Assembly (NCBI GenBank): GCA_021813555.1
Contig: JAKAKG010000062.1
Coordinates: 1-50,028, forward strand
DNA length: 50,028 nucleotides
Source of the DNA: Acidobacteriota bacterium
Lineage (GTDB): Bacteria > Acidobacteriota > UBA4820 > DSQY01
Reading direction: 5' to 3'
Shown here: positions 1 to 50,028 of the stretch, one piece after another
Position numbering within the stretch: position 1 is the first letter of the stretch
Layout: every line of letters begins with the position of its first letter
The notes under the pieces: generated by a model
What the model saw: the letters and a program-made list of their open reading frames with translations, nothing else
The model's database searches: none
What the model was told of the DNA's origin: nothing
Position numbers and translations under genes: made by a program

Positions 1-543
1 TCCATCAGAGCCTTGCGTGATCAGATTCCGGGAGTCAAGGTCGAGGTGCTGACCCCCGATTTTTCCGGCCGGGAGGAGTGTCTGAGGACGGTTCTCAGCG
101 CCGGTCCGCACGTGTTCAACCACAATCTGGAGACGGTGGAGCGGCTGACGCCGCGGATCCGAACCAAGGCCAAATACAGCCGGTCGTTGTCCGTTCTCAG
201 GATGGTACGAGAGCTTGAGCCTTCCCTGCCGACCAAGAGCGGGCTGATGGTGGGCCTGGGAGAGACCCGGGAGGAGATGCGCCAGGCCTTTCGCGACTTG
301 GCGGGAGCGGGGATCGAACGGCTCACCATCGGCCAGTACCTCCAACCCACGCGCCTCCACCATCCCGTCGTCCGCTTTTACGATCTCGATGAATTCGCCC
401 AAATGCGCGAGGAGGCCAGGGAGGCGGGCATCGCCGCCGTCCTCTCCGGGCCCCTCGTGAGAAGCTCATACCACGCGGGGGAGTTTGTGGCCTCGGGGCA
501 GGGAGCTGAACGCGGGAAGCAGGAAGCAGAGGCGCCGGCGTAA
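1..543 (+). CDS. lipA: Lipoyl synthase, C-terminal part (5' end outside window)
   Basis: Radical-SAM enzyme that inserts two sulfurs into protein-bound octanoyl groups to make lipoyl cofactors. Only the last ~180 residues are present; the frame is open from base 1. Characteristic LipA stretches are visible: VLTPDFSG, a region reading VFNHNLETVERL, TKSGLMVGLGE, the LTIGQYLQP segment and the closing GPLVRSSYHAGE, which contains the RSSY motif conserved at LipA C-termini. The cluster-binding N-terminal cysteines lie upstream of the window. The C-terminus after the conserved part is short and Gln/Glu/Ala-rich, reading into a simple-sequence tract. Identification is firm; the operon upstream cannot be seen. 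Confidence 0.95.
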   Translation, partial: SIRALRDQIPGVKVEVLTPDFSGREECLRTVLSAGPHVFNHNLETVERLTPRIRTKAKYSRSLSVLRMVRELEPSLPTKSGLMVGLGETREEMRQAFRDLAGAGIERLTIGQYLQPTRLHHPVVRFYDLDEFAQMREEAREAGIAAVLSGPLVRSSYHAGEFVASGQGAERGKQEAEAPA

Positions 544-550
544 AGGCCAG

Positions 551-618
551 CAAGGAAGTAAGGAAGCAAGGAAGTGAGGAAGTAAAGAAGTAAGGAAGTT
601 AAGGAGGCAAGAAGAAGC
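551..618. repeat. Degenerate purine-rich tandem tract (AAGGAAGT-type unit)
   Basis: About eight imperfect copies of an 8-nt purine unit close to AAGGAAGT follow the lipA stop codon directly. No gene or hairpin is seen. It is one member of a set of intergenic simple-sequence tracts in this window. Confidence 0.7.
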
Positions 619-650
619 GATCGTTTCATCCGCTACCCGGTTTGCTGTTC

Positions 651-692
651 TCTCCTTTCCGCTTTCCGAATTCCGAACTCGGCTTTCCCCGC
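651..692. repeat. TTTCCG/GAATTCCG simple-sequence tract
   Basis: Pyrimidine-rich spacer containing TTTCCGCTTTCCGAATTCCG. Its reverse complement matches the GGAATTCGGAAAG units found at 35588-35702 and 43711-43815. It lies in the leader region of the sigma-54 regulator gene. Confidence 0.65.
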
Positions 693-749
693 CCCCTCCA
701 CCTTGCCGGCGGGGGCCGCTGCGCCTACCATGATCAGGGGAGGGCTCCC

Positions 750-2120
750 GTGCCGACCGATGTGCTGATCGTCGAAGATGAGCCGGATACCACGGCGCTC
801 CTGCAAGAGATTCTCGTACAATATCCCGTAGCCGTGGCCTCCGCCATGACGGTGCGGGCAGCCTTGGAGGCCAACGAGCGGGACCACCCCCACGTCATCC
901 TCCTGGATTTCAAGCTCCCCGACGGCGACGGGCTGACCATGGTGCCCGCGCTGCTCCGGGAAAACCCGTCCGCGCAGATCGTTCTCATGAGCGCCTACAG
1001 TACCGTCCAGATGGCCGTTGATGCATTGCGGGAAGGGGTGCTGGACGTCATCGCCAAGCCCTTCAAGGTTCATCAGCTGGAAATCACGGTTCAGCGGGCC
1101 CTCCACGTGGCGGCCCTTCTGGCCCAGTCTCGCGAGAGCAGGGGGGACCTTGAACGGCGCTTTCTTTTTCCCAAGCTCCTGGGACAGTCCCCCGCGTTTC
1201 TGGAGGCCGTGCGGTTGTCGAGCCAGGTGGCGGTCACCGATGCCACGGTGCTCATCACGGGCGAGAGCGGCACGGGCAAGGAGCTCTTCGCGCGGGCCAT
1301 CCACCACAATTCCAAGCGCCACCTCAAGCCCTTTTTCCCCATCAACTGTTCCGCCATCCCCGATACTCTTTTGGAGAGTGAGCTTTTTGGCTATAGGAAG
1401 GGCTCCTTCACGGGGGCCGATGAGGACCGCCCAGGCATCCTAGAACGTGCCCGGGGGGGTACGGTGTTCCTGGACGAGATCGCCGAAACCTCGCCGGCCT
1501 TTCAGGCCAAGCTCCTGCGCGTCCTTCAGGACGGCGAGTACCTCCCCCTGGGAGCGGTGGACTTGAAGCGGTGCGACGTGCGGATCCTGGTGGCGACCAA
1601 CAAGCCCTTGGACCGCTGGGTGGAAGACGGGAAGTTCAGGCACGATCTCTACTACCGCATCAACGGGTTCGAGATCTTCCTTCCGCCCCTGTCAGAGCGC
1701 AAGGAGGACATCCAGCTTCTGGCGAGGGAGTTCCTGCAGGAGTTCGCCCAGAAGTACGACAAGGCCGTCTCGGGGTTCACCCCCGAAGCCCGCCGCGCTC
1801 TCATGGAGCATGTTTGGAGCGGCAACGTGAGGGAGCTTCGCAACAAGGTGGAAATGGCCTGCATTCTTTGCGCTTCGGACAAGATCGGCCGGAGCGACCT
1901 ATTCCCTCAGCGGCCCGGGGCGCGGCGGAGCAAGGCAGGGCGAGGGGCGTCCATCGCCCTGCCCGAAGGGGGCCTGGAGTGGGATGCCATGGAGGAGGCC
2001 CTCCTCACGGAAGCGCTCCAGCGCAGTGGCGGGAATCTCTCGAAGGCGTCAAGGCTCCTTGGGTTGAGCCGGCCCAAGTTTAAATACCGCGCCCGAAAAT
2101 ACGGCCTCATCCAGGAGTGA
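750..2120 (+). CDS. Sigma-54-dependent response regulator (REC-AAA+-Fis HTH)
   Basis: NtrC-family transcription activator of 456 aa. Receiver domain at residues ~4-118 with acidic pocket E9/D10, phospho-acceptor D53 (LLDFKLPDG), S81 and K103. AAA+ domain at ~140-375 with Walker A GESGTGKE and the sigma-54-contact loop reading GSFTGA instead of the usual GAFTGA. A Fis-type helix-turn-helix closes the protein. The GTG at 750 is chosen because AGGGGAGGG ends 6 nt upstream and the receiver begins immediately; an open frame reaches back to 642 but gives no homologous sequence. No kinase is adjacent. A sigma-54 promoter lies 210 bp downstream before mscS, so that operon is the likely target (inference). 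Confidence 0.9.
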   Translation: MPTDVLIVEDEPDTTALLQEILVQYPVAVASAMTVRAALEANERDHPHVILLDFKLPDGDGLTMVPALLRENPSAQIVLMSAYSTVQMAVDALREGVLDVIAKPFKVHQLEITVQRALHVAALLAQSRESRGDLERRFLFPKLLGQSPAFLEAVRLSSQVAVTDATVLITGESGTGKELFARAIHHNSKRHLKPFFPINCSAIPDTLLESELFGYRKGSFTGADEDRPGILERARGGTVFLDEIAETSPAFQAKLLRVLQDGEYLPLGAVDLKRCDVRILVATNKPLDRWVEDGKFRHDLYYRINGFEIFLPPLSERKEDIQLLAREFLQEFAQKYDKAVSGFTPEARRALMEHVWSGNVRELRNKVEMACILCASDKIGRSDLFPQRPGARRSKAGRGASIALPEGGLEWDAMEEALLTEALQRSGGNLSKASRLLGLSRPKFKYRARKYGLIQE

Positions 2121-2181
2121 TCCTCGCCGCGCTCGTGTGGCAAGGATCACGAGGTGGGCGTTGCGAGGTTTCTCCATCCTT

Positions 2182-2246
2182 TGTGTACAAGACAAAACGT
2201 GGGTTAAATGGATCAAATAGTTTAATAAGTTATCAAATGGTACACA
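2182..2246. promoter_or_regulatory. Widely spaced inverted repeat, possible activator site
   Basis: TGTGTAC at 2182-2188 is matched by its exact reverse complement GTACACA at 2240-2246, in a locally AT-rich stretch otherwise rare in this window. It lies about 110-175 bp upstream of the predicted start of transcription at ~2356, where enhancer sites for sigma-54 activators usually sit. The activator link is inference. Confidence 0.35.
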
Positions 2247-2329
2247 GAGAATTCTCCTCCCATGGCAGCCGGTTGCCTGAACTCCTTGAAATTGTAGACC
2301 TTCATGCGGGGCGCGTGGGGCGTAAGCTA

Positions 2330-2345
2330 TGGCACGCGACTTGCC
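2330..2345 (+). promoter_or_regulatory. Sigma-54 (-24/-12) promoter of mscS operon
   Basis: TGGCACG, four bases, then TTGCC: 11 of 12 positions match the TGGCACG-N4-TTGCW consensus, and the invariant GG and GC are separated by exactly 10 bp. Predicted transcription start is ~2356, 157 nt before the mscS start. It sits directly downstream of a sigma-54 activator gene. Confidence 0.85.
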
Positions 2346-2362
2346 TACTGGTACCGCGTACT

Positions 2363-2407
2363 AAAGGGAGTCAGCGAGGTCGACATAGGAGCCTTCGGGC
2401 TCCCTTT
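2363..2407 (+). promoter_or_regulatory. Structured 5' leader with overlapping hairpins
   Basis: Just after the predicted sigma-54 start, GGAGCC (2388-2393) and GGCTCC (2398-2403) form a stem closed by a TTCG tetraloop. AAAGGGAG (2363-2370) can instead pair with CTCCCTTT (2400-2407). The two full stems share bases 2400-2403, so they compete unless partly stacked. The leader may attenuate or sense something; no known riboswitch class was recognised. Confidence 0.45.
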
Positions 2408-2512
2408 GCGTATGCGGTTCACCCATCGAGATGCCGGCCAAAGTCCTGTACAATGGTTCCTCCGCTCGGGGCGGCCCTGGCGTCCCGGAGGCGGTTCCCC
2501 GAGAGGTTGGAC

Positions 2513-3433
2513 ATGACACTGGCTCCGTCACTCCTGCATGTTCCCGAACCCTCCGAATGGGAAATTTGGGCTCCTCATACGTGGGCACCGTGGCTTTCCG
2601 TCCGTTTCTTCAGGATGGGGCTCTTCTTTTTCGGGGCTTTCTTGCTGGACCGGGCCTGGCGCACCCTGCTGAGACGGCTTTTGACCGCGGCGCTGCGGAG
2701 AGATCCGGGGAGCGAGCGAGACCTGGAACAGCGGCTGGATACCATAGAGGTGGTGGTAAGGCGCATGGGTTCCCTCTCGATCTATCTGGCTGCGTCGCTG
2801 ATGACGCTGGCCGATTTCGGGGTGCAGGTGGGGCCTCTGCTGGCTGGCCTGGGCATCGTGGGGGTGGCGGTGGGTTTCGGAGCCCAGTATATGATCCGGG
2901 ACCTCATCAATGGCTTCTTCCTCCTCGCGGAGGACCAGTTTCGCGTGGGTGATTCGGTGAAGGTGGGCGACTTTTCAGGTTCCGTGGAGACCATGACCCT
3001 CAGGAGCACGCGGCTCCGGGCCTTGGGCGGCGAAGTGATCACCATTCCCAACGGGGAGATCCGGTCGGTCACCAACTATTCGAGGCACTGGTCGAGGGCC
3101 GTTCTGGACGTGGGTGTGGCACGCGGCTCGGACCTTCACGCGGTGTTCGAGGCCCTTCAGGAGGCGTGCCGCCGGGCGAGGGCCGACGCCGAGGTCTCCG
3201 AGGCGTACTTGGAGGACCCCCAAGTGGTGGGTGTCACTGATTTCACCGACTCGGCCACGCGAGTGCGAGTCACGGCCAAGGTGGCTCCGGGCCGCCAGTG
3301 GGACGTGGAGCGTGCCCTTCGGCGGGCGGTGAGCGACGTCCTCACCGAGCGGGACGTGCCCCTGCCATCCCTGCGGCAGGAGGTGGCCCTCGACGAGACC
3401 AGCCGAGATGCCCTCCTTGGGGCGGGGAGCTAG
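2513..3433 (+). CDS. mscS: Small-conductance mechanosensitive channel, MscS family
   Basis: 306-aa inner-membrane channel that opens on membrane tension and releases solutes on osmotic downshock. After an amphipathic N-terminus there are hydrophobic segments at ~28-45 and ~90-108, then the pore helix: LLAGLGIVGVAVGFGAQ, the Gly/Ala-packed TM3 pattern of MscS, followed by LINGFFLLAEDQFRVGD. The beta domain contains GEVITIPNGEI and the alpha/beta C-terminus follows. The ATG at 2513 is used because GAGAGGT precedes it by 5 nt; the open frame runs much further upstream through the leader but is not coding-like. It is the first gene after the sigma-54 promoter at 2330 and 3 nt from the next gene. 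Confidence 0.9.
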   Translation: MTLAPSLLHVPEPSEWEIWAPHTWAPWLSVRFFRMGLFFFGAFLLDRAWRTLLRRLLTAALRRDPGSERDLEQRLDTIEVVVRRMGSLSIYLAASLMTLADFGVQVGPLLAGLGIVGVAVGFGAQYMIRDLINGFFLLAEDQFRVGDSVKVGDFSGSVETMTLRSTRLRALGGEVITIPNGEIRSVTNYSRHWSRAVLDVGVARGSDLHAVFEALQEACRRARADAEVSEAYLEDPQVVGVTDFTDSATRVRVTAKVAPGRQWDVERALRRAVSDVLTERDVPLPSLRQEVALDETSRDALLGAGS

Positions 3434-3436
3434 CGG

Positions 3437-4081
3437 ATGAACGATGCCGTCGTGCTGAATTCGAGCCTCTTCGTGGCCTTGATCGCCGTGGCGGGCGTCC
3501 ACGCCCTCCTTCCCACCCACTGGCTGTCCTTTGTCCTCGTGGCGAGGGCCCAGCGGTGGCCCCGGACGCGGATGCTCAAGGTGGTCCTCCTGTCGGGCTT
3601 GGGCCACGTCACGACCACCACGCTCGTGGGATTGGCCGCGGCTGCCCTGGGCAAAGGCGTGCAGAAGTACGTGGGGAACTTGGACACACCGCTCCCGGCA
3701 CTCATCCTGGCGGCCTTCGGCCTCTACTACCTGGTCATGGGCTGGCGGCGGGAAGGGCACCGCCACTGCGCGCACGACCACGCGGAAGACCCGATTCAGG
3801 CCGACCGGGTGGCCGTAGGCGCCCTGTTCCTCGAAATGACCCTCTCACCTTGCGAGACGCTCATTCCCATCTTCTTCGCGGCGGGATCGTTTTCCTGGAC
3901 CACCCTCCTCCTCATGGCGGTGCTCATGAGCGTCGTGACCATCCTGGCCATGGGGATCCTGGCGTTCCTGGGCTACACGGGGTACGAGAAGCTCACGTTC
4001 CCCTGGCTGGAGCACAACGAGCGCATGGTCCTGGGGGTCCTGCTCCTGGTCCTGGGCGGCTTCGGCTACTTCTTCCACTGA
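3437..4081 (+). CDS. Polytopic membrane protein, putative metal-ion permease
   Basis: 214-aa membrane protein with about six hydrophobic segments. The N-terminal GVHALLPTHWLSF resembles the HxxxP/TH segments of the NicO/RcnA/LysE-like exporter superfamily. A His/Asp-rich loop (HRHCAHDHAED, residues ~114-124) lies between membrane segments, and another helix contains EMTLSPCETLIPIFFA. The loop suggests a divalent or heavy-metal substrate, but the exact family and direction of transport are not established. It starts 3 nt after the mscS stop, so the two are almost certainly co-transcribed from the sigma-54 promoter. It ends 3 nt before the convergent protease gene. Confidence 0.6.
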   Translation: MNDAVVLNSSLFVALIAVAGVHALLPTHWLSFVLVARAQRWPRTRMLKVVLLSGLGHVTTTTLVGLAAAALGKGVQKYVGNLDTPLPALILAAFGLYYLVMGWRREGHRHCAHDHAEDPIQADRVAVGALFLEMTLSPCETLIPIFFAAGSFSWTTLLLMAVLMSVVTILAMGILAFLGYTGYEKLTFPWLEHNERMVLGVLLLVLGGFGYFFH

Positions 4082-4084
4082 TCC

Positions 4085-5647
4085 TCACCGGTCGTAGGCC
4101 TGGAAAGCCACCACGTTGCTCCTGTAGTCGAAGTAGATGGCGAAGGGGTCCAGGATGTTGCGGCCGAGGAGGCCGTAGGTCGCGATGTTGGTGTCCTGGG
4201 GAATCTCCATGACCTGGCACGGGGAGAGCTTGAAGCGGGCGGGACCTAGCCAGAGGGTCACGCCGTTGGCCTGTCCCGAAAGGGCCGCCCCTGACAGCCC
4301 CGAAGTGTGCTTGGACTGGGCCGCGCGGTTGATATGGACGCCCAGCTCCTCAGCGTACTGGCCCGCGATGAAGGTGGTCCACGCCCCCGTGTCCACGAGA
4401 AAGCTCAGCCCCGCCCGCTCCTGGACTTTCACCTCCACGTAAGGTTTGCCGCTGAACCACAGGGACTTCACGGAGAAGGACCCGCCCGGCATGGCTATTT
4501 CAGGCTTGGTTCCCGTGGGATAGAGGGTCACCTTGCCTCTGCGGCGGTCGTAGAGAACCCCGTGCGCCGAAAAGAGGGACAAGGGAATCAAGCCGCCCGT
4601 CTCCTTCCAGAAGTCGTTGTTCTCTTCGATGACCATGGCGGGCACGTTCTTCATGGAGAACCCGCCGATGGACAAGGCCCTGATCAGCACCCAGGAGCTC
4701 TTTTGTGGACCCTCGTAGCCGATGCCGAGATAAGAGGCCGCGGAGACCGGCTGGAGGCCCAGGTCCTTCACCACGTCCTTGGTCACGAGCACGGTGTCGG
4801 CGCCTGAATCCAGGAGCATGGGCCTCTCTTTGGCTCCGTTGAAGGACACGGGCACGACCACGCGCGAGGAGGTGGTCATCTCGGCTGTGGAGTCTAGGTC
4901 CCAACTTCCCCACTGGAGGGCGGAGAGGCTTCGAGTCTCGCTCTTCTCTTTGAGCTTGACGGTGATCGGGGTCTCGCCGGCGGGTGCTTCTTGAAAGAGT
5001 TCGCCCTCGCCGGCGGCGGCGAAAATCTGTTTGATGGATTCGTACTCGGCTTTGTTCTTGGGGTCCAAGGCCATGGCCTGATCCGCGTGTTTGATGCCCT
5101 CGGCCACGCTGGGGTTGATCTGAAGTGAATAGCGCAGCAGGACGGCGGGGGGCTCGGGCCACCTCGCCAAGCCTTGGGCCACCAACTGCCGCGCTTCGAT
5201 TTCTTGTCCCAGGGTCATGAGGGTACGGGCGCTCTGCCGGTAGGCGAGGCCTGCCCAGTCCTTGTCAGGGCAGCCGTAGAGGGCGCTCCATGCCTGGATA
5301 GCCTGGGGGAACATGCGTGCGGCGTAGGCACATTCGCCCACGCGGTAACGCAGGCCCGGCTCGTTGGGGTGCTGGCCCGCCAGCGGCACCGCGAGCCGAA
5401 GGGCGTCCATGGGCCGGTCCAGGCCCAGCAGGGCATCCACCCGAAACGCCTGGAAGTCCACGCTGGCCGGGTTGGCCTTGAGGCCAGCCTCCGCTGCCGC
5501 CAGGGCCTCCGCGTATTTGTCCTGCGCGAGAAGGGCGCGGACGGGCGCGGGATCGGGCTGCGCCGCGGGCTTGCCCGAGTCTTGTCCCCAGAGACACCAC
5601 GAAGATCCCACCAACAATCCCGCCAGAACCCACACACCTCGCTTCAT
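4085..5647 (-). CDS. Secreted TPR protein with two retropepsin-like aspartyl protease domains
   Basis: 520 aa. Signal peptide ([17 protein letters not shown]...), then TPR-like helical repeats (~35-215), then two aspartic-protease lobes. Each lobe has a catalytic motif: LLDSGAD with D280 and FLVDTGA with D419. Each also ends in a hydrophobic-Gly segment ([21 protein letters not shown]). Retropepsins work as dimers of one D(T/S)G each, so two in one chain could fold as an internal dimer (inference). The ATG at 5647 has AGGGGAGG at 9 nt; an ATG at 5656 abuts that Shine-Dalgarno and is less likely. A paralogue of the same architecture lies at 17610-19190. Substrate unknown. Confidence 0.8.
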
Positions 5648-5725
5648 GCCTGTCATCCTCCCCTGGGACACTCCTGTTCTGGAACGCATGCAGTCTACCA
5701 CCGGGCCGGACGGAAGGCCAAGAGC

Positions 5726-5754
5726 TTGCCGGATCGCCCGTATTCTGATATACT
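5726..5754 (+). promoter_or_regulatory. Sigma-70-type promoter of typA
   Basis: TTGCCG, 17-bp spacer, TATACT (4/6 and 5/6 matches). Predicted start ~5761, about 90 nt before the typA GTG. Confidence 0.65.
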
Positions 5755-5849
5755 TACCTCTTCCCTGCGACAAGCGGAGTCGTGGGTTCCGGCCGAGGGT
5801 TCAGGGGAGAGTGTCTGTCCGTGTAACCGCCGGACCAAGGAGAATCAAA

Positions 5850-7667
<1,818 letters not shown>

Positions 7668-7669
7668 GG

Positions 7670-7701
7670 GCGCGAGACGCGAAACGCGAGGCGAAAAAAA
7701 A
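7670..7701. repeat. Short CGCGARRCG tract after typA
   Basis: Repeated GCGAGACGCGAAACGCGAGGCG-like units, each CGCGA(G/A)-type, ending in eight As. The A run doubles as the U-tract of the minus-strand terminator. Too short to be certain it belongs with the other spacer tracts. Confidence 0.4.
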
Positions 7702-7719
7702 GCGAACAGATGCTTCGCT
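7694..7719 (-). terminator. Rho-independent terminator of the diguanylate cyclase gene
   Basis: Read on the minus strand: AGCGAA, 7-nt loop, TTCGCT, then seven or more Ts. It lies about 50 nt beyond the stop of the gene at 7770-8993. Confidence 0.8.
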
Positions 7720-7769
7720 GAATGGCCTGAGGGCCTAAAGCGCTTCCCTCAGTCTCGCCTTGCTCACCT

Positions 7770-8993
7770 TCACCGGCAGAGGCGGTTTCGGCCCTGTTCC
7801 TTGGCTCGGTAGAGGGCACGGTCGGAGGCCTGGAGAACTGCTTTAGGGTCGGCCCCCGCGGCGCCCTCGGCCAAGCCCACGCTCACCGTGACTGAGACTC
7901 GCCGTTTGGCGCGCCCCGCTTTCGGCCGGGCGGGTTTGGCCTCGGGCCGGTCCTGGGCCCGCAGGGTCAGGCCGGACTCGGCGATGGCCCGCCGCACCGT
8001 TTCCAAGTGAGGGGCCGCGTCTCTCGCCGCGCTTCCCGGAAAAATGACCGCGAATTCTTCCCCCCCGTATCGGTAGGCCGTTCCGCCACCGCCCACCTCC
8101 GCGAGCCTGGCCGCCACCAGCTTGAGCACCTGATCCCCCACGTCATGACCGTAACGGTCGTTGAAGGTCTTGAAGTGGTCCACGTCCACCATGGCCACGG
8201 CCAAAGGCCCTTCCATCCGGTCCAGGGTTTCGTTCAGGGCCCGGCGGGCCGCCAGACCCGTGAGGTCGTCCTTGAAGGCCATGGCGTGCCCCGCCTCCAC
8301 GACCGACAGGCCCAGGCCGAGGGCCCCGGCGGCCAAATAGAGGGTGGAGGCGGAGTCCGGGGTTCCAGGGGCGAGCGCCAGGAGCGCCGCTACGGCGGCC
8401 CAGAGGAATCCCGCGTTGACGGCCCCCCTCCTGGCAGCCACGAGGACCGCCAACGCCGTGATGGCAAGGGCGAAGGCCGCCACGGCCGGGGTCGGGAGGG
8501 CCAGGGAGCCCAGCGGCGATCCTTCGGGAAAGCGGTGGGAGAGGGCCGCGGCCATGCGGCAGTCGGGTGCCGAGCCCAGAAGGAAGACGGCTGGAATCTG
8601 TGCCAGCAATGCTCCGACCACGGCCGCGGTCCATCGTGAGACGAGGCCCCTTTCCCTCAGGAAGGCCAGGATGGCCAGGTCCGAGGGGAGGAGAAAAGCG
8701 GTGGCGTCGAAGACGATGCGGCCTCCTCCCGAAAGGGCCTGGCTGCCCGGTGCGAATGCCAGCAGCAGACGGTCGGCCAAGGCCAGGGCCAGAACCGCGA
8801 AGATCACGCGCGGGCGGTTGAACCGCCAAGCCAGGAGTGCGGAGGATATCCAGATCACGTACGGGTACCACGGGGCGGAGCCGGGAAGGGTGCCCGGAAG
8901 GACTCCCGCCGTCACCAGCCCTGCGCAGAGGGCTACCACGAGCCCCGAAGGCAGGATGAGGGCCGCCCACGTCCGCCATCCCGGTCCCTTCAC
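7770..8993 (-). CDS. Membrane-bound diguanylate cyclase (GGDEF)
   Basis: 407 aa. The N-terminal half (~10-235) is a series of about eight hydrophobic helices forming a membrane sensor region. The C-terminal GGDEF domain makes c-di-GMP from two GTP: DDLTGLAARRAL, MVDVDHFKTFNDRYGHDVGDQ, and the active-site loop as YRYGGEEF, an active variant. The RxxD inhibitory site is not evident. An insertion of basic residues (AKPARPKAGRAKRR) splits the domain before VSVTVSVGLAEG. The GTG at 8993 has GGAGGAGGGAGG just upstream and opens at the first membrane segment; ATG 9032 and TTG 9050 are alternatives lacking a ribosome site. Divergent from gltX. Confidence 0.88.
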   Translation of the reverse strand: MKGPGWRTWAALILPSGLVVALCAGLVTAGVLPGTLPGSAPWYPYVIWISSALLAWRFNRPRVIFAVLALALADRLLLAFAPGSQALSGGGRIVFDATAFLLPSDLAILAFLRERGLVSRWTAAVVGALLAQIPAVFLLGSAPDCRMAAALSHRFPEGSPLGSLALPTPAVAAFALAITALAVLVAARRGAVNAGFLWAAVAALLALAPGTPDSASTLYLAAGALGLGLSVVEAGHAMAFKDDLTGLAARRALNETLDRMEGPLAVAMVDVDHFKTFNDRYGHDVGDQVLKLVAARLAEVGGGGTAYRYGGEEFAVIFPGSAARDAAPHLETVRRAIAESGLTLRAQDRPEAKPARPKAGRAKRRVSVTVSVGLAEGAAGADPKAVLQASDRALYRAKEQGRNRLCR

Positions 8994-9081
8994 GCCCTCC
9001 CTCCTCCCGCCGCGCGGCCGCCGCGGACCCATCAACCATAGCAGGGGCAAGGGTCGGACGAAAGGGGTCGGGGTCTACTGC

Positions 9082-9110
9082 TTGTCATCCGGGCCTCGTG
9101 AAGCTAGAAT
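9082..9110 (+). promoter_or_regulatory. Sigma-70-type promoter of gltX
   Basis: TTGTCA, 17-bp spacer, TAGAAT (5/6 and 5/6). Predicted start ~9117, only ~13 nt before the ATG, with GGAGG in between. Confidence 0.75.
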
Positions 9111-9129
9111 CAGCCGGCCTGGAGGTCTC

Positions 9130-10623
9130 ATGAGCGACACGCCCATCCGCGTCCGTTTCGCCCCTTCCCCCACGGGCCACCTGCACTTGGGCAACGTCCG
9201 AACGGCCCTGTTCAACTGGCTCTTCGCCCGCAGGAACGGGGGCACCTTCATTCTCAGGCTCGAGGATACGGACGCGGTGCGCTCTACCCAGGAGAGCGTG
9301 GAGTCCGTGCTTGAGGACCTGCGCTGGCTGGGCCTCACGTGGGACGAGGGCCCGGAGGCGGGGGGCGCCTTCGGCCCCTATCGCCAGACCGAGCGCTACG
9401 ACCTGTATGCGGCCCACGCGGCCAAGCTGCTCGACGAGGGGAAAGCCTACCGGTGCTATTGCACTCAGGAGGAGCTGGACGCCGGACGGGAAGCCGCCAA
9501 GGCCGCGGGGCGAACCTACATCTACCCGGGCACGTGCAGGCGCCTGTCCGAAGACGCCCGACACGCGCAGGAGGCCCAAGGCCGCCGCCCCTCGATCCGC
9601 CTCAAAATGGCTCCGCACACCGTCTCCTTCACCGACCTGGTTCGCGGCCACGTCTCGATCCACACCCAGACCTTCGGCGACTGGATCCTCACGCGGCCCG
9701 ACGGTTCGCCCACCTACAATTTTGCCGTGGTGGTGGACGACGCCCTCATGGGGGTGACCCACGTCGTACGAGGCGAGGACCACCTTACCAACACGCCCAA
9801 GCAAGTGGCCCTCTATGAGGCCTTTGGTTACCGCGTGCCCTCCTTCGCCCACCTCTCCATGATCCTGGGACCGGACGGCGGCAAACTCAGCAAACGGCAC
9901 GGGGACGTGTCGGTGGACGCGCTTCGGGCGAGAGGGTTCCTCCCCGAGGCGGTGATCAATGGCCTGGCCCTCATGGGATGGGCCGACCCTGGAGGACAGG
10001 AGGTGCTCTCGGTCCGGGAATTGCTGGAGCGGTTCGACCTTTCCCGGGTCACCAAGGCCGCCGCGGTTTTCGACGAGGCCAAACTCAAGTATCTGAACCG
10101 GGAACACATGAAAGCCCTTTCGGCCTCCGCGCTCGCCGGGGCGCTTGCGCCGTACCTGCGGGCCGCGGGCCGGCTTCCGGATCAGATGTCACATGACATT
10201 GAGGCGTGGATGGAGTCGCTCGCGCTTCTTATCGTGGAGCGCATCGAGACCCTGGCCGATGGCGTTTCCGCCAGCGACCCCGTTTTTGAGTTCCATCCCG
10301 AGGGCATGACCGAGGCCCACTGGGAGAGCCTGCGCGAGCCAGAAGCCAGGGCGGTCGTGGCGGCCTTCGCGCAAAGAGCCGAGACCACCGATCTGGCTCA
10401 GCCCGGCGCCTTCAAGGCCGCGGCGGCCGCCATCAAGGAGGCTCTGGGGGCCAAAGGCAAGGCGCTGTTCCATCCCATCCGCCTCGCTCTGACGGCCGCA
10501 GATACCGGTCCCGATCTCGATCGCCTGGTTCCCCTCCTGGAGCGCGGCAGCAAGCTTGGCCTGCCCGTGCCCGTTCTGGGCCCCGCCCAGCGCGTCAACC
10601 GCGTGCTGGCGATGCTGGATTGA
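9130..10623 (+). CDS. gltX: Glutamyl-tRNA synthetase
   Basis: 497-aa class I aminoacyl-tRNA synthetase charging tRNA-Glu. Nucleotide-binding signature APSPTGHLHLGNVRTALFNW (HIGH-like) near residue 20 and KLSKRHG at 252-258 (KMSKS-like). CYC followed by a further Cys in the PGTCR segment resembles the zinc-binding insertion seen in some bacterial GluRS. The C-terminal helical anticodon-binding domain ends RVNRVLAMLD. Whether it is discriminating or also charges tRNA-Gln cannot be read from sequence; no gatCAB genes are here. GGAGG lies 4 nt before the ATG. Converges on the BNR gene across a bidirectional terminator. Confidence 0.95.
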   Translation: MSDTPIRVRFAPSPTGHLHLGNVRTALFNWLFARRNGGTFILRLEDTDAVRSTQESVESVLEDLRWLGLTWDEGPEAGGAFGPYRQTERYDLYAAHAAKLLDEGKAYRCYCTQEELDAGREAAKAAGRTYIYPGTCRRLSEDARHAQEAQGRRPSIRLKMAPHTVSFTDLVRGHVSIHTQTFGDWILTRPDGSPTYNFAVVVDDALMGVTHVVRGEDHLTNTPKQVALYEAFGYRVPSFAHLSMILGPDGGKLSKRHGDVSVDALRARGFLPEAVINGLALMGWADPGGQEVLSVRELLERFDLSRVTKAAAVFDEAKLKYLNREHMKALSASALAGALAPYLRAAGRLPDQMSHDIEAWMESLALLIVERIETLADGVSASDPVFEFHPEGMTEAHWESLREPEARAVVAAFAQRAETTDLAQPGAFKAAAAAIKEALGAKGKALFHPIRLALTAADTGPDLDRLVPLLERGSKLGLPVPVLGPAQRVNRVLAMLD

Positions 10624-10678
10624 CCCAAGGTCATCTTTCGATCGATTCGGTTTGAAGCGAGTCGCGGCGCCCACAAGA

Positions 10679-10706
10679 AAGAGGCGGGCCCTGCGGCCCG
10701 CCTCTT
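10679..10706. terminator. Bidirectional terminator between gltX and the BNR gene
   Basis: Perfect 12-bp stem (AAGAGGCGGGCC / GGCCCGCCTCTT) with a CTGC loop between two convergent genes. The T-rich side favours the minus-strand transcript. Confidence 0.8.
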
Positions 10707-10732
10707 GGACTCCATGTCTTGAAACCGCCTGA

Positions 10733-13525
10733 TCAGCGGGTGAAGAGGAAGGGCGAGGATTCGCCCCCGTCGCTGTTAACCACGGTGATGCTCACCTGCG
10801 TCCCCTTGGGAACCATGGTCTTCAAAGCCGCTCCCTTGGCGATAAGCTGGGTGGCATTCTTAACTGTAGTGGTGGGCGCAGGCGTCCCGTCCACTTTCAC
10901 CGTAGCTCCCGCCTTGAAGTTGGTGCCGGTAACCTTCAGACGGAGCGGGTTGGCCATCTTGGAGACGCCCGTGATGCTGGGTGGAGGAACGACGACGGAG
11001 ACCTTCACCGTGCCCGTGGCCGTTCCCGAGGCCGCATCGGTCACCGTCACGCTGGCCGTGTAGCTTCCCACCGCCGTGTAAGTGTGGGTGGCCGTCTGTC
11101 CCGTGCCCGTGGAGCTGTCGCCAAAAGACCAGGCAAAGGTGTAGGGCTGGGTGCCGCCGGCCGTGTTGGCGGTGAAGGTCACGTTCAAGGGGGCGCCGCC
11201 CGAGGCGGGGACCGCCGCGGGCTGGACCTGAAGGGTGCCCGTGGTTTGGGCCGCCACCTGCCAGACGCCGCGTCCGTGGGTTCCAGCCTGAAGGAGCCCC
11301 TGGGAGCCCGAAATGGCCAGGCTGTCCACGGCCACGCGCGGCAGGCCTGAGCCGTAAGGTGCCCACGTGGCGCCCGCGTCGAAGCTCGCGTACACACCGA
11401 AGTCGGACCCGGCGTAGAGGACGCTGGGGTCCGCGGGATGGATCACGATGGTATTGAAGGGCTCATCGGGCAGGCCGGCGGTGAGGGCGGTCCACGTGTG
11501 GCCCTGGTCGGTGGACTTGAAGATGTGGGAGGTTCCCGTCCCCGAGAAGGTCACGTAGACGGTCTGCTCGTCCGGGGCGATGGCGAAGCTGGTGACGGAG
11601 CGGCCGGGCAGTCCCGAGGCGGCGTAGTCGAAGGAGGGGCTGGCGTCGCCGGGATTGGTGCAGCGATAGACTTCTGCCCGGTTGGTGCCCGCGAACACGA
11701 GGTTGCCCGTGCTCGGCCCCACGGCGATGGCCGAAACCGGGCCCGCCCACGAGTTGGTTACCATGGGGGCCCAGTTGGAGGCCGCGTTGGTGGTCCGGTA
11801 GATGCGGTTGGTCCCCGCATAGAGGACATTGGGGTTCGTGGGGTCCATCACAAAGGGAGCGATGAAAAGCACCGGGTCGCTCGAATCGATGCCCGTGCTG
11901 GAGGGGATCCAGGACGAGCCCCCGTTGGTGCTCTTGTTGATGTCGAGGTAGACGTACTCCTCGTACATGACGTTCGGATCGGAGGGCGAGATGGCGCAGT
12001 AGCCGCCGTCCCCGCCGTAGACCGGGGTGAAAGTGGGATCGCCGCTGAACAGGTGCGTGCCGTTGTCCTGCGTTCCGCCCAGCGTCCAATTCGCCTTCGT
12101 CGGGTGCATGGCGATGTTGTAGTACTGGGTCGTGTTCATGCCCTTGCCCCGGAAGGACCACGTGTCCCCGCTGCTGGAGGAATAGGAGACGCCGCCGTCG
12201 CAGCCGGCCCAGATCTCGCCGGGGCCCGTGGCCACGAGGGCGTGCTGGTCCGCGTGCACGTACCTGGGGCTGGTCTGGTCCAGGTACCAGATGGAGATCT
12301 GCTGCCAGGTCTTTCCCCCGTCCGTGCTGCGGTAGTTGTCTATCCCGCCCAGGTAAACCTTGTCGGGGTTGGCCGGATCCACGGCCACCTCAAGGTCGTA
12401 CCAGCACTGGCTCGTGCAAAAATCCGGAGAGCTGGTGAGCTCGGCCCACGTCAACCCGCCGTCGGTGCTCTTGTAGACTCCCTGAAGCAGAAAGGAGGAA
12501 GAGTCTTGGATGGCGGCGTACAGGGTCGAGGTCTGAGAGGCGGCGAGGGCGACAGAGATGCGCCCAAGGTTGGTGGAAGGGAACCCGGTGAGCTTGGAGA
12601 AGGACGCGCCGCCGTCGGTGCTCTTATAAAGGCCGTTGTTGGCGCTGCCCCGGATGTTGCCCAGAGCCGCGTAGACGGTGTTCGGCGTTGAAGGATCCAC
12701 CAGGACCTCGGTTCCTACTCCCGCGGGGATTCCCGAGGCCGGGGCCCACGTGGCCCCGCTGTCGGTGGAGCGGAAGATGCCGTAGCCGCCCGCCGCGAAG
12801 AGGGTGGAGGGGGTGTCGGGCTTCACCGCCAAGCCGCGCAGGTCTCCCATGGTGTGAGTCACGGTAGTCCACGTGGCTCCGCCGTCGGTGGTGTGGTAGA
12901 GGTACCCGCCCGGATAATTGTCAACGGCAAAATTGCCCTCGCCCGTGCCGGCCCACACCTCGGACGGGTTCTTGGGATTCATGGCGATGCTGCCGATGGA
13001 GAGGGTGTGCAGGCCGTCGGAGAGGGACGTCCACGTGGTCCCGGCGTCGGTCGTCTTCCACACGCCGCCGTCGGCGGCGCCGACATAGAGCGTCTTGGGA
13101 TCGGAGGGATGGCGCACCAGGGCCGTCATGCGTCCGGGGATGTTGGTGGGTCCCACGAAGGACCAGACGGAGGACGACTCGGGGCGCCTAGCCCCCGCTG
13201 CGGCCACGGCGGGCCTGGGCTGAAACGGATGGTCAAAGGGATAGAGCCGCGGGTACAGACGCTCGTAGAGCCGGATGAGCGGCTTCTGCGCGTAGCCCCC
13301 GCGGATCATCTTGGCGAGGTCTTTGATCCCTTGCTGGTTCCCGGCGAAGACGGGGTCCGTGTCGGGGATGAAGGGCACGCGGCCCTGCGTGTTCCCCTCT
13401 TCGTCGGCAGCCCCTTTGAGAGCGGAAGCGGGCGGCTTCTGGTCGTTGGCGGCGGCGGGGAAGGAGGCGAAGGCCAGGGCGAACACGGCCGCCGCGAGGA
13501 ATGAGCGTCGGAACCTTGACTCCAT
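10733..13525 (-). CDS. Secreted VPS10/BNR-repeat beta-propeller protein with PKD and IPT/TIG domains
   Basis: 930 aa. Signal peptide (FLAAAVFALAFASFPAAA), then a linker and a long array of BNR/sortilin-type blades recognisable by repeated STDGG/TTDAGATW units (GVWKTTDAGTTW, LYHTTDGGATW, IYRTTNAASNW, IFKSTDQGHTW) from ~120 to ~770. A PKD domain follows (FAWSFGDSSTGTGQTATHTYTAVGSY reduced here to its WSFGDSS core), then an IPT/TIG domain (ITGVSKMANPLRLKVTGTNF region) at the C-terminus. Extracellular adhesion, glycan binding or cell-surface hydrolysis are possible; no sialidase catalytic set was recognised. AGGAGGGT lies 5 nt before the ATG. The frame stays open upstream antisense to corA but that part is not coding. 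Confidence 0.85.
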   Translation of the reverse strand: MESRFRRSFLAAAVFALAFASFPAAANDQKPPASALKGAADEEGNTQGRVPFIPDTDPVFAGNQQGIKDLAKMIRGGYAQKPLIRLYERLYPRLYPFDHPFQPRPAVAAAGARRPESSSVWSFVGPTNIPGRMTALVRHPSDPKTLYVGAADGGVWKTTDAGTTWTSLSDGLHTLSIGSIAMNPKNPSEVWAGTGEGNFAVDNYPGGYLYHTTDGGATWTTVTHTMGDLRGLAVKPDTPSTLFAAGGYGIFRSTDSGATWAPASGIPAGVGTEVLVDPSTPNTVYAALGNIRGSANNGLYKSTDGGASFSKLTGFPSTNLGRISVALAASQTSTLYAAIQDSSSFLLQGVYKSTDGGLTWAELTSSPDFCTSQCWYDLEVAVDPANPDKVYLGGIDNYRSTDGGKTWQQISIWYLDQTSPRYVHADQHALVATGPGEIWAGCDGGVSYSSSSGDTWSFRGKGMNTTQYYNIAMHPTKANWTLGGTQDNGTHLFSGDPTFTPVYGGDGGYCAISPSDPNVMYEEYVYLDINKSTNGGSSWIPSSTGIDSSDPVLFIAPFVMDPTNPNVLYAGTNRIYRTTNAASNWAPMVTNSWAGPVSAIAVGPSTGNLVFAGTNRAEVYRCTNPGDASPSFDYAASGLPGRSVTSFAIAPDEQTVYVTFSGTGTSHIFKSTDQGHTWTALTAGLPDEPFNTIVIHPADPSVLYAGSDFGVYASFDAGATWAPYGSGLPRVAVDSLAISGSQGLLQAGTHGRGVWQVAAQTTGTLQVQPAAVPASGGAPLNVTFTANTAGGTQPYTFAWSFGDSSTGTGQTATHTYTAVGSYTASVTVTDAASGTATGTVKVSVVVPPPSITGVSKMANPLRLKVTGTNFKAGATVKVDGTPAPTTTVKNATQLIAKGAALKTMVPKGTQVSITVVNSDGGESSPFLFTR

Positions 13526-13559
13526 GAGACCCTCCTGGACGGTACGTCCTAAGCCCGCT

Positions 13560-13568
13560 ATCATACCA
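13560..13568 (-). promoter_or_regulatory. Extended -10 promoter candidate for the BNR gene
   Basis: Minus strand TGG followed by TATGAT (TGn extended -10, 5/6 match) about 35 nt before the start codon. No convincing -35. Confidence 0.4.
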
Positions 13569-13606
13569 TCATCGAGCCTGGAGAGCATGGGAGGCGGAGG
13601 GCCCTC

Positions 13607-14686
13607 ATGAAACACCGGATGAAAAAACGCTCCAAGAAGGCCGGCCTGCCGCCGGGGTCCCTCGTCCTCATCGGAGACCAGCGTCACGAGCCCGTAAAGA
13701 TCATCGGGCTGGACTATGACGAGGTGTCGTGCCGGGAGGCGAGGAACCTGAGCGTGGAGGGTGCCGTGGGGCTCAAGGACACCCCCGCCGTCTCGTGGAT
13801 TCACGTGGAAGGCCTGGACGTGGACGTGGTGAAGCGCCTGGGCGAGGGCTTTGGCCTCCATCCCCTCACGCAGGAAGACCTGCTCAACACGGACCAGCGG
13901 CCCAAATTGGAGGACTACGGCGCCTACCTCTTCATCGTCCTCAAGATGTTTCTGCCCAACGGACAGGCCGTCGAGGCGGTCTCGGAGCAGGTGAGCCTGG
14001 TGGTGGGGAACAACTGGGTCCTCTCCTTCGTGGAGAAGGGCCTGCCCCTCTTCGACGGAGTGCGGGAGCGCCTCCGCGCGGGCACGGGACGCACGCGGAA
14101 AATGGGGGCCGACTACCTGGCCTACTCCCTCCTCGACACGGTGGTGGACAACTACTTCGTGACCCTCGAAACCACGGGCGAAGCCGTGGAGTCGCTGGAG
14201 GAGCAGCTCGTGCTCAATCCCGGCCCCGAGGTCCTGCGCGAGGTGTACAAGCTCAAACACGCCCTCATTTTTCTCCGTAAATCCGTGTGGCCCCTGCGGG
14301 AGGTGGTGTCGGCCCTCAGCCGGAGCGAATCGCCCCTGATTCAGGACGCCACCAAGCTTTACTTGAGGGACGTCTACGACCACACCATCCAGGTTATCGA
14401 CATCATCGAGACCTTCAGGGACATGGCTTCGGGCATGTTGGACATGTACCTCAGCAGCCTCTCCAACCGCATGAACGAGGTCATGAAGGTCCTCACCATC
14501 ATCGCCACCATCTTCATCCCCCTCACCTTCATCGCGGGCCTCTACGGCATGAACTTCAGCACCGAGGCCTCCCCCTGGAACATGCCCGAACTGCGGTGGC
14601 GCTACGGGTACTTCGCCGCCCTCGCGGTGATGGCCGCCACGGCCCTGGGCATGCTCCTCTTTTTCAGGCGCAAGAAGTGGCTGTAA
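13607..14686 (+). CDS. corA: CorA-type magnesium/cobalt transporter
   Basis: 359-aa homopentameric channel for Mg2+ and Co2+. Long cytoplasmic alpha/beta and helical domain, including the Lys/Leu-rich willow helices, then TM1 (ending at the signature YGMNF, G314-M315-N316) and TM2 (residues ~330-352), with the basic tail FFRRKKWL. GGAGGG lies 5 nt before the ATG. The first ~15 residues are unusually basic (KHRMKKRSKKAG). It is divergent from the BNR gene and followed by the Fur-family regulator, which has its own candidate operator. Confidence 0.93.
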   Translation: MKHRMKKRSKKAGLPPGSLVLIGDQRHEPVKIIGLDYDEVSCREARNLSVEGAVGLKDTPAVSWIHVEGLDVDVVKRLGEGFGLHPLTQEDLLNTDQRPKLEDYGAYLFIVLKMFLPNGQAVEAVSEQVSLVVGNNWVLSFVEKGLPLFDGVRERLRAGTGRTRKMGADYLAYSLLDTVVDNYFVTLETTGEAVESLEEQLVLNPGPEVLREVYKLKHALIFLRKSVWPLREVVSALSRSESPLIQDATKLYLRDVYDHTIQVIDIIETFRDMASGMLDMYLSSLSNRMNEVMKVLTIIATIFIPLTFIAGLYGMNFSTEASPWNMPELRWRYGYFAALAVMAATALGMLLFFRRKKWL

Positions 14687-14703
14687 GGGGGCTTCCGCTG
14701 CAC

Positions 14704-14758
14704 TAGGAATAAGGGCGGAGTTCAAGCAGTTAGGAATCAGTGTCGGAAGGGTTCCTAA
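14704..14758 (+). promoter_or_regulatory. Candidate operator of the Fur/PerR-type regulator
   Basis: TAGGAAT occurs twice (14704-14710 and 14731-14737). TTAGGAA (14730-14736) is the exact inverse of TTCCTAA (14752-14758), which ends 1 nt before the GTG start. The spacing and overlap with the translation start suggest autoregulation. It does not match the classic Fur or Per box. Confidence 0.45.
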
Positions 14759-14759
14759 C

Positions 14760-15152
14760 GTGCAAGGTCATTCACTGCAACGCCATCTCATTCTGGATTA
14801 CCTTCGGAACACGGGCGAGCACCCGACGGCGGAGCGCATCGCCGAAGCTCTCTCCCGCGGCGGCCACGCCGCGAGCACGTCCAACTTGTACAGGAACCTG
14901 ACGATTCTGGTGGCCGGAGGGCAGGTGCGGCGCCTGAGCCTTGACGACGGCCCCGATCGCTTTGACGCCAACTTGGACCCGCATTACCATGTGACGTGTA
15001 CCCGGTGCAATCGTGTCTGGGACGTGGCCATCCAGGAAGGGGACCGCTGTGATCTAGCCCTCCCGGAGGGATTTCGTCCCGGCGTTTGGGAGATTACTGT
15101 CCGGGGGATCTGCGCCGCCTGCGCCAGGGGCCCCCATCCGTTCGAGTCCTAG
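14760..15152 (+). CDS. Fur-family regulator, PerR-like
   Basis: 130-aa metal-dependent repressor. N-terminal winged helix (TAERIAEALSRGGHAASTSNLYRNLTILVAGGQVRRL) and a C-terminal dimer/metal domain with DRFDANLDPHYHVTCTRCNRVWD. The CxxC here and a second CAAC near the C-terminus would form the structural zinc site; H and D residues around DPHYH supply the regulatory metal site. The adjacent rubrerythrin gene (15 nt gap) argues for a PerR-like peroxide or iron role rather than Fur proper. GTG start with GGAAGGG about 10 nt upstream. The candidate operator overlaps this start region. Confidence 0.88.
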   Translation: MQGHSLQRHLILDYLRNTGEHPTAERIAEALSRGGHAASTSNLYRNLTILVAGGQVRRLSLDDGPDRFDANLDPHYHVTCTRCNRVWDVAIQEGDRCDLALPEGFRPGVWEITVRGICAACARGPHPFES

Positions 15153-15167
15153 AAAAGGAGGATCGCC

Positions 15168-15587
15168 ATGCCCAAGCTTCAAGGAACCAAGACCCACGAC
15201 AACCTGCTCCACGCCTTCTCCGGAGAATCGCAGGCCAATCGCCGCTACCTCTACTTCGCCCGCCAGGCGGACGTGGAGGGTTTTCCCGATGTGGCCGCCG
15301 TCTTCCGGTCCACGGGAGAGGGTGAGACGGGCCACGCTTTCGGCCACATGGATTACATCGCGGAAGTGGGCGATCCCGCCACGGGCAAGCCCGTAGGGGA
15401 CACCAAATCCAACCTCGTGGCGGCGGTGGCCGGTGAAACGTACGAATACACGGAAATGTATCCAGGCTTCGCCCGCACCGCCCGAGAAGAAGGATTCGGC
15501 GAAGTGGCCGACTGGTTCGAAACCCTGGCCAAAGCAGAACGGGCCCACGCGGGGCGGTTCCAGAAAGCGCTGGACGAAATTAAGTGA
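15168..15587 (+). CDS. Rubrerythrin, short form (ferritin-like diiron domain only)
   Basis: 139 aa, about 50 shorter than classical rubrerythrin because the C-terminal rubredoxin domain is missing. The diiron ligands sit in four helices: [30 protein letters not shown] and [10 protein letters not shown]. The enzyme reduces H2O2 to water; without a rubredoxin domain it needs an outside electron donor. AAAAGGAGG lies 7 nt before the ATG. It is the second gene of an apparent run: regulator, rubrerythrin, Fe-S protein, DUF3501. The downstream Fe-S protein is a candidate redox partner (inference). Confidence 0.93.
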
Positions 15588-15600
15588 GGATTAGGTGAAC

Positions 15601-15640
15601 AGGTGATCGGGTGATCGGGTTTGATCACCTGATCACTTGA
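15601..15640. repeat. GGTGATCG/GATCACC tract forming hairpins
   Basis: Direct copies of GGTGATC(G) at 15602 and 15610 face inverse copies GATCACC(T) at 15623 and GATCACTTGATC after it. AGGTGATC can pair with GATCACCT. It lies between rubrerythrin and the Fe-S gene and could process or stabilise the transcript. Confidence 0.6.
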
Positions 15641-15662
15641 TCGCCATTTAGGGGGATTCACC

Positions 15663-16946
15663 ATGTCCGTCCATGGCCTCGGTGGAATCAAGGAGTACGT
15701 CTTCGATCCCTCCTCGCCGTCCTTTTACGATGAAGCGGACTTGGCGTCGGAGGAGCGGCGGGTATTCGACGTGTGCAACGGGTGCCGGCTCTGCGCCGCA
15801 CTCTGTCCCTCCTTCGACCTCCTCTTCAGCCGCATCGACGAGCGGGACGTCACCGCCCACGAGCTGTCGGAAGGGGAGATGCACGAGGTGATGGACGCCT
15901 GCTACTACTGCAAGCTCTGCTACTCCAAGTGCCCCTACACGCCGCCCCACGAGTTTCACCTCGACTTCCCCCACCTGGCCCTCCGCCACAAAGCGGTGCG
16001 CTACAAGAAGGAGGGGGCCGGCCTGGCGAAAAAGATCCTCGCCGACCCCGCGGCCCTCAACCGGCGGTCCAGACCGCTGGCGCCCTTGGCCAACGCCGTC
16101 AACCGCTTCAAGCCCGCCCGCCACGTTCTCTCCTGGGCACTGGGCATCCATCCCGAGGCGCCCCTTCCGCCCGTGGCCTCCCGATCCTTCGGCCAGCTCT
16201 TTAAGAAAATGCCCAAAATCGAAACTCCCTCGGATCGGGCGGTCCTCTTCACCACGTGCCTGGTGGACGGCAACTATCCGGGACTGGGGCAGGCCCTCGT
16301 GGCGTTTCTCGCCGCGTGCGGGGTGGAGGTGGTTCTGCCCGAAGGCCAGGAGTGCTGCGGCATTCCCGCCTTCGACATCGGAGACATCCAGGCTTCGGCC
16401 GCCAAGGCGCGGAAGAACGTGGCGCTCCTGGCACCTTACGCCAAGCAGGGGCTGCCTATCCTCGCGCCTGTTTCCTCGTGCGCCATGATGATGGCCACGG
16501 AGTATCCCCTTCTGGTTCCAGGCGACGCGGCCAAGGCCGTAGCCTCGGCCACGAAAGATCTCTTCGACTATCTGGCGTCCCTCAAGAAGCGGGGACTCTG
16601 GCCCAAGAGCGAACCCAAGCCCTTGGGTGACGTGGCCTACCACCTGCCCTGCCACCTGAAGCAGATGGGCGTGGGATTCAAGGGGCGCGACCTCCTGGCC
16701 GCCCTGCCGGGGACCCAGGTCAAACTGATGGATGCCTGCTCGGGCCACGACGGCACGTACGGCATCCGCACCGAAACCTACGAAGCTTCCATGAAATCGG
16801 GCCGCAAGCTCTTCGGCAAGGTCAGGGAAGCGGAGGGCCTCATCGCCACGGAGTGCCCCCTCTCCGCCCTTCAAATCGAACACGCCACGGGCAGGCGCCC
16901 CGAGCATCCCATCGTGCTCCTGGCAAGGGCGTACGGACTGGGATAG
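15663..16946 (+). CDS. Fe-S oxidoreductase with two ferredoxin clusters and CCG domains (GlpC/HdrD-like)
   Basis: 427 aa. Two 4Fe-4S motifs near the N-terminus ([12 protein letters not shown] starting at C38; [12 protein letters not shown] about 45 residues later). They are followed by two cysteine-rich CCG-type domains of the heterodisulfide-reductase/GlpC family ([21 protein letters not shown] with DACSGHDG). These proteins pass electrons between quinone or thiol partners and dehydrogenases. No FAD domain is present, so it is an electron carrier subunit. Known genomic association of this subfamily with rubrerythrin and DUF3501 fits its position here and suggests it feeds peroxide reduction. 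The start has AGGGGGA at ~6 nt. Confidence 0.9.
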
Positions 16947-16951
16947 CAAGA

Positions 16952-16985
16952 CGTGAAAAGTGAAAAGTGAAAAGTAAAAGTCAAG
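16952..16985. repeat. GTGAAAA tandem tract
   Basis: Three to four copies of a 7-nt unit (GTGAAAA) immediately after the Fe-S gene stop. Another member of the intergenic simple-sequence set. Confidence 0.65.
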
Positions 16986-17037
16986 GACAGGCCGGAAGCC
17001 TTGCCAGTCCCCACGTCCCCCATTCGGAGCCACTCCA

Positions 17038-17613
17038 ATGAAATCCCTTGAACTGTCCGATCTCCTCGACTTGGTCCAATACGAGAAGCAGCGCCAGGCT
17101 GTCCGCGCCGAAATGATGGAGATCAAAGCCCGCCGGCGCCTGCCCCTCAACGGGTTCCTCACCCTTCTGTTTGAAAACAGGCGCACGGTCTGGTATCAAG
17201 TGCAGGAGATGGCGCGCGCCGAGCGCATGGTTGAGGACTCGGCTCTTCAGGGCGAACTCGACACGTATGGGCCTCTGGTCCCCAACGGGAGCGAGTGGAA
17301 AGCCACCCTCTACATCGAGATCCCCGAAGAGGAATTGCTGAAGAAGATGCTTCCCACCCTCGTGGGCGTAGAACATAGCATTTTCGCCAGGGTTGGCGGC
17401 CTTGAAGTCCGGGCCGCGGGCGAAGAGGGCCGCAGCCGCGAGGACTACACAAGCACCGTGCACTACCTGACCTTCACGCTGCCCGCGGAAGCCATACGGC
17501 GGATCAGGGCCGGCGAGCCCCTGTACTTCGGGTCCAAGCACGCCGCGGCGGCCTGCGAGGTGGAGGCACCGGGCCTCCTGCGTGAAGAGCTGTCGGGCGA
17601 CCTGGACAGTTAA
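17038..17613 (+). CDS. DUF3501 family protein
   Basis: 191 aa, soluble, no signal peptide or metal motif. Family signature at the N-terminus: LLDLVQYEKQRQAVRAEMMEIKARRR split by RRLPLNGFLTLLFENRRTVWYQVQEM. DUF3501 has no known activity; it is recurrently encoded beside rubrerythrin and a CCG-domain Fe-S protein, as here, so a part in peroxide or redox handling is inferred from neighbourhood only. GGAG lies ~8 nt before the ATG. Its TAA overlaps the TAA of the convergent protease gene within a single TTAA tetranucleotide. Confidence 0.85.
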   Translation: MKSLELSDLLDLVQYEKQRQAVRAEMMEIKARRRLPLNGFLTLLFENRRTVWYQVQEMARAERMVEDSALQGELDTYGPLVPNGSEWKATLYIEIPEEELLKKMLPTLVGVEHSIFARVGGLEVRAAGEEGRSREDYTSTVHYLTFTLPAEAIRRIRAGEPLYFGSKHAAAACEVEAPGLLREELSGDLDS

Positions 17614-19190
17614 CGATCGTAGGCCTTGATGGCAAGGGCGTTGCCCGGGTAGTCGAAGAACACCTGGAAATTATCCAGGATGTCCCTCCCCACGATGCCG
17701 TAGCAGGGCATGGCGTCGTTCTGGCCGAGAGACGTCACCAGAACCGTGGGGAGCTGAAAGCGCGCGGCTCCCAGTTGGATCTCCACCTGTTCGGCGGTAC
17801 CGCTGGAGAACCCGCCGGACATCCCTCGGGAGTATTGGTTCGCATACTTGCCCGAGTTGACTTTGACGCCCAGCGTCTGGGCGAACTCGGCGGCCAGGTA
17901 AGTGGAGGACGCCCCCGTGTCCACGAGGCACGGGAGATTGGGCTGGCCTTTGATCTGCGCCAGGACGAAGGGCTGGCCGTTGAACCAGAGCGACTTGAGG
18001 GAAAAGAACGTGCCGCCCAGGACCGATTCGGGTTGGGTGCCCGCGGGGTAGAGGGTGAGCTTTTCGTGGCGGCGGTCGTAGAGAATGGCGTGGCGGCGGA
18101 ACATGGAGAGGGGCAGGATGCCGCCCAGCTCTTTCCAGAAGTCCGTATCCTTGTCGATGATCATGGCGGGAACGTTCTTGAACTCCAGCTCTCCCACGGT
18201 CAGCGCGGGCACGACCACCCACCCGGACTTCATGGCGCCCTTGTAGCCCAGGCCCAGATACTCGGCCGTGGCCACGGGTTTGAGCCCGAGATCTCTGGCG
18301 AACGCGCTCGTGAGGAGGACCACGTCCGAGCCGGAATCCAGAAGCATCCACTGCTTTTTGCCGCCCGCGGTTACGGGCACGGTCACGCGGGAACCGGAGG
18401 AAAGGGTGACGGCGCTGGCGTACTGGTCCTCCGTTCCCCAGGCTGGAATGTTGATGCGTTCACTCTTTTCCTTGATGGGAATCACGAGGGGGGCCGCTCC
18501 CGCGGGAGACTCCGCGAAGAGGCCGCCTTGGACCGACGCCATGATCGTCTTGAGGGCGCTCCAGTCGTCTTTGTTTTCCGGGGAGGAGGCGATGACGCGG
18601 TCGATGGTGCCCAGGGCCGACGCCGCGTCAGGGGCCGTTTCGAGGGCGAGGCGCGCCAGGGGCAAGGAGGGAGCCGCCCCTTTGGCCATGGCCTCCGCCA
18701 CGAGATTCCTTGCCTCCGCCACCTTGCCCACGGCCAGAAGTGCTTGAGCGCTGGCCCGGTAGCCGAGCAGGGACCAGGCCGGGTCGGGATTGGAACGGAG
18801 GGCGCTCCAAACCTGCACGGCCTGGGGGACCATGCCCTCCTGGAAGGCCGCCTGTCCCGCCAGAAAGCGGAACTGGGGCCGCTCGGGATGCTGGCCCGAT
18901 AGCGGCACGGCAAACCGAAGAGCCTCCATGGTTCGTCCGAGGCCCAGCAGCGCCTGGATCTTCACGGCGGCCTGGTCCAAGTTGCCGGGCTCCTTCTGCA
19001 AGATGAGCTCGGCCGCTGCCAGGGCTTCCGCATATTTGCGGCTCGCCAGGAGATCCGCCGAGGGCGCGGAGGCGGGAGCCGCCACAGGGGCGGGCCCGGG
19101 GGCTCCGGGAGTTCCAGTGACCTGTCCCCACGCGGCGCCCGCCACGGCCATCGCCATCACCGCCAAGCACCTCTTCACCGCGCTCCTCAT
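17610..19190 (-). CDS. Second secreted TPR protein with two retropepsin-like aspartyl protease domains
   Basis: 526 aa, paralogue of the protein at 4085-5647 with the same order: signal peptide, Ala/Pro-rich linker (25-48), TPR-like helices (48-215), lobe 1 with WMLLDSGSD (D285) and lobe 2 with CLVDTGAS (D424). Shared landmarks are the KEKSE strand, YLGLGYKGAMKSGWV, FWKELGGILPLSMF, LYDRRHEKLTLYPAGT, SLKSLWFNG and the C-terminal AYDR. Both lobes keep their catalytic Asp. GGAGGA lies 6 nt before the ATG. It is 46 bp downstream of the FHA-type sigma-54 activator on the same strand, with no terminator seen between them. Periplasmic or surface proteolysis is likely; target unknown. Confidence 0.82.
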   Translation of the reverse strand: MRSAVKRCLAVMAMAVAGAAWGQVTGTPGAPGPAPVAAPASAPSADLLASRKYAEALAAAELILQKEPGNLDQAAVKIQALLGLGRTMEALRFAVPLSGQHPERPQFRFLAGQAAFQEGMVPQAVQVWSALRSNPDPAWSLLGYRASAQALLAVGKVAEARNLVAEAMAKGAAPSLPLARLALETAPDAASALGTIDRVIASSPENKDDWSALKTIMASVQGGLFAESPAGAAPLVIPIKEKSERINIPAWGTEDQYASAVTLSSGSRVTVPVTAGGKKQWMLLDSGSDVVLLTSAFARDLGLKPVATAEYLGLGYKGAMKSGWVVVPALTVGELEFKNVPAMIIDKDTDFWKELGGILPLSMFRRHAILYDRRHEKLTLYPAGTQPESVLGGTFFSLKSLWFNGQPFVLAQIKGQPNLPCLVDTGASSTYLAAEFAQTLGVKVNSGKYANQYSRGMSGGFSSGTAEQVEIQLGAARFQLPTVLVTSLGQNDAMPCYGIVGRDILDNFQVFFDYPGNALAIKAYDR

Positions 19191-19236
19191 TTTTTCCTCC
19201 TGATGGTGGATTCAACCCCGTTCGCGGGCGCCAGGT

Positions 19237-21126
19237 TCAGTCCTTCACTCCCGGGTGCCGCTCGATGAACCGGTAGAGGGTGCGCCTGGGAAGGCCGCTC
19301 AGCCGCGCGGCCTCGGTCACGTTTCCCGCCGCCCGATCCAGGACGGCCCTGAGGTAATCCTCCTCGAACCGCTCCAGGGCCTGCTTGTAAGGGAGCCCTT
19401 CGACATCGGGAGGCGGCGCCAGCGAGGTCCGGTCGGCGGCGCCCAGGAGCCGTCTCACGTCGGCCTCATCAATGAGCGCTCCCAAAGCGCTGGCCGACAG
19501 GTGGTTCACGGCGCTCTGGAGCTGCCGGACGTTGCCCGGCCAGGGGAACTCCTTCAATGCCATGAGGGCGCCCGGGGAGAACCCCGCGGCCGTCCCCGGC
19601 TTTTTGAAAGCTTTGGCCAAGAAGGCGCTGACGAGGACGGGAATATCGGCGGGGCGCTGGCGCAAAGGCGGCAGGGGGATTTCAAACGTCGTGAGGCGAT
19701 AGAAAAGATCCTCCCTGAAGGCCTTGCCGGCGATGGCCTCTCTCAGGTTGCGGTGGGTGGCGGCGATGAGGCGCACGTCCACCTGGCGCTCCTTGTCATC
19801 TCCGACGCGCTTGATGACGCCAAACTGGAGAGCGCGCAGGACCTTGGCCTGGAGAAGGAGGTCCATGTCGCCGATCTCGTCCAGGAAGAGGGTGCCCCCT
19901 TCGGCCTGTTCAAAGACCCCCGAGTGGTCCCGGTCGGCTCCCGTGAACGCGCCGCGCCGGTGCCCGAAGATCTCGCTCTCCGCGGTCCCCGCGGGCACCG
20001 CAGCGCAGTTGAGGGCGATGAAGGGCGCCGAGGCCCTCGCGCTGTGCAGATGGATCCACCGGGCGAAGATCTCCTTGCCTACCCCCGTTTCCCCAAGAAG
20101 GAGGATGGGGTAGGGCGAAGGCGCAGCATCCGCCGCGGAGGCCAGGGCCGCTTTCAGCGCGGCCGAATCTCCAAGAATCTCCCCCGGGTCGATGCGCCGC
20201 CGGAATGCCTCCGATATGGCCTGTTGGTGCCGGGCCTCCAGGTCCGCGCGGTTGGACGCCGACCGGCGGTCCCACAAGGCCTCAAGGAGGACGGTGGCCC
20301 AGGTGGGCCAGGATCCGAGGACGGTCATGGGGCCCACGGGATCGTGACACGGCTTGCCCCAGTCCACGTAGATCAGGGCGGCGATCCTTTTCCCAGCGAA
20401 GAGCGGATAGACGAGGATCTGGGCCCCCGAAAGGCCCTTCAGGCTCTGCCCCGGCTTGAGGACGTCCATGGGCGACCAGACGGGGCTGCCGAGCTTGATG
20501 GCCTCCTTGATGGTGCTCTGGCTCAGGAGCGTGGAACCCTCCTCCTCCGAGGACGCCTCATAGCGGCAGGACGTCTCCACGCGAGTCTGGAAGTGGCCCG
20601 CTTCGAGTTCAGACGTGGAGAAAAAAAAGACGCCCTCGGCCTCGAATTGGGTGCGCAAAGCCTGGGCGAGGCGCTGGTCCAGATCCTCCATGCGAGGATC
20701 CAGGCGGACGGCTTCCTCGATGAGATTGGGGATGCCCAGCTTGTTGTCGCACGTGGCGCAGGTGGTGTGTGCCACGAAGGGCACGGCGGCCATGGAAAGG
20801 GTCTCCTCCGAATCCTCGCCGCCCATTTCGGAAAGCGCCTCCAGCCGAAGGGCCACCTCTCCGAGCTTGATCACGTCCCCCGCGGTGAGGAGCACCTCTT
20901 CGTGCTTGACCCCGTTCGCGAAGAGGCCGTTACGGCTCTGAAGATCCCGTACGCGCCACCCTTCCTTTGAGAGAAAGATGCGGGCGTGATGGCGGGAGAC
21001 GGTGGGGGAATCCAGGACGAGGTCGTTGTCCGGGTCGCGCCCGATGAGACAAATGGGCTTGTTCAGGGGAAAGGCGAGGGGCTCCTTTCCCACCACCGTA
21101 AGCTGCATGGGCCCGGTCTGCGCCAT
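19237..21126 (-). CDS. FHA-domain sigma-54 activator (FHA-GAF-AAA+-Fis)
   Basis: 629 aa. FHA domain at ~23-97 with [19 protein letters not shown] and SRNGLFANG, which binds phosphothreonine peptides. A TTCATC cysteine pair is at ~121-126, and a GAF-like domain at ~140-285. The AAA+ domain has Walker A GETGVGKE (345-352) and an intact GAFTGA loop (392-397). A C-terminal Fis helix-turn-helix ([24 protein letters not shown]) ends the protein. This layout links Ser/Thr phosphorylation to sigma-54 transcription, as in myxobacterial FHA activators. GAGGAGG lies ~8 nt before the ATG. It sits between the hydrolase and the aspartyl protease on one strand. No -24/-12 element was found beside it. Confidence 0.9.
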
Positions 21127-21198
21127 GATGTCGTCCTCCTCGGGCCTTCGATGATCCCCTCCCCGCAGGGGGCGGATGCGCGTTACGGAACGTCCGGC

Positions 21199-22368
21199 CT
21201 AGGGCAGGATGGGGCCTGCCGGCGGTTGGGCCGGAGGCTTCTTTCTACCGGCGTGCCCCTGCCTCGCTTTGCCGCGGTGCGCGTGGCGCCCTCTGGGAGG
21301 CGGTGCGTGCTTGAGAATGGCATCGAGGTCCTGCGAACTGGGGTCGATGAGGACCTGGCCCGCGGCGCCTGCATCGGGAGGGGCGAGGTAGGGGATGGCG
21401 GCGCGGGCGAGGGGCGGCTGGCCGAAGGGAGAGGTCCCCGTCTGGCCCAGGGGAAGGACCGCGGGCGTCCAAGCCGGATAACGAAGGTGAAAGTCGAGAA
21501 AGGCCAGCGTTCTGGCCCAGGAATCCTCCGCCGCGAAGGCATCGGGCCCTGGAAGGCTGTTGAGATTGAAGCCGTGGACGGCGCCGGGGTAAATGATCAG
21601 GTCCGCGGGGTGCCCCGCATCCCGCAGGTGCCGCAGCGTCTCTATGGAGCGCCGCACGGGGACGATGCGGTCCGCCGTGCCGTGGAACAGGAGGGTGGGG
21701 GGCATGTCCTCCTCGGCCTGGGGGAAAAACCCGGGAGAGAGCCCCCCGTAGTAGGCCACCACGGCCCTGATACGGCGGTCGGAGGGGGCGTCGTTGAGGG
21801 CCAGAAACGCGCCCTGCGAGTACCCTATGAGAGCCATCCGGTCCGGGTCCGCTTCCGGAAGGGCAGCGGCGAAGGTGAGGGTATCCCCGATGGTCTTGGC
21901 CCACTGGGACCGGTTGCCTTTTCCCCTGCGGCCCCGGTCGTAGTACCTCACGAAAAGTCCGATGTAGCCGTGGCGAGCCAGATCCTCCGAAAGGCGGAGA
22001 TAGTACTTCTCAGCTCGCCCCGGGCCGTGAGTCCCGTGGAGGATGACGACGGCCGCGTGGGGTCCCGGCGAGGGGGGACGAAACACGTCCACCGCCACCC
22101 TGTCCCGCCCCGAGGGCAGGCGGTCTTTCAGGACGATGAACTCCTCCGTGTGAATGGGCTCCGCGCCCAGCGGCATCACCTCGGCGCCGCGCCGGAACGC
22201 CGGGGGAGCGAAGGGAGCCGGAGGCTGGGGCACGGCACTCGCGGACGGCGCCGTCGCGGGGGGAAGGGGCGATGCGCCCCCGGGGCCGGTCTCGGGCGGA
22301 CGGGCTCCGGCGAAGGCGAGGGCGGCCAACAGGAGCAGGGCGAACGCGAAGGACGCTCGTCGGATCAA
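21199..22368 (-). CDS. Exported alpha/beta hydrolase, dienelactone-hydrolase-like
   Basis: 389 aa. Signal peptide followed by a Pro/Ala-rich stretch (~25-60). The hydrolase core shows VVILHGTHGPG (oxyanion-hole strand), nucleophile elbow GYSQGA, Asp in HGTADRIVP and His in GAVHGFN, a complete Ser-Asp-His triad. It ends with an unusual basic, His/Gly/Lys/Pro-rich tail (HAPPPRGRHAHRGKARQGHAGRK shortened here to its HRGKARQGH core). Substrate unknown; carboxylester or peptide esters are possible. The start is a TTG at 22368 with GGGAGG 9 nt upstream. It follows the tRNA-fMet terminator directly, so read-through or a weak promoter inside that region must express it. Confidence 0.8.
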   Translation of the reverse strand: MIRRASFAFALLLLAALAFAGARPPETGPGGASPLPPATAPSASAVPQPPAPFAPPAFRRGAEVMPLGAEPIHTEEFIVLKDRLPSGRDRVAVDVFRPPSPGPHAAVVILHGTHGPGRAEKYYLRLSEDLARHGYIGLFVRYYDRGRRGKGNRSQWAKTIGDTLTFAAALPEADPDRMALIGYSQGAFLALNDAPSDRRIRAVVAYYGGLSPGFFPQAEEDMPPTLLFHGTADRIVPVRRSIETLRHLRDAGHPADLIIYPGAVHGFNLNSLPGPDAFAAEDSWARTLAFLDFHLRYPAWTPAVLPLGQTGTSPFGQPPLARAAIPYLAPPDAGAAGQVLIDPSSQDLDAILKHAPPPRGRHAHRGKARQGHAGRKKPPAQPPAGPILP

Positions 22369-22381
22369 AGGGCGGCCTCCC

Positions 22382-22412
22382 TGAAAAGAAAGACCCGGCG
22401 CGAAGCCGGGTC
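22382..22412 (-). terminator. Rho-independent terminator of tRNA-fMet
   Basis: Minus strand: GACCCGGC, loop TTCGC, GCCGGGTC, then TTTCTTTT. It begins 6 nt after the tRNA CCA end and stops just before the hydrolase ribosome-binding site. Confidence 0.85.
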
Positions 22413-22417
22413 CGGTT

Positions 22418-22494
22418 TGGTGGCGGGGGAAGGATTTGAACCTTCGACCTCTGGGTTATGAGCCCAGCGAGCTACCGGACTGCTCCACCCCGCG
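22418..22494 (-). tRNA. Initiator tRNA-Met (CAT)
   Basis: 77-nt cloverleaf with CCA encoded. Anticodon loop CTCATAA. The hallmarks of an initiator are present: no Watson-Crick pair at 1-72 (C and C), three consecutive G:C pairs in the anticodon stem (GGG/CCC) and D-stem GAGC/GCTC with A11:T24. The 5' end CGCGGGGTGGAGCAG matches bacterial fMet tRNAs. Confidence 0.96.
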
Positions 22495-22504
22495 TCAAGT
22501 AAAC

Positions 22505-22533
22505 AGTCTACGCGCATGGGGTGGCCCTGTCAA
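22505..22533 (-). promoter_or_regulatory. Sigma-70 promoter of tRNA-fMet
   Basis: Minus strand TTGACA (6/6), 17-bp spacer, TAGACT (4/6). The predicted start is ~4 nt before the tRNA 5' end. Confidence 0.75.
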
Positions 22534-22562
22534 GGAAGAGGAGTCTCATGAGAAAGAAGTCC

Positions 22563-23396
22563 TCACTCAGGCCGGGTCTCGATCTCGTCGATGCGCAGGG
22601 AGAGAACCGGACCGTGGACCTCCTGGCCCGTTTCGGCATCCGTCCAGGTGATGCTGCCGCGGTCCAGATCGGCCGTGTCGTAGCTCGTGCGGAGAAGCTC
22701 CTGGAAGGCCCCGTCGGCGAGGGCGCGGAAGGCAGGAAGCTCGTTTGTATGGATCGTGACCAGGAACCGGTCGTCGGTGGTCTGCCCGATGACCCCCGCC
22801 GCCGCTACGGCGTGAAGCTTTTCGTAGAGGAGCCACGCCCAGCGGTGGATGAAGTCCTTGGCCCGGGCCTGGCCGAACTTGGTGGAGAAGGCGCTCATGG
22901 CCTCCTGGGGCAAGGAGAGGTCGAGGAGGATGGAGGGGGCGCCCACTTCGAGGCGCTCCCGGTGTTCCGCTTCCACCCGGGAGGCCACGGGCAGTCCCGT
23001 CCACGCGGTGGTCTTGAGGCCCGTCTCCGTTTCCTTGATGAGCTGGTCCACGAGGATTTCCAGCTGGCGCGGGTCGTAGGGCTTGGTCATGTAGGCGTCG
23101 GCGCCGCTGTCGTAGCCCCAGTACACGTCCTCTTTCAGGTTCTTGGCCGTGAGGAGGATGATGGGCACTTTGCTCGTGTCGGGGTCCAGCTTGAGGTTCC
23201 GGCAGACCTTGTACCCGTTCTTCTTGGGCATCATCACGTCGAGGATGAGGACGTCGGGCCGGAGGGTCCTGCACTTGCGCTCCGCCTCCTCGCCGTCGGA
23301 CGCCACCTGCACATCGTAGCCCAGAAGGCTGAAGTTGAGCTGCAAGACCTCCGTGATGGCGCGGTTGTCGTCGGCGATCAGAATCTTTTTCCGCAT
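22563..23396 (-). CDS. Response regulator with degenerate GGDEF-like output domain
   Basis: 277 aa. A complete receiver domain (D9/D10, D53 in LILDVMMPKKNG, T83, K105) is joined to a C-terminal ~155-residue domain. That domain follows the GGDEF fold pattern, with TAWTGLPVASRVEAE in place of DxLTGLPNR and SILLDLSLPQEAMSAF in place of the DxDxFKxxND strand. The catalytic loop reads TTDDRF instead of GGDEF (~206-211). Metal and GTP residues are lost, so it should not make c-di-GMP and may act as a docking or GTP-sensing module (inference). CAGGGGG lies 5 nt before the ATG. It is 34 nt downstream of the histidine kinase and almost certainly its partner. Confidence 0.8.
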   Translation of the reverse strand: MRKKILIADDNRAITEVLQLNFSLLGYDVQVASDGEEAERKCRTLRPDVLILDVMMPKKNGYKVCRNLKLDPDTSKVPIILLTAKNLKEDVYWGYDSGADAYMTKPYDPRQLEILVDQLIKETETGLKTTAWTGLPVASRVEAEHRERLEVGAPSILLDLSLPQEAMSAFSTKFGQARAKDFIHRWAWLLYEKLHAVAAAGVIGQTTDDRFLVTIHTNELPAFRALADGAFQELLRTSYDTADLDRGSITWTDAETGQEVHGPVLSLRIDEIETRPE

Positions 23397-23430
23397 CACA
23401 TCCCCCTGACAGTCCACCCTCGGGCGGATT

Positions 23431-25368
23431 TCAGCGAACCAATGGAAGTTCCACCTGGAATGATGTGCCCCGGGCGGCGTGCTTCACCTGGCCCAGGAAG
23501 GCCGCATCCTCCGCCGTGATGGGCGAGACGCCCTTGAGGGTGCCGCCCAGACGCTCCACGATGTTCCGCGAGATGACCAGGCCCAGTCCCGTGCCCGCCA
23601 CCTGCTCCTTCACGTTACTCGCCCTGAAGAACGGTGTGAAGAGGCGGTCCAGCTCTTCGGGAGGCACGCCGGGGCCGTCGTCCATGACCCGAAGTTTGGC
23701 CCAGCCCCCGTCGGCCCACAGCTTCACGCCCACGTGCCCCCCGATGCCCGTGTACTTGATGGCGTTGCCGATGAGGTTGACGAGGAGGCTTTCCAGCATG
23801 GGCCCCTCGCCGCCCACGGTGACCTCCTCCAGGCTTTCGGTCCACCCCAGGAGCTTTCCCTTGAGGGTGGGCGAGGTGCGGGCGTGGATGGCCTGGATCA
23901 TGGGGGCGACGGGGACGGGCTCGTGCTTCACGTTCAGGTGGTACACGCGGCTGAGGCGGACCACGTCATCCAGGAGGCTTTTCATCTGCTGGCTGTTGTC
24001 CTGGATGAGTTCGGCCACCCGGGCCTGGGACTCGTTCAGGGGGCCCGTTCTCTCCGAGGCGAGGAGGTGGGTCGCGTTGAGGATGGCCGTGAGCGGGTTT
24101 TTGACCTCGTGGGAGATGATCGAGATGAGGTCCTCCTTGAGGCGGTTGAGCTGGTGCCAGTCGTGGACGTCCTGGGTCACCACGAGGAACTGCTCGCCTC
24201 CCGGCCAGGGCACCACCTGGATCTGGAACCAGCGCCCCTCCATCTCGTAGGGGGTGGACACCGTCTTCCCTTCCGCCTGGGTCTTGCGGATGAGCCCCTG
24301 GATGGTCCGCCCCGCCTGGCGGGCGCTGAACATCTTCTTTTCCCTGAGCTCCACGTCCGTGAGGCCCAGGGCTCGGCCCGCCACGTCGTTGGCCAGGGCG
24401 ATGACCCCTTCGGCGTCCGTGAGGAGGAGGCCCACGGGGACGCTCCGCATGATGTATTCGAGGCGCTCCTTTTCCTGGGCCAGGAGCACGAAGATGTCGG
24501 GCTGCCGGAGGGCGCGGGCGGCGCCCGAGCCGCTCCGCTCCCACCGCACGAGGCTCGCGAAGACGAAATCGGCCATGCGCGAGAGAAGGTTCTGGTCCGT
24601 TTCTGAAAAGGCCTCCGGTCCCCCCGACACCACGAGCAGTCCATAGGGATGGGCGGGGTCGCCCACCCGCTCCACCATGCCCGCCTCGGGCGCTCCGCCC
24701 ATGACCGCCGCAGCGGACCGGGCCCGCGGGTCCGAGTGCCGCCAGGATTCCCTGTGGGCCGGAAACGCCTTCAGCCAGTCACGGGCCGACGCGGGGGAGG
24801 ATTCGGCCTTCCCTTCCGAGGCGCGGTACCACCGGCTGCCGTCCAGTCCTACGAGGGCCAGGTGGGTGGACTCGGCGCCGAAGACCCGCCGGGCGGCCCG
24901 GTGGAGGGCTTCCACCATTTCAGCCGGGCCCTTGGCCGACGCCACCGCCTCGCCCAGCGTCAAAACCGCCATGAGACTGCCGTTCATGACTTCGAGCCGG
25001 GCCACCGTGTCGCCGCGGTGGAGCTGCTCAAGGAGCGGGAGGAGCTGTGGGAGCGCCTCGCGGGCCGCGAGGGCGTCGTCCCGGGTCACGACCCAGTATC
25101 CCCAGAGGGTTCCGTCCTCCAGCTCCAGGGGCAGCACTTCATCGTCGGGCGAGCAGGAGAGCCGCGCGGCCTGGCTGTCGCCGTGGCCGCCGCCGGGCGC
25201 CCCCACCACCACCTCGGCTCCCTGGTCGTCCCACAGGGCCAGGCCATCGGGGGGCACGAGGCGGTAGAGGCGTCCCTGGTTTGGTCCCAGAGCAACCGCG
25301 GCCTGCGCGATGGCCGTGCGGAGGGCGGCCATGTCCCGCGAGGCCGCTGTCTCCTCCCTCAGTGCCAT
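23431..25368 (-). CDS. Cytoplasmic sensor histidine kinase (GAF-PAS-HisKA-HATPase)
   Basis: 645 aa without membrane segments. An N-terminal unassigned region (1-125), GAF-like domain (~130-275), PAS domain (~300-400; VPVGLLLTDAEGVIALANDVAGRALG), dimerisation/phospho-acceptor helix with SHEVKNPL (H420), and a catalytic ATPase with N box NLIGNAIKYT, DDGPG and GTGLGL. It signals soluble or redox cues rather than extracellular ones (inference from lack of TM). AGGAGAT lies 6 nt before the ATG. The next gene downstream is its likely response regulator. Its promoter region is shared with the divergent buk operon. Confidence 0.93.
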   Translation of the reverse strand: MALREETAASRDMAALRTAIAQAAVALGPNQGRLYRLVPPDGLALWDDQGAEVVVGAPGGGHGDSQAARLSCSPDDEVLPLELEDGTLWGYWVVTRDDALAAREALPQLLPLLEQLHRGDTVARLEVMNGSLMAVLTLGEAVASAKGPAEMVEALHRAARRVFGAESTHLALVGLDGSRWYRASEGKAESSPASARDWLKAFPAHRESWRHSDPRARSAAAVMGGAPEAGMVERVGDPAHPYGLLVVSGGPEAFSETDQNLLSRMADFVFASLVRWERSGSGAARALRQPDIFVLLAQEKERLEYIMRSVPVGLLLTDAEGVIALANDVAGRALGLTDVELREKKMFSARQAGRTIQGLIRKTQAEGKTVSTPYEMEGRWFQIQVVPWPGGEQFLVVTQDVHDWHQLNRLKEDLISIISHEVKNPLTAILNATHLLASERTGPLNESQARVAELIQDNSQQMKSLLDDVVRLSRVYHLNVKHEPVPVAPMIQAIHARTSPTLKGKLLGWTESLEEVTVGGEGPMLESLLVNLIGNAIKYTGIGGHVGVKLWADGGWAKLRVMDDGPGVPPEELDRLFTPFFRASNVKEQVAGTGLGLVISRNIVERLGGTLKGVSPITAEDAAFLGQVKHAARGTSFQVELPLVR

Positions 25369-25443
25369 GAGCTATCTCCTCAGGACGCCGGTGCGCCATG
25401 CTCTCACCCGGAAGGCCGGGTTGCCCGATGCGTCTTCCCGCCG

Positions 25444-25451
25444 AGTATAAT
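25444..25451. promoter_or_regulatory. Shared, near-palindromic -10 region of buk (+) and kinase (-)
   Basis: AGTATAAT reads TATAAT (25446-25451) on the plus strand and TATACT (25449-25444) on the minus strand. Plus-strand -35 would be TTGCCC at a long 19-bp spacing; minus-strand -35 TTGGAG at 18 bp. Only one direction is likely to be used at a time. Confidence 0.5.
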
Positions 25452-25457
25452 GCGGTT

Positions 25458-25644
25458 TCACCCGGAGCTCCAAGGGGCGCCGGGGTCCAGGCAAGGCGGC
25501 CCAGCCGGGAAATGGGGCCTCAAAGCAGGCCATGGTATGGCCAGTGTTGGGAAGGGCCATATGCCCCACCGAGGGGAAGCGGCCTGCCCCCGTCCTTGCC
25601 CGTCGCAGGCTCCAACCGCTACGATCTCGTCTCAGGAGTCCTCC
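25458..25644 (+). promoter_or_regulatory. Long leader of the buk operon
   Basis: About 187 nt between the predicted start and the buk ATG with no convincing ORF. It contains several GGCC-type stems, the clearest being GGCCAT / ATGGCC with a GGT loop near 25530. No known riboswitch family was recognised. Confidence 0.35.
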
Positions 25645-26721
25645 ATGTCCCCGCGATTCCAAGTTTTCGTGGTCAATCCCGGCTCCACGAGCACCAAGCT
25701 CGCCCTCTTCAGTGAAGAGGGGCCTCTCGTGGAAGAGAGCGCGCCCGTCCCCAAGGCCGCGGGGGGCATCCTGGACCAGCTTCCCCCGCAGACGGCCGCG
25801 GTGGACGCGTTTCTCGCCCGGCACGCTGTGTCCCGCCTCGACGCGGCGGTGGGACGCGGGGGCCTCATCCGTCCCGTGGCTTCGGGCACCCTCAAGGTCA
25901 ACGAGGCCATGATGGAAGACGCGCGGAGCGGGTATCAGGGCGAGCACATCTCCAACCTGGGATGCCTCATCGCCCACGACGTGGCCTCCCGTTTCGGGGC
26001 GCCCTCCTTCGTGGTGGACCCGGTGGCCGTGGACGAGATGAACCCCCTGGCCCGTTACTCTGGTCTGCCGCAGATCAGGCGCCAGTCCCTCCTTCATGCG
26101 CTCAACCTGCACGCGGCGGCCCGGAAGGCCTGCGAACTCACGGGGCGCGCTTTGGCCGAAAGCCGCTGGGTCGTGGCCCACCTGGGCGGAGGGTTCTCCA
26201 TCGTTCCCATGGACGGCGGGCGCATGACGGATGTGAACAACGCCAATTCGGGAGGGCCTTTCTCTCCCACCCGGGCGGGCACCTTGCCCACCCAGCCCCT
26301 CATCAAACTCTGCTTCTCGGGCCAGCACACGGCCGCCGATCTCAAGCGCATGACCACCAAAGAGGGGGGCCTGCTGGCCCACCTGGGGACCGATGACGCC
26401 AGAGAGGTGGAGCGCCGGATCGCCGCGGGCGACACCCATGCCCGGGAGGTTTACGAGGCCATGGCCTATCAGGCCGCCAAGGAGATCGGCGCTATGGCGG
26501 CGGTGCTGGGCGGCCGCCCGGACGGGGTCGTCCTCACGGGCGGCCTGGCTCATTCCGACATGTTCTGCCGGTGGGTGGAAGGCCGGGTGGCGTTTTTCGC
26601 CCCGGTGTTCCGGTTCCCCGGCGAGTTCGAGATGGAAGCCCTCGCGGCGGGAGCCCTGCGGGTCCTGCGCGGCGAGGAGAACGCCATGGACTACCCTGGA
26701 GGAACACCATGCCAAAGCTGA
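25645..26721 (+). CDS. buk: Butyrate kinase family acyl kinase
   Basis: 358-aa ASKHA-fold kinase that converts acyl-phosphate plus ADP to free acid plus ATP. Phosphate-1 loop NPGSTSTKLAL near the N-terminus, VVAHLGGGFSI and the ADP-binding GVVLTGGLAHS. In this operon (buk, iorA, iorB, ptb) the acyl group probably comes from amino-acid-derived 2-oxoacids, so isobutyryl-, isovaleryl- or arylacetyl-phosphate are as likely as butyryl-phosphate. AGGAGTC lies 4 nt before the ATG. The start of iorA overlaps its last 13 nt. Confidence 0.93.
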   Translation: MSPRFQVFVVNPGSTSTKLALFSEEGPLVEESAPVPKAAGGILDQLPPQTAAVDAFLARHAVSRLDAAVGRGGLIRPVASGTLKVNEAMMEDARSGYQGEHISNLGCLIAHDVASRFGAPSFVVDPVAVDEMNPLARYSGLPQIRRQSLLHALNLHAAARKACELTGRALAESRWVVAHLGGGFSIVPMDGGRMTDVNNANSGGPFSPTRAGTLPTQPLIKLCFSGQHTAADLKRMTTKEGGLLAHLGTDDAREVERRIAAGDTHAREVYEAMAYQAAKEIGAMAAVLGGRPDGVVLTGGLAHSDMFCRWVEGRVAFFAPVFRFPGEFEMEALAAGALRVLRGEENAMDYPGGTPCQS

Positions 26722-28457
26722 TGCTCGGGAACGAGGCGGTGGCGCGCGGGGCCTGGGAGGCCCGGGCCGCCTTCGGCTCGGGGTATCCCGGCACCCCCAG
26801 CACCGAGATCCTGGAAGCGCTGTCCACCTATCCCGACGTGACCGTGCAGTGGGCTCCCAACGAGAAGGTGGGCTACGAGGTGTGCATGGGCGCCAGCCTG
26901 GCCGGTGTGCGCGCCCTGGTCACCATGAAGCACGTGGGCCTCAACGTGGCGGCCGACCCCTTCTTCTCCTCGTCGTACATGGGCGTCAACGGCGGCCTCG
27001 TGGTCGTTTCCGCCGACGATCCCGGCATGGCCAGCAGCCAGGACGAGCAGGACAACCGCTCCATGGCCCGGGCCGCCAAGGTCCTCATGGTGGAGCCCTA
27101 CGACGCGGAAGAGGCCCGGTGGATGACGCGGGAGGCCTTCGCCCTCAGCGAACGGTTCGATTCGCCCGTCCTGGTTCGGATGACCACCCGCGTGTGCCAT
27201 CACACGGGCGTGGTGCACCCCGCGGAGCGCGCCGAATGGGCATCCAAGGGGTTCATCAAGGACATCCCCAAATACGTCCTTCTGCCCAGCCACGCCCGTT
27301 TGCGGCGGGCCAAGGTGGGAGAGCGCCTCGAGAAGGCCCTGGCCTTCGCCGAGCAAAGCGATCTGTGGAATCCCATCTTCAAGGGCTCTTCCGAGATCGG
27401 CGTGATCACCTCCGGCGTGAGCTTCGGGTACGTCCGAGAGACCATGCCCGAGGCCTCGGTCCTCAAGCTCGGCATCACGAACCCCCTGCCCATGGAGCGC
27501 ATCCGGGCCTTCGCCAAGACGGTCAAGAGGCTCGTCGTGGTGGAGGAGCTGGAACCCTACGTCGAGGAGGCCGTCCGCGCCGCGGGGCTGGCCGTGGAGG
27601 GGAGGAGCCTCCTGCCCGACACGGGCGAGCTGAATCTCCCCCTCGTGGAGAAGGCCCTCCTGGGCAACGCTCAAGACCAGATCACCGTGGACATGGCCGG
27701 CGTCAAGGTCCCCGGCAGGCCGCCGACCCTCTGCCCCGGATGCAGCCACCGCGGCATCTTCACCCTCTTCCGGGACATGAAGCTCCGGGTCATGGGCGAC
27801 ATCGGGTGCTACACCCTCGGGGCGCTCAAGCCCCTGGCGGCCATGGACGCGTGCATGTGCATGGGCGCCAGCGTGGGCATGGCCGAAGGCCTCGAGATGT
27901 TCGGCGGGCCCAAGGAGAAGGGCAAGACCGTGGGCGTCATCGGCGACTCCACCTTTTTCCACTCGGGCATTCCGGGCCTCATTGACATGATCGTCCACGG
28001 CAGCCACGCCACCCTCGTCATCCTGGACAACCGGTGGACCGCCATGACCGGAGGCCAGCCCCACCCCGGTACGGGCAAGGACATCCACGGCGCCGACGCC
28101 CCCCGGCTCAACGTGGCTGAGGTCTGCAGGGCCCTCGGCGTGAAGCGCGTCCGGGAGGTGGATCCCTACGACCTGGAGGCCACCCGGGCCGCGCTGGAAG
28201 AGGAGCTGGCTGCTCCCGAGGTCTCCGTGGTGGTGGCCGTGGCCCCGTGCCTCCTGGGCGGGCGCATCCCCAAAGGGGAACCCGTGTCCATCGACCTGGA
28301 CCTGTGCAACCGCTGCGGCGCCTGCATCCGCGTGGGGTGCATGGCGATCCACGAAAAGGACGGCTTCCCCGATGTGGATCCGGATCTCTGCGGCGGTTGC
28401 GGCGTGTGCGAACAGGTGTGCGAGCCGGGCGCGATCGTGCTTCCCTCGGGGAAGTGA
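26709..28457 (+). CDS. iorA: Indolepyruvate:ferredoxin oxidoreductase, alpha subunit
   Basis: 582 aa. Thiamine-diphosphate enzyme that decarboxylates aryl pyruvates (indolepyruvate, phenylpyruvate, hydroxyphenylpyruvate) to aryl-acetyl-CoA, reducing ferredoxin. Opens with LMLGNEAVARGAWEA and GYPGTPSTEI typical of IorA. The TPP domain has CPGCSHRG, GDIGCYTLG and the GDSTFFHSG to NRWTAMTG region. The C-terminal ferredoxin domain carries two 4Fe-4S sets, CNRCGACIRVGC and CGGCGVCEQVCEPG. Uses GGAGGA 5 nt upstream of the ATG, translationally coupled to buk. Confidence 0.95.
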   Translation: MPKLMLGNEAVARGAWEARAAFGSGYPGTPSTEILEALSTYPDVTVQWAPNEKVGYEVCMGASLAGVRALVTMKHVGLNVAADPFFSSSYMGVNGGLVVVSADDPGMASSQDEQDNRSMARAAKVLMVEPYDAEEARWMTREAFALSERFDSPVLVRMTTRVCHHTGVVHPAERAEWASKGFIKDIPKYVLLPSHARLRRAKVGERLEKALAFAEQSDLWNPIFKGSSEIGVITSGVSFGYVRETMPEASVLKLGITNPLPMERIRAFAKTVKRLVVVEELEPYVEEAVRAAGLAVEGRSLLPDTGELNLPLVEKALLGNAQDQITVDMAGVKVPGRPPTLCPGCSHRGIFTLFRDMKLRVMGDIGCYTLGALKPLAAMDACMCMGASVGMAEGLEMFGGPKEKGKTVGVIGDSTFFHSGIPGLIDMIVHGSHATLVILDNRWTAMTGGQPHPGTGKDIHGADAPRLNVAEVCRALGVKRVREVDPYDLEATRAALEEELAAPEVSVVVAVAPCLLGGRIPKGEPVSIDLDLCNRCGACIRVGCMAIHEKDGFPDVDPDLCGGCGVCEQVCEPGAIVLPSGK

Positions 28458-28493
28458 CCGGGCCGGCGGCGCCATTGCTCATAAGGGACGATC

Positions 28494-29084
28494 ATGGAGA
28501 TCACCAATATTCTCTTCGCGGGCGTCGGGGGACAGGGCATCTTGACGAGCAGCCGCATCCTGGCCCTGGCCGCGGTGCACGCGGGCCTGGACGTGAAGAT
28601 GAGCGAGGTCCACGGCATGGCCCAGCGCGGGGGCAACGTGGACACGCACGTGCGCATCGGCCATAAGGTTCCTTCCTCGCTCATCCCCGAGGGGGCGGCC
28701 CATTTCGTCGTGGCCTTCGAGAAGCTGGAGGCCCTTAGGTACATGCACTTCCTCAGGCCCGGCGGCACGGCCTTCGTGTGCCCCCAGGAGATCCACCCCC
28801 TCGCCCTGAACCTGCGCAAGGACGAGTCCTACGTGAAGGACGTGGACGCGGTCCTCCGGGCGCACGCGCCCAACCTCGTGTGGGTGGACGCGGTGTCCAT
28901 GGCCAAGGAGGCGGGGGACCTTCGCATGGTGAACGTGATCCTCCTCGGGGCCCTCTCCACGCGCTTGTCCATGAAGGAGGAGGACTGGGAGGCGGCCATC
29001 CGCGAGCGCTTCTCCGCCAAGGTGCAGGAGGCCTGCCTGGCCTCGTTCAAGAGGGGGATCGCCTATGTCTCCGCGCCTGTCTGA
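28494..29084 (+). CDS. iorB: Indolepyruvate:ferredoxin oxidoreductase, beta subunit
   Basis: 196 aa gamma-type subunit of the 2-oxoacid oxidoreductase family: ILFAGVGGQGILTSSRILA, then EVHGMAQRGGNV, both hallmark stretches of IorB. It completes the IorAB heterodimer with CoA-binding function. Starts 36 nt after iorA and its last 20 nt overlap the ptb start, so the four genes form one tight operon. Confidence 0.95.
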   Translation: MEITNILFAGVGGQGILTSSRILALAAVHAGLDVKMSEVHGMAQRGGNVDTHVRIGHKVPSSLIPEGAAHFVVAFEKLEALRYMHFLRPGGTAFVCPQEIHPLALNLRKDESYVKDVDAVLRAHAPNLVWVDAVSMAKEAGDLRMVNVILLGALSTRLSMKEEDWEAAIRERFSAKVQEACLASFKRGIAYVSAPV

Positions 29085-29979
29085 TTTCAGCGCCGTCGTC
29101 GCCACGGCCTGCCGCAAGGGCCCCTTCACCGTCGTGGTGGCCTGCGGCCACGACCCGGCGGCGCTGAGCGCCCTGGCCGCCGCCGAGGAGAAAAACCTTG
29201 CTCGGGGCATCCTCGTGGGAGATCCGGGCCTCATCGGACCCGCCCTCGACGCCATGCCCGTGCGCCTTCGCGATTGCGAGATCGTGGACGCCCGCGACGA
29301 GGCCTCCGCGGTCCTCAAGGCCGTGGAGCTGGTGCGCGGAGGCCAGGGGCAGATCCTGCTGAAAGGCAAGACCCAGACGGCCACTCTCCTCCACGCCGTC
29401 CTGGACCGGGAGGCGGGCCTTCGCACGGGCCGCCTGCTGTCCGACGCCTTTCTCTTCGAATACCCCGCCAAGGACGGCAGGCGCCTGGTGTGCATCACGG
29501 ACGGGGGCATCAACCTCCAGCCCGATCTCACGGCCAAGAAGCAGATCCTCGAAAACGCCGTGAACCTCTACCATCACCTCGGCTACAGCCGCCCCCGCGT
29601 GGCGTGCCTCTCGGCCGTGGAGACGGTCCTGCCAGGCCACGGCCCCAGCAACGACGCGGCGGCCCTGGCGCGCATGGCTCACGGCGGCCAGATCACGGAC
29701 TGCGAAGTGGAGGGCCCCCTCAGCCTGGACCTCTCCATCTCTCCCGAGGCGGTGGCCAAGAAGGGCCACACGGGCGAGGTGGCGGGCCGCGCCGACGTCC
29801 TCCTCTGCCCCGAGATCATCTCCGCCAACCTCCTGGCCAAGTCCACCACCTACTTCGCGGAGTACCGCCTCGCCCACGTCATCATGGGCGCAACCGCGCC
29901 CGTGCTCATCCCCAGCCGCTCCGACACGTCCGACGCCAAGATGCTCTCCATCGCCCTGGGCGCCCTCACCGTCCGCTGA
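29065..29979 (+). CDS. ptb: Phosphate butyryltransferase-type acyltransferase
   Basis: 304 aa. Converts acyl-CoA plus phosphate to acyl-phosphate plus CoA. Recognisable by the phosphotransacetylase/Ptb fold: LLKGKTQTATLLHAVLDRE, the SDAFLFEYP segment, VVETVLP-like AVETVLPGH, GPLSLDLSISPEA and VLLCPEIISANLLAKS. Together with Buk it makes ATP from the CoA thioester made by IorAB. GAGGGGGA lies 6 nt before the ATG, which is inside iorB. A GC-rich imperfect hairpin follows at ~30004-30030 and may end the operon. Confidence 0.93.
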   Translation: MSPRLSDFSAVVATACRKGPFTVVVACGHDPAALSALAAAEEKNLARGILVGDPGLIGPALDAMPVRLRDCEIVDARDEASAVLKAVELVRGGQGQILLKGKTQTATLLHAVLDREAGLRTGRLLSDAFLFEYPAKDGRRLVCITDGGINLQPDLTAKKQILENAVNLYHHLGYSRPRVACLSAVETVLPGHGPSNDAAALARMAHGGQITDCEVEGPLSLDLSISPEAVAKKGHTGEVAGRADVLLCPEIISANLLAKSTTYFAEYRLAHVIMGATAPVLIPSRSDTSDAKMLSIALGALTVR

Positions 29980-30013
29980 GCCGGCCCCGCGGGAACGGCC
30001 CGCGCGGGAGCCC

Positions 30014-30042
30014 TTGAGGGCCTCCCGGGATGCGTGTACACT
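30014..30042 (+). promoter_or_regulatory. Sigma-70-type promoter of the NYN gene
   Basis: TTGAGG, 17-bp spacer, TACACT preceded by TG. Predicted start ~30049. Confidence 0.5.
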
Positions 30043-30089
30043 CACCTCGACCATTGCCCGTGACAGAGATTGAACCCAAGGAGAATGCC

Positions 30090-30668
30090 ATGTCCGAGAA
30101 GTCTCTCCTCCTCATCGACGGCGGCTACCTCGATTTCCTCCAGCGCAGCTTCGGCTCCCCCAGGCTCGATTACGGCCGCATGGCCAACGCCATCTGCGCC
30201 CATTTCAACTGGACCCTCCTACGCTGCGTCTACTTCAACTGCCTGCCCTACCTCTCGGGCAACCCCTCGCCCGAGGAGCAGGAGGCCTACCGCAAAAAGG
30301 ACGGCTTCTACCAGCGCCTCCAGAAGCTCGACCGCTTCGAGGTGAAGCTCGGCCGCCTCGCCTACCGGGGCATGGACGAGCTTTCGGGCAAGCCCGTGCT
30401 GGAGCAGAAGCAGGTGGACGTGCTCCTCGCCATCGAAATGGTCTACGCCGCCGCCCGCCGAAGCGTGGACAACATCATCCTCCTCAGCGGCGACGGCGAT
30501 TTCCTCCCCGCCCTCGAACTCGTCAAGCGCGAGGGCCTCGCCTTCGCCCTCGCCCACGGCCCCCGCAGCGGCTCCCAGCTCACCGTCCAGGAGGGCCTCT
30601 GGGAAGCGGCCGACCTCCGCCTCACCCTCGACATGGGATTCCTCGAACCCCTCCTCCGCGAAGGGTGA
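30090..30668 (+). CDS. NYN-domain (LabA/DUF88-like) putative nuclease
   Basis: 192 aa PIN-like fold protein. The three acidic strands of NYN/LabA proteins are visible: LLLIDGGYLDF at the N-terminus, KQVDVLLAIEMVYAA in the middle and NIILLSGDGDFLPALELVKREG near the end. This supports a metal-dependent RNase role, by family knowledge only. AAGGAGA lies 5 nt before the ATG at 30090; an upstream in-frame start at 30030 overlaps the promoter. The gene stands alone with its own promoter, followed by a repeat tract. Confidence 0.82.
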   Translation: MSEKSLLLIDGGYLDFLQRSFGSPRLDYGRMANAICAHFNWTLLRCVYFNCLPYLSGNPSPEEQEAYRKKDGFYQRLQKLDRFEVKLGRLAYRGMDELSGKPVLEQKQVDVLLAIEMVYAAARRSVDNIILLSGDGDFLPALELVKREGLAFALAHGPRSGSQLTVQEGLWEAADLRLTLDMGFLEPLLREG

Positions 30669-30726
30669 GAAGCGGATCGACACAGAGGAAATTCGCTACG
30701 GAGGCACGGAGGACGCGGAGAAAAAT

Positions 30727-30806
30727 CGAGATGAGGAGATGAGGAAATGGCGAGATGGGGAAATGCCGAGATGAGGAAATGAGGAGATGGGGAGATGGGG
30801 AGATGA
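30727..30806. repeat. GAGATGRGG tandem tract
   Basis: About nine imperfect copies of a GAGATGGG / GAGGAAATG unit in the spacer after the NYN gene. No ORF with coding character; part of the intergenic simple-sequence set. The rest of this ~250-bp gap holds the hairpin at 30852. Confidence 0.75.
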
Positions 30807-30851
30807 GCGCGCGGATGGCTCCTCCGAAGGCCGCCATCCAATCATCCGTAG

Positions 30852-30873
30852 CGGCCGATGCTCGCATCGGCCG
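30852..30873. terminator. Perfect hairpin between convergent genes
   Basis: CGGCCGATG, loop CTCG, CATCGGCCG: 9-bp perfect stem between the NYN gene (+) and the M50-like gene (-). No U-run follows on either strand, so it may be a factor-dependent end or an RNA-stabilising stem. Confidence 0.45.
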
Positions 30874-30923
30874 AACCCATCGGCGCGCCACCGCCTTATT
30901 CAAGTTTGTTCTGAGACGCCACA

Positions 30924-31547
30924 CTAGTTCAGTGCGGCGCCGCTTTGCTGGCCAGGCCGCCTTCCTCTCATGAGGAGGTACCCTACGGTCCCTAGGGCGG
31001 CTGAGCACAGCGCAGCGCCTGCTCCGTAGACGGCGGCGCCGCCGAACAGGGCAGTCATTTCCTGGAAATCGCCCTGATTCCAGACCACGAAGCCCGCGAA
31101 ATTGCTCACGATGTCAAAGAGAGGGCGCAGGCAGAAGAGCATCAGAAGCATCGCCGTAAGGAATGGGCCCTTCTTGCCCGGCGCGCGCAGGAGCAATATG
31201 CCCACCAGGAGCGACACGAGATCGAGCACGTAGGGCGCGGGCACGCTGACGGCGCCTTGCCCCCAGGTCATCTTCGGGGTATGGACATAGGCCACCCAAT
31301 CGCCTTGCCAGACATGAGGGATGAGGCGAACCTCTGTGATCTGTACTCCGGTCAGCAGGCATCCGAGATAATGCGACCCTTCATGGAAGCTCACATTCGT
31401 CACATACCAGACGGCGTAAATGACCAGGATGGATAAGACCTCATATGTCCTGGATTTGTTCTCCCGCCGCAGGAGCACCACCAACGGCACGATGACGCAG
31501 AGCATCATGCAGACAAAACCAAGCGCGAATCTGTCACCGTTGCCCAT
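30924..31547 (-). CDS. Small M50-like membrane protein with HExxH motif
   Basis: 207 aa, about five hydrophobic segments. Within TM2 region it reads SFHEGSHYLGCLLTG (H55, E56, H59), the zinc-binding HExxH followed by a Gly/Leu helix as in M50 intramembrane metalloproteases. The second M50 motif (NxxPxxxLDG) is not seen; a PAPYVLDLVS segment (~105) could provide the third ligand. GC content is visibly lower than neighbours (about mid-50s percent), suggesting later acquisition. No strong ribosome site within 10 nt of the ATG. Bordered by a repeat tract and a hairpin spacer. Activity is unproven. Confidence 0.55.
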   Translation of the reverse strand: MGNGDRFALGFVCMMLCVIVPLVVLLRRENKSRTYEVLSILVIYAVWYVTNVSFHEGSHYLGCLLTGVQITEVRLIPHVWQGDWVAYVHTPKMTWGQGAVSVPAPYVLDLVSLLVGILLLRAPGKKGPFLTAMLLMLFCLRPLFDIVSNFAGFVVWNQGDFQEMTALFGGAAVYGAGAALCSAALGTVGYLLMRGRRPGQQSGAALN

Positions 31548-31725
31548 GGCGTCGGTCCCCCCTCCGGCGTCATTGTCTCACGATCTGCCGGCGGACAGCC
31601 CAAGCGCCCGCGCATCGTCCGAACTGGGCAAGATGTTTGCCGTGGCTGGCCGCCGGTTTTTCACACACTCACGATTTCCTGACGCTTTCGTCGGAGCGCC
31701 CCCCTCCGAAGGCGGCGGTGTTCTC

Positions 31726-31751
31726 CCAGCCAACAGCCAACAGCCAACACC
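31726..31751. repeat. AGCCAACAG tandem tract
   Basis: Three copies of the 9-nt unit AGCCAACAG just past the outer-membrane protein stop. The same unit recurs in the tract at 35588-35702. Confidence 0.65.
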
Positions 31752-31758
31752 CGCCTTG

Positions 31759-32715
31759 TCAGAACCGGTAGCTCACTCCGACGGAGAGGAGATGCCTGGG
31801 TTCGAGCTGGTAGCCGGTGACGCGCTGGTAGACGGGAATCTGGAGGAAGGCGAAGAGCTCGAGGTCGGGCCCGATGCTGGCGGTGAGGCCGGGGCTGAGG
31901 TAGGCGAGGGTGGCGCCGCTGTTGGGGGTATCGGCGTGGGCGCCGGTCTCGGGTTTTTCGGCGCGGAGGTTGAGCTGGAGCTGGGGGGTGAGGGCAGCGA
32001 AGCCCGTGTAACGCACGCCTCCGCTGAGGTTCAGCGCGTTGCCGGGGCGGAACCCGTCCTTGCTGCCCGTGGGGATCTGGGCCAGGGCGGAGGCGAAGTA
32101 GCCCCAGGCGGGGGCGAGGGCGCCAAATTTGTAGGCGCCCACCAGGAGGTCCGTGGTCCCCGTGCCGAGCTGCAGTCCCCGGTCCACCGTCTCGCCCCTT
32201 GCGGGGCCGCGGGAGAAGGTGTCGCCGATGCGGCCCGTGGGGAGCTTGAGGCCGAGCTGGAGGCCGAAGGACCGGTCCTTGCTGAATCCCTGGTAGCGGC
32301 CCAGGAGCCACACGTCGCCCGGGCCCGAACTGCGGGAAAAGGACGGGGCCGCCGTATTCTCGGCCACGGTGGCGTGGGTGCGGTCCGTGACGGGGATGAG
32401 GGCGCTGACGCTCCAGTCGGGCGTGGGGCTGTAGCAGAGGTCCGCGAGGAACGTGCGGCTGATGGTCCAAAGCTGGATCTCCTGGCTCGCGGGATAGGCG
32501 ATCTTGGCCTTGTCCACCGTGCCCGTGCCCGTCCGAAGCTGGTCCTGGTCGATGTAATCGAAGCGCAGGTTCACGTTGAAGCCCGTGCCGAACTGGTAGC
32601 CCTGGCTCGCCCAGTCCGAGTTGAGGCTGCACCCGCAGATCCCGCAGGCGAGGGCTGCGGGGGCGAGGGCGGAAAAGGCCATGGCGAGGGCCGCGCGGAG
32701 GACGTGAGCGTTCAT
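31759..32715 (-). CDS. Outer-membrane beta-barrel protein with Cys-rich N-terminus
   Basis: 318 aa. Signal peptide cleaved near ALACG, so the mature protein starts with CGICGCSLN: three cysteines in CxxCxC spacing. The rest is alternating strands with aromatic girdles and a terminal Phe (GVSYRF), the BamA-recognised end of a barrel. Sequence features (NLRFDYIDQDQ, TGRIGDTF, TGSKDGFRPGN) resemble transporter/OmpA-like DUF families found near metal-handling genes, so a heme, copper or other metal-linked function is possible but unproven. Three ATGs are consecutive (32721, 32718, 32715); AGAGG is best spaced to 32715. Confidence 0.72.
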   Translation of the reverse strand: MNAHVLRAALAMAFSALAPAALACGICGCSLNSDWASQGYQFGTGFNVNLRFDYIDQDQLRTGTGTVDKAKIAYPASQEIQLWTISRTFLADLCYSPTPDWSVSALIPVTDRTHATVAENTAAPSFSRSSGPGDVWLLGRYQGFSKDRSFGLQLGLKLPTGRIGDTFSRGPARGETVDRGLQLGTGTTDLLVGAYKFGALAPAWGYFASALAQIPTGSKDGFRPGNALNLSGGVRYTGFAALTPQLQLNLRAEKPETGAHADTPNSGATLAYLSPGLTASIGPDLELFAFLQIPVYQRVTGYQLEPRHLLSVGVSYRF

Positions 32716-32775
32716 CATCATGCCTCTTCAACAGCGTGAAGCCACAACTCATGCCATGACAGGCGTTGAAGGGTC

Positions 32776-32784
32776 TTTATACCA
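32776..32784 (-). promoter_or_regulatory. Extended -10 promoter candidate for the outer-membrane protein gene
   Basis: Minus strand TGG-TATAAA, about 55 nt before the ATG, in the 81-bp gap after the solute-binding-protein gene. No clear -35. Confidence 0.4.
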
Positions 32785-32796
32785 TAACGGGCGTGC

Positions 32797-34344
32797 TTAT
32801 CGGCGGTGGACCTTGGGGAGGAAGCTGAAGTTGCCGTCGGGGGGCAGCTCCACCCCCTCCACGTCCTTCTGGGTGACGCACACGGCGTCGGGATACCAGA
32901 GGCTGATGTAGGGCGCGTCCCGGGCCAGGAGGCGCTGGACCTTCGCGTAGACGGCCTTGCGGCGCTCCAGGTCCGCGTCCCGAGCGCCCTCCTCCAGCAG
33001 GCGGTCCACCTCGGGGCTGCTGTATCGTCCCCGGTTGAGGCCGTCGGGCGGAAAAGCCCGGGAGGAGAAGCGGAGGCGGAACCCGTCCGGGTCCGTCACC
33101 CCCACCCAGGTTAGGCCGAAGGCGTCGAAGTCTCCGCGCCGCACGTCGCCGTAAAAGGTGCCCCACTCCAGGGATTGAATCTGGACGTCCACGCCGATCT
33201 TGGCCAGGTCTTGGGCGGCGGCCACGGCGATTTGGCGGGAGACCTTGTTCTCGGAAGTTTTATAGGAGAGCCGGAACCGCACGCCTCCGGCCCCGCGCGG
33301 AAGCCCCGCCGCGTCCAGAAGGCGCTCCGCCTCGGCGGGGGCGAAGGGAACGGGCCCGCCGGCAGGATCGTAGGCCCAGTGTTCGGGGCAGAGCAGGCCC
33401 GTGGCGGGGCGCGCGAAATCCCGGAGGATGTAATGGATGATGGCGCCGCGGTTCACGGCGAGGGCGAGGGCGCGGCGCACCTCGGGCCGGTCCAGCGGGG
33501 GCCGGGAACAGTTCAGGCCGATGTAGGCGTAGCTGGCGCCCGGGGCGCGGTACAGGGGGTAGCCGTGGGCGGCGAAGTAGGCCAGGGAGTCGGGAGGGAG
33601 GTCGTTAACCACCATGTCCACGCTCCCGCGCCGCATCTCCAGCCCGCGCACCACGGGATCGGGGATGACCTTGAAGGCCACGGTGGCGCTCGCGGCCCGC
33701 CGGACGGCGTAGGGGTTGCGCTCGAACACGAGCCACAGGCCTCTGTCCCAAGACGTCAGGCAGTAGGGGCCCGCGCCCACGGGCGGCGCCTCGGGGACGT
33801 GGCCCGCGGGGACGATGCCGATGTTCAGGCCCGAGAGGAAGGCGGCGCAGGGCTCCCGCAGTTCCACGTCCAGCTCGTAAGGGGAGGGAACGGCGATGGA
33901 GGCGATGCGGTCCAGGTCGCCCTTCTTGAAGGAGGCCACGGCGCCCGTGCGCACCGAATCCAAGGTGTACGCGGCGTCCCGGGCCGTCAGTTCCCTCCCG
34001 TCGGAAAACCGGATGCCGCGCCGCAGGAGGAAGCGGTAGCTGGTGGGAGAGGGCTGGGACCAGGATTCGACGATGTCGGGCACGGGTTTGAAATCGGGCC
34101 CTATGGTGAAAAGGCCCCGGTAGAGGAGCCGGAAGGCGCGGTCCGCGGCCACGTCCGATCCCACTCGCGGGTCCAGGCTCCCCGGGTCCTGCTCCACTCC
34201 GACCACGAGCTCCGCCTTGCGGGGAGCCCGCCCGCACCCCGACAGCAACAGGGAAAGGAGGAACACGGCGAGGGCTGCCAGGAGGAGCCTGCGTCCGAGG
34301 CTTGAGCGGTGGAGGCCGCCCAGGGCCCTGTTACGGGGCCTCAT
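32797..34344 (-). CDS. Peptide/muropeptide-type solute-binding lipoprotein (SBP family 5)
   Basis: 515 aa, DppA/OppA/MppA fold. Lipoprotein signal with lipobox LLSGC (C37). Family landmarks: GVEQDPGSLDPRVGSD, ADRAFRLLYRGLF, W/F-rich FLLRRGIRFSDGRELTARDAAYTLDSV, VRRALALAVNRGAII and the C-terminal YAKVQRLLARDAPYISLWYPD. Its ATG lies inside the end of anmK (14-nt overlap), so they are one operon; that points to uptake of cell-wall peptides or anhydro-muropeptides (MppA-like) rather than general dipeptides. No permease or ATPase genes are in the window. Confidence 0.85.
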   Translation of the reverse strand: MRPRNRALGGLHRSSLGRRLLLAALAVFLLSLLLSGCGRAPRKAELVVGVEQDPGSLDPRVGSDVAADRAFRLLYRGLFTIGPDFKPVPDIVESWSQPSPTSYRFLLRRGIRFSDGRELTARDAAYTLDSVRTGAVASFKKGDLDRIASIAVPSPYELDVELREPCAAFLSGLNIGIVPAGHVPEAPPVGAGPYCLTSWDRGLWLVFERNPYAVRRAASATVAFKVIPDPVVRGLEMRRGSVDMVVNDLPPDSLAYFAAHGYPLYRAPGASYAYIGLNCSRPPLDRPEVRRALALAVNRGAIIHYILRDFARPATGLLCPEHWAYDPAGGPVPFAPAEAERLLDAAGLPRGAGGVRFRLSYKTSENKVSRQIAVAAAQDLAKIGVDVQIQSLEWGTFYGDVRRGDFDAFGLTWVGVTDPDGFRLRFSSRAFPPDGLNRGRYSSPEVDRLLEEGARDADLERRKAVYAKVQRLLARDAPYISLWYPDAVCVTQKDVEGVELPPDGNFSFLPKVHRR

Positions 34345-35536
34345 CGAAGAACGACACTCCCGGCGTGATGTCGCCCAGCACCACGGCCGCCTTGGCTCCC
34401 GTGGCCGCGGGCACGTTGGAGGGCCAGCCGTGGAGGGTGGCGTCGGCGAGGACGGCCATGAGGACGGCCTCCTTGGCCTTGCCGGGAATGGCGTATTCGT
34501 CGGAGGTGGCGAACACGAGCTTGGGGAAGGCCCCCCGCAGGCTCTCCATGAGGACGGGGTTGTTGGCCCCGCCGCCGCTCACGATGATCTCCTCGTAGCG
34601 CGCCTTCTGGGTGCAGAACTCCAGGATGCCCATGGCGATGCTTCGCACCGTGAAGGCGGCGAGAGTGGCCAGCACGTCGGGCCCGCGCAGCTCGGGGAAC
34701 CGCAGGAGCGCCCCGTCCAGAAAGTCGGACCCGAAGGTCTCCTTGTCCGCCGACTTGGGCGGCGCCATCTTGAGAAAGGGATGTTCCAGGAGGGCGGCGA
34801 GGAAGGCCTCGTGCACCCGTCCCTTGCGCGCTGACGCCCCGTCCACGTCGAAGGCCTGCTTGCCCCCCGAGTAATGCCACGTGGCCAGGTCCATGAGGCA
34901 GTTGCCCGGCCCCGTGTCGAAGGCCAAAAGGCCGTCCAGCCCGGCTCCCGCCGGCATGGCCGTAAGGTTGGCGATGCCGCCGATGTTCAACACCAGCCGG
35001 CTTCGGGAACGGTGGTGGAAGAGGATGTAGTCGAGGTAGGGAGCCAGGGGAGCGCCCTGGCCTCCCGCCGCCATGTCCCGCCCGCGGAAGCCCGATACCA
35101 CGGTGATGCCCGAGCGCTGCGCGATGACGGAGGGCGCGCCCACTTGCAGCGAATTGGTCACGGCGAAGCCGGGGTACTGGACCGGGGCGGGATGGTGGTA
35201 CAGGGTCTGCCCGTGCGATCCCGCCGCCGAAACATCGGCGGGCGCCACGGCGGCCTTCTTGCAAATGTGCAGGAGGGCGTGGCCGAACAGCTCCCCCACG
35301 TAGGCGTCCAGCAGGGCCACGTCGCGGGCGTTGCCCGCCGCCGCGCCCTGGCACGACAAAATGCGCTGGCGGACCCCCGAGGAGTATTTCAGGACGTCGT
35401 GGGCCACCAGCGTCACGGCCACGTCGGTGCCCGTCCCCTCGATGCGCACCAGCGCCACGTCTACCCCGTCCGCGGATGTTCCCGACATGAGGCCCGCCAC
35501 GAGGCGGCTTTCAGATGGATCCTGGTGGTCCCGCAT
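34331..35536 (-). CDS. anmK: Anhydro-N-acetylmuramic acid kinase
   Basis: 401 aa, typical length. Phosphorylates 1,6-anhMurNAc while opening the anhydro ring, giving MurNAc-6-phosphate for recycling. Hallmark GLMSGTSADGVDVALV at the N-terminus, SHGQTLYHHP, NIGGIANLT, FDTGPGNCLMD and SGGGANNPVLM. AAGGAG lies 6 nt before the ATG. Its downstream partner is a solute-binding lipoprotein, so the pair probably handles muropeptide recovery. Confidence 0.95.
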   Translation of the reverse strand: MRDHQDPSESRLVAGLMSGTSADGVDVALVRIEGTGTDVAVTLVAHDVLKYSSGVRQRILSCQGAAAGNARDVALLDAYVGELFGHALLHICKKAAVAPADVSAAGSHGQTLYHHPAPVQYPGFAVTNSLQVGAPSVIAQRSGITVVSGFRGRDMAAGGQGAPLAPYLDYILFHHRSRSRLVLNIGGIANLTAMPAGAGLDGLLAFDTGPGNCLMDLATWHYSGGKQAFDVDGASARKGRVHEAFLAALLEHPFLKMAPPKSADKETFGSDFLDGALLRFPELRGPDVLATLAAFTVRSIAMGILEFCTQKARYEEIIVSGGGANNPVLMESLRGAFPKLVFATSDEYAIPGKAKEAVLMAVLADATLHGWPSNVPAATGAKAAVVLGDITPGVSFFDEAP

Positions 35537-35587
35537 GGCTGCTCCTTCGCCGCCATCCTAGAACGGCCTGGAGGCGGAGGCAAGCGG

Positions 35588-35702
35588 CGCGGGAGAGGGA
35601 GAAAGTGGAAAGCGGAATTCGGGAGGCGGAATTCGGAAAGCGGAAAGGGGAAAGCAGATAAGCGGCCAGAAGCCAACGGCCAAAGGCCAACAGCCAACAG
35701 CC
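35588..35702. repeat. Composite GGAATTCGG / AGCCAACAG simple-sequence tract
   Basis: The first part repeats GGAAAGCGGAATTCGG-type units, like the tracts at 651-692 and 43711-43815. The second part repeats GGCCAACAGCCAACAG, like 31726-31751. It lies between anmK and the DUF4388 gene, directly before the latter's promoter. Confidence 0.75.
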
Positions 35703-35711
35703 TTACAACCA

Positions 35712-35740
35712 TTGACACTCCGAGGTGCCGCCTGTAGCAT
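35712..35740 (+). promoter_or_regulatory. Sigma-70 promoter of the DUF4388 gene
   Basis: TTGACA (6/6), 17-bp spacer, TAGCAT (4/6). Predicted start ~35747, leaving a ~12-nt leader. Confidence 0.65.
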
Positions 35741-35758
35741 GACTCGGGGGAGGACAGG

Positions 35759-37096
35759 GTGCGAAAAACGATCCCCGTTCAGCCCGATGGATCCATCCAT
35801 ATCCCCAAGGACGTGGCGGAGGAGGTCTTCGGGAAGACCCGCGAAGCCGTGGTTCACGTCCGGTCGGGCTGCCTTGTACTCTCTCCCGTGTTCGTGGACA
35901 TCGAGTCGGGGCAGTTGCCGCAGATCCTGGCGTCGCTCCACCGCTTCGAAGCGTTGGACACGGTGTTGAGCCATCACTTTGACAGGGCCAGCGGCCAGGC
36001 CGTCCAGTTCGAGGGGGACCTGTCGGTCCTTTCCCTCAACGATGTGTTCCTGTTCCTATCGGCGAGCAAGAAGAGCGGCGCCCTGGTGGTGCAGGACAAG
36101 GCTCGGTGGGGCTTCTTCTTCCAGAACGGGAACTTGGCCTTCGCCGCGAGCGACGAACTCAAAGCGTCGCTGGCCGCCTACCTGCTCAAGCGGCAGTTCG
36201 TGACCGAGGAAGACCTGGTCCAAGCCACGAAAGACCTCGGCCGCGTGGATGCCCTCAAGGTCCTCCTCGACATCTCGGGTCTGACGCAGGCCGAGTTCAC
36301 GGAGCAGCGTCTCCGGTGCGTCGAGAACACCATCTTCCACGTGTTCACCATGGGGCGAGGGCGGTTCAGTTTCATCAACGGAGAGGTGCAGCGGCCCTTT
36401 GATCTCACCCTTCCCATGTCCACCACGAACTACGTCATGGAGGCCACGCGCCGCATCGACGAGTGGGCCCACATCAAGGACCGGGTTCCCGAGCCGGGGA
36501 CCCTCCTTGAATTGGCGGAGGACGTGACCGCCTCTACGGCCCTCTCCTTCGAGGAGGAGCAGGTGCTGAGCCAGGTCAACGGCCACCGGACCATGGAGGA
36601 GGTGCTCTCGCGCGCCAAAGCGGGGGACATGGAAGGCAAGAAGGCCGTGGCTTCCCTCATCGCCGCGGGCCTCATCCGCGCCGCGAAGCCCCAGGCGCCC
36701 CAACCGGTCCCGTCGGCCCCGTCCGCCGCCCTCTCTTCCGAAGAGCGCGCCGGCCTCCTCTCGCGCATCGACAGCTACAACAACGTGTTCTCGACGATCT
36801 ACCAGGCCCTTGCCGTGGAGGCGGGGAGCAAGGTGGACGTCGTCTTGGGGGCGTTCTTCAAAGGCCTCGAACCGGGAACGTCGCTCCTGTCCGGCATGGG
36901 ATTTTCCCAGGAGGGAACCCTTCCCCAGGAGCTCCTCCTGTCCCGTCTGGCGGAGCTTCCCGACGGGCGTGAGGCCACCCTCGTGAGAGACCTCAACGAG
37001 CTCCTGTACTTTCAGCTTTTCGCGGTGAAAAACGCCCTCGGACCCGAGATGGAGGCGGGCATCGTGGAGATGGCCCGGTCCCTCCTGCACGCCTGA
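35759..37096 (+). CDS. AbrB-like/DUF4388 protein
   Basis: 445 aa, soluble. Residues 1-45 (IPVQPDGSIHIPKDVAEEVFG, then VVHVRSGCLVLSP) look like a swapped-hairpin AbrB domain. A DUF4388 domain follows (FEGDLSVLSLNDVFLFLSASKKSGALVV ... FFFQNGNLAFAAS), as in PatA N-terminal regions of deltaproteobacterial and cyanobacterial signalling proteins. The second half has a winged-helix-like segment (VLSQVNGHRTMEEVLSRA) and a Pro-rich linker before a last helical domain. The whole suggests a DNA-linked signalling adaptor; partner unknown. GTG start preceded by GGGGAGGACAG. Confidence 0.72.
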   Translation: MRKTIPVQPDGSIHIPKDVAEEVFGKTREAVVHVRSGCLVLSPVFVDIESGQLPQILASLHRFEALDTVLSHHFDRASGQAVQFEGDLSVLSLNDVFLFLSASKKSGALVVQDKARWGFFFQNGNLAFAASDELKASLAAYLLKRQFVTEEDLVQATKDLGRVDALKVLLDISGLTQAEFTEQRLRCVENTIFHVFTMGRGRFSFINGEVQRPFDLTLPMSTTNYVMEATRRIDEWAHIKDRVPEPGTLLELAEDVTASTALSFEEEQVLSQVNGHRTMEEVLSRAKAGDMEGKKAVASLIAAGLIRAAKPQAPQPVPSAPSAALSSEERAGLLSRIDSYNNVFSTIYQALAVEAGSKVDVVLGAFFKGLEPGTSLLSGMGFSQEGTLPQELLLSRLAELPDGREATLVRDLNELLYFQLFAVKNALGPEMEAGIVEMARSLLHA

Positions 37097-37112
37097 GAGC
37101 TTTCTGGCGCGC

Positions 37113-37958
37113 CTACGGCTCCTGGATCAGGGCCGAGCCAGCGACGAGGGGGGCCGAATCAGAGGGGCGTCCGTCGTCGGAGGAGAACCAGGGGCGGAAG
37201 GGGTTCGCCATGTGGGCGTGGGACGCCCAGAACACCGCGGCTTTGGGCCGGCCGAAGTGGTAACCCTGGGCCATGGGGATGTCCAGGGCCATGAGGGTGA
37301 GAAGCTCCTCTGAGGTTTCCACCCCCTCCACGATCACCTTGCTCCCCAGCTTCCTCGCCACGCTGGCGGCGCCCGCCACCAGGGCCTGCTTTCGCGCCGA
37401 GCGATGAATGCACTTGGCGAAGGCCCGGTCCAGCTTGACGTACTCCGGCTCGAACCACAGCAGGTGCTGCAGCCCCGAATACGCCGATCCGAAGTCGTCC
37501 AGGGCAAACCGGAACCCTCGCTTGCGCAGGCCCCGAAGGATTCGGGCCAAGGCCCGTGGCGTCTCGGTCCTGGACCGCTCCGAAATCTCCACCACCACCG
37601 CCTCGGGGGGGATCCCGCTGGATTCCATGAGCCTCAGGTAGTGGTTTTGGAGGTGCCGCATGTGCAGGAGGGTCTGGATGTGCACGTTGATGAACAGGAG
37701 GCCCATGGGCACCAGGAGCCGGCCCGCCCGGAGCGCCGCGGCCACGCAGGCCGCGTCCAGGTCCTGAATAAGGCCGGGGGACAGGGGGCTGGCGTTGCCG
37801 AAGATGCGGCCTGGGTTGCCGAGGGCCGTGGACTGCGGCCCGCGGAGAAGGGCCTCAAATCCCATGATGCGGCCCGTGTTGAGCTGCACGATGGGCTGGA
37901 AGGCCGTGGACACGAACCCCCGGGCCAATAGATCGCGGACCTCTTCTTGCGCGGTCAT
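37113..37958 (-). CDS. EAL-domain c-di-GMP phosphodiesterase
   Basis: 281 aa consisting of an EAL domain with a short N-terminus. Catalytic residues look intact: GFEALLRGP, N in FINVH, E in EISER, ALDDFGSAYSG, KLDRAF, EGVETSEE and QGYHFGRP. It should hydrolyse c-di-GMP to pGpG. It follows the lone receiver gene by 37 nt and is driven from the same sigma-54 promoter at 38410-38425 (inference). The ATG at 37958 has GAGGTGA 5 nt upstream; a GTG at 37967 overlaps that site. Confidence 0.9.
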   Translation of the reverse strand: MTAQEEVRDLLARGFVSTAFQPIVQLNTGRIMGFEALLRGPQSTALGNPGRIFGNASPLSPGLIQDLDAACVAAALRAGRLLVPMGLLFINVHIQTLLHMRHLQNHYLRLMESSGIPPEAVVVEISERSRTETPRALARILRGLRKRGFRFALDDFGSAYSGLQHLLWFEPEYVKLDRAFAKCIHRSARKQALVAGAASVARKLGSKVIVEGVETSEELLTLMALDIPMAQGYHFGRPKAAVFWASHAHMANPFRPWFSSDDGRPSDSAPLVAGSALIQEP

Positions 37959-37995
37959 GACGCTCACCTCGATGCGCGAAAACCCCGCGCGGCCT

Positions 37996-38379
37996 TCAGC
38001 TCACGGCGGCAGGAATGCCCAGTTCGTGAATGGCGCGGGTCAGGATCTGCAGTTCCACCGGCTTTTCGAAGTAGTAGGCGGCCCCCATGTCGAAGGCCCG
38101 CTGCATGATGGCCGGGTCGCCGTACCCCGTCATGAGAATGACGCGGGTGTCCTTGCACTTCTCCTTGACGAAGCCCAGCAGGTCCAATCCTTCAGCGTCC
38201 AGGGTTCCAGAGAGGCGGATGTCCGAGAGGACCACGTCCATGTGCTCCTCCCGGAGGATCTTCTTGGCGGCCTGGGCATTGACGGCCGTTAGCACTTCCA
38301 CGTCATCGTTTTCCAGCAGAGCCTTAAGGCCGAATACGGTGGCGGTCTCATCGTCGACAATCAAAATCTTGTAAGTCAT
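37996..38379 (-). CDS. Single-domain response regulator (receiver only)
   Basis: 127 aa, CheY-like. Acidic residues D9/D10, phospho-acceptor D53 (VVLSDIRLSG), T84 and K106 are in place; no output domain. AGGAGG lies 5 nt before the ATG and the predicted sigma-54 leader is ~20 nt. It may dock to the downstream EAL protein or act as phosphate sink for the kinase at 39900-41378. Confidence 0.9.
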   Translation of the reverse strand: MTYKILIVDDETATVFGLKALLENDDVEVLTAVNAQAAKKILREEHMDVVLSDIRLSGTLDAEGLDLLGFVKEKCKDTRVILMTGYGDPAIMQRAFDMGAAYYFEKPVELQILTRAIHELGIPAAVS

Positions 38380-38409
38380 GGTGGCCTCCTCGACAACCGC
38401 CTCATATTA

Positions 38410-38425
38410 AGCACATCTGATGCCA
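38410..38425 (-). promoter_or_regulatory. Sigma-54 promoter of the receiver-EAL operon
   Basis: Minus strand TGGCATC, AGAT, GTGCT: 9/12 consensus matches with GG and GC exactly 10 bp apart. Predicted start ~38399, 20 nt before the receiver ATG. Confidence 0.7.
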
Positions 38426-38484
38426 GTATGTTTACTTCCCAGCGGCCTCGTGGTTACGCGGGTTCATGGATTTTCAGCGGGGCT

Positions 38485-38506
38485 GCCGTCTCGAAGATGA
38501 GACGGC
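38485..38506. promoter_or_regulatory. Perfect palindrome, candidate enhancer of the receiver-EAL promoter
   Basis: 8-bp arms GCCGTCTC and GAGACGGC separated by 6 bp. Its centre is ~96 bp upstream of the predicted sigma-54 start, the usual distance for an activator site, and it lies just past the NtrC-like gene. It could instead be that gene's hairpin terminator, though no U-run follows. Confidence 0.55.
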
Positions 38507-38533
38507 TGCTGGCTCATGACCAGGACAGGCGGG

Positions 38534-39877
38534 TCAGCGAAGCCGGTCCAGGTCGATGCCATGCTGGGTCACTTTCCGGTACAGGGTGGCCCGTGAGATG
38601 CCCAGGGCGTGGGCCGCCTCGGGCACGTGCCCCTTGACCTTGCGCAGGACCTTCACGAGGTGAGCCCTTTCGGCGGCGTCGAGCCCGAGGGATTGCTCTT
38701 TGGAGATGTCCTGGCTCTGGCCGTCGGGCTGGACCAGCCCCGAAAAATGCTCGAGCCGGAGGACGGGGCCGTCCGAAAGAATGTAGGCCCGCTCCAGGAC
38801 GTTGTGAAGCTCCCGAATGTTTCCCGGCCAGGAGTAGGCCGTCAGGATGGCGATGGCCTCGCTGGACACTTCCACATGGCCCCGCCCGCGGGTGATGAAC
38901 TTGAGAAGGTGATCCACCAGGTCGGGCAACTCCTCCAGGCGGTCTCGCAGTGGCGGCATGGTGATCGTGAGGGTGTTGATTCGGTAGAGGAGGTCCTGGC
39001 GGAACCGTCCGCTCTGGATGAACAGCTCAAGATCCTGGTGCGTCGCGCAGATGAGACGAAAATCGGACACCCGCTCCTCCACCCGTCCTAGGGGGCGGAA
39101 GCGCTTTTCCTCCAGAACCTTCAGAAACTTCGCCTGAACCGCCACGTCCATGTCCCCGATCTCGTCGAGGAACAGGGTGCCGCGGTGGGCCCGGTCCAGC
39201 AGGCCGCTTTTCGAGTCCACGGCTCCCGTGAAGGCCCCCTTCGCGTGGCCGAAAAGTTCGCTTTCCAAGAGCTCACCCTTGAGCGCGGCGCAGTTCAACT
39301 CGACGAAGGGCTCGGCGGGGTCGGGGCCGTGGTCGTGGATGTAGCGGGCAACCAATCCCTTGCCCGTGCCCGTCTCGCCCCTCAGGATGACGGGGCTCCG
39401 ATGGCGGAGGGCGGCGGCGAGGTGGGCGCTGATTTTCTGCAGCGCCTCGCTCTCTCCGAAGAAGGGCGTCATGGTGGCCGGACGCTCCCTCAAGGCCCTG
39501 TTTTCCCGTCGCAGGGATCCGATCTGGATGGACTTGGTGAGGAGGACGTCCAGCTCTCTGAGGTCCACTGGTTTGGTCAGGAAGTGGTCGGCTCCCAGGC
39601 GCATGGCTTCTACGGCCATGGCGATGGAGCCATGGCCCGTGATGACCACGATGGGCACCGTAGGGTCGTGCCCCCTAATCTCCTTGAGGAAGTCGATCCC
39701 GCTCCCGTCCGGCAGCTTCACGTCCAGGAGGAGGGCGCTGAACGTGCGCCGGGACATGGCTTCTCTCGCTTCGGCGAGGCAGGCCGCCTCGGAGACGGTG
39801 AAGCCCTCGGTCTCAAGGTATTTGCTGACCCCGAACCGGACGGCGGGCTCGTCGTCAACCATCAAGATGGACTTCAT
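38534..39877 (-). CDS. NtrC-like sigma-54 response regulator
   Basis: 447 aa. Receiver domain with D8/D9, D52 ([11 protein letters not shown]), T80 and K102; AAA+ domain with Walker A GETGTGKG (Gly in place of the usual Glu after GK), intact GAFTGA loop, DEIGD Walker B and arginine finger region; C-terminal Fis HTH ([25 protein letters not shown]). It starts 22 nt after the histidine kinase stop, which is its expected partner. Sigma-54 promoters flank this kinase-regulator pair at 38410 and 42220, so it probably drives the signalling genes on both sides. Confidence 0.92.
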
Positions 39878-39899
39878 CGCTTTCCCCCGCCAGCGTCGT

Positions 39900-41378
39900 T
39901 CAACAGCCTGTTCGAGGCAAGGTTACCAGAAATCGGGCCCCCGGAGAAGGTGCGCACGGCTCCGCCTCCAAGGTCCCGCCGTGGTGGACGACGGTGCTCC
40001 TGGCCACGGCCAGGCCTAGGCCCACGCGCCCTTGCCGCGTGGTGAAGAAGGGATCGAAAATGGCCGCGGCACCTTCCTCGGGGAGGCCGGGACCGTAGTC
40101 GCGGACGGACACGACGAGTCTCTCGCCGGCGGCCGTGGCGACGACCTCCACGGGGGTATCTTCCGGGCCAAATGCCAAGGCGTTTTCTATGATTTCGGAA
40201 AGGGCCCAGGCGAGCGCGCCTCCGTCTCCCGTAAGCGTTGCCGTCCCCTCGGGGAGGGCCACCTGGACCCGGGAGAGGTCCATGCCTGGCCAGCGTTCCT
40301 GCACCAGGGCCACGCTGTTCTGTATCAGCTCCTCGATGCGAAGGGTGGTGCGGACGGGAGAGCTGTACGCGGACGCCGCCAGCAGCATGAACCTCTGGAC
40401 CAGGCGCTCCAGGCGCCGCACCTGCTCCATGATGTAGTCCGTATAGGTCTGCGTCTCGATTTCGCCGCCCACCTTCTTCTGAAGGGCCTGGATCACCGTG
40501 CTGATGGCGAAGAGCGGGTTGCGGATCTCGTGGGCAACCCCTTGAAGGAGCTTTTGGGTGAGGTCGATCTGGCGCCGCTCTCCGGCGAGCGTTTCCAGCT
40601 TGCGCTGCTCGGTCACCTCGTGCAGCACGTGAAGGACCGCCGGCGTGGCATCGAGCAGCACTCGCTGGGTGGAGGCCAGAAAGATCCTGCCCGAAGAGGC
40701 GTCGATCCACTCCTGGTCAGCCGCATCCGCCTCATCACATAGCCCTGGGAAAAGATCCGAACAGCGTGCGCCGATGCACTCCCGAAAAGTTTTGCCGGTG
40801 AAGACCGACACGGCCATGTTGGCCCTGAATAGGCGGCCCTTTGCATCATGAAAGAAGAAGAGGTCCCCCGACGCGTCGAAGGCCTTCTCCCACTCCGCCT
40901 TCGCCCGGCTCATGGCCCCGTAGTGGAGAATCCTCTCCACGGCCATCCTTACGATCCCCAAGAAAAGGGCCCGGGAACCGGTGCCGTCCTCCGCTTCTTC
41001 GGAGCGGCTCCGGATCAGGAGCGCCGCGTGCCTGGCCGACGCGGAGATGGGGAAGAGCTGCCACGACCCTTCTCCGTGCAGGCCAAGGCAGCGGAGGAGG
41101 GCTTTTTCCGTGAAGGCTCCGTCCAGAGTCAAGCTTTCCCATGGGCCGACGCGGACCTTGCATGGGGTCTCGTCCAAGATGTCCCACGCCAGGAAACCGT
41201 TCCCACTCTCGTCGGGGAATACCAGCCACGCGGCCTCGGCCTCGAACACGGCGAGGATGGCCTGGCGGAGAGGAGGGAGGAGGGTCTCGGGCCGGAGAGA
41301 AGCCCCGGCCTGCTGGGCGAGGGCCGCAAGCGCGCTGATCGCCGTTGCGGCAGGCGCGCCCGCGTCCTCAGCCGTCAC
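39900..41378 (-). CDS. Cytoplasmic sensor histidine kinase (GAF-PAS-HisKA-HATPase), NtrB-like
   Basis: 492 aa, no TM helices. GAF-like region (~30-150), PAS domain (~160-260; FDASGDLFFFHDAKGRLFRAN), phospho-acceptor VAHEIRNPLFAIST (H283), and an ATPase with ENALAFGP, VRDYGPGLP and VGLGLAVARS. Cysteines within the PAS segment (C201, C206, C214) might sense redox state (speculative). GTG start, no strong Shine-Dalgarno. Followed by the NtrC-like regulator, so an NtrBC-type pair. Confidence 0.9.
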   Translation of the reverse strand: MTAEDAGAPAATAISALAALAQQAGASLRPETLLPPLRQAILAVFEAEAAWLVFPDESGNGFLAWDILDETPCKVRVGPWESLTLDGAFTEKALLRCLGLHGEGSWQLFPISASARHAALLIRSRSEEAEDGTGSRALFLGIVRMAVERILHYGAMSRAKAEWEKAFDASGDLFFFHDAKGRLFRANMAVSVFTGKTFRECIGARCSDLFPGLCDEADAADQEWIDASSGRIFLASTQRVLLDATPAVLHVLHEVTEQRKLETLAGERRQIDLTQKLLQGVAHEIRNPLFAISTVIQALQKKVGGEIETQTYTDYIMEQVRRLERLVQRFMLLAASAYSSPVRTTLRIEELIQNSVALVQERWPGMDLSRVQVALPEGTATLTGDGGALAWALSEIIENALAFGPEDTPVEVVATAAGERLVVSVRDYGPGLPEEGAAAIFDPFFTTRQGRVGLGLAVARSTVVHHGGTLEAEPCAPSPGARFLVTLPRTGC

Positions 41379-41414
41379 GGAAGACCGCCCGCTTGAAAGG
41401 AAGAGACAAGGGTT

Positions 41415-41447
41415 GCCGCCCCGGGCTGGGAGGGGGCCCGGGGCGGC
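41415..41447 (-). terminator. Strong GC hairpin after the zinc-ribbon receiver gene
   Basis: 12-bp perfect stem (GCCGCCCCGGGC / GCCCGGGGCGGC), 9-nt loop, ~25 nt past the stop on the minus strand. The downstream U content is low, so termination may be partial, letting transcription reach the kinase. Confidence 0.5.
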
Positions 41448-41472
41448 GTGGGAGAAAAATGGGAAGGGAGGG

Positions 41473-42147
41473 TCATGGGGCGGCGGTGGCCGGAGTCAGC
41501 CAACTGGCCAGCACTTCGCCCAGTTTTTCAAAGGAGATGGGTTTGGTCAGGTAGTCATCGGCCTGGTAGTCCCTGAGAACCTCGATCCGCTGGCTGTCCT
41601 TCTTGTACAGGCCGGACATGACGATGACCTTGATGGCGCGAGTCTCGGGATCCTCCTTGAGGCGCCGGCACAGGTGCTTCCCGTCCAGGTGGGGCATCAT
41701 GTGGTCCGTGAGGACGAGGTCCGGCTGGTAGGCCTTGGCCAGGGCCAAGGCCTCGATGCCGTCCTTGGCGAGGAGCACGCCGTACCCCATTCCTTCCAGG
41801 ACGCGGAAGGCGATGCGCCGAGTGTCCGGTTCGTCGTCCGCCACCAGGACCAGGGGCCGGCGGATGGGATTTCCCAGCTCCGAGGGGGGCTGCCCCATTT
41901 CGATGCAGAAGTTCCGAAGGCGGCGGCGCCAAAGGGCCGGAGGAGCCGCTTCCCAAAAGGACTTCCTCGCCTCCGGTCCGGCGTCGCAAAAGCACTTGCC
42001 GCAGTGGGGGCACCGGAGGGTGGGGTTGTCGGTGATGCACTCGCACCACGGACTTTTACAGGCATCGAAGACTTTCCCGCAGCTCAGGCAAAAGACCTCG
42101 TAACGCCCTTCGGTCTGGGACGTGGGGTCGGACGTAATAGGGCTCAT
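41473..42147 (-). CDS. Receiver-domain protein with N-terminal cysteine-rich zinc ribbon
   Basis: 224 aa. Residues 20-54 hold nine cysteines (FCLSC, DAC, WCEC, RCPHCGKCFC), enough for two zinc sites. A short helical linker (60-95) leads to a complete receiver domain (D104/D105, D148 in LVLTDHMMPHLDG, S178, K202). A zinc ribbon ahead of a receiver is unusual; it might bind nucleic acid, a protein partner or metal/redox signals. ATG at 42147 has GGGAGGA 7 nt upstream. A 10/12 sigma-54 promoter lies 73 nt upstream. Kinase and NtrC-like genes follow. Confidence 0.82.
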   Translation of the reverse strand: MSPITSDPTSQTEGRYEVFCLSCGKVFDACKSPWCECITDNPTLRCPHCGKCFCDAGPEARKSFWEAAPPALWRRRLRNFCIEMGQPPSELGNPIRRPLVLVADDEPDTRRIAFRVLEGMGYGVLLAKDGIEALALAKAYQPDLVLTDHMMPHLDGKHLCRRLKEDPETRAIKVIVMSGLYKKDSQRIEVLRDYQADDYLTKPISFEKLGEVLASWLTPATAAP

Positions 42148-42219
42148 GTGGAATCCTCCCTGCTCGGCGCACCTTCCGGCACGGGCCGAAGGTGGTGCGA
42201 TGCCTTCGCACTTGTTAAA

Positions 42220-42235
42220 AGCAAGGCCGATGCCA
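42220..42235 (-). promoter_or_regulatory. Sigma-54 promoter of the zinc-ribbon receiver gene
   Basis: Minus strand TGGCATC, GGCC, TTGCT: 10/12 consensus positions with GG-N10-GC spacing, followed by a T tract. Predicted start ~42209. A stem (CACCTTC / GAAGGTG) can form in the leader ahead of the Shine-Dalgarno. Confidence 0.8.
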
Positions 42236-42247
42236 ATCGGTGGCTCG

Positions 42248-42296
42248 GAACGGTTGGCTCCGGCGGTGGCATATCCTGGAATGATAGGAACCGTTC
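42248..42296. promoter_or_regulatory. Paired AAC-N-GTT dyads upstream of the sigma-54 promoter
   Basis: GAACGGTT (42248-42255) and its exact inverse AACCGTTC (42289-42296). Each is itself a small dyad (AACGGTT; GAACCGTTC), centres ~40 bp apart, about four helical turns. Possible activator binding sites at roughly -43 and -83. Confidence 0.45.
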
Positions 42297-42489
42297 GGAA
42301 ACACATTCAGCACTTGACGAAGTCGCATCCGTGAGACGCATGGCCCGCGTAAAGTCTCAAGATTGCGACGGATGGCCGTCGATCGGGTACGGCATCACGT
42401 TGACGGTCCTCTCATCGGCGCATGATCCCCAAGGGCGCGGCCCGCAAGCAAGCCCAAACCATGGGAAAATGCTCAGGGAGAATGTTGCC

Positions 42490-43710
42490 GTGGCCATCGC
42501 CCTGATCATCTTTGCCCTGACCTATGTGCTCATCGCCGCCCGGCGCCTGTCGCTCCTTCGCATCGGGAGGCCGGCGGGGGCTCTGGTGGGAGCCGTGGCC
42601 ATGGTCGTCTTCGGCGTGCTGACCCCCGCGGAGGCCTATGCGTTCGTCGACCTCCGCACGATCGTTCTCCTGTTCAGCATGATGGTCATTTCGGGGTATC
42701 TTCAGGAGGCGGGCTTTTTCGGCGTTCTCGGCCGCGCCACTCTGCGCGGGGCGGCCACGCCGGAGCGCTTGCTCGGTAGCGTGGTTTGGGTGGCCGGCAT
42801 CGCCTCGGCCTTTCTGATGAACGATACGGTTTGCCTCATGTTGACGCCCATCGTGGCCGCCCTCACCGTAACCCTCGGCCTGGAGCCCCTGCCCTTTCTC
42901 TTGGCCCTGGCGACCTCGGCCAACATCGGCTCCGCGGCCACCCTCGCGGGAAATCCCCAGAACATGCTCATCGGGACGGCCTCCCTTATCCCCTACCGGG
43001 ATTACCTCGCCGTCATGGGGCCCGTGGCCCTCCTTTGCCTGGCGGCCAACCATGGGCTGCTCCATCTGGTGTTCCGGAAGGGCCTTAGGCGACGCAAGGG
43101 GACGGGTGACGACCTCGCCCCCAAGGTGATCAGGCGCGGGCTCATGATCCGCTCGATGACAGCCCTTCTGGGGGTTGTCGCCGCGTGGATGCTGGGGGCG
43201 GATCTGGCTTTCGCGGCCCTGGCGGGCGCGGCCTTCTTGATCCTGTCCACGCGCGTCTCCCCGCGCCGCGTGTTCGAGCGGCTGGACTGGTCTCTTCTCG
43301 TGTTCTTCGCGGCGCTGTTCGTGGTCGTGGGCGGAGTGGAAAAGGCGGGGGCCGTGGCCGTCTTGCGCGACTACCTGCCGGCGGGAACCAAGATGTCGGG
43401 GCTCGCGGGGTTCTCTTTCCTGTCGGTTCTGGGCAGCAACCTCTTCTCCAATGTCCCTTTCGTTTTGGTGGCAGGCAAGTGGGTGTCGGGAATGCCTGAA
43501 GCCAGGCTCCACTGGTATCTTCTTGCCCTGACCTCCACCTTCGCGGGCAACCTGACGCTCGTGGGGTCCATGGCCAACCTCATCGTGGCCCAGCTCTCAC
43601 GGGACGTCCACGTCATGGGTTTTCGCGAATACACCCGCTACGGGATCCTCATCACCGCCGTCACGACGGTGCTCGGCGTGGCCTATCTTGTGGCCGTGTT
43701 CGCGTGGTGA
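42490..43710 (+). CDS. ArsB/NhaD/SLC13-type anion permease
   Basis: 406 aa, about ten TM helices in two repeats. Ion-transporter superfamily landmarks: FLMNDTVCLMLTP in the first half and SNLFSNVPFVLVAG in the second, plus SAATLAGNPQNMLIG and AGNLTLVGSMANLIV, the two GNxxN/GSxAN re-entrant signatures of this group. Substrate may be arsenite, dicarboxylate or sodium/proton; cannot be decided. GTG at 42490 is preferred (AGGGAG 9 nt upstream); ATG at 42469 lacks a ribosome site. No arsR or arsC nearby. Confidence 0.82.
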   Translation: MAIALIIFALTYVLIAARRLSLLRIGRPAGALVGAVAMVVFGVLTPAEAYAFVDLRTIVLLFSMMVISGYLQEAGFFGVLGRATLRGAATPERLLGSVVWVAGIASAFLMNDTVCLMLTPIVAALTVTLGLEPLPFLLALATSANIGSAATLAGNPQNMLIGTASLIPYRDYLAVMGPVALLCLAANHGLLHLVFRKGLRRRKGTGDDLAPKVIRRGLMIRSMTALLGVVAAWMLGADLAFAALAGAAFLILSTRVSPRRVFERLDWSLLVFFAALFVVVGGVEKAGAVAVLRDYLPAGTKMSGLAGFSFLSVLGSNLFSNVPFVLVAGKWVSGMPEARLHWYLLALTSTFAGNLTLVGSMANLIVAQLSRDVHVMGFREYTRYGILITAVTTVLGVAYLVAVFAW

Positions 43711-43815
43711 GGCAGAAGGGAAAGTCGGAAGACAAAAAGCAGAAAGTGGAATTCGGAATTCGGAGTTCGGAATTCGGAAAGAGAGGGGACAGGGGACGGG
43801 GGATGGGGAGAAGAT
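43711..43815. repeat. GGAATTCGG tandem tract
   Basis: GAATTCGGAATTCGGAGTTCGG-like units (9-nt period around GGAATTCGG), then GGGGACAGGGGACGG-type repeats, in the spacer between the permease and glycosidase gene 3' ends. Confidence 0.75.
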
Positions 43816-43848
43816 GGGCCTTCCTAACTTCTTGACGGCCTCACTGCC

Positions 43849-44856
43849 TCACGGCGGTGTCACGCTGCGGATGAAACCCCGCACGTCGGTGTAAGCCCGC
43901 TTGGGCTTACCGGCATAGGTCATGAGGCCGAATCCCGGCTCCTGGGGAGAATCGCGCAGTTCGTAGAGGAACACTTTGGAGATCCACCCGCGCTGGCGGG
44001 CGCTTCGCAGGGTCGAGATGAGGTACCCCGACTGGTTGGCGGGGCCCACCCTGTCCGACCGCCAGCCGACCTCCGTGAGCCAGAAAGGCTTGGCGCCTTG
44101 GCCGCGGCGCTCGATGATGGCCTGGACGGGCTGGGGCTCCCAGGGCCTGGAGGGGCCTTCGAGCATGCGGAAGACCTCCGCCGGCTTGTCCTTGTAGCAG
44201 TGGTGGGAAATGATGTCCAGGTAAGAGCCCGCCTCCGCCAAGATCTTGTCCAGCCAGCTATCCCAATGGGCGCCGCTGAGGTGGGCCAGATCGGGTCCCA
44301 CGATCTTGCAGTCGGGATCGGCGTCCTTGGCGGCCTCGGCTCCCGGGATGAGCACCTGCCGGATGTACTGTTCCGTGCTGCCGCGGAAAAACGTGCTGGA
44401 GTTGGGCTCGTTCCACAAGATCCAATGCCTGACCCGGCCCCTGTAACGCTCCACGAGGGCCGAGATGAACTCTTTCCAGTCCCTCACGTCCCGCGGGGGG
44501 TAGAACGCGCTGGGGCCCGAGGAGGCCCAGGGCGGACAGAAGCCCAGGATGGCCACCAGGCGAATGCCGTGCGCCTCCGCCTCCTCCACCACCGGGTCCA
44601 TGATGTCCCACCGGAACTGGCCGCGCCGGGGCTCCATCCGGTCCCACGTAAAGTCCACACGGACAAAGCCAAAGCCGGCCTTTTCGATGGCGTCGAAATC
44701 ATCCGCGGAGGGGATATGGGCGTTAATGCCGAAGTAGGGGTTGACTTCGGCCGAGGACGGGTACGGGCGCTCCTGGGCCGCCGGCGCGGTGGCTGAGCTT
44801 ATGATCACGGCCAGGACTAAGGCAACCACCATCAGGGTCGAGACGCGCTGGTTCAT
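43849..44856 (-). CDS. Secreted clan-A glycoside hydrolase (GH39/GH5-like)
   Basis: 335 aa. Signal peptide, then a TIM-barrel with FGINAHIPS, GFVRVDFTWDRMEP, acid/base Glu in ILWNEPN (E150) and nucleophile in WLTEVGW (E262), the strand 4 and strand 7 positions of clan GH-A. Family within the clan is uncertain; beta-xylosidase or cellulase-like activity is plausible. ATG at 44856 has GGAG ~7 nt upstream; an earlier ATG at 44874 begins 4 nt after the sixA stop. Second gene of a sixA-glycosidase unit. Confidence 0.78.
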   Translation of the reverse strand: MNQRVSTLMVVALVLAVIISSATAPAAQERPYPSSAEVNPYFGINAHIPSADDFDAIEKAGFGFVRVDFTWDRMEPRRGQFRWDIMDPVVEEAEAHGIRLVAILGFCPPWASSGPSAFYPPRDVRDWKEFISALVERYRGRVRHWILWNEPNSSTFFRGSTEQYIRQVLIPGAEAAKDADPDCKIVGPDLAHLSGAHWDSWLDKILAEAGSYLDIISHHCYKDKPAEVFRMLEGPSRPWEPQPVQAIIERRGQGAKPFWLTEVGWRSDRVGPANQSGYLISTLRSARQRGWISKVFLYELRDSPQEPGFGLMTYAGKPKRAYTDVRGFIRSVTPP

Positions 44857-44877
44857 GTCACGCTCCGTGGTCATGCG

Positions 44878-45327
44878 TCAAGCAAGTTTGGGAGGGATGG
44901 CGGCCACCAGTTCGGTGGCTAGCCCGCGGCCCGTCTCCGTCGTTCGGAACCACCAAGCCGCGCCCTTCTTCATGGGCCAGCTCTCGGTCCGGCGGGTCAT
45001 GAGATAGGCCGCCACCTCTCCGAGGAGAGGCTGGTGGCCCACGAGGATCACGGCGCCTTCGGCCCTCGGCCAGCCGGAGGCTTCCAGAACGTCTTGAACC
45101 GAGGCTCCGCCATACAGCTCCGGGAGGATCTCGAAGGGGGCCGCCAGCCCTTCCGCCGTCTCTTTGGCCCGGACCGCGGGGCTGGACAAGAGCCGGTACT
45201 CCGGAAGGCGGGCGTGCAGCCACCGTCCCACCTTGGCGGCCTGCTCTCGCCCCTTGGGGGTCAAGCGGCGCCGTTCGTCGGGGCTCGCGTCCTCGGCTTC
45301 GGCATGGCGCCAGAGAATCAGGTCCAT
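44878..45327 (-). CDS. sixA: Phosphohistidine phosphatase SixA-like
   Basis: 149 aa histidine-phosphatase-superfamily enzyme: catalytic LWRHAEAED (R7, H8), SSPAVRAKETAE and the second His in LVGHQP (H98). SixA removes phosphate from histidine phosphotransfer domains or NPr. GAGGAGG lies 7 nt before the ATG; an open frame upstream to 45375 gives no family sequence. Divergent from the M13 peptidase gene. Confidence 0.9.
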   Translation of the reverse strand: MDLILWRHAEAEDASPDERRRLTPKGREQAAKVGRWLHARLPEYRLLSSPAVRAKETAEGLAAPFEILPELYGGASVQDVLEASGWPRAEGAVILVGHQPLLGEVAAYLMTRRTESWPMKKGAAWWFRTTETGRGLATELVAAIPPKLA

Positions 45328-45467
45328 GGGCGGCCTCCTCTTCGTCATTGTGGAGGACCGGGACGCGCTCCGCAATGGGTGGGGTCCTGAAACATTTCTC
45401 CCCCTGGCGGCGTATTAAAAACGTTGCTTCCGGCGCCCCACGCTGGAAGCGAAAGGAGCGAAACGAG

Positions 45468-47552
45468 ATGAATGGTGTGAAGCTGTGCGAAATGGGTGGT
45501 CTCTTGTTGGCCTTCTCCCTGGCCACCGCGGCCCAGGCCCCTTCTGCGGGTGCGGCCAAGCCCGCGGCCCAAGCCCCGGCGGCGCCTGAGGCGCAGGTTC
45601 ACGGCATTAACCCCGCCAACCTGGACCCCAGCGTCAAACCCTGCCAGGATTTCTTCCAGTACGCCACGGGGGGCTGGGTGGCCAAGAACCCCATCCCTCC
45701 CGAATACCCCCGCTGGGGCAGCTTCGACCTTCTGGCCCTGCGAAACCAGGAGGAGCTGAAGGGCATCCTGGAATCGGCGGAGAAGGACACCAAGGCTCCC
45801 GCCGGGAGCATCGAGCGGAAGCTCGGCGAGTTCTACGCCGCCGCCATGGACGAAAAGAAAGCCGATGAGCTGGGCAGCAAGCCCCTGCAGCCCGAGATGG
45901 AGCGCATCGCGGCCCTCAAGGATCTGAAGGGCCTCTCGGCGGAAGCGGCGGAGCTCCAGCACCACGGCGTCAACGTCTTCTTCGGCGTGGGCTCCGAGCA
46001 GGACAAGAAGGACGCCACCCTCGTCATCGCCGGGTTCCACCAGGGCGGTCTCAGCCTCCCGGACCGGGACTATTATCTCAAGGACGATCCCAAGTCCAAG
46101 GCCCTTCGCGAGGCCTATGAAAAGCACGTGGCCAACGTCTTCCAGCTCCTGGGCGACCCGGCGCCGAAAGCGGCCGCCGAGGCCCAGACCGTCCTCAGGC
46201 TGGAGACGGAACTGGCCAAGGTCTCCATGCCCCGCGTGGAAATGCGCAACCCGCAGGCCACGTACCACCCCATGGCCTTCGCCGAGCTCTCCACCCTGAC
46301 GCCCGACTTCGACTGGCCGGTCTTCGCCAAGGGAACGGGCCTGCCTCCGCTCGGGGATCACGTGAACGTGGCCCAGCCCGACTTCTTCAAGGGGCTCGCG
46401 GCCCAGCTCAAGACCGTGCCCCTGGAGGACTGGAAGACCTACTTCCGCTGGCACCTGGCGAGCCGCTACTCGGGCGCCCTGTCGGCGAACTTCGTGCAAG
46501 AAAACTTCGACTTCGCCAAAACGCTCACGGGCGCCCAGAAAGACCAGCCCCGCTGGAAGAAAGCCGTGGGGGCCACCAACGGCGCCCTCGGCATGGCCCT
46601 GGGCGAACTTTACGTGAAGCAGTACTTCAGTCCCGAATCCAAGGCCCAGGTCCTGGACATCCTCCACCACATCAAGGCGGCGCTCCGGGAGGATCTGGCG
46701 ACCCTGTCGTGGATGAGCGAGCCCACGCGCAAGGCGGCCGTGGCCAAGCTGGACATGATCGTGGAGAAGATCGGCTACCCTGACAAGTGGCGCGATTACA
46801 GCAAGCTCGACATCAAGGCCGGCGATTACTTCGGCAACCTGTGGCGGGCCTCCGCCTTCGAGGACGCTCGGGACCTGGCCAAAATCGGCAAGCCCCTGGA
46901 CCGCACCGAGTGGGGCATGACGCCGCCCACGGTGAACGCCTATTACGACCCGCACATGAACGAGATCGTCTTCCCCGCGGGCATCCTCCAGCCCCCCTTC
47001 TTCGATCCCAAGGCCGACCCGGCCGTGAACTACGGCGGCATCGGCGCGGTCATCGGCCACGAGATCACCCACGGCTTTGACGACCAAGGCAGCCAGTACG
47101 ACGGCGAGGGCAACCTCAAAAACTGGTGGACGCCCGAGGACCTCAAGAACTTCAAGGCCCGGGGCGAATGCATCGCCGACCAGGCCTCCGCCTTCGTGGT
47201 GGACGGCGACCTGCACCTCCAGGGCAAGCTCGTGGAGGGCGAGGCCATCGCCGATCTGGGCGGGGTGACCCTCGCCTACCGCGCCTATCACATGGCGCTC
47301 CAGGGCAAGCCCGCTCCCGTGGTGGACGGATTTACGGGCGACCAGCGCTTTTTCCTGGGCTTCGCCAACGTGTGGGCCAGCAGCATCCGGCCTCAAATGG
47401 CCCGCATGCTCGCCACCGTGGATCCCCATCCCGCGGCACCTTACCGGGTCAACGGAACGCTGAGCGACATGCCGGCCTTTTACGAGGCCTTCGGATGCAA
47501 GAGCGGCGACACCATGGTCCGGGCGGCCGACAAGATGTGCCAGATCTGGTGA
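45468..47552 (+). CDS. pepO: M13 family metallopeptidase (neprilysin/PepO-like)
   Basis: 694-aa zinc endopeptidase, periplasmic. Signal peptide and Ala/Pro-rich linker (1-42), then the M13 N-terminal domain starting NPANLDPSVKPCQDFFQYATGGW. Catalytic domain: VNAYYDPHMNEIVFPAGILQPPFF, zinc motif HEITH (H531-H535), third ligand in EAIADLGG (E592), and the C-terminal CQIW, close to the CxxW ending of the family. It degrades peptides of up to ~30 residues, feeding amino-acid fermentation (inference). AAAGGAG lies ~9 nt before the ATG. Confidence 0.95.
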   Translation: MNGVKLCEMGGLLLAFSLATAAQAPSAGAAKPAAQAPAAPEAQVHGINPANLDPSVKPCQDFFQYATGGWVAKNPIPPEYPRWGSFDLLALRNQEELKGILESAEKDTKAPAGSIERKLGEFYAAAMDEKKADELGSKPLQPEMERIAALKDLKGLSAEAAELQHHGVNVFFGVGSEQDKKDATLVIAGFHQGGLSLPDRDYYLKDDPKSKALREAYEKHVANVFQLLGDPAPKAAAEAQTVLRLETELAKVSMPRVEMRNPQATYHPMAFAELSTLTPDFDWPVFAKGTGLPPLGDHVNVAQPDFFKGLAAQLKTVPLEDWKTYFRWHLASRYSGALSANFVQENFDFAKTLTGAQKDQPRWKKAVGATNGALGMALGELYVKQYFSPESKAQVLDILHHIKAALREDLATLSWMSEPTRKAAVAKLDMIVEKIGYPDKWRDYSKLDIKAGDYFGNLWRASAFEDARDLAKIGKPLDRTEWGMTPPTVNAYYDPHMNEIVFPAGILQPPFFDPKADPAVNYGGIGAVIGHEITHGFDDQGSQYDGEGNLKNWWTPEDLKNFKARGECIADQASAFVVDGDLHLQGKLVEGEAIADLGGVTLAYRAYHMALQGKPAPVVDGFTGDQRFFLGFANVWASSIRPQMARMLATVDPHPAAPYRVNGTLSDMPAFYEAFGCKSGDTMVRAADKMCQIW

Positions 47553-47566
47553 GTCCATGGTTCCTG

Positions 47567-47666
47567 GGACCAGGTGCCTGCCGCAGGTTGCGCCGGGAGC
47601 GCCGATGGGTATAATGGCTCGCTGGCGAGGACGGCGGCAGGCACGTGGCCTGGGTGCCCCTGGTCC
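47567..47666. repeat. Nested inverted repeats around the cytochrome promoter
   Basis: GGACCAGG (47567-47574) faces CCTGGTCC (47659-47666), and inside it GTGCCTGCCGC (47574-47584) faces GCGGCAGGCAC (47634-47644). The promoter TATAAT lies in the central loop. Confidence 0.7.
47588..47615 (+). promoter_or_regulatory. Sigma-70 promoter of the cytochrome c gene
   Basis: TTGCGC, 16-bp spacer, TATAAT (6/6). Predicted start ~47622. Confidence 0.7.
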
Positions 47667-47678
47667 TGGAGGAACAGC

Positions 47679-48104
47679 ATGAAAAGCAGCTCTGGACTTG
47701 CCCTGCTGTGCGCGGGGGCGCTGGCGGTCGTGGCCACGGTGGCGGCAGGGACCGCCCAGCCTTCTGGCGGCCTGGTTCTTCCCCAGGACAAGGGGCCGGC
47801 CCAGGTGGACGTGAGTGATTACCCCTCCAACATTCAGGCGGACTATAAGGTCGTAGAGAAGCAGTGTGCCAAGTGTCATACCCTAGCCCGAGCCCTCAAC
47901 ACCTCCATGCCCGCGTCCTTCTGGGCCCGGTACGTCGGCACCGTCATGAAAAAGCCCGAATACGGGATTTCCCTCGAGGACGCCAACAAAATTTACGAGT
48001 TTCTCGCCTACGACCAGGCCGTCCGCAAGGACCGAACCAGGGGGCTCTACCCCGCGCTCACCGAGGACGAGCTCCAGCAGCTCAAGGAAAAGCAAGGCAA
48101 GTGA
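47679..48104 (+). CDS. Small periplasmic c-type cytochrome
   Basis: 141 aa. Signal peptide (1-25), then one heme-binding CAKCH (C63-H67), with M77 (NTSMPAS) or M95 region as possible distal ligand. A cluster of Lys at the C-terminus (LKEKQGK). Electron carrier in the periplasm; no oxidase genes are nearby. GGAGGA lies 6 nt before the ATG. Flanked by the nested inverted repeats and, downstream, by the terminator that the group II intron has targeted. Confidence 0.85.
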   Translation: MKSSSGLALLCAGALAVVATVAAGTAQPSGGLVLPQDKGPAQVDVSDYPSNIQADYKVVEKQCAKCHTLARALNTSMPASFWARYVGTVMKKPEYGISLEDANKIYEFLAYDQAVRKDRTRGLYPALTEDELQQLKEKQGK

Positions 48105-48130
48105 CCGGGGCTCCTTCGAGCGTGACGGAT

Positions 48131-48150
48131 GGCCGCCTCACAAGGCGGCC
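48131..48150 (+). terminator. Rho-independent terminator of the cytochrome gene, intron target
   Basis: GGCCGCCT, loop CACA, AGGCGGCC, then TTTCCGTT. The predicted 5' end of the group II intron follows 9 nt after the stem. Confidence 0.85.
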
Positions 48151-48561
48151 TTTCCGTTGTGTGCCGGGCATGTTCAGCAGCTTGGGGGTGAGAGTCCCCT
48201 ACCCAACCTGATGGAGGTGAAGGGTTAGCGAAGCGCAAGGGCGTCACCGTGAGGTGGGGTCTGAAGGAAGCGTGGAGCAAAAGCGCGAGCCGATGGACAA
48301 GAACCGGATACGAGGCGCGAGCGCCGGACGAGCGGGCAACGAACCGCGAAGTCCATATCCATCAAGGGCGCGGAGCGTAAATCTGGCGGTTGCGCGCTGA
48401 AGGCGGCTGGACTTACCCCGGGAGGCCTGCGCCGTGTCCCGGAATCGGGACTGAGGGGGCCGTGAGGCTCCCTGATCGCGGTGCAGGAGTCAGCAGAGGG
48501 CATAGTAGGGGAGTGGTTTCTCGAAGGCCCGAACGGTGGGAGAGGCGAGTAGGACGCGGCC

Positions 48562-49941
48562 ATGGCGGATGCAGAGCGGCGGAAAATCCAGGGTGACCTG
48601 GCCTTCGAAGCGAAGCTTGAGGGTGAAGCCCGAGGGCGCGTGGAGGGGAGGGCCGAAGCGACTGTCACGGGGCGCGGGACCGAAAGCCCGGCGGAAACAG
48701 CGCGGCTAATGGAGGAGGTGCTGGCGGCGGAGAATCTGAGGAAGGCGCTGAAGCGGGTCAGGGGCAACAGGGGGAGCGCGGGAGTGGACGGGATGAGCGT
48801 AACGGCACTTCCGGGCTACCTGAAAGAGCACTGGCCGCGGATACGGGAAGAACTGATGGCAGGGCGCTACAAGCCGAAGCCGGTGAAACGCGTCCAGATT
48901 CCGAAGCCCGACGGGGGCGAGCGAGGGCTCGGCATCCCGACGGTGTTGGACCGGTTCATCCAACAGGCGTTACTGCAAGTACTGCAACCTCTTTGGGAGC
49001 CGTCCTTTTCGGACCACAGCTACGGGTTTCGGCCGGGCCGCTCGGCACACCAGGCCGTGGCCCGCGCGCAAGGCTACATCGCGGAAGGGCACGGGATTGT
49101 GGTGGACATGGACCTGGAGAAGTTCTTCGACCGGGTGAACCACGACATCCTAATGGGCCTTCTTATGCGGCGGGTCGCGGACAAGCGGGTGCTGAAGCTG
49201 GTTCGGGGTTATCTGAACGCAGGGGTCTTGGAAGACGGGTTGGTGAGGGCGGTGGGAGAGGGGACGCCGCAAGGCGGGCCGCTCTCGCCACTGCTGTCGA
49301 ACATCGTGCTAAACCTGCTGGACAAAGAGCTTGAGAAGCGGGGCCACCGCTTCGTGCGCTACGCGGACGACTGCAACGTGTACGTCAAGAGCGAGCGGGC
49401 GGGACAGAGGGTCCTTGAAAGCATCGGGAGCTTCATCGGGAAGAAGTTGCGGCTGAAGCTCAACCGGGAGAAGAGCGCGGTGGGGAGGCCATCGGAGCGG
49501 ACGTTTCTGGGATTCAGCTTTACGGACGGCAAAGAGCCGAAGCGGCGGATCGCGCCGAAGGCCCTGAAGCGCCTGAAGGCGAGAGTCACGGGACTCACGC
49601 GACGGACCAGGGGTGTGAGCCTGGAACGGATGATCCAAGAACTGGCCCAGTACTTAATAGGGTGGCGCGGCTACTTTGGACACTGCCAGACCCCATCGGT
49701 GCTGAAGGTCCTGGACGGGTGGATCAGGCGGAGGTTACGGAGCGTCCTGTGGAAACAGTGGAAGCGGGGCCGGATACGCTACGCGGAATTACGGAGCCAT
49801 GGTGTGGGCAAGCAGCTGTCGGCGAAAACCGCCGGTAGCGCGCACCGCCCTTGGCGCATCAGCAAAAGCCCAGCATTAAGCTACGCTCTTCCCAACGCCT
49901 TCTTCACGAGACTCGGCCTGCCCTCTCTCGCACCGGGCTGA
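48562..49941 (+). CDS. ltrA: Group II intron reverse transcriptase/maturase, class C
   Basis: 459 aa. N-terminal leader, then RT blocks: GSAGVDGMSV, IPKPDGGERGLGIPTVLDRFIQQAL, HSYGFRPGRSAHQAV, VDMDLEKFFDRVNHD, GTPQGGPLSPLLSNIVL, catalytic YADD (267-270) and LKLNREKSA. The maturase X domain follows (YLIGWRGYFGH, RRRLRSVLWKQWKRGR). There is no HNH endonuclease domain, as in class C enzymes, which insert at terminators without target-strand cleavage by En. All RT motifs look intact, so it may be active. Translation could also begin at ATG 48708. Confidence 0.93.
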   Translation: MADAERRKIQGDLAFEAKLEGEARGRVEGRAEATVTGRGTESPAETARLMEEVLAAENLRKALKRVRGNRGSAGVDGMSVTALPGYLKEHWPRIREELMAGRYKPKPVKRVQIPKPDGGERGLGIPTVLDRFIQQALLQVLQPLWEPSFSDHSYGFRPGRSAHQAVARAQGYIAEGHGIVVDMDLEKFFDRVNHDILMGLLMRRVADKRVLKLVRGYLNAGVLEDGLVRAVGEGTPQGGPLSPLLSNIVLNLLDKELEKRGHRFVRYADDCNVYVKSERAGQRVLESIGSFIGKKLRLKLNREKSAVGRPSERTFLGFSFTDGKEPKRRIAPKALKRLKARVTGLTRRTRGVSLERMIQELAQYLIGWRGYFGHCQTPSVLKVLDGWIRRRLRSVLWKQWKRGRIRYAELRSHGVGKQLSAKTAGSAHRPWRISKSPALSYALPNAFFTRLGLPSLAPG

Positions 49942-49957
49942 CCGCACAACTCACCGA

Positions 49958-50020
49958 ACCGCCGTGTACGGACCCGTACGCACGGTGGTGTGACAGGGAA
50001 AGCCCGCGAGGGCCTACCTA
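49958..50020 (+). ncRNA. Intron domains V and VI
   Basis: Domain V: ACCGCCGTG pairs with CACGGTGGT, with the upper TACG/CGTA stem and a two-base CG bulge on the 3' side (49958-49989). The catalytic triad position reads CGC rather than AGC, usual for class C. Domain VI then forms a GCCC/GGGC stem with a GCGA tetraloop and a likely bulged branch A in CCTACC. Confidence 0.8.
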
Positions 50021-50028
50021 TGTCGATT

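Follow-up and report, generated by a model that had tools for sequence, protein, structure and literature searches.

Retropepsin-like proteases of bacteria are generally described as proteins with one D(T/S)G motif per chain that work as dimers. A sequence-only reading of the window (the whole 50,028-nt stretch of acidobacterial DNA analysed here) drew attention to a predicted secreted protein, copy 1, in which two such motifs follow TPR-like helices in a single chain, as if a pepsin-like internal dimer were attached to a protein-binding scaffold. Is the chain built in this way, is the arrangement unusual among bacteria, and would the protein be an active protease? The open reading frame, Pfam matches and an AF2 model bear out the arrangement, with DSG at D280 and DTG at D419 behind TPR-like helices, and the parts of the gene are as follows.

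4085..5647, minus strand: copy 1, TPR plus two-lobed retropepsin-like protein, stop included (open reading frame, motifs, Pfam, AF2)
5582..5647, minus strand: putative signal peptide, residues 1-22, KR then a hydrophobic helix (sequence read by eye)
5012..5548, minus strand: TPR helical domain, residues 34-212 (Pfam TPR_14/16/19; AF2 helices)
4493..4885, minus strand: lobe 1, residues 255-385, with D280-S-G and the psi-loop motif L353-I354-P355 (PF13650 at 265-342; alignment)
4808..4810, minus strand: codon of D280, putative catalytic Asp (motif and alignment)
4583..4585, minus strand: codon of P355, at the position of the psi-loop Gly in relatives (alignment)
4088..4480, minus strand: lobe 2, residues 390-520, with D419-T-G and G495-R496-N497 (second PF13650 match; PF00077 at 401-500)
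4391..4393, minus strand: codon of D419, putative catalytic Asp (motif and alignment)

The gene runs from an ATG at 5647 to a stop at 4085 and encodes 520 amino acids. The two PF13650 (Asp_protease_2) stretches score 85.4 bits (E 4e-24; gathering cut-off 24.3), and lobe 2 is also matched by RVP (PF00077) over residues 401-500; D280 lies in the context LLDSGA and D419 in LVDTGA. The TPR_14 score is above its cut-off (26.0 versus 23.5 bits) and is accompanied by helical hairpins, as expected of a TPR domain. The label "secreted" came from the N-terminal hydrophobic stretch read by eye, where AF2 places a low-confidence helix at residues 4-20, and the protein is probably exported, being either periplasmic or secreted; a third DSG, at residue 23 just past the putative signal peptide, is irrelevant. 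Copy 1 stands alone: on one side it converges with mscS and a gene for a membrane protein, on the other it diverges from typA/bipA, and the neighbours mscS and typA offer no clue to its substrate.

The arrangement of the lobes was examined with AF2, given an alignment of 43 protein sequences from the window and the loci. The full-length model (pLDDT 88.1, pTM 0.85) has 11 helices over residues 34-212 followed by two beta lobes, and a model of the lobes only is of similar quality (pLDDT 86.8, pTM 0.86). In Foldseek searches of the PDB the lobes alone match best to 9iy9 (TMq 0.72), next come HIV-1 protease dimers that are tethered or covalently joined in a single chain (TMt 0.66-0.71), and pepsins reach a TMq of 0.65; the full-length model returns the same top classes. 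As a tethered dimer has 198 residues, of which one lobe covers half, a single lobe would be limited to a TMt near 0.5; both lobes are therefore placed as in a clan-AA dimer, although the superposition across both is loose (rmsd 5-6 A). Such a placement supports, at the level of a predicted model, an internal dimer in which D280 faces D419, as the sequence-only reading had envisaged, and copy 1 very probably folds as a single-chain bilobed protein of clan AA.

Sequence profiles lead to the same relative. Plain phmmer of copy 1 against the PDB gave nothing useful, and profiles were required: a profile of the two lobes forms a single alignment through both lobes of 9iy9 (E 5e-20, with FDTGA and FDTGN visible); Ddi1 and the viral proteases are matched over one lobe only. 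The solved structure 9iy9, the best match to copy 1 in both structure and sequence, is an "Exported protein" and putative endopeptidase of Bacteroides fragilis which, like copy 1, has two retropepsin-like lobes in one exported chain, with two DTG motifs. Identity in structural alignments is 11-15%. The full-length model of copy 1 aligns 456 columns of 9iy9, compared with 264 for the lobes alone, and the N-terminal ~150 residues of 9iy9 may sit like the TPR part of the copy 1 model; unlike copy 1, 9iy9 has no TPR found by sequence and keeps Gly in both psi loops. Our literature search found no paper on 9iy9 and none describing the TPR plus two-lobed architecture, within a literature that took in few of the subscription journals. 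Copy 1 is thus an uncharacterised protein of a known bilobed kind, with 9iy9 as its solved relative.

On comparison with characterised families, both the fold and the catalytic motifs place the protein within clan AA: each half carries D[ST]G, and AF2 and Foldseek give two packed beta lobes. The clan's hydrophobic-hydrophobic-Gly motif is present in lobe 2 (LLG, G495) and broken in lobe 1, which reads LIP (P355). The pepsins of family A1, including the bacterial shewasins, are bilobed single chains with two Asp and psi loops (PMC2761423), features that copy 1 shares, but PF00026 has no match to copy 1 at E up to 1 (among its relatives it matches 5 of 43, weakly), and the two lobes of copy 1 still belong to one Pfam family, whereas those of pepsin have only motifs in common. 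MEROPS family A2 is defined by a single lobe and an intermolecular homodimer, and copy 1 has two lobes per chain. It therefore falls in neither A1 nor A2 as defined. Other profiles give weaker resemblances: NCBIfam TIGR02281 (clan_AA_DTGA) scores 48.9 bits, below its cut-off of 57.95, and the PecA/PE-PGRS domain (PF20729, PDB 4ehc), a bacterial aspartic peptidase of the clan with a PE domain where copy 1 has TPR, is matched weakly (E 0.001), the scores for PF20729 and NF038019 being well under cut-off. The G495-R496-N497 triad of lobe 2 is also found in HIV protease and other retroviral proteases.

APRc, RloA and RimB, characterised bacterial enzymes of the retropepsin-like type, have one lobe each and dimerise between chains (PMC4140852, PMC12239564, PMC11957791); like Ddi1, they share a family match with each lobe of copy 1 but are one-lobed and pair between chains. 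On this precedent the lobes of copy 1 could instead each pair with a lobe from a different chain, and the product would be a higher-order assembly with no internal dimer. We consider this improbable: in the single-chain model both lobes already overlay tethered dimers and pepsins, so that the Foldseek results on the lobes speak against assuming an intermolecular dimer by default; the chain of 9iy9 is two-lobed as well; and the two lobes of one protein degenerate together.

This joint degeneration appears when relatives are compared. Among 43 aligned relatives D280 is invariant and D419 is kept in at least 90%, and in a wider set of 69 two-lobed proteins 61 retain both D[ST]G motifs; loss of one Asp in most homologues, which would have told against the internal dimer, is thus not what is found. 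The remaining eight have lost one or both motifs, and five of them both (Fisher p 1e-5, a value that overstates independence because the losses fall partly in one clade). On the tree D419 was lost once, in that clade. Such a pattern would fit two half-sites of a single active site. Sequences of the two lobes also cluster by position, needing 8 changes on the tree compared with 48 when shuffled, which indicates that the fusion is old and stable and rules out a recent lobe duplication; the tree leaves room for one origin of the fusion or for more than one.

Besides copy 1, the source genome (3.3 Mb in 235 contigs) holds other members of the family, which are found in five places in all. The second copy implied by the name "copy 1" lies further along the window.

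17610..19190, minus strand: copy 2, same architecture, 526 amino acids, both Asp motifs, Pro in lobe 1 (open reading frame, Pfam, alignment)
19237..21126, minus strand: gene for an FHA plus sigma-54 activator protein, directly upstream of copy 2 with a 46-nt gap (gene order)

Copy 2 is 46% identical to copy 1. The start sites of both are backed by ribosome-binding-like sequences before their ATGs, AGGGGAGG 9 nt 5' of that of copy 1 and AGGAGG shortly 5' of that of copy 2. The order of activator gene and copy 2 is kept in three genomes of the genus (the source and two others), which hints that the two genes may be jointly expressed; in G001 (L060) a copy-1-like gene lies on the opposite side of the FHA/sigma-54 activator gene. 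A third protein, on contig C146, has both DTG motifs and the hydrophobic-hydrophobic-Gly motif in both lobes, and so by its motifs appears to have the most orthodox active site among the family members of this genome. A fourth member occurs at two contig ends, C13 (L004) and C73 (L006), and is probably a single gene that the assembly broke in two; its lobe 1 reads DSA, and its lobe 2 has neither DTG nor the Asp. Upstream of it, on the opposite strand, lies a D-Ala-D-Ala ligase gene, and downstream an SDR gene. Such neighbours also flank relatives with intact motifs in L063 and L064, so the catalytic residues of this locus seem to have been lost within the genus; L063 and L064 have two members, on either side of an SDR gene.

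All of these genes are under purifying selection. The dN/dS ratio is 0.18 for copy 1 overall and 0.14 in its lobes, 0.12 for copy 2 and 0.17 for the C146 gene, and that of the partial dead gene, against its relative in G002, is 0.09, a sign of strong purifying selection. The Pfam matches, the conservation and these ratios together rule out chance or artefact as the origin of the copy 1 pattern. At least this one paralogue of the genome is dead yet selectively maintained, perhaps as a binding or regulatory partner.

Two features escaped the sequence-only reading, the dead paralogue and the state of the lobe-1 psi loop. The latter was unexpected and makes the activity of copy 1 less certain than its motifs suggest. 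Pro replaces the Gly here in copy 1, likewise in copy 2, and altogether in 18 of 23 family proteins in the alignment; the C146 clade has Gly, as does every one of the 20 relatives from outside the family. This distribution can be explained by two changes on the tree, for example Pro arising at the stem of the family and being reversed in the C146 clade, and the substitution may alter the activity or specificity of copies 1 and 2. Both copies could accordingly be pseudo-proteases or strongly attenuated enzymes, in which the fold and the Asp motifs are kept as a peptide- or protein-binding scaffold and the TPR part is the main functional one. P355 is consistent with this, as is the clade of the sub-family that lost D419 outright and yet has the low ratio given above, since purifying selection there indicates that a non-catalytic use of the fold has been selected in the family. 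Nevertheless, copies 1 and 2 and their orthologues keep D280-S-G and D419-T-G while a sister clade tolerates their loss, which is unexpected for an idle dyad, and we regard an inactive or attenuated copy 1 as unlikely. On balance copy 1 is probably an active protease.

The role of the helical part can be weighed in the same manner. TPRs are common in periplasmic biogenesis and sorting systems, and it is only the TPR part that matches, weakly, the models for PrsT and PgaA; copy 1 might then be such a factor, with beta lobes that are structural only. Its NCBIfam PrsT/PgaA scores are far below cut-off and the catalytic motifs are conserved, and we give this very little credence. That the TPR domain docks a substrate or partner we hold to be an even call. 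Taken as a whole, copy 1 is likely to be an exported, single-chain, bilobed aspartic endopeptidase of clan AA with an N-terminal TPR docking domain. In such an enzyme the two fused retropepsin-like lobes would pair within the chain, with D280 and D419 meeting in the intervening cleft as a dyad that activates water, in the manner of pepsin or tethered HIV protease. The TPR superhelix would most likely bring a substrate protein or a partner to this cleft.

How unusual is the architecture? In 60 Acidobacteriota genomes searched with PF13650, the family is present in 39, and 42 of the 93 PF13650 reading frames carry two matches, ~140 amino acids apart, spread over 25 genomes (21 outside the family of the window proteins). 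The rule that bacterial retropepsins are one-lobed dimers, which derives from APRc, RloA and RimB, holds for those characterised enzymes but not for the Acidobacteriota, and the architecture is not exceptional for bacteria: two-lobed frames make up nearly half of the Asp_protease_2 frames in the phylum, and 9iy9 is in the PDB. Further proteins that join TPR to two retropepsin lobes, which the sequence-only reading proposed to look for, are numerous among the two-lobed proteins of the Acidobacteriota: of 43 close relatives, 34-35 have TPR_16 or TPR_14, and of 26 other two-lobed proteins 12 have TPR_16. Searching with the whole protein (E<1e-8) gave relatives in 28 of 297 genomes, and a narrower scan of a genome collection returned Acidobacteria-type MAGs only, one record being labelled Aminicenantes. 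Mobile spread was considered and rejected, there being no match in plasmids or phages.

Several variants were seen among the more distant relatives. One protein (L040:904-2235) has three DTG-type motifs per chain (209, 340 and 429), one distant genome (L026) has two two-lobed genes side by side, and distant two-lobed relatives in L041, L037 and L042 have lipobox-like N-termini (e.g. LAGC), which suggests possible anchoring as lipoproteins.

An origin of pepsin by duplication and fusion has long been proposed. We tentatively put forward, as a possibility at long range, that the Acidobacteriota hold an old, vertically inherited pepsin-like lineage that arose by fusing two retropepsin lobes of the same family, either as an intermediate or as an independent repeat of pepsin's duplication-fusion, and that this lineage, in the family studied here, gave rise to intact, Pro-altered and dead forms built on a TPR dock. 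The picture of single-lobed dimers, drawn from a few characterised bacterial retropepsins, misses the fused two-lobed chains that are common in this phylum. These chains are natural material for studying pepsin's descent from a dimeric ancestor, a question of long standing, and the presence of intact, psi-loop-altered and dead paralogues in one genome allows direct tests of the parts needed for catalysis.

Follow-up and report, generated by a model that had tools for sequence, protein, structure and literature searches.

Five adjacent genes in an Acidobacteriota genome probably form an autoregulated NtrC-type two-component switch that has c-di-GMP breakdown as one of its outputs. The wiring of this switch, comprising two sigma-54 promoters, the dyads upstream of them and the near-exclusive association of both with the gene block, is well supported by sequence comparison. 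In the proposed circuit, a histidine kinase would phosphorylate an NtrC-like activator, which would bind GTCTC-N6-GAGAC dyads and, as comparison of related loci supports, drive sigma-54 RNA polymerase at two promoters. Promoter P1, with a tandem dyad, heads the genes for a zinc-ribbon receiver, the kinase and the activator and would close a positive feedback loop, and promoter P2, with a single dyad, heads the genes for a lone receiver and a stand-alone EAL protein and would permit their induction. The EAL protein, judging from its intact catalytic residues, would lower c-di-GMP, and the phosphorylated lone receiver most likely gates this EAL partner, as the receiver does in RocR-type fusions, which would complete a coherent feed-forward loop. 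The zinc-ribbon receiver may act either as a phosphate competitor or as a metal- or redox-responsive output.

Architecture of the gene block

The block occupies the minus strand of the 50,028-nucleotide stretch of DNA analysed here (the window) and runs from 42147 to 37113 in the order zinc-ribbon receiver, histidine kinase, NtrC-like activator, lone receiver and EAL protein. An initial annotation made from the DNA letters had described five same-strand genes with these domains, and Pfam searches and inspection of the sequence bear this out. The zinc-ribbon receiver (41473..42147, 224 amino acids) joins a Pfam Response_reg domain to an N-terminal cysteine-rich, zinc-ribbon-like domain in which cysteines 20, 23, 35, 37, 46, 49, 52 and 54 are invariant across all aligned homologues. 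This N-terminal domain matched no Pfam family, the AlphaFold2 model of the protein has a pLDDT of 81, and both a PDB sequence search and a fold search with the protein returned matches to the receiver domain only. Translation more probably starts at the ATG at 42147, which follows a GGAGG, than at 42306, a reading that would traverse promoter P1. Zinc-ribbon receivers form a paralogous family with about four full-length copies per genome (G000:C35, C192 and C42, with relatives L086, L094 and L095), and the scan made found no full-length homologue outside Acidobacteriota. We rejected the paralogues as further members of the circuit: no paralogue examined carries a sigma-54 element plus dyad.

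The four remaining genes encode a PAS-containing histidine kinase (39900..41378, 492 amino acids; HisKA, HATPase_c and PAS_4), the activator (38534..39877, 447 amino acids), the lone receiver (37996..38379, 127 amino acids; assigned by Pfam Response_reg and orthologues) and the EAL protein (37113..37967, 284 amino acids; Pfam EAL, 1e-48). The activator has the receiver, AAA+ domain and Fis-type HTH of an NtrC-type sigma-54 activator by Pfam, and the GAFTGA motif can be read in its sequence. In alignments, both extra receivers retain the acceptor Asp, the Thr/Ser and the Lys. The EAL protein can be aligned to BlrP1, RocR and PvrR and keeps the catalytic residues E-x-L-x-R, N, E, DD, K, E and Q among six orthologues and relative to BlrP1, and we predict that it is an active c-di-GMP phosphodiesterase.

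Several other features of the window were recorded. A 12-bp GC-rich hairpin with no T-tract separates the zinc-ribbon gene from the kinase (41415-41447), occurs also in G001, and might be an attenuator or processing site that lowers read-through into the kinase and activator. A convergent DUF4388 gene and an AnmK gene adjoin the block (34331-37096), as they do in G001, G005 and G006. Two more sigma-54 activator domains (1176-1676 and 19678-20178) and a strong -24/-12-like site at 2330 on the plus strand lie elsewhere in the window.

Two conserved sigma-54 promoter elements

P1 (TGGCATCGGCCTTGCT, 42220..42235, minus strand; TGGCATC-GGCC-TTGCT, 10/12) precedes the zinc-ribbon receiver, and P2 (TGGCATCAGATGTGCT, 38410..38425, minus strand; TGGCATC-AGAT-GTGCT, 9/12) precedes the receiver-EAL pair. 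Both have the GG-N10-GC spacing and the TGGCAY-N5-TTGCW context of a sigma-54 promoter, so that the match counts and exact spacing given in the initial annotation stand. The genome encodes rpoN (G000:C139, 3e-62), and no sigma-70-like site was found in the P1 or P2 promoter region. Genome-wide, TGGCATC-N5-TGCT occurs 11 times, against 0 occurrences of a reversed control. Scored with an approximate matrix based on the published consensus, P1 reaches 17.0 bits in the window, a value unmatched in 30 shuffles of the window. P2 reaches 12.3 bits, a score equalled or exceeded by 4 sites per 50 kb versus 1.7 expected, and on its own is within chance.

P2 is convincing because it is conserved. Loss of the -24/-12 elements in homologous loci had been named at the outset as an outcome that would speak against the promoters; instead, all seven homologous loci in the family have P1 (scores 16.5-19.3), and P2 is clear in four of six (12.3 in the window and G001, 18.1 in G003, 19.3 in G006), weak in G004 (10.4) and absent in G005. 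Wherever the element occurs, the weak G004 copy included, it lies 46 nt upstream of the receiver start codon (5/6 loci).

A shared dyad as candidate enhancer

Comparison of the regions upstream of P1 and P2 revealed a common GTCTC-N6-GAGAC dyad, one half of which is often GTCGC/GCGAC. The P2 candidate enhancer (38488..38503) is the core of an 8-bp palindrome at 38485-38506 that had already been noticed; the palindrome is real, its core is conserved, and in four genomes a single copy of the dyad lies at -78/-79 relative to the element. P1 has two candidate copies, a promoter-proximal one (42322..42337; GTCTC-ACGGAT-GCGAC on the minus strand) and a distal one (42354..42369; GTCGC-AATCTT-GAGAC on the minus strand), spaced 32 bp apart here. 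Five genomes have the 32-bp spacing, about three helical turns, and G004 has one of 33 bp; the enhancer sites of glnAp2 are likewise about 32 bp apart. In several genomes one of the two P1 copies has two mismatches. The initial annotation had placed the P1 dyad at an AAC-N-GTT pair (42248..42296), which exists but among homologous loci recurs only in the congener G001; the conserved pair lies farther upstream, at 42322-42369, beyond the interval annotated (37113-42296). We rejected the AAC-N-GTT pair as the P1 enhancer, as it is missing outside the genus, and judge it to be outside the circuit.

A dyad with at most one mismatch accompanies P1 in 7/7 loci and P2 in four of the five loci that have an element, the exception being the weak P2 of G004; 1.5% of 180-nt stretches carry such a dyad. 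A strict composite of dyad, 55-115 bp and -24/-12 element yielded 9 matches in nine family genomes, every one at P1 or P2, and a half-site composite yielded 21 matches versus 1 in the control. Across 297 Acidobacteriota genomes, a similar composite matched nine times, seven of them at this block (control 0), and the two remaining matches (G143, G259) may be chance. A dyad with no more than one mismatch lies 78-160 bp upstream of six of 25 sigma-54-like sites in the genome, and downstream of none of them. These patterns make GTCTC-N6-GAGAC the probable enhancer, which the activator of the block would read. The dyad is assigned to this activator by linkage, because the genome encodes about 26 sigma-54 activator domains, a number that counts against self-wiring.

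Near-perfect dyads with sigma-54-like sites also occur at at least four unlinked positions: before a beta-barrel outer-membrane protein (G000:C8:5262-5423; L013/L239), a thioredoxin-like/DUF255-type protein (G000:C45:15524-15645; L002/L240; promoter and dyad present also in G001:C116), a secreted protein with an HExxH-like motif (G000:C138:11125-11300; L128) and a short lipoprotein-like ORF (G000:C191:273-366; L241). These four sites, with the dyad 78-160 bp upstream, are a possible wider regulon. Some sigma-54-like sites in these genomes additionally lie directly 5' of pilin-like genes (GFTLIELL, GFSLMELM and GFSLIELL) at L023, L218 and L231.

Conservation within and beyond the family

The family belongs to the Acidobacteriota and is known here only from metagenome assemblies; named relatives are the Acidobacteria MAGs BP8.bin17, WY3.bin59, DBS2-1.bin89, BP9.bin43 and WY3.bin21. 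A comparison of gene order in relatives, proposed with the initial annotation, found the five-gene order of this genome (G000) kept in G001, G003, G005 and G006 of the same family, with both promoters conserved there except P2 in G005. The wiring is not uniform. G005 is without P2, and G004 combines its weak, dyad-less P2 with a rearrangement in which the kinase lies outside the P1 unit (kinase, P1, zinc-ribbon receiver, activator, lone receiver, EAL). A G002 contig carries the zinc-ribbon receiver and an NtrC-type activator with no kinase between them. Of the NtrC/sigma-54 loop first proposed, the promoters of the activator's own block and of the receiver-EAL pair are strongly supported by their conservation together with one shared candidate enhancer, but a kinase within the autoregulated unit is not universal.

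In an EAL search of 199 Acidobacteriota genomes, six family genomes gave close relatives, G001 gave a paralogue, and single relatives came from G012 (same order) and from G039 (another family). Kinase, activator, sigma-54 element, receiver and EAL follow one another in this sequence at the G001 paralogue and in G039, and G012 has a sigma-54 element, two successive receivers and EAL close to a contig end. None of these three loci has a zinc-ribbon gene next to the activator or a GTCTC-N6-GAGAC dyad ahead of the element, but differently spaced TGAGAC/TGAGAA half-sites occur at the G001 paralogue and in G039. Only the one family was seen to have the zinc-ribbon gene and P1, so activator-P2-receiver-EAL looks like the older arrangement, to which the zinc-ribbon receiver with P1 would have been added in the family. 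In G039 (L290; G039:C88, 8697-10828), a further receiver and a CheA-like protein with an Hpt start and a CheW-like end come after the receiver-EAL pair, neighbours that suggest a link to motility or taxis.

Relation to known regulatory systems

Autoregulation of NtrC-type operons through paired enhancers is classical, as in the glnALG operon of enteric bacteria, for which the glnAp2 enhancer sites and autofeedback have been described (PMC3870243). The block resembles NtrB/NtrC glnALG, with its two strong upstream enhancer sites, in having a kinase-activator pair and a proposed positive autoregulation from a sigma-54 promoter with two candidate enhancer sites upstream, and differs in the sequence of the dyad and in its outputs, which are extra receivers and an EAL protein rather than glutamine synthetase. 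AtoC and the PEP-CTERM regulator PrsR share the receiver-AAA-Fis architecture and are among the top-scoring named models for the activator, but the activator scores far under their curated cut-offs (AtoC, 354 vs 714; TIGR02915, 326 vs 502.6 bits) and also under that of the NtrC model NR(I) (TIGR01818, 349 vs 558.6 bits). By these cut-offs it is not NtrC, AtoC or a PEP-CTERM regulator.

RocR and PvrR likewise combine a receiver with an EAL phosphodiesterase, and the EAL protein of the block aligns with both; theirs is a single protein, whereas in the block the receiver and the EAL protein are encoded separately, by neighbouring genes that follow a sigma-54 promoter. The constant pairing of the two genes suggests a split version of RocR-type regulators, in which the kinase could control both the synthesis and the activity of the EAL protein.

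Alternative explanations

The dyad could be read at sigma-54-dependent promoters by another activator, which would make the block one target in a larger network rather than self-wired. The number of activator domains in the genome and the near-perfect dyads at a few unlinked promoters are compatible with this, but the strict composite occurs only at the block in the nine family genomes, the dyad accompanies the block in different genera, and related half-sites are found at module paralogues whose activators are related. No other activator examined in the genome has a closely similar HTH overall (one shares its short GISRAT stretch), and we consider control by another activator quite unlikely. 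An ordinary sigma-70 operon, with the P2 palindrome as a terminator of the activator gene and -24/-12 matches that arose by chance, is highly improbable. The palindrome does lie 31 bp past the activator stop and is hairpin-forming in this genus, and P2 by itself does not exceed chance; yet no T-tract follows it, in G003 and G006 the stem is imperfect with the half-sites still there, and the same dyad recurs upstream of P1, with no gene on that strand ending there. The conserved elements and spacing, and the lack of sigma-70-like sites at both promoters, also argue against it. We rejected the palindrome as a terminator given the missing T-tract and the poorly conserved hairpin stem.

A further question is what the extra receivers do. 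They might mainly be phosphate sinks that damp the kinase-activator pair, not outputs, as their intact phosphorylation residues and their position behind promoters of the very activator they would compete with would allow. The lone receiver, however, always stands beside EAL, even in other families, a hint that the two are specific partners, and a pure sink would have no need of an eight-cysteine domain. A direct receiver-EAL partnership accounts for the constant pairing at least as well, and a predominant sink role appears somewhat unlikely. The reading we favour remains the autoregulated switch with the EAL protein as an output.

Significance

Among the papers searched, none was found that describes this kinase-activator-receiver-EAL module or its GTCTC-N6-GAGAC dyad, and neither GTCTC nor GAGAC is present in the main text of the Desulfovibrio sigma-54 regulome study (PMC4641369). 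On a speculative and, in our estimate, unlikely extension, the zinc-ribbon receiver would be a new phosphorylation-dependent signalling protein whose eight-cysteine site senses metal or redox state, recruited together with P1 into an older Acidobacteriota kinase-activator-receiver-EAL module; were this true, c-di-GMP breakdown would hinge on a kinase signal plus a metal or redox input. Extra receivers in an autoregulated loop become open to test in two cases, the lone receiver-EAL pair and the family of zinc-ribbon receivers. Sequence now allows target sites to be proposed for one of the roughly 26 sigma-54 activator domains in this genome. For a putative c-di-GMP-lowering switch of a kind that we did not find described for Acidobacteriota, the analysis supplies a concrete wiring diagram together with promoters and a candidate enhancer sequence.
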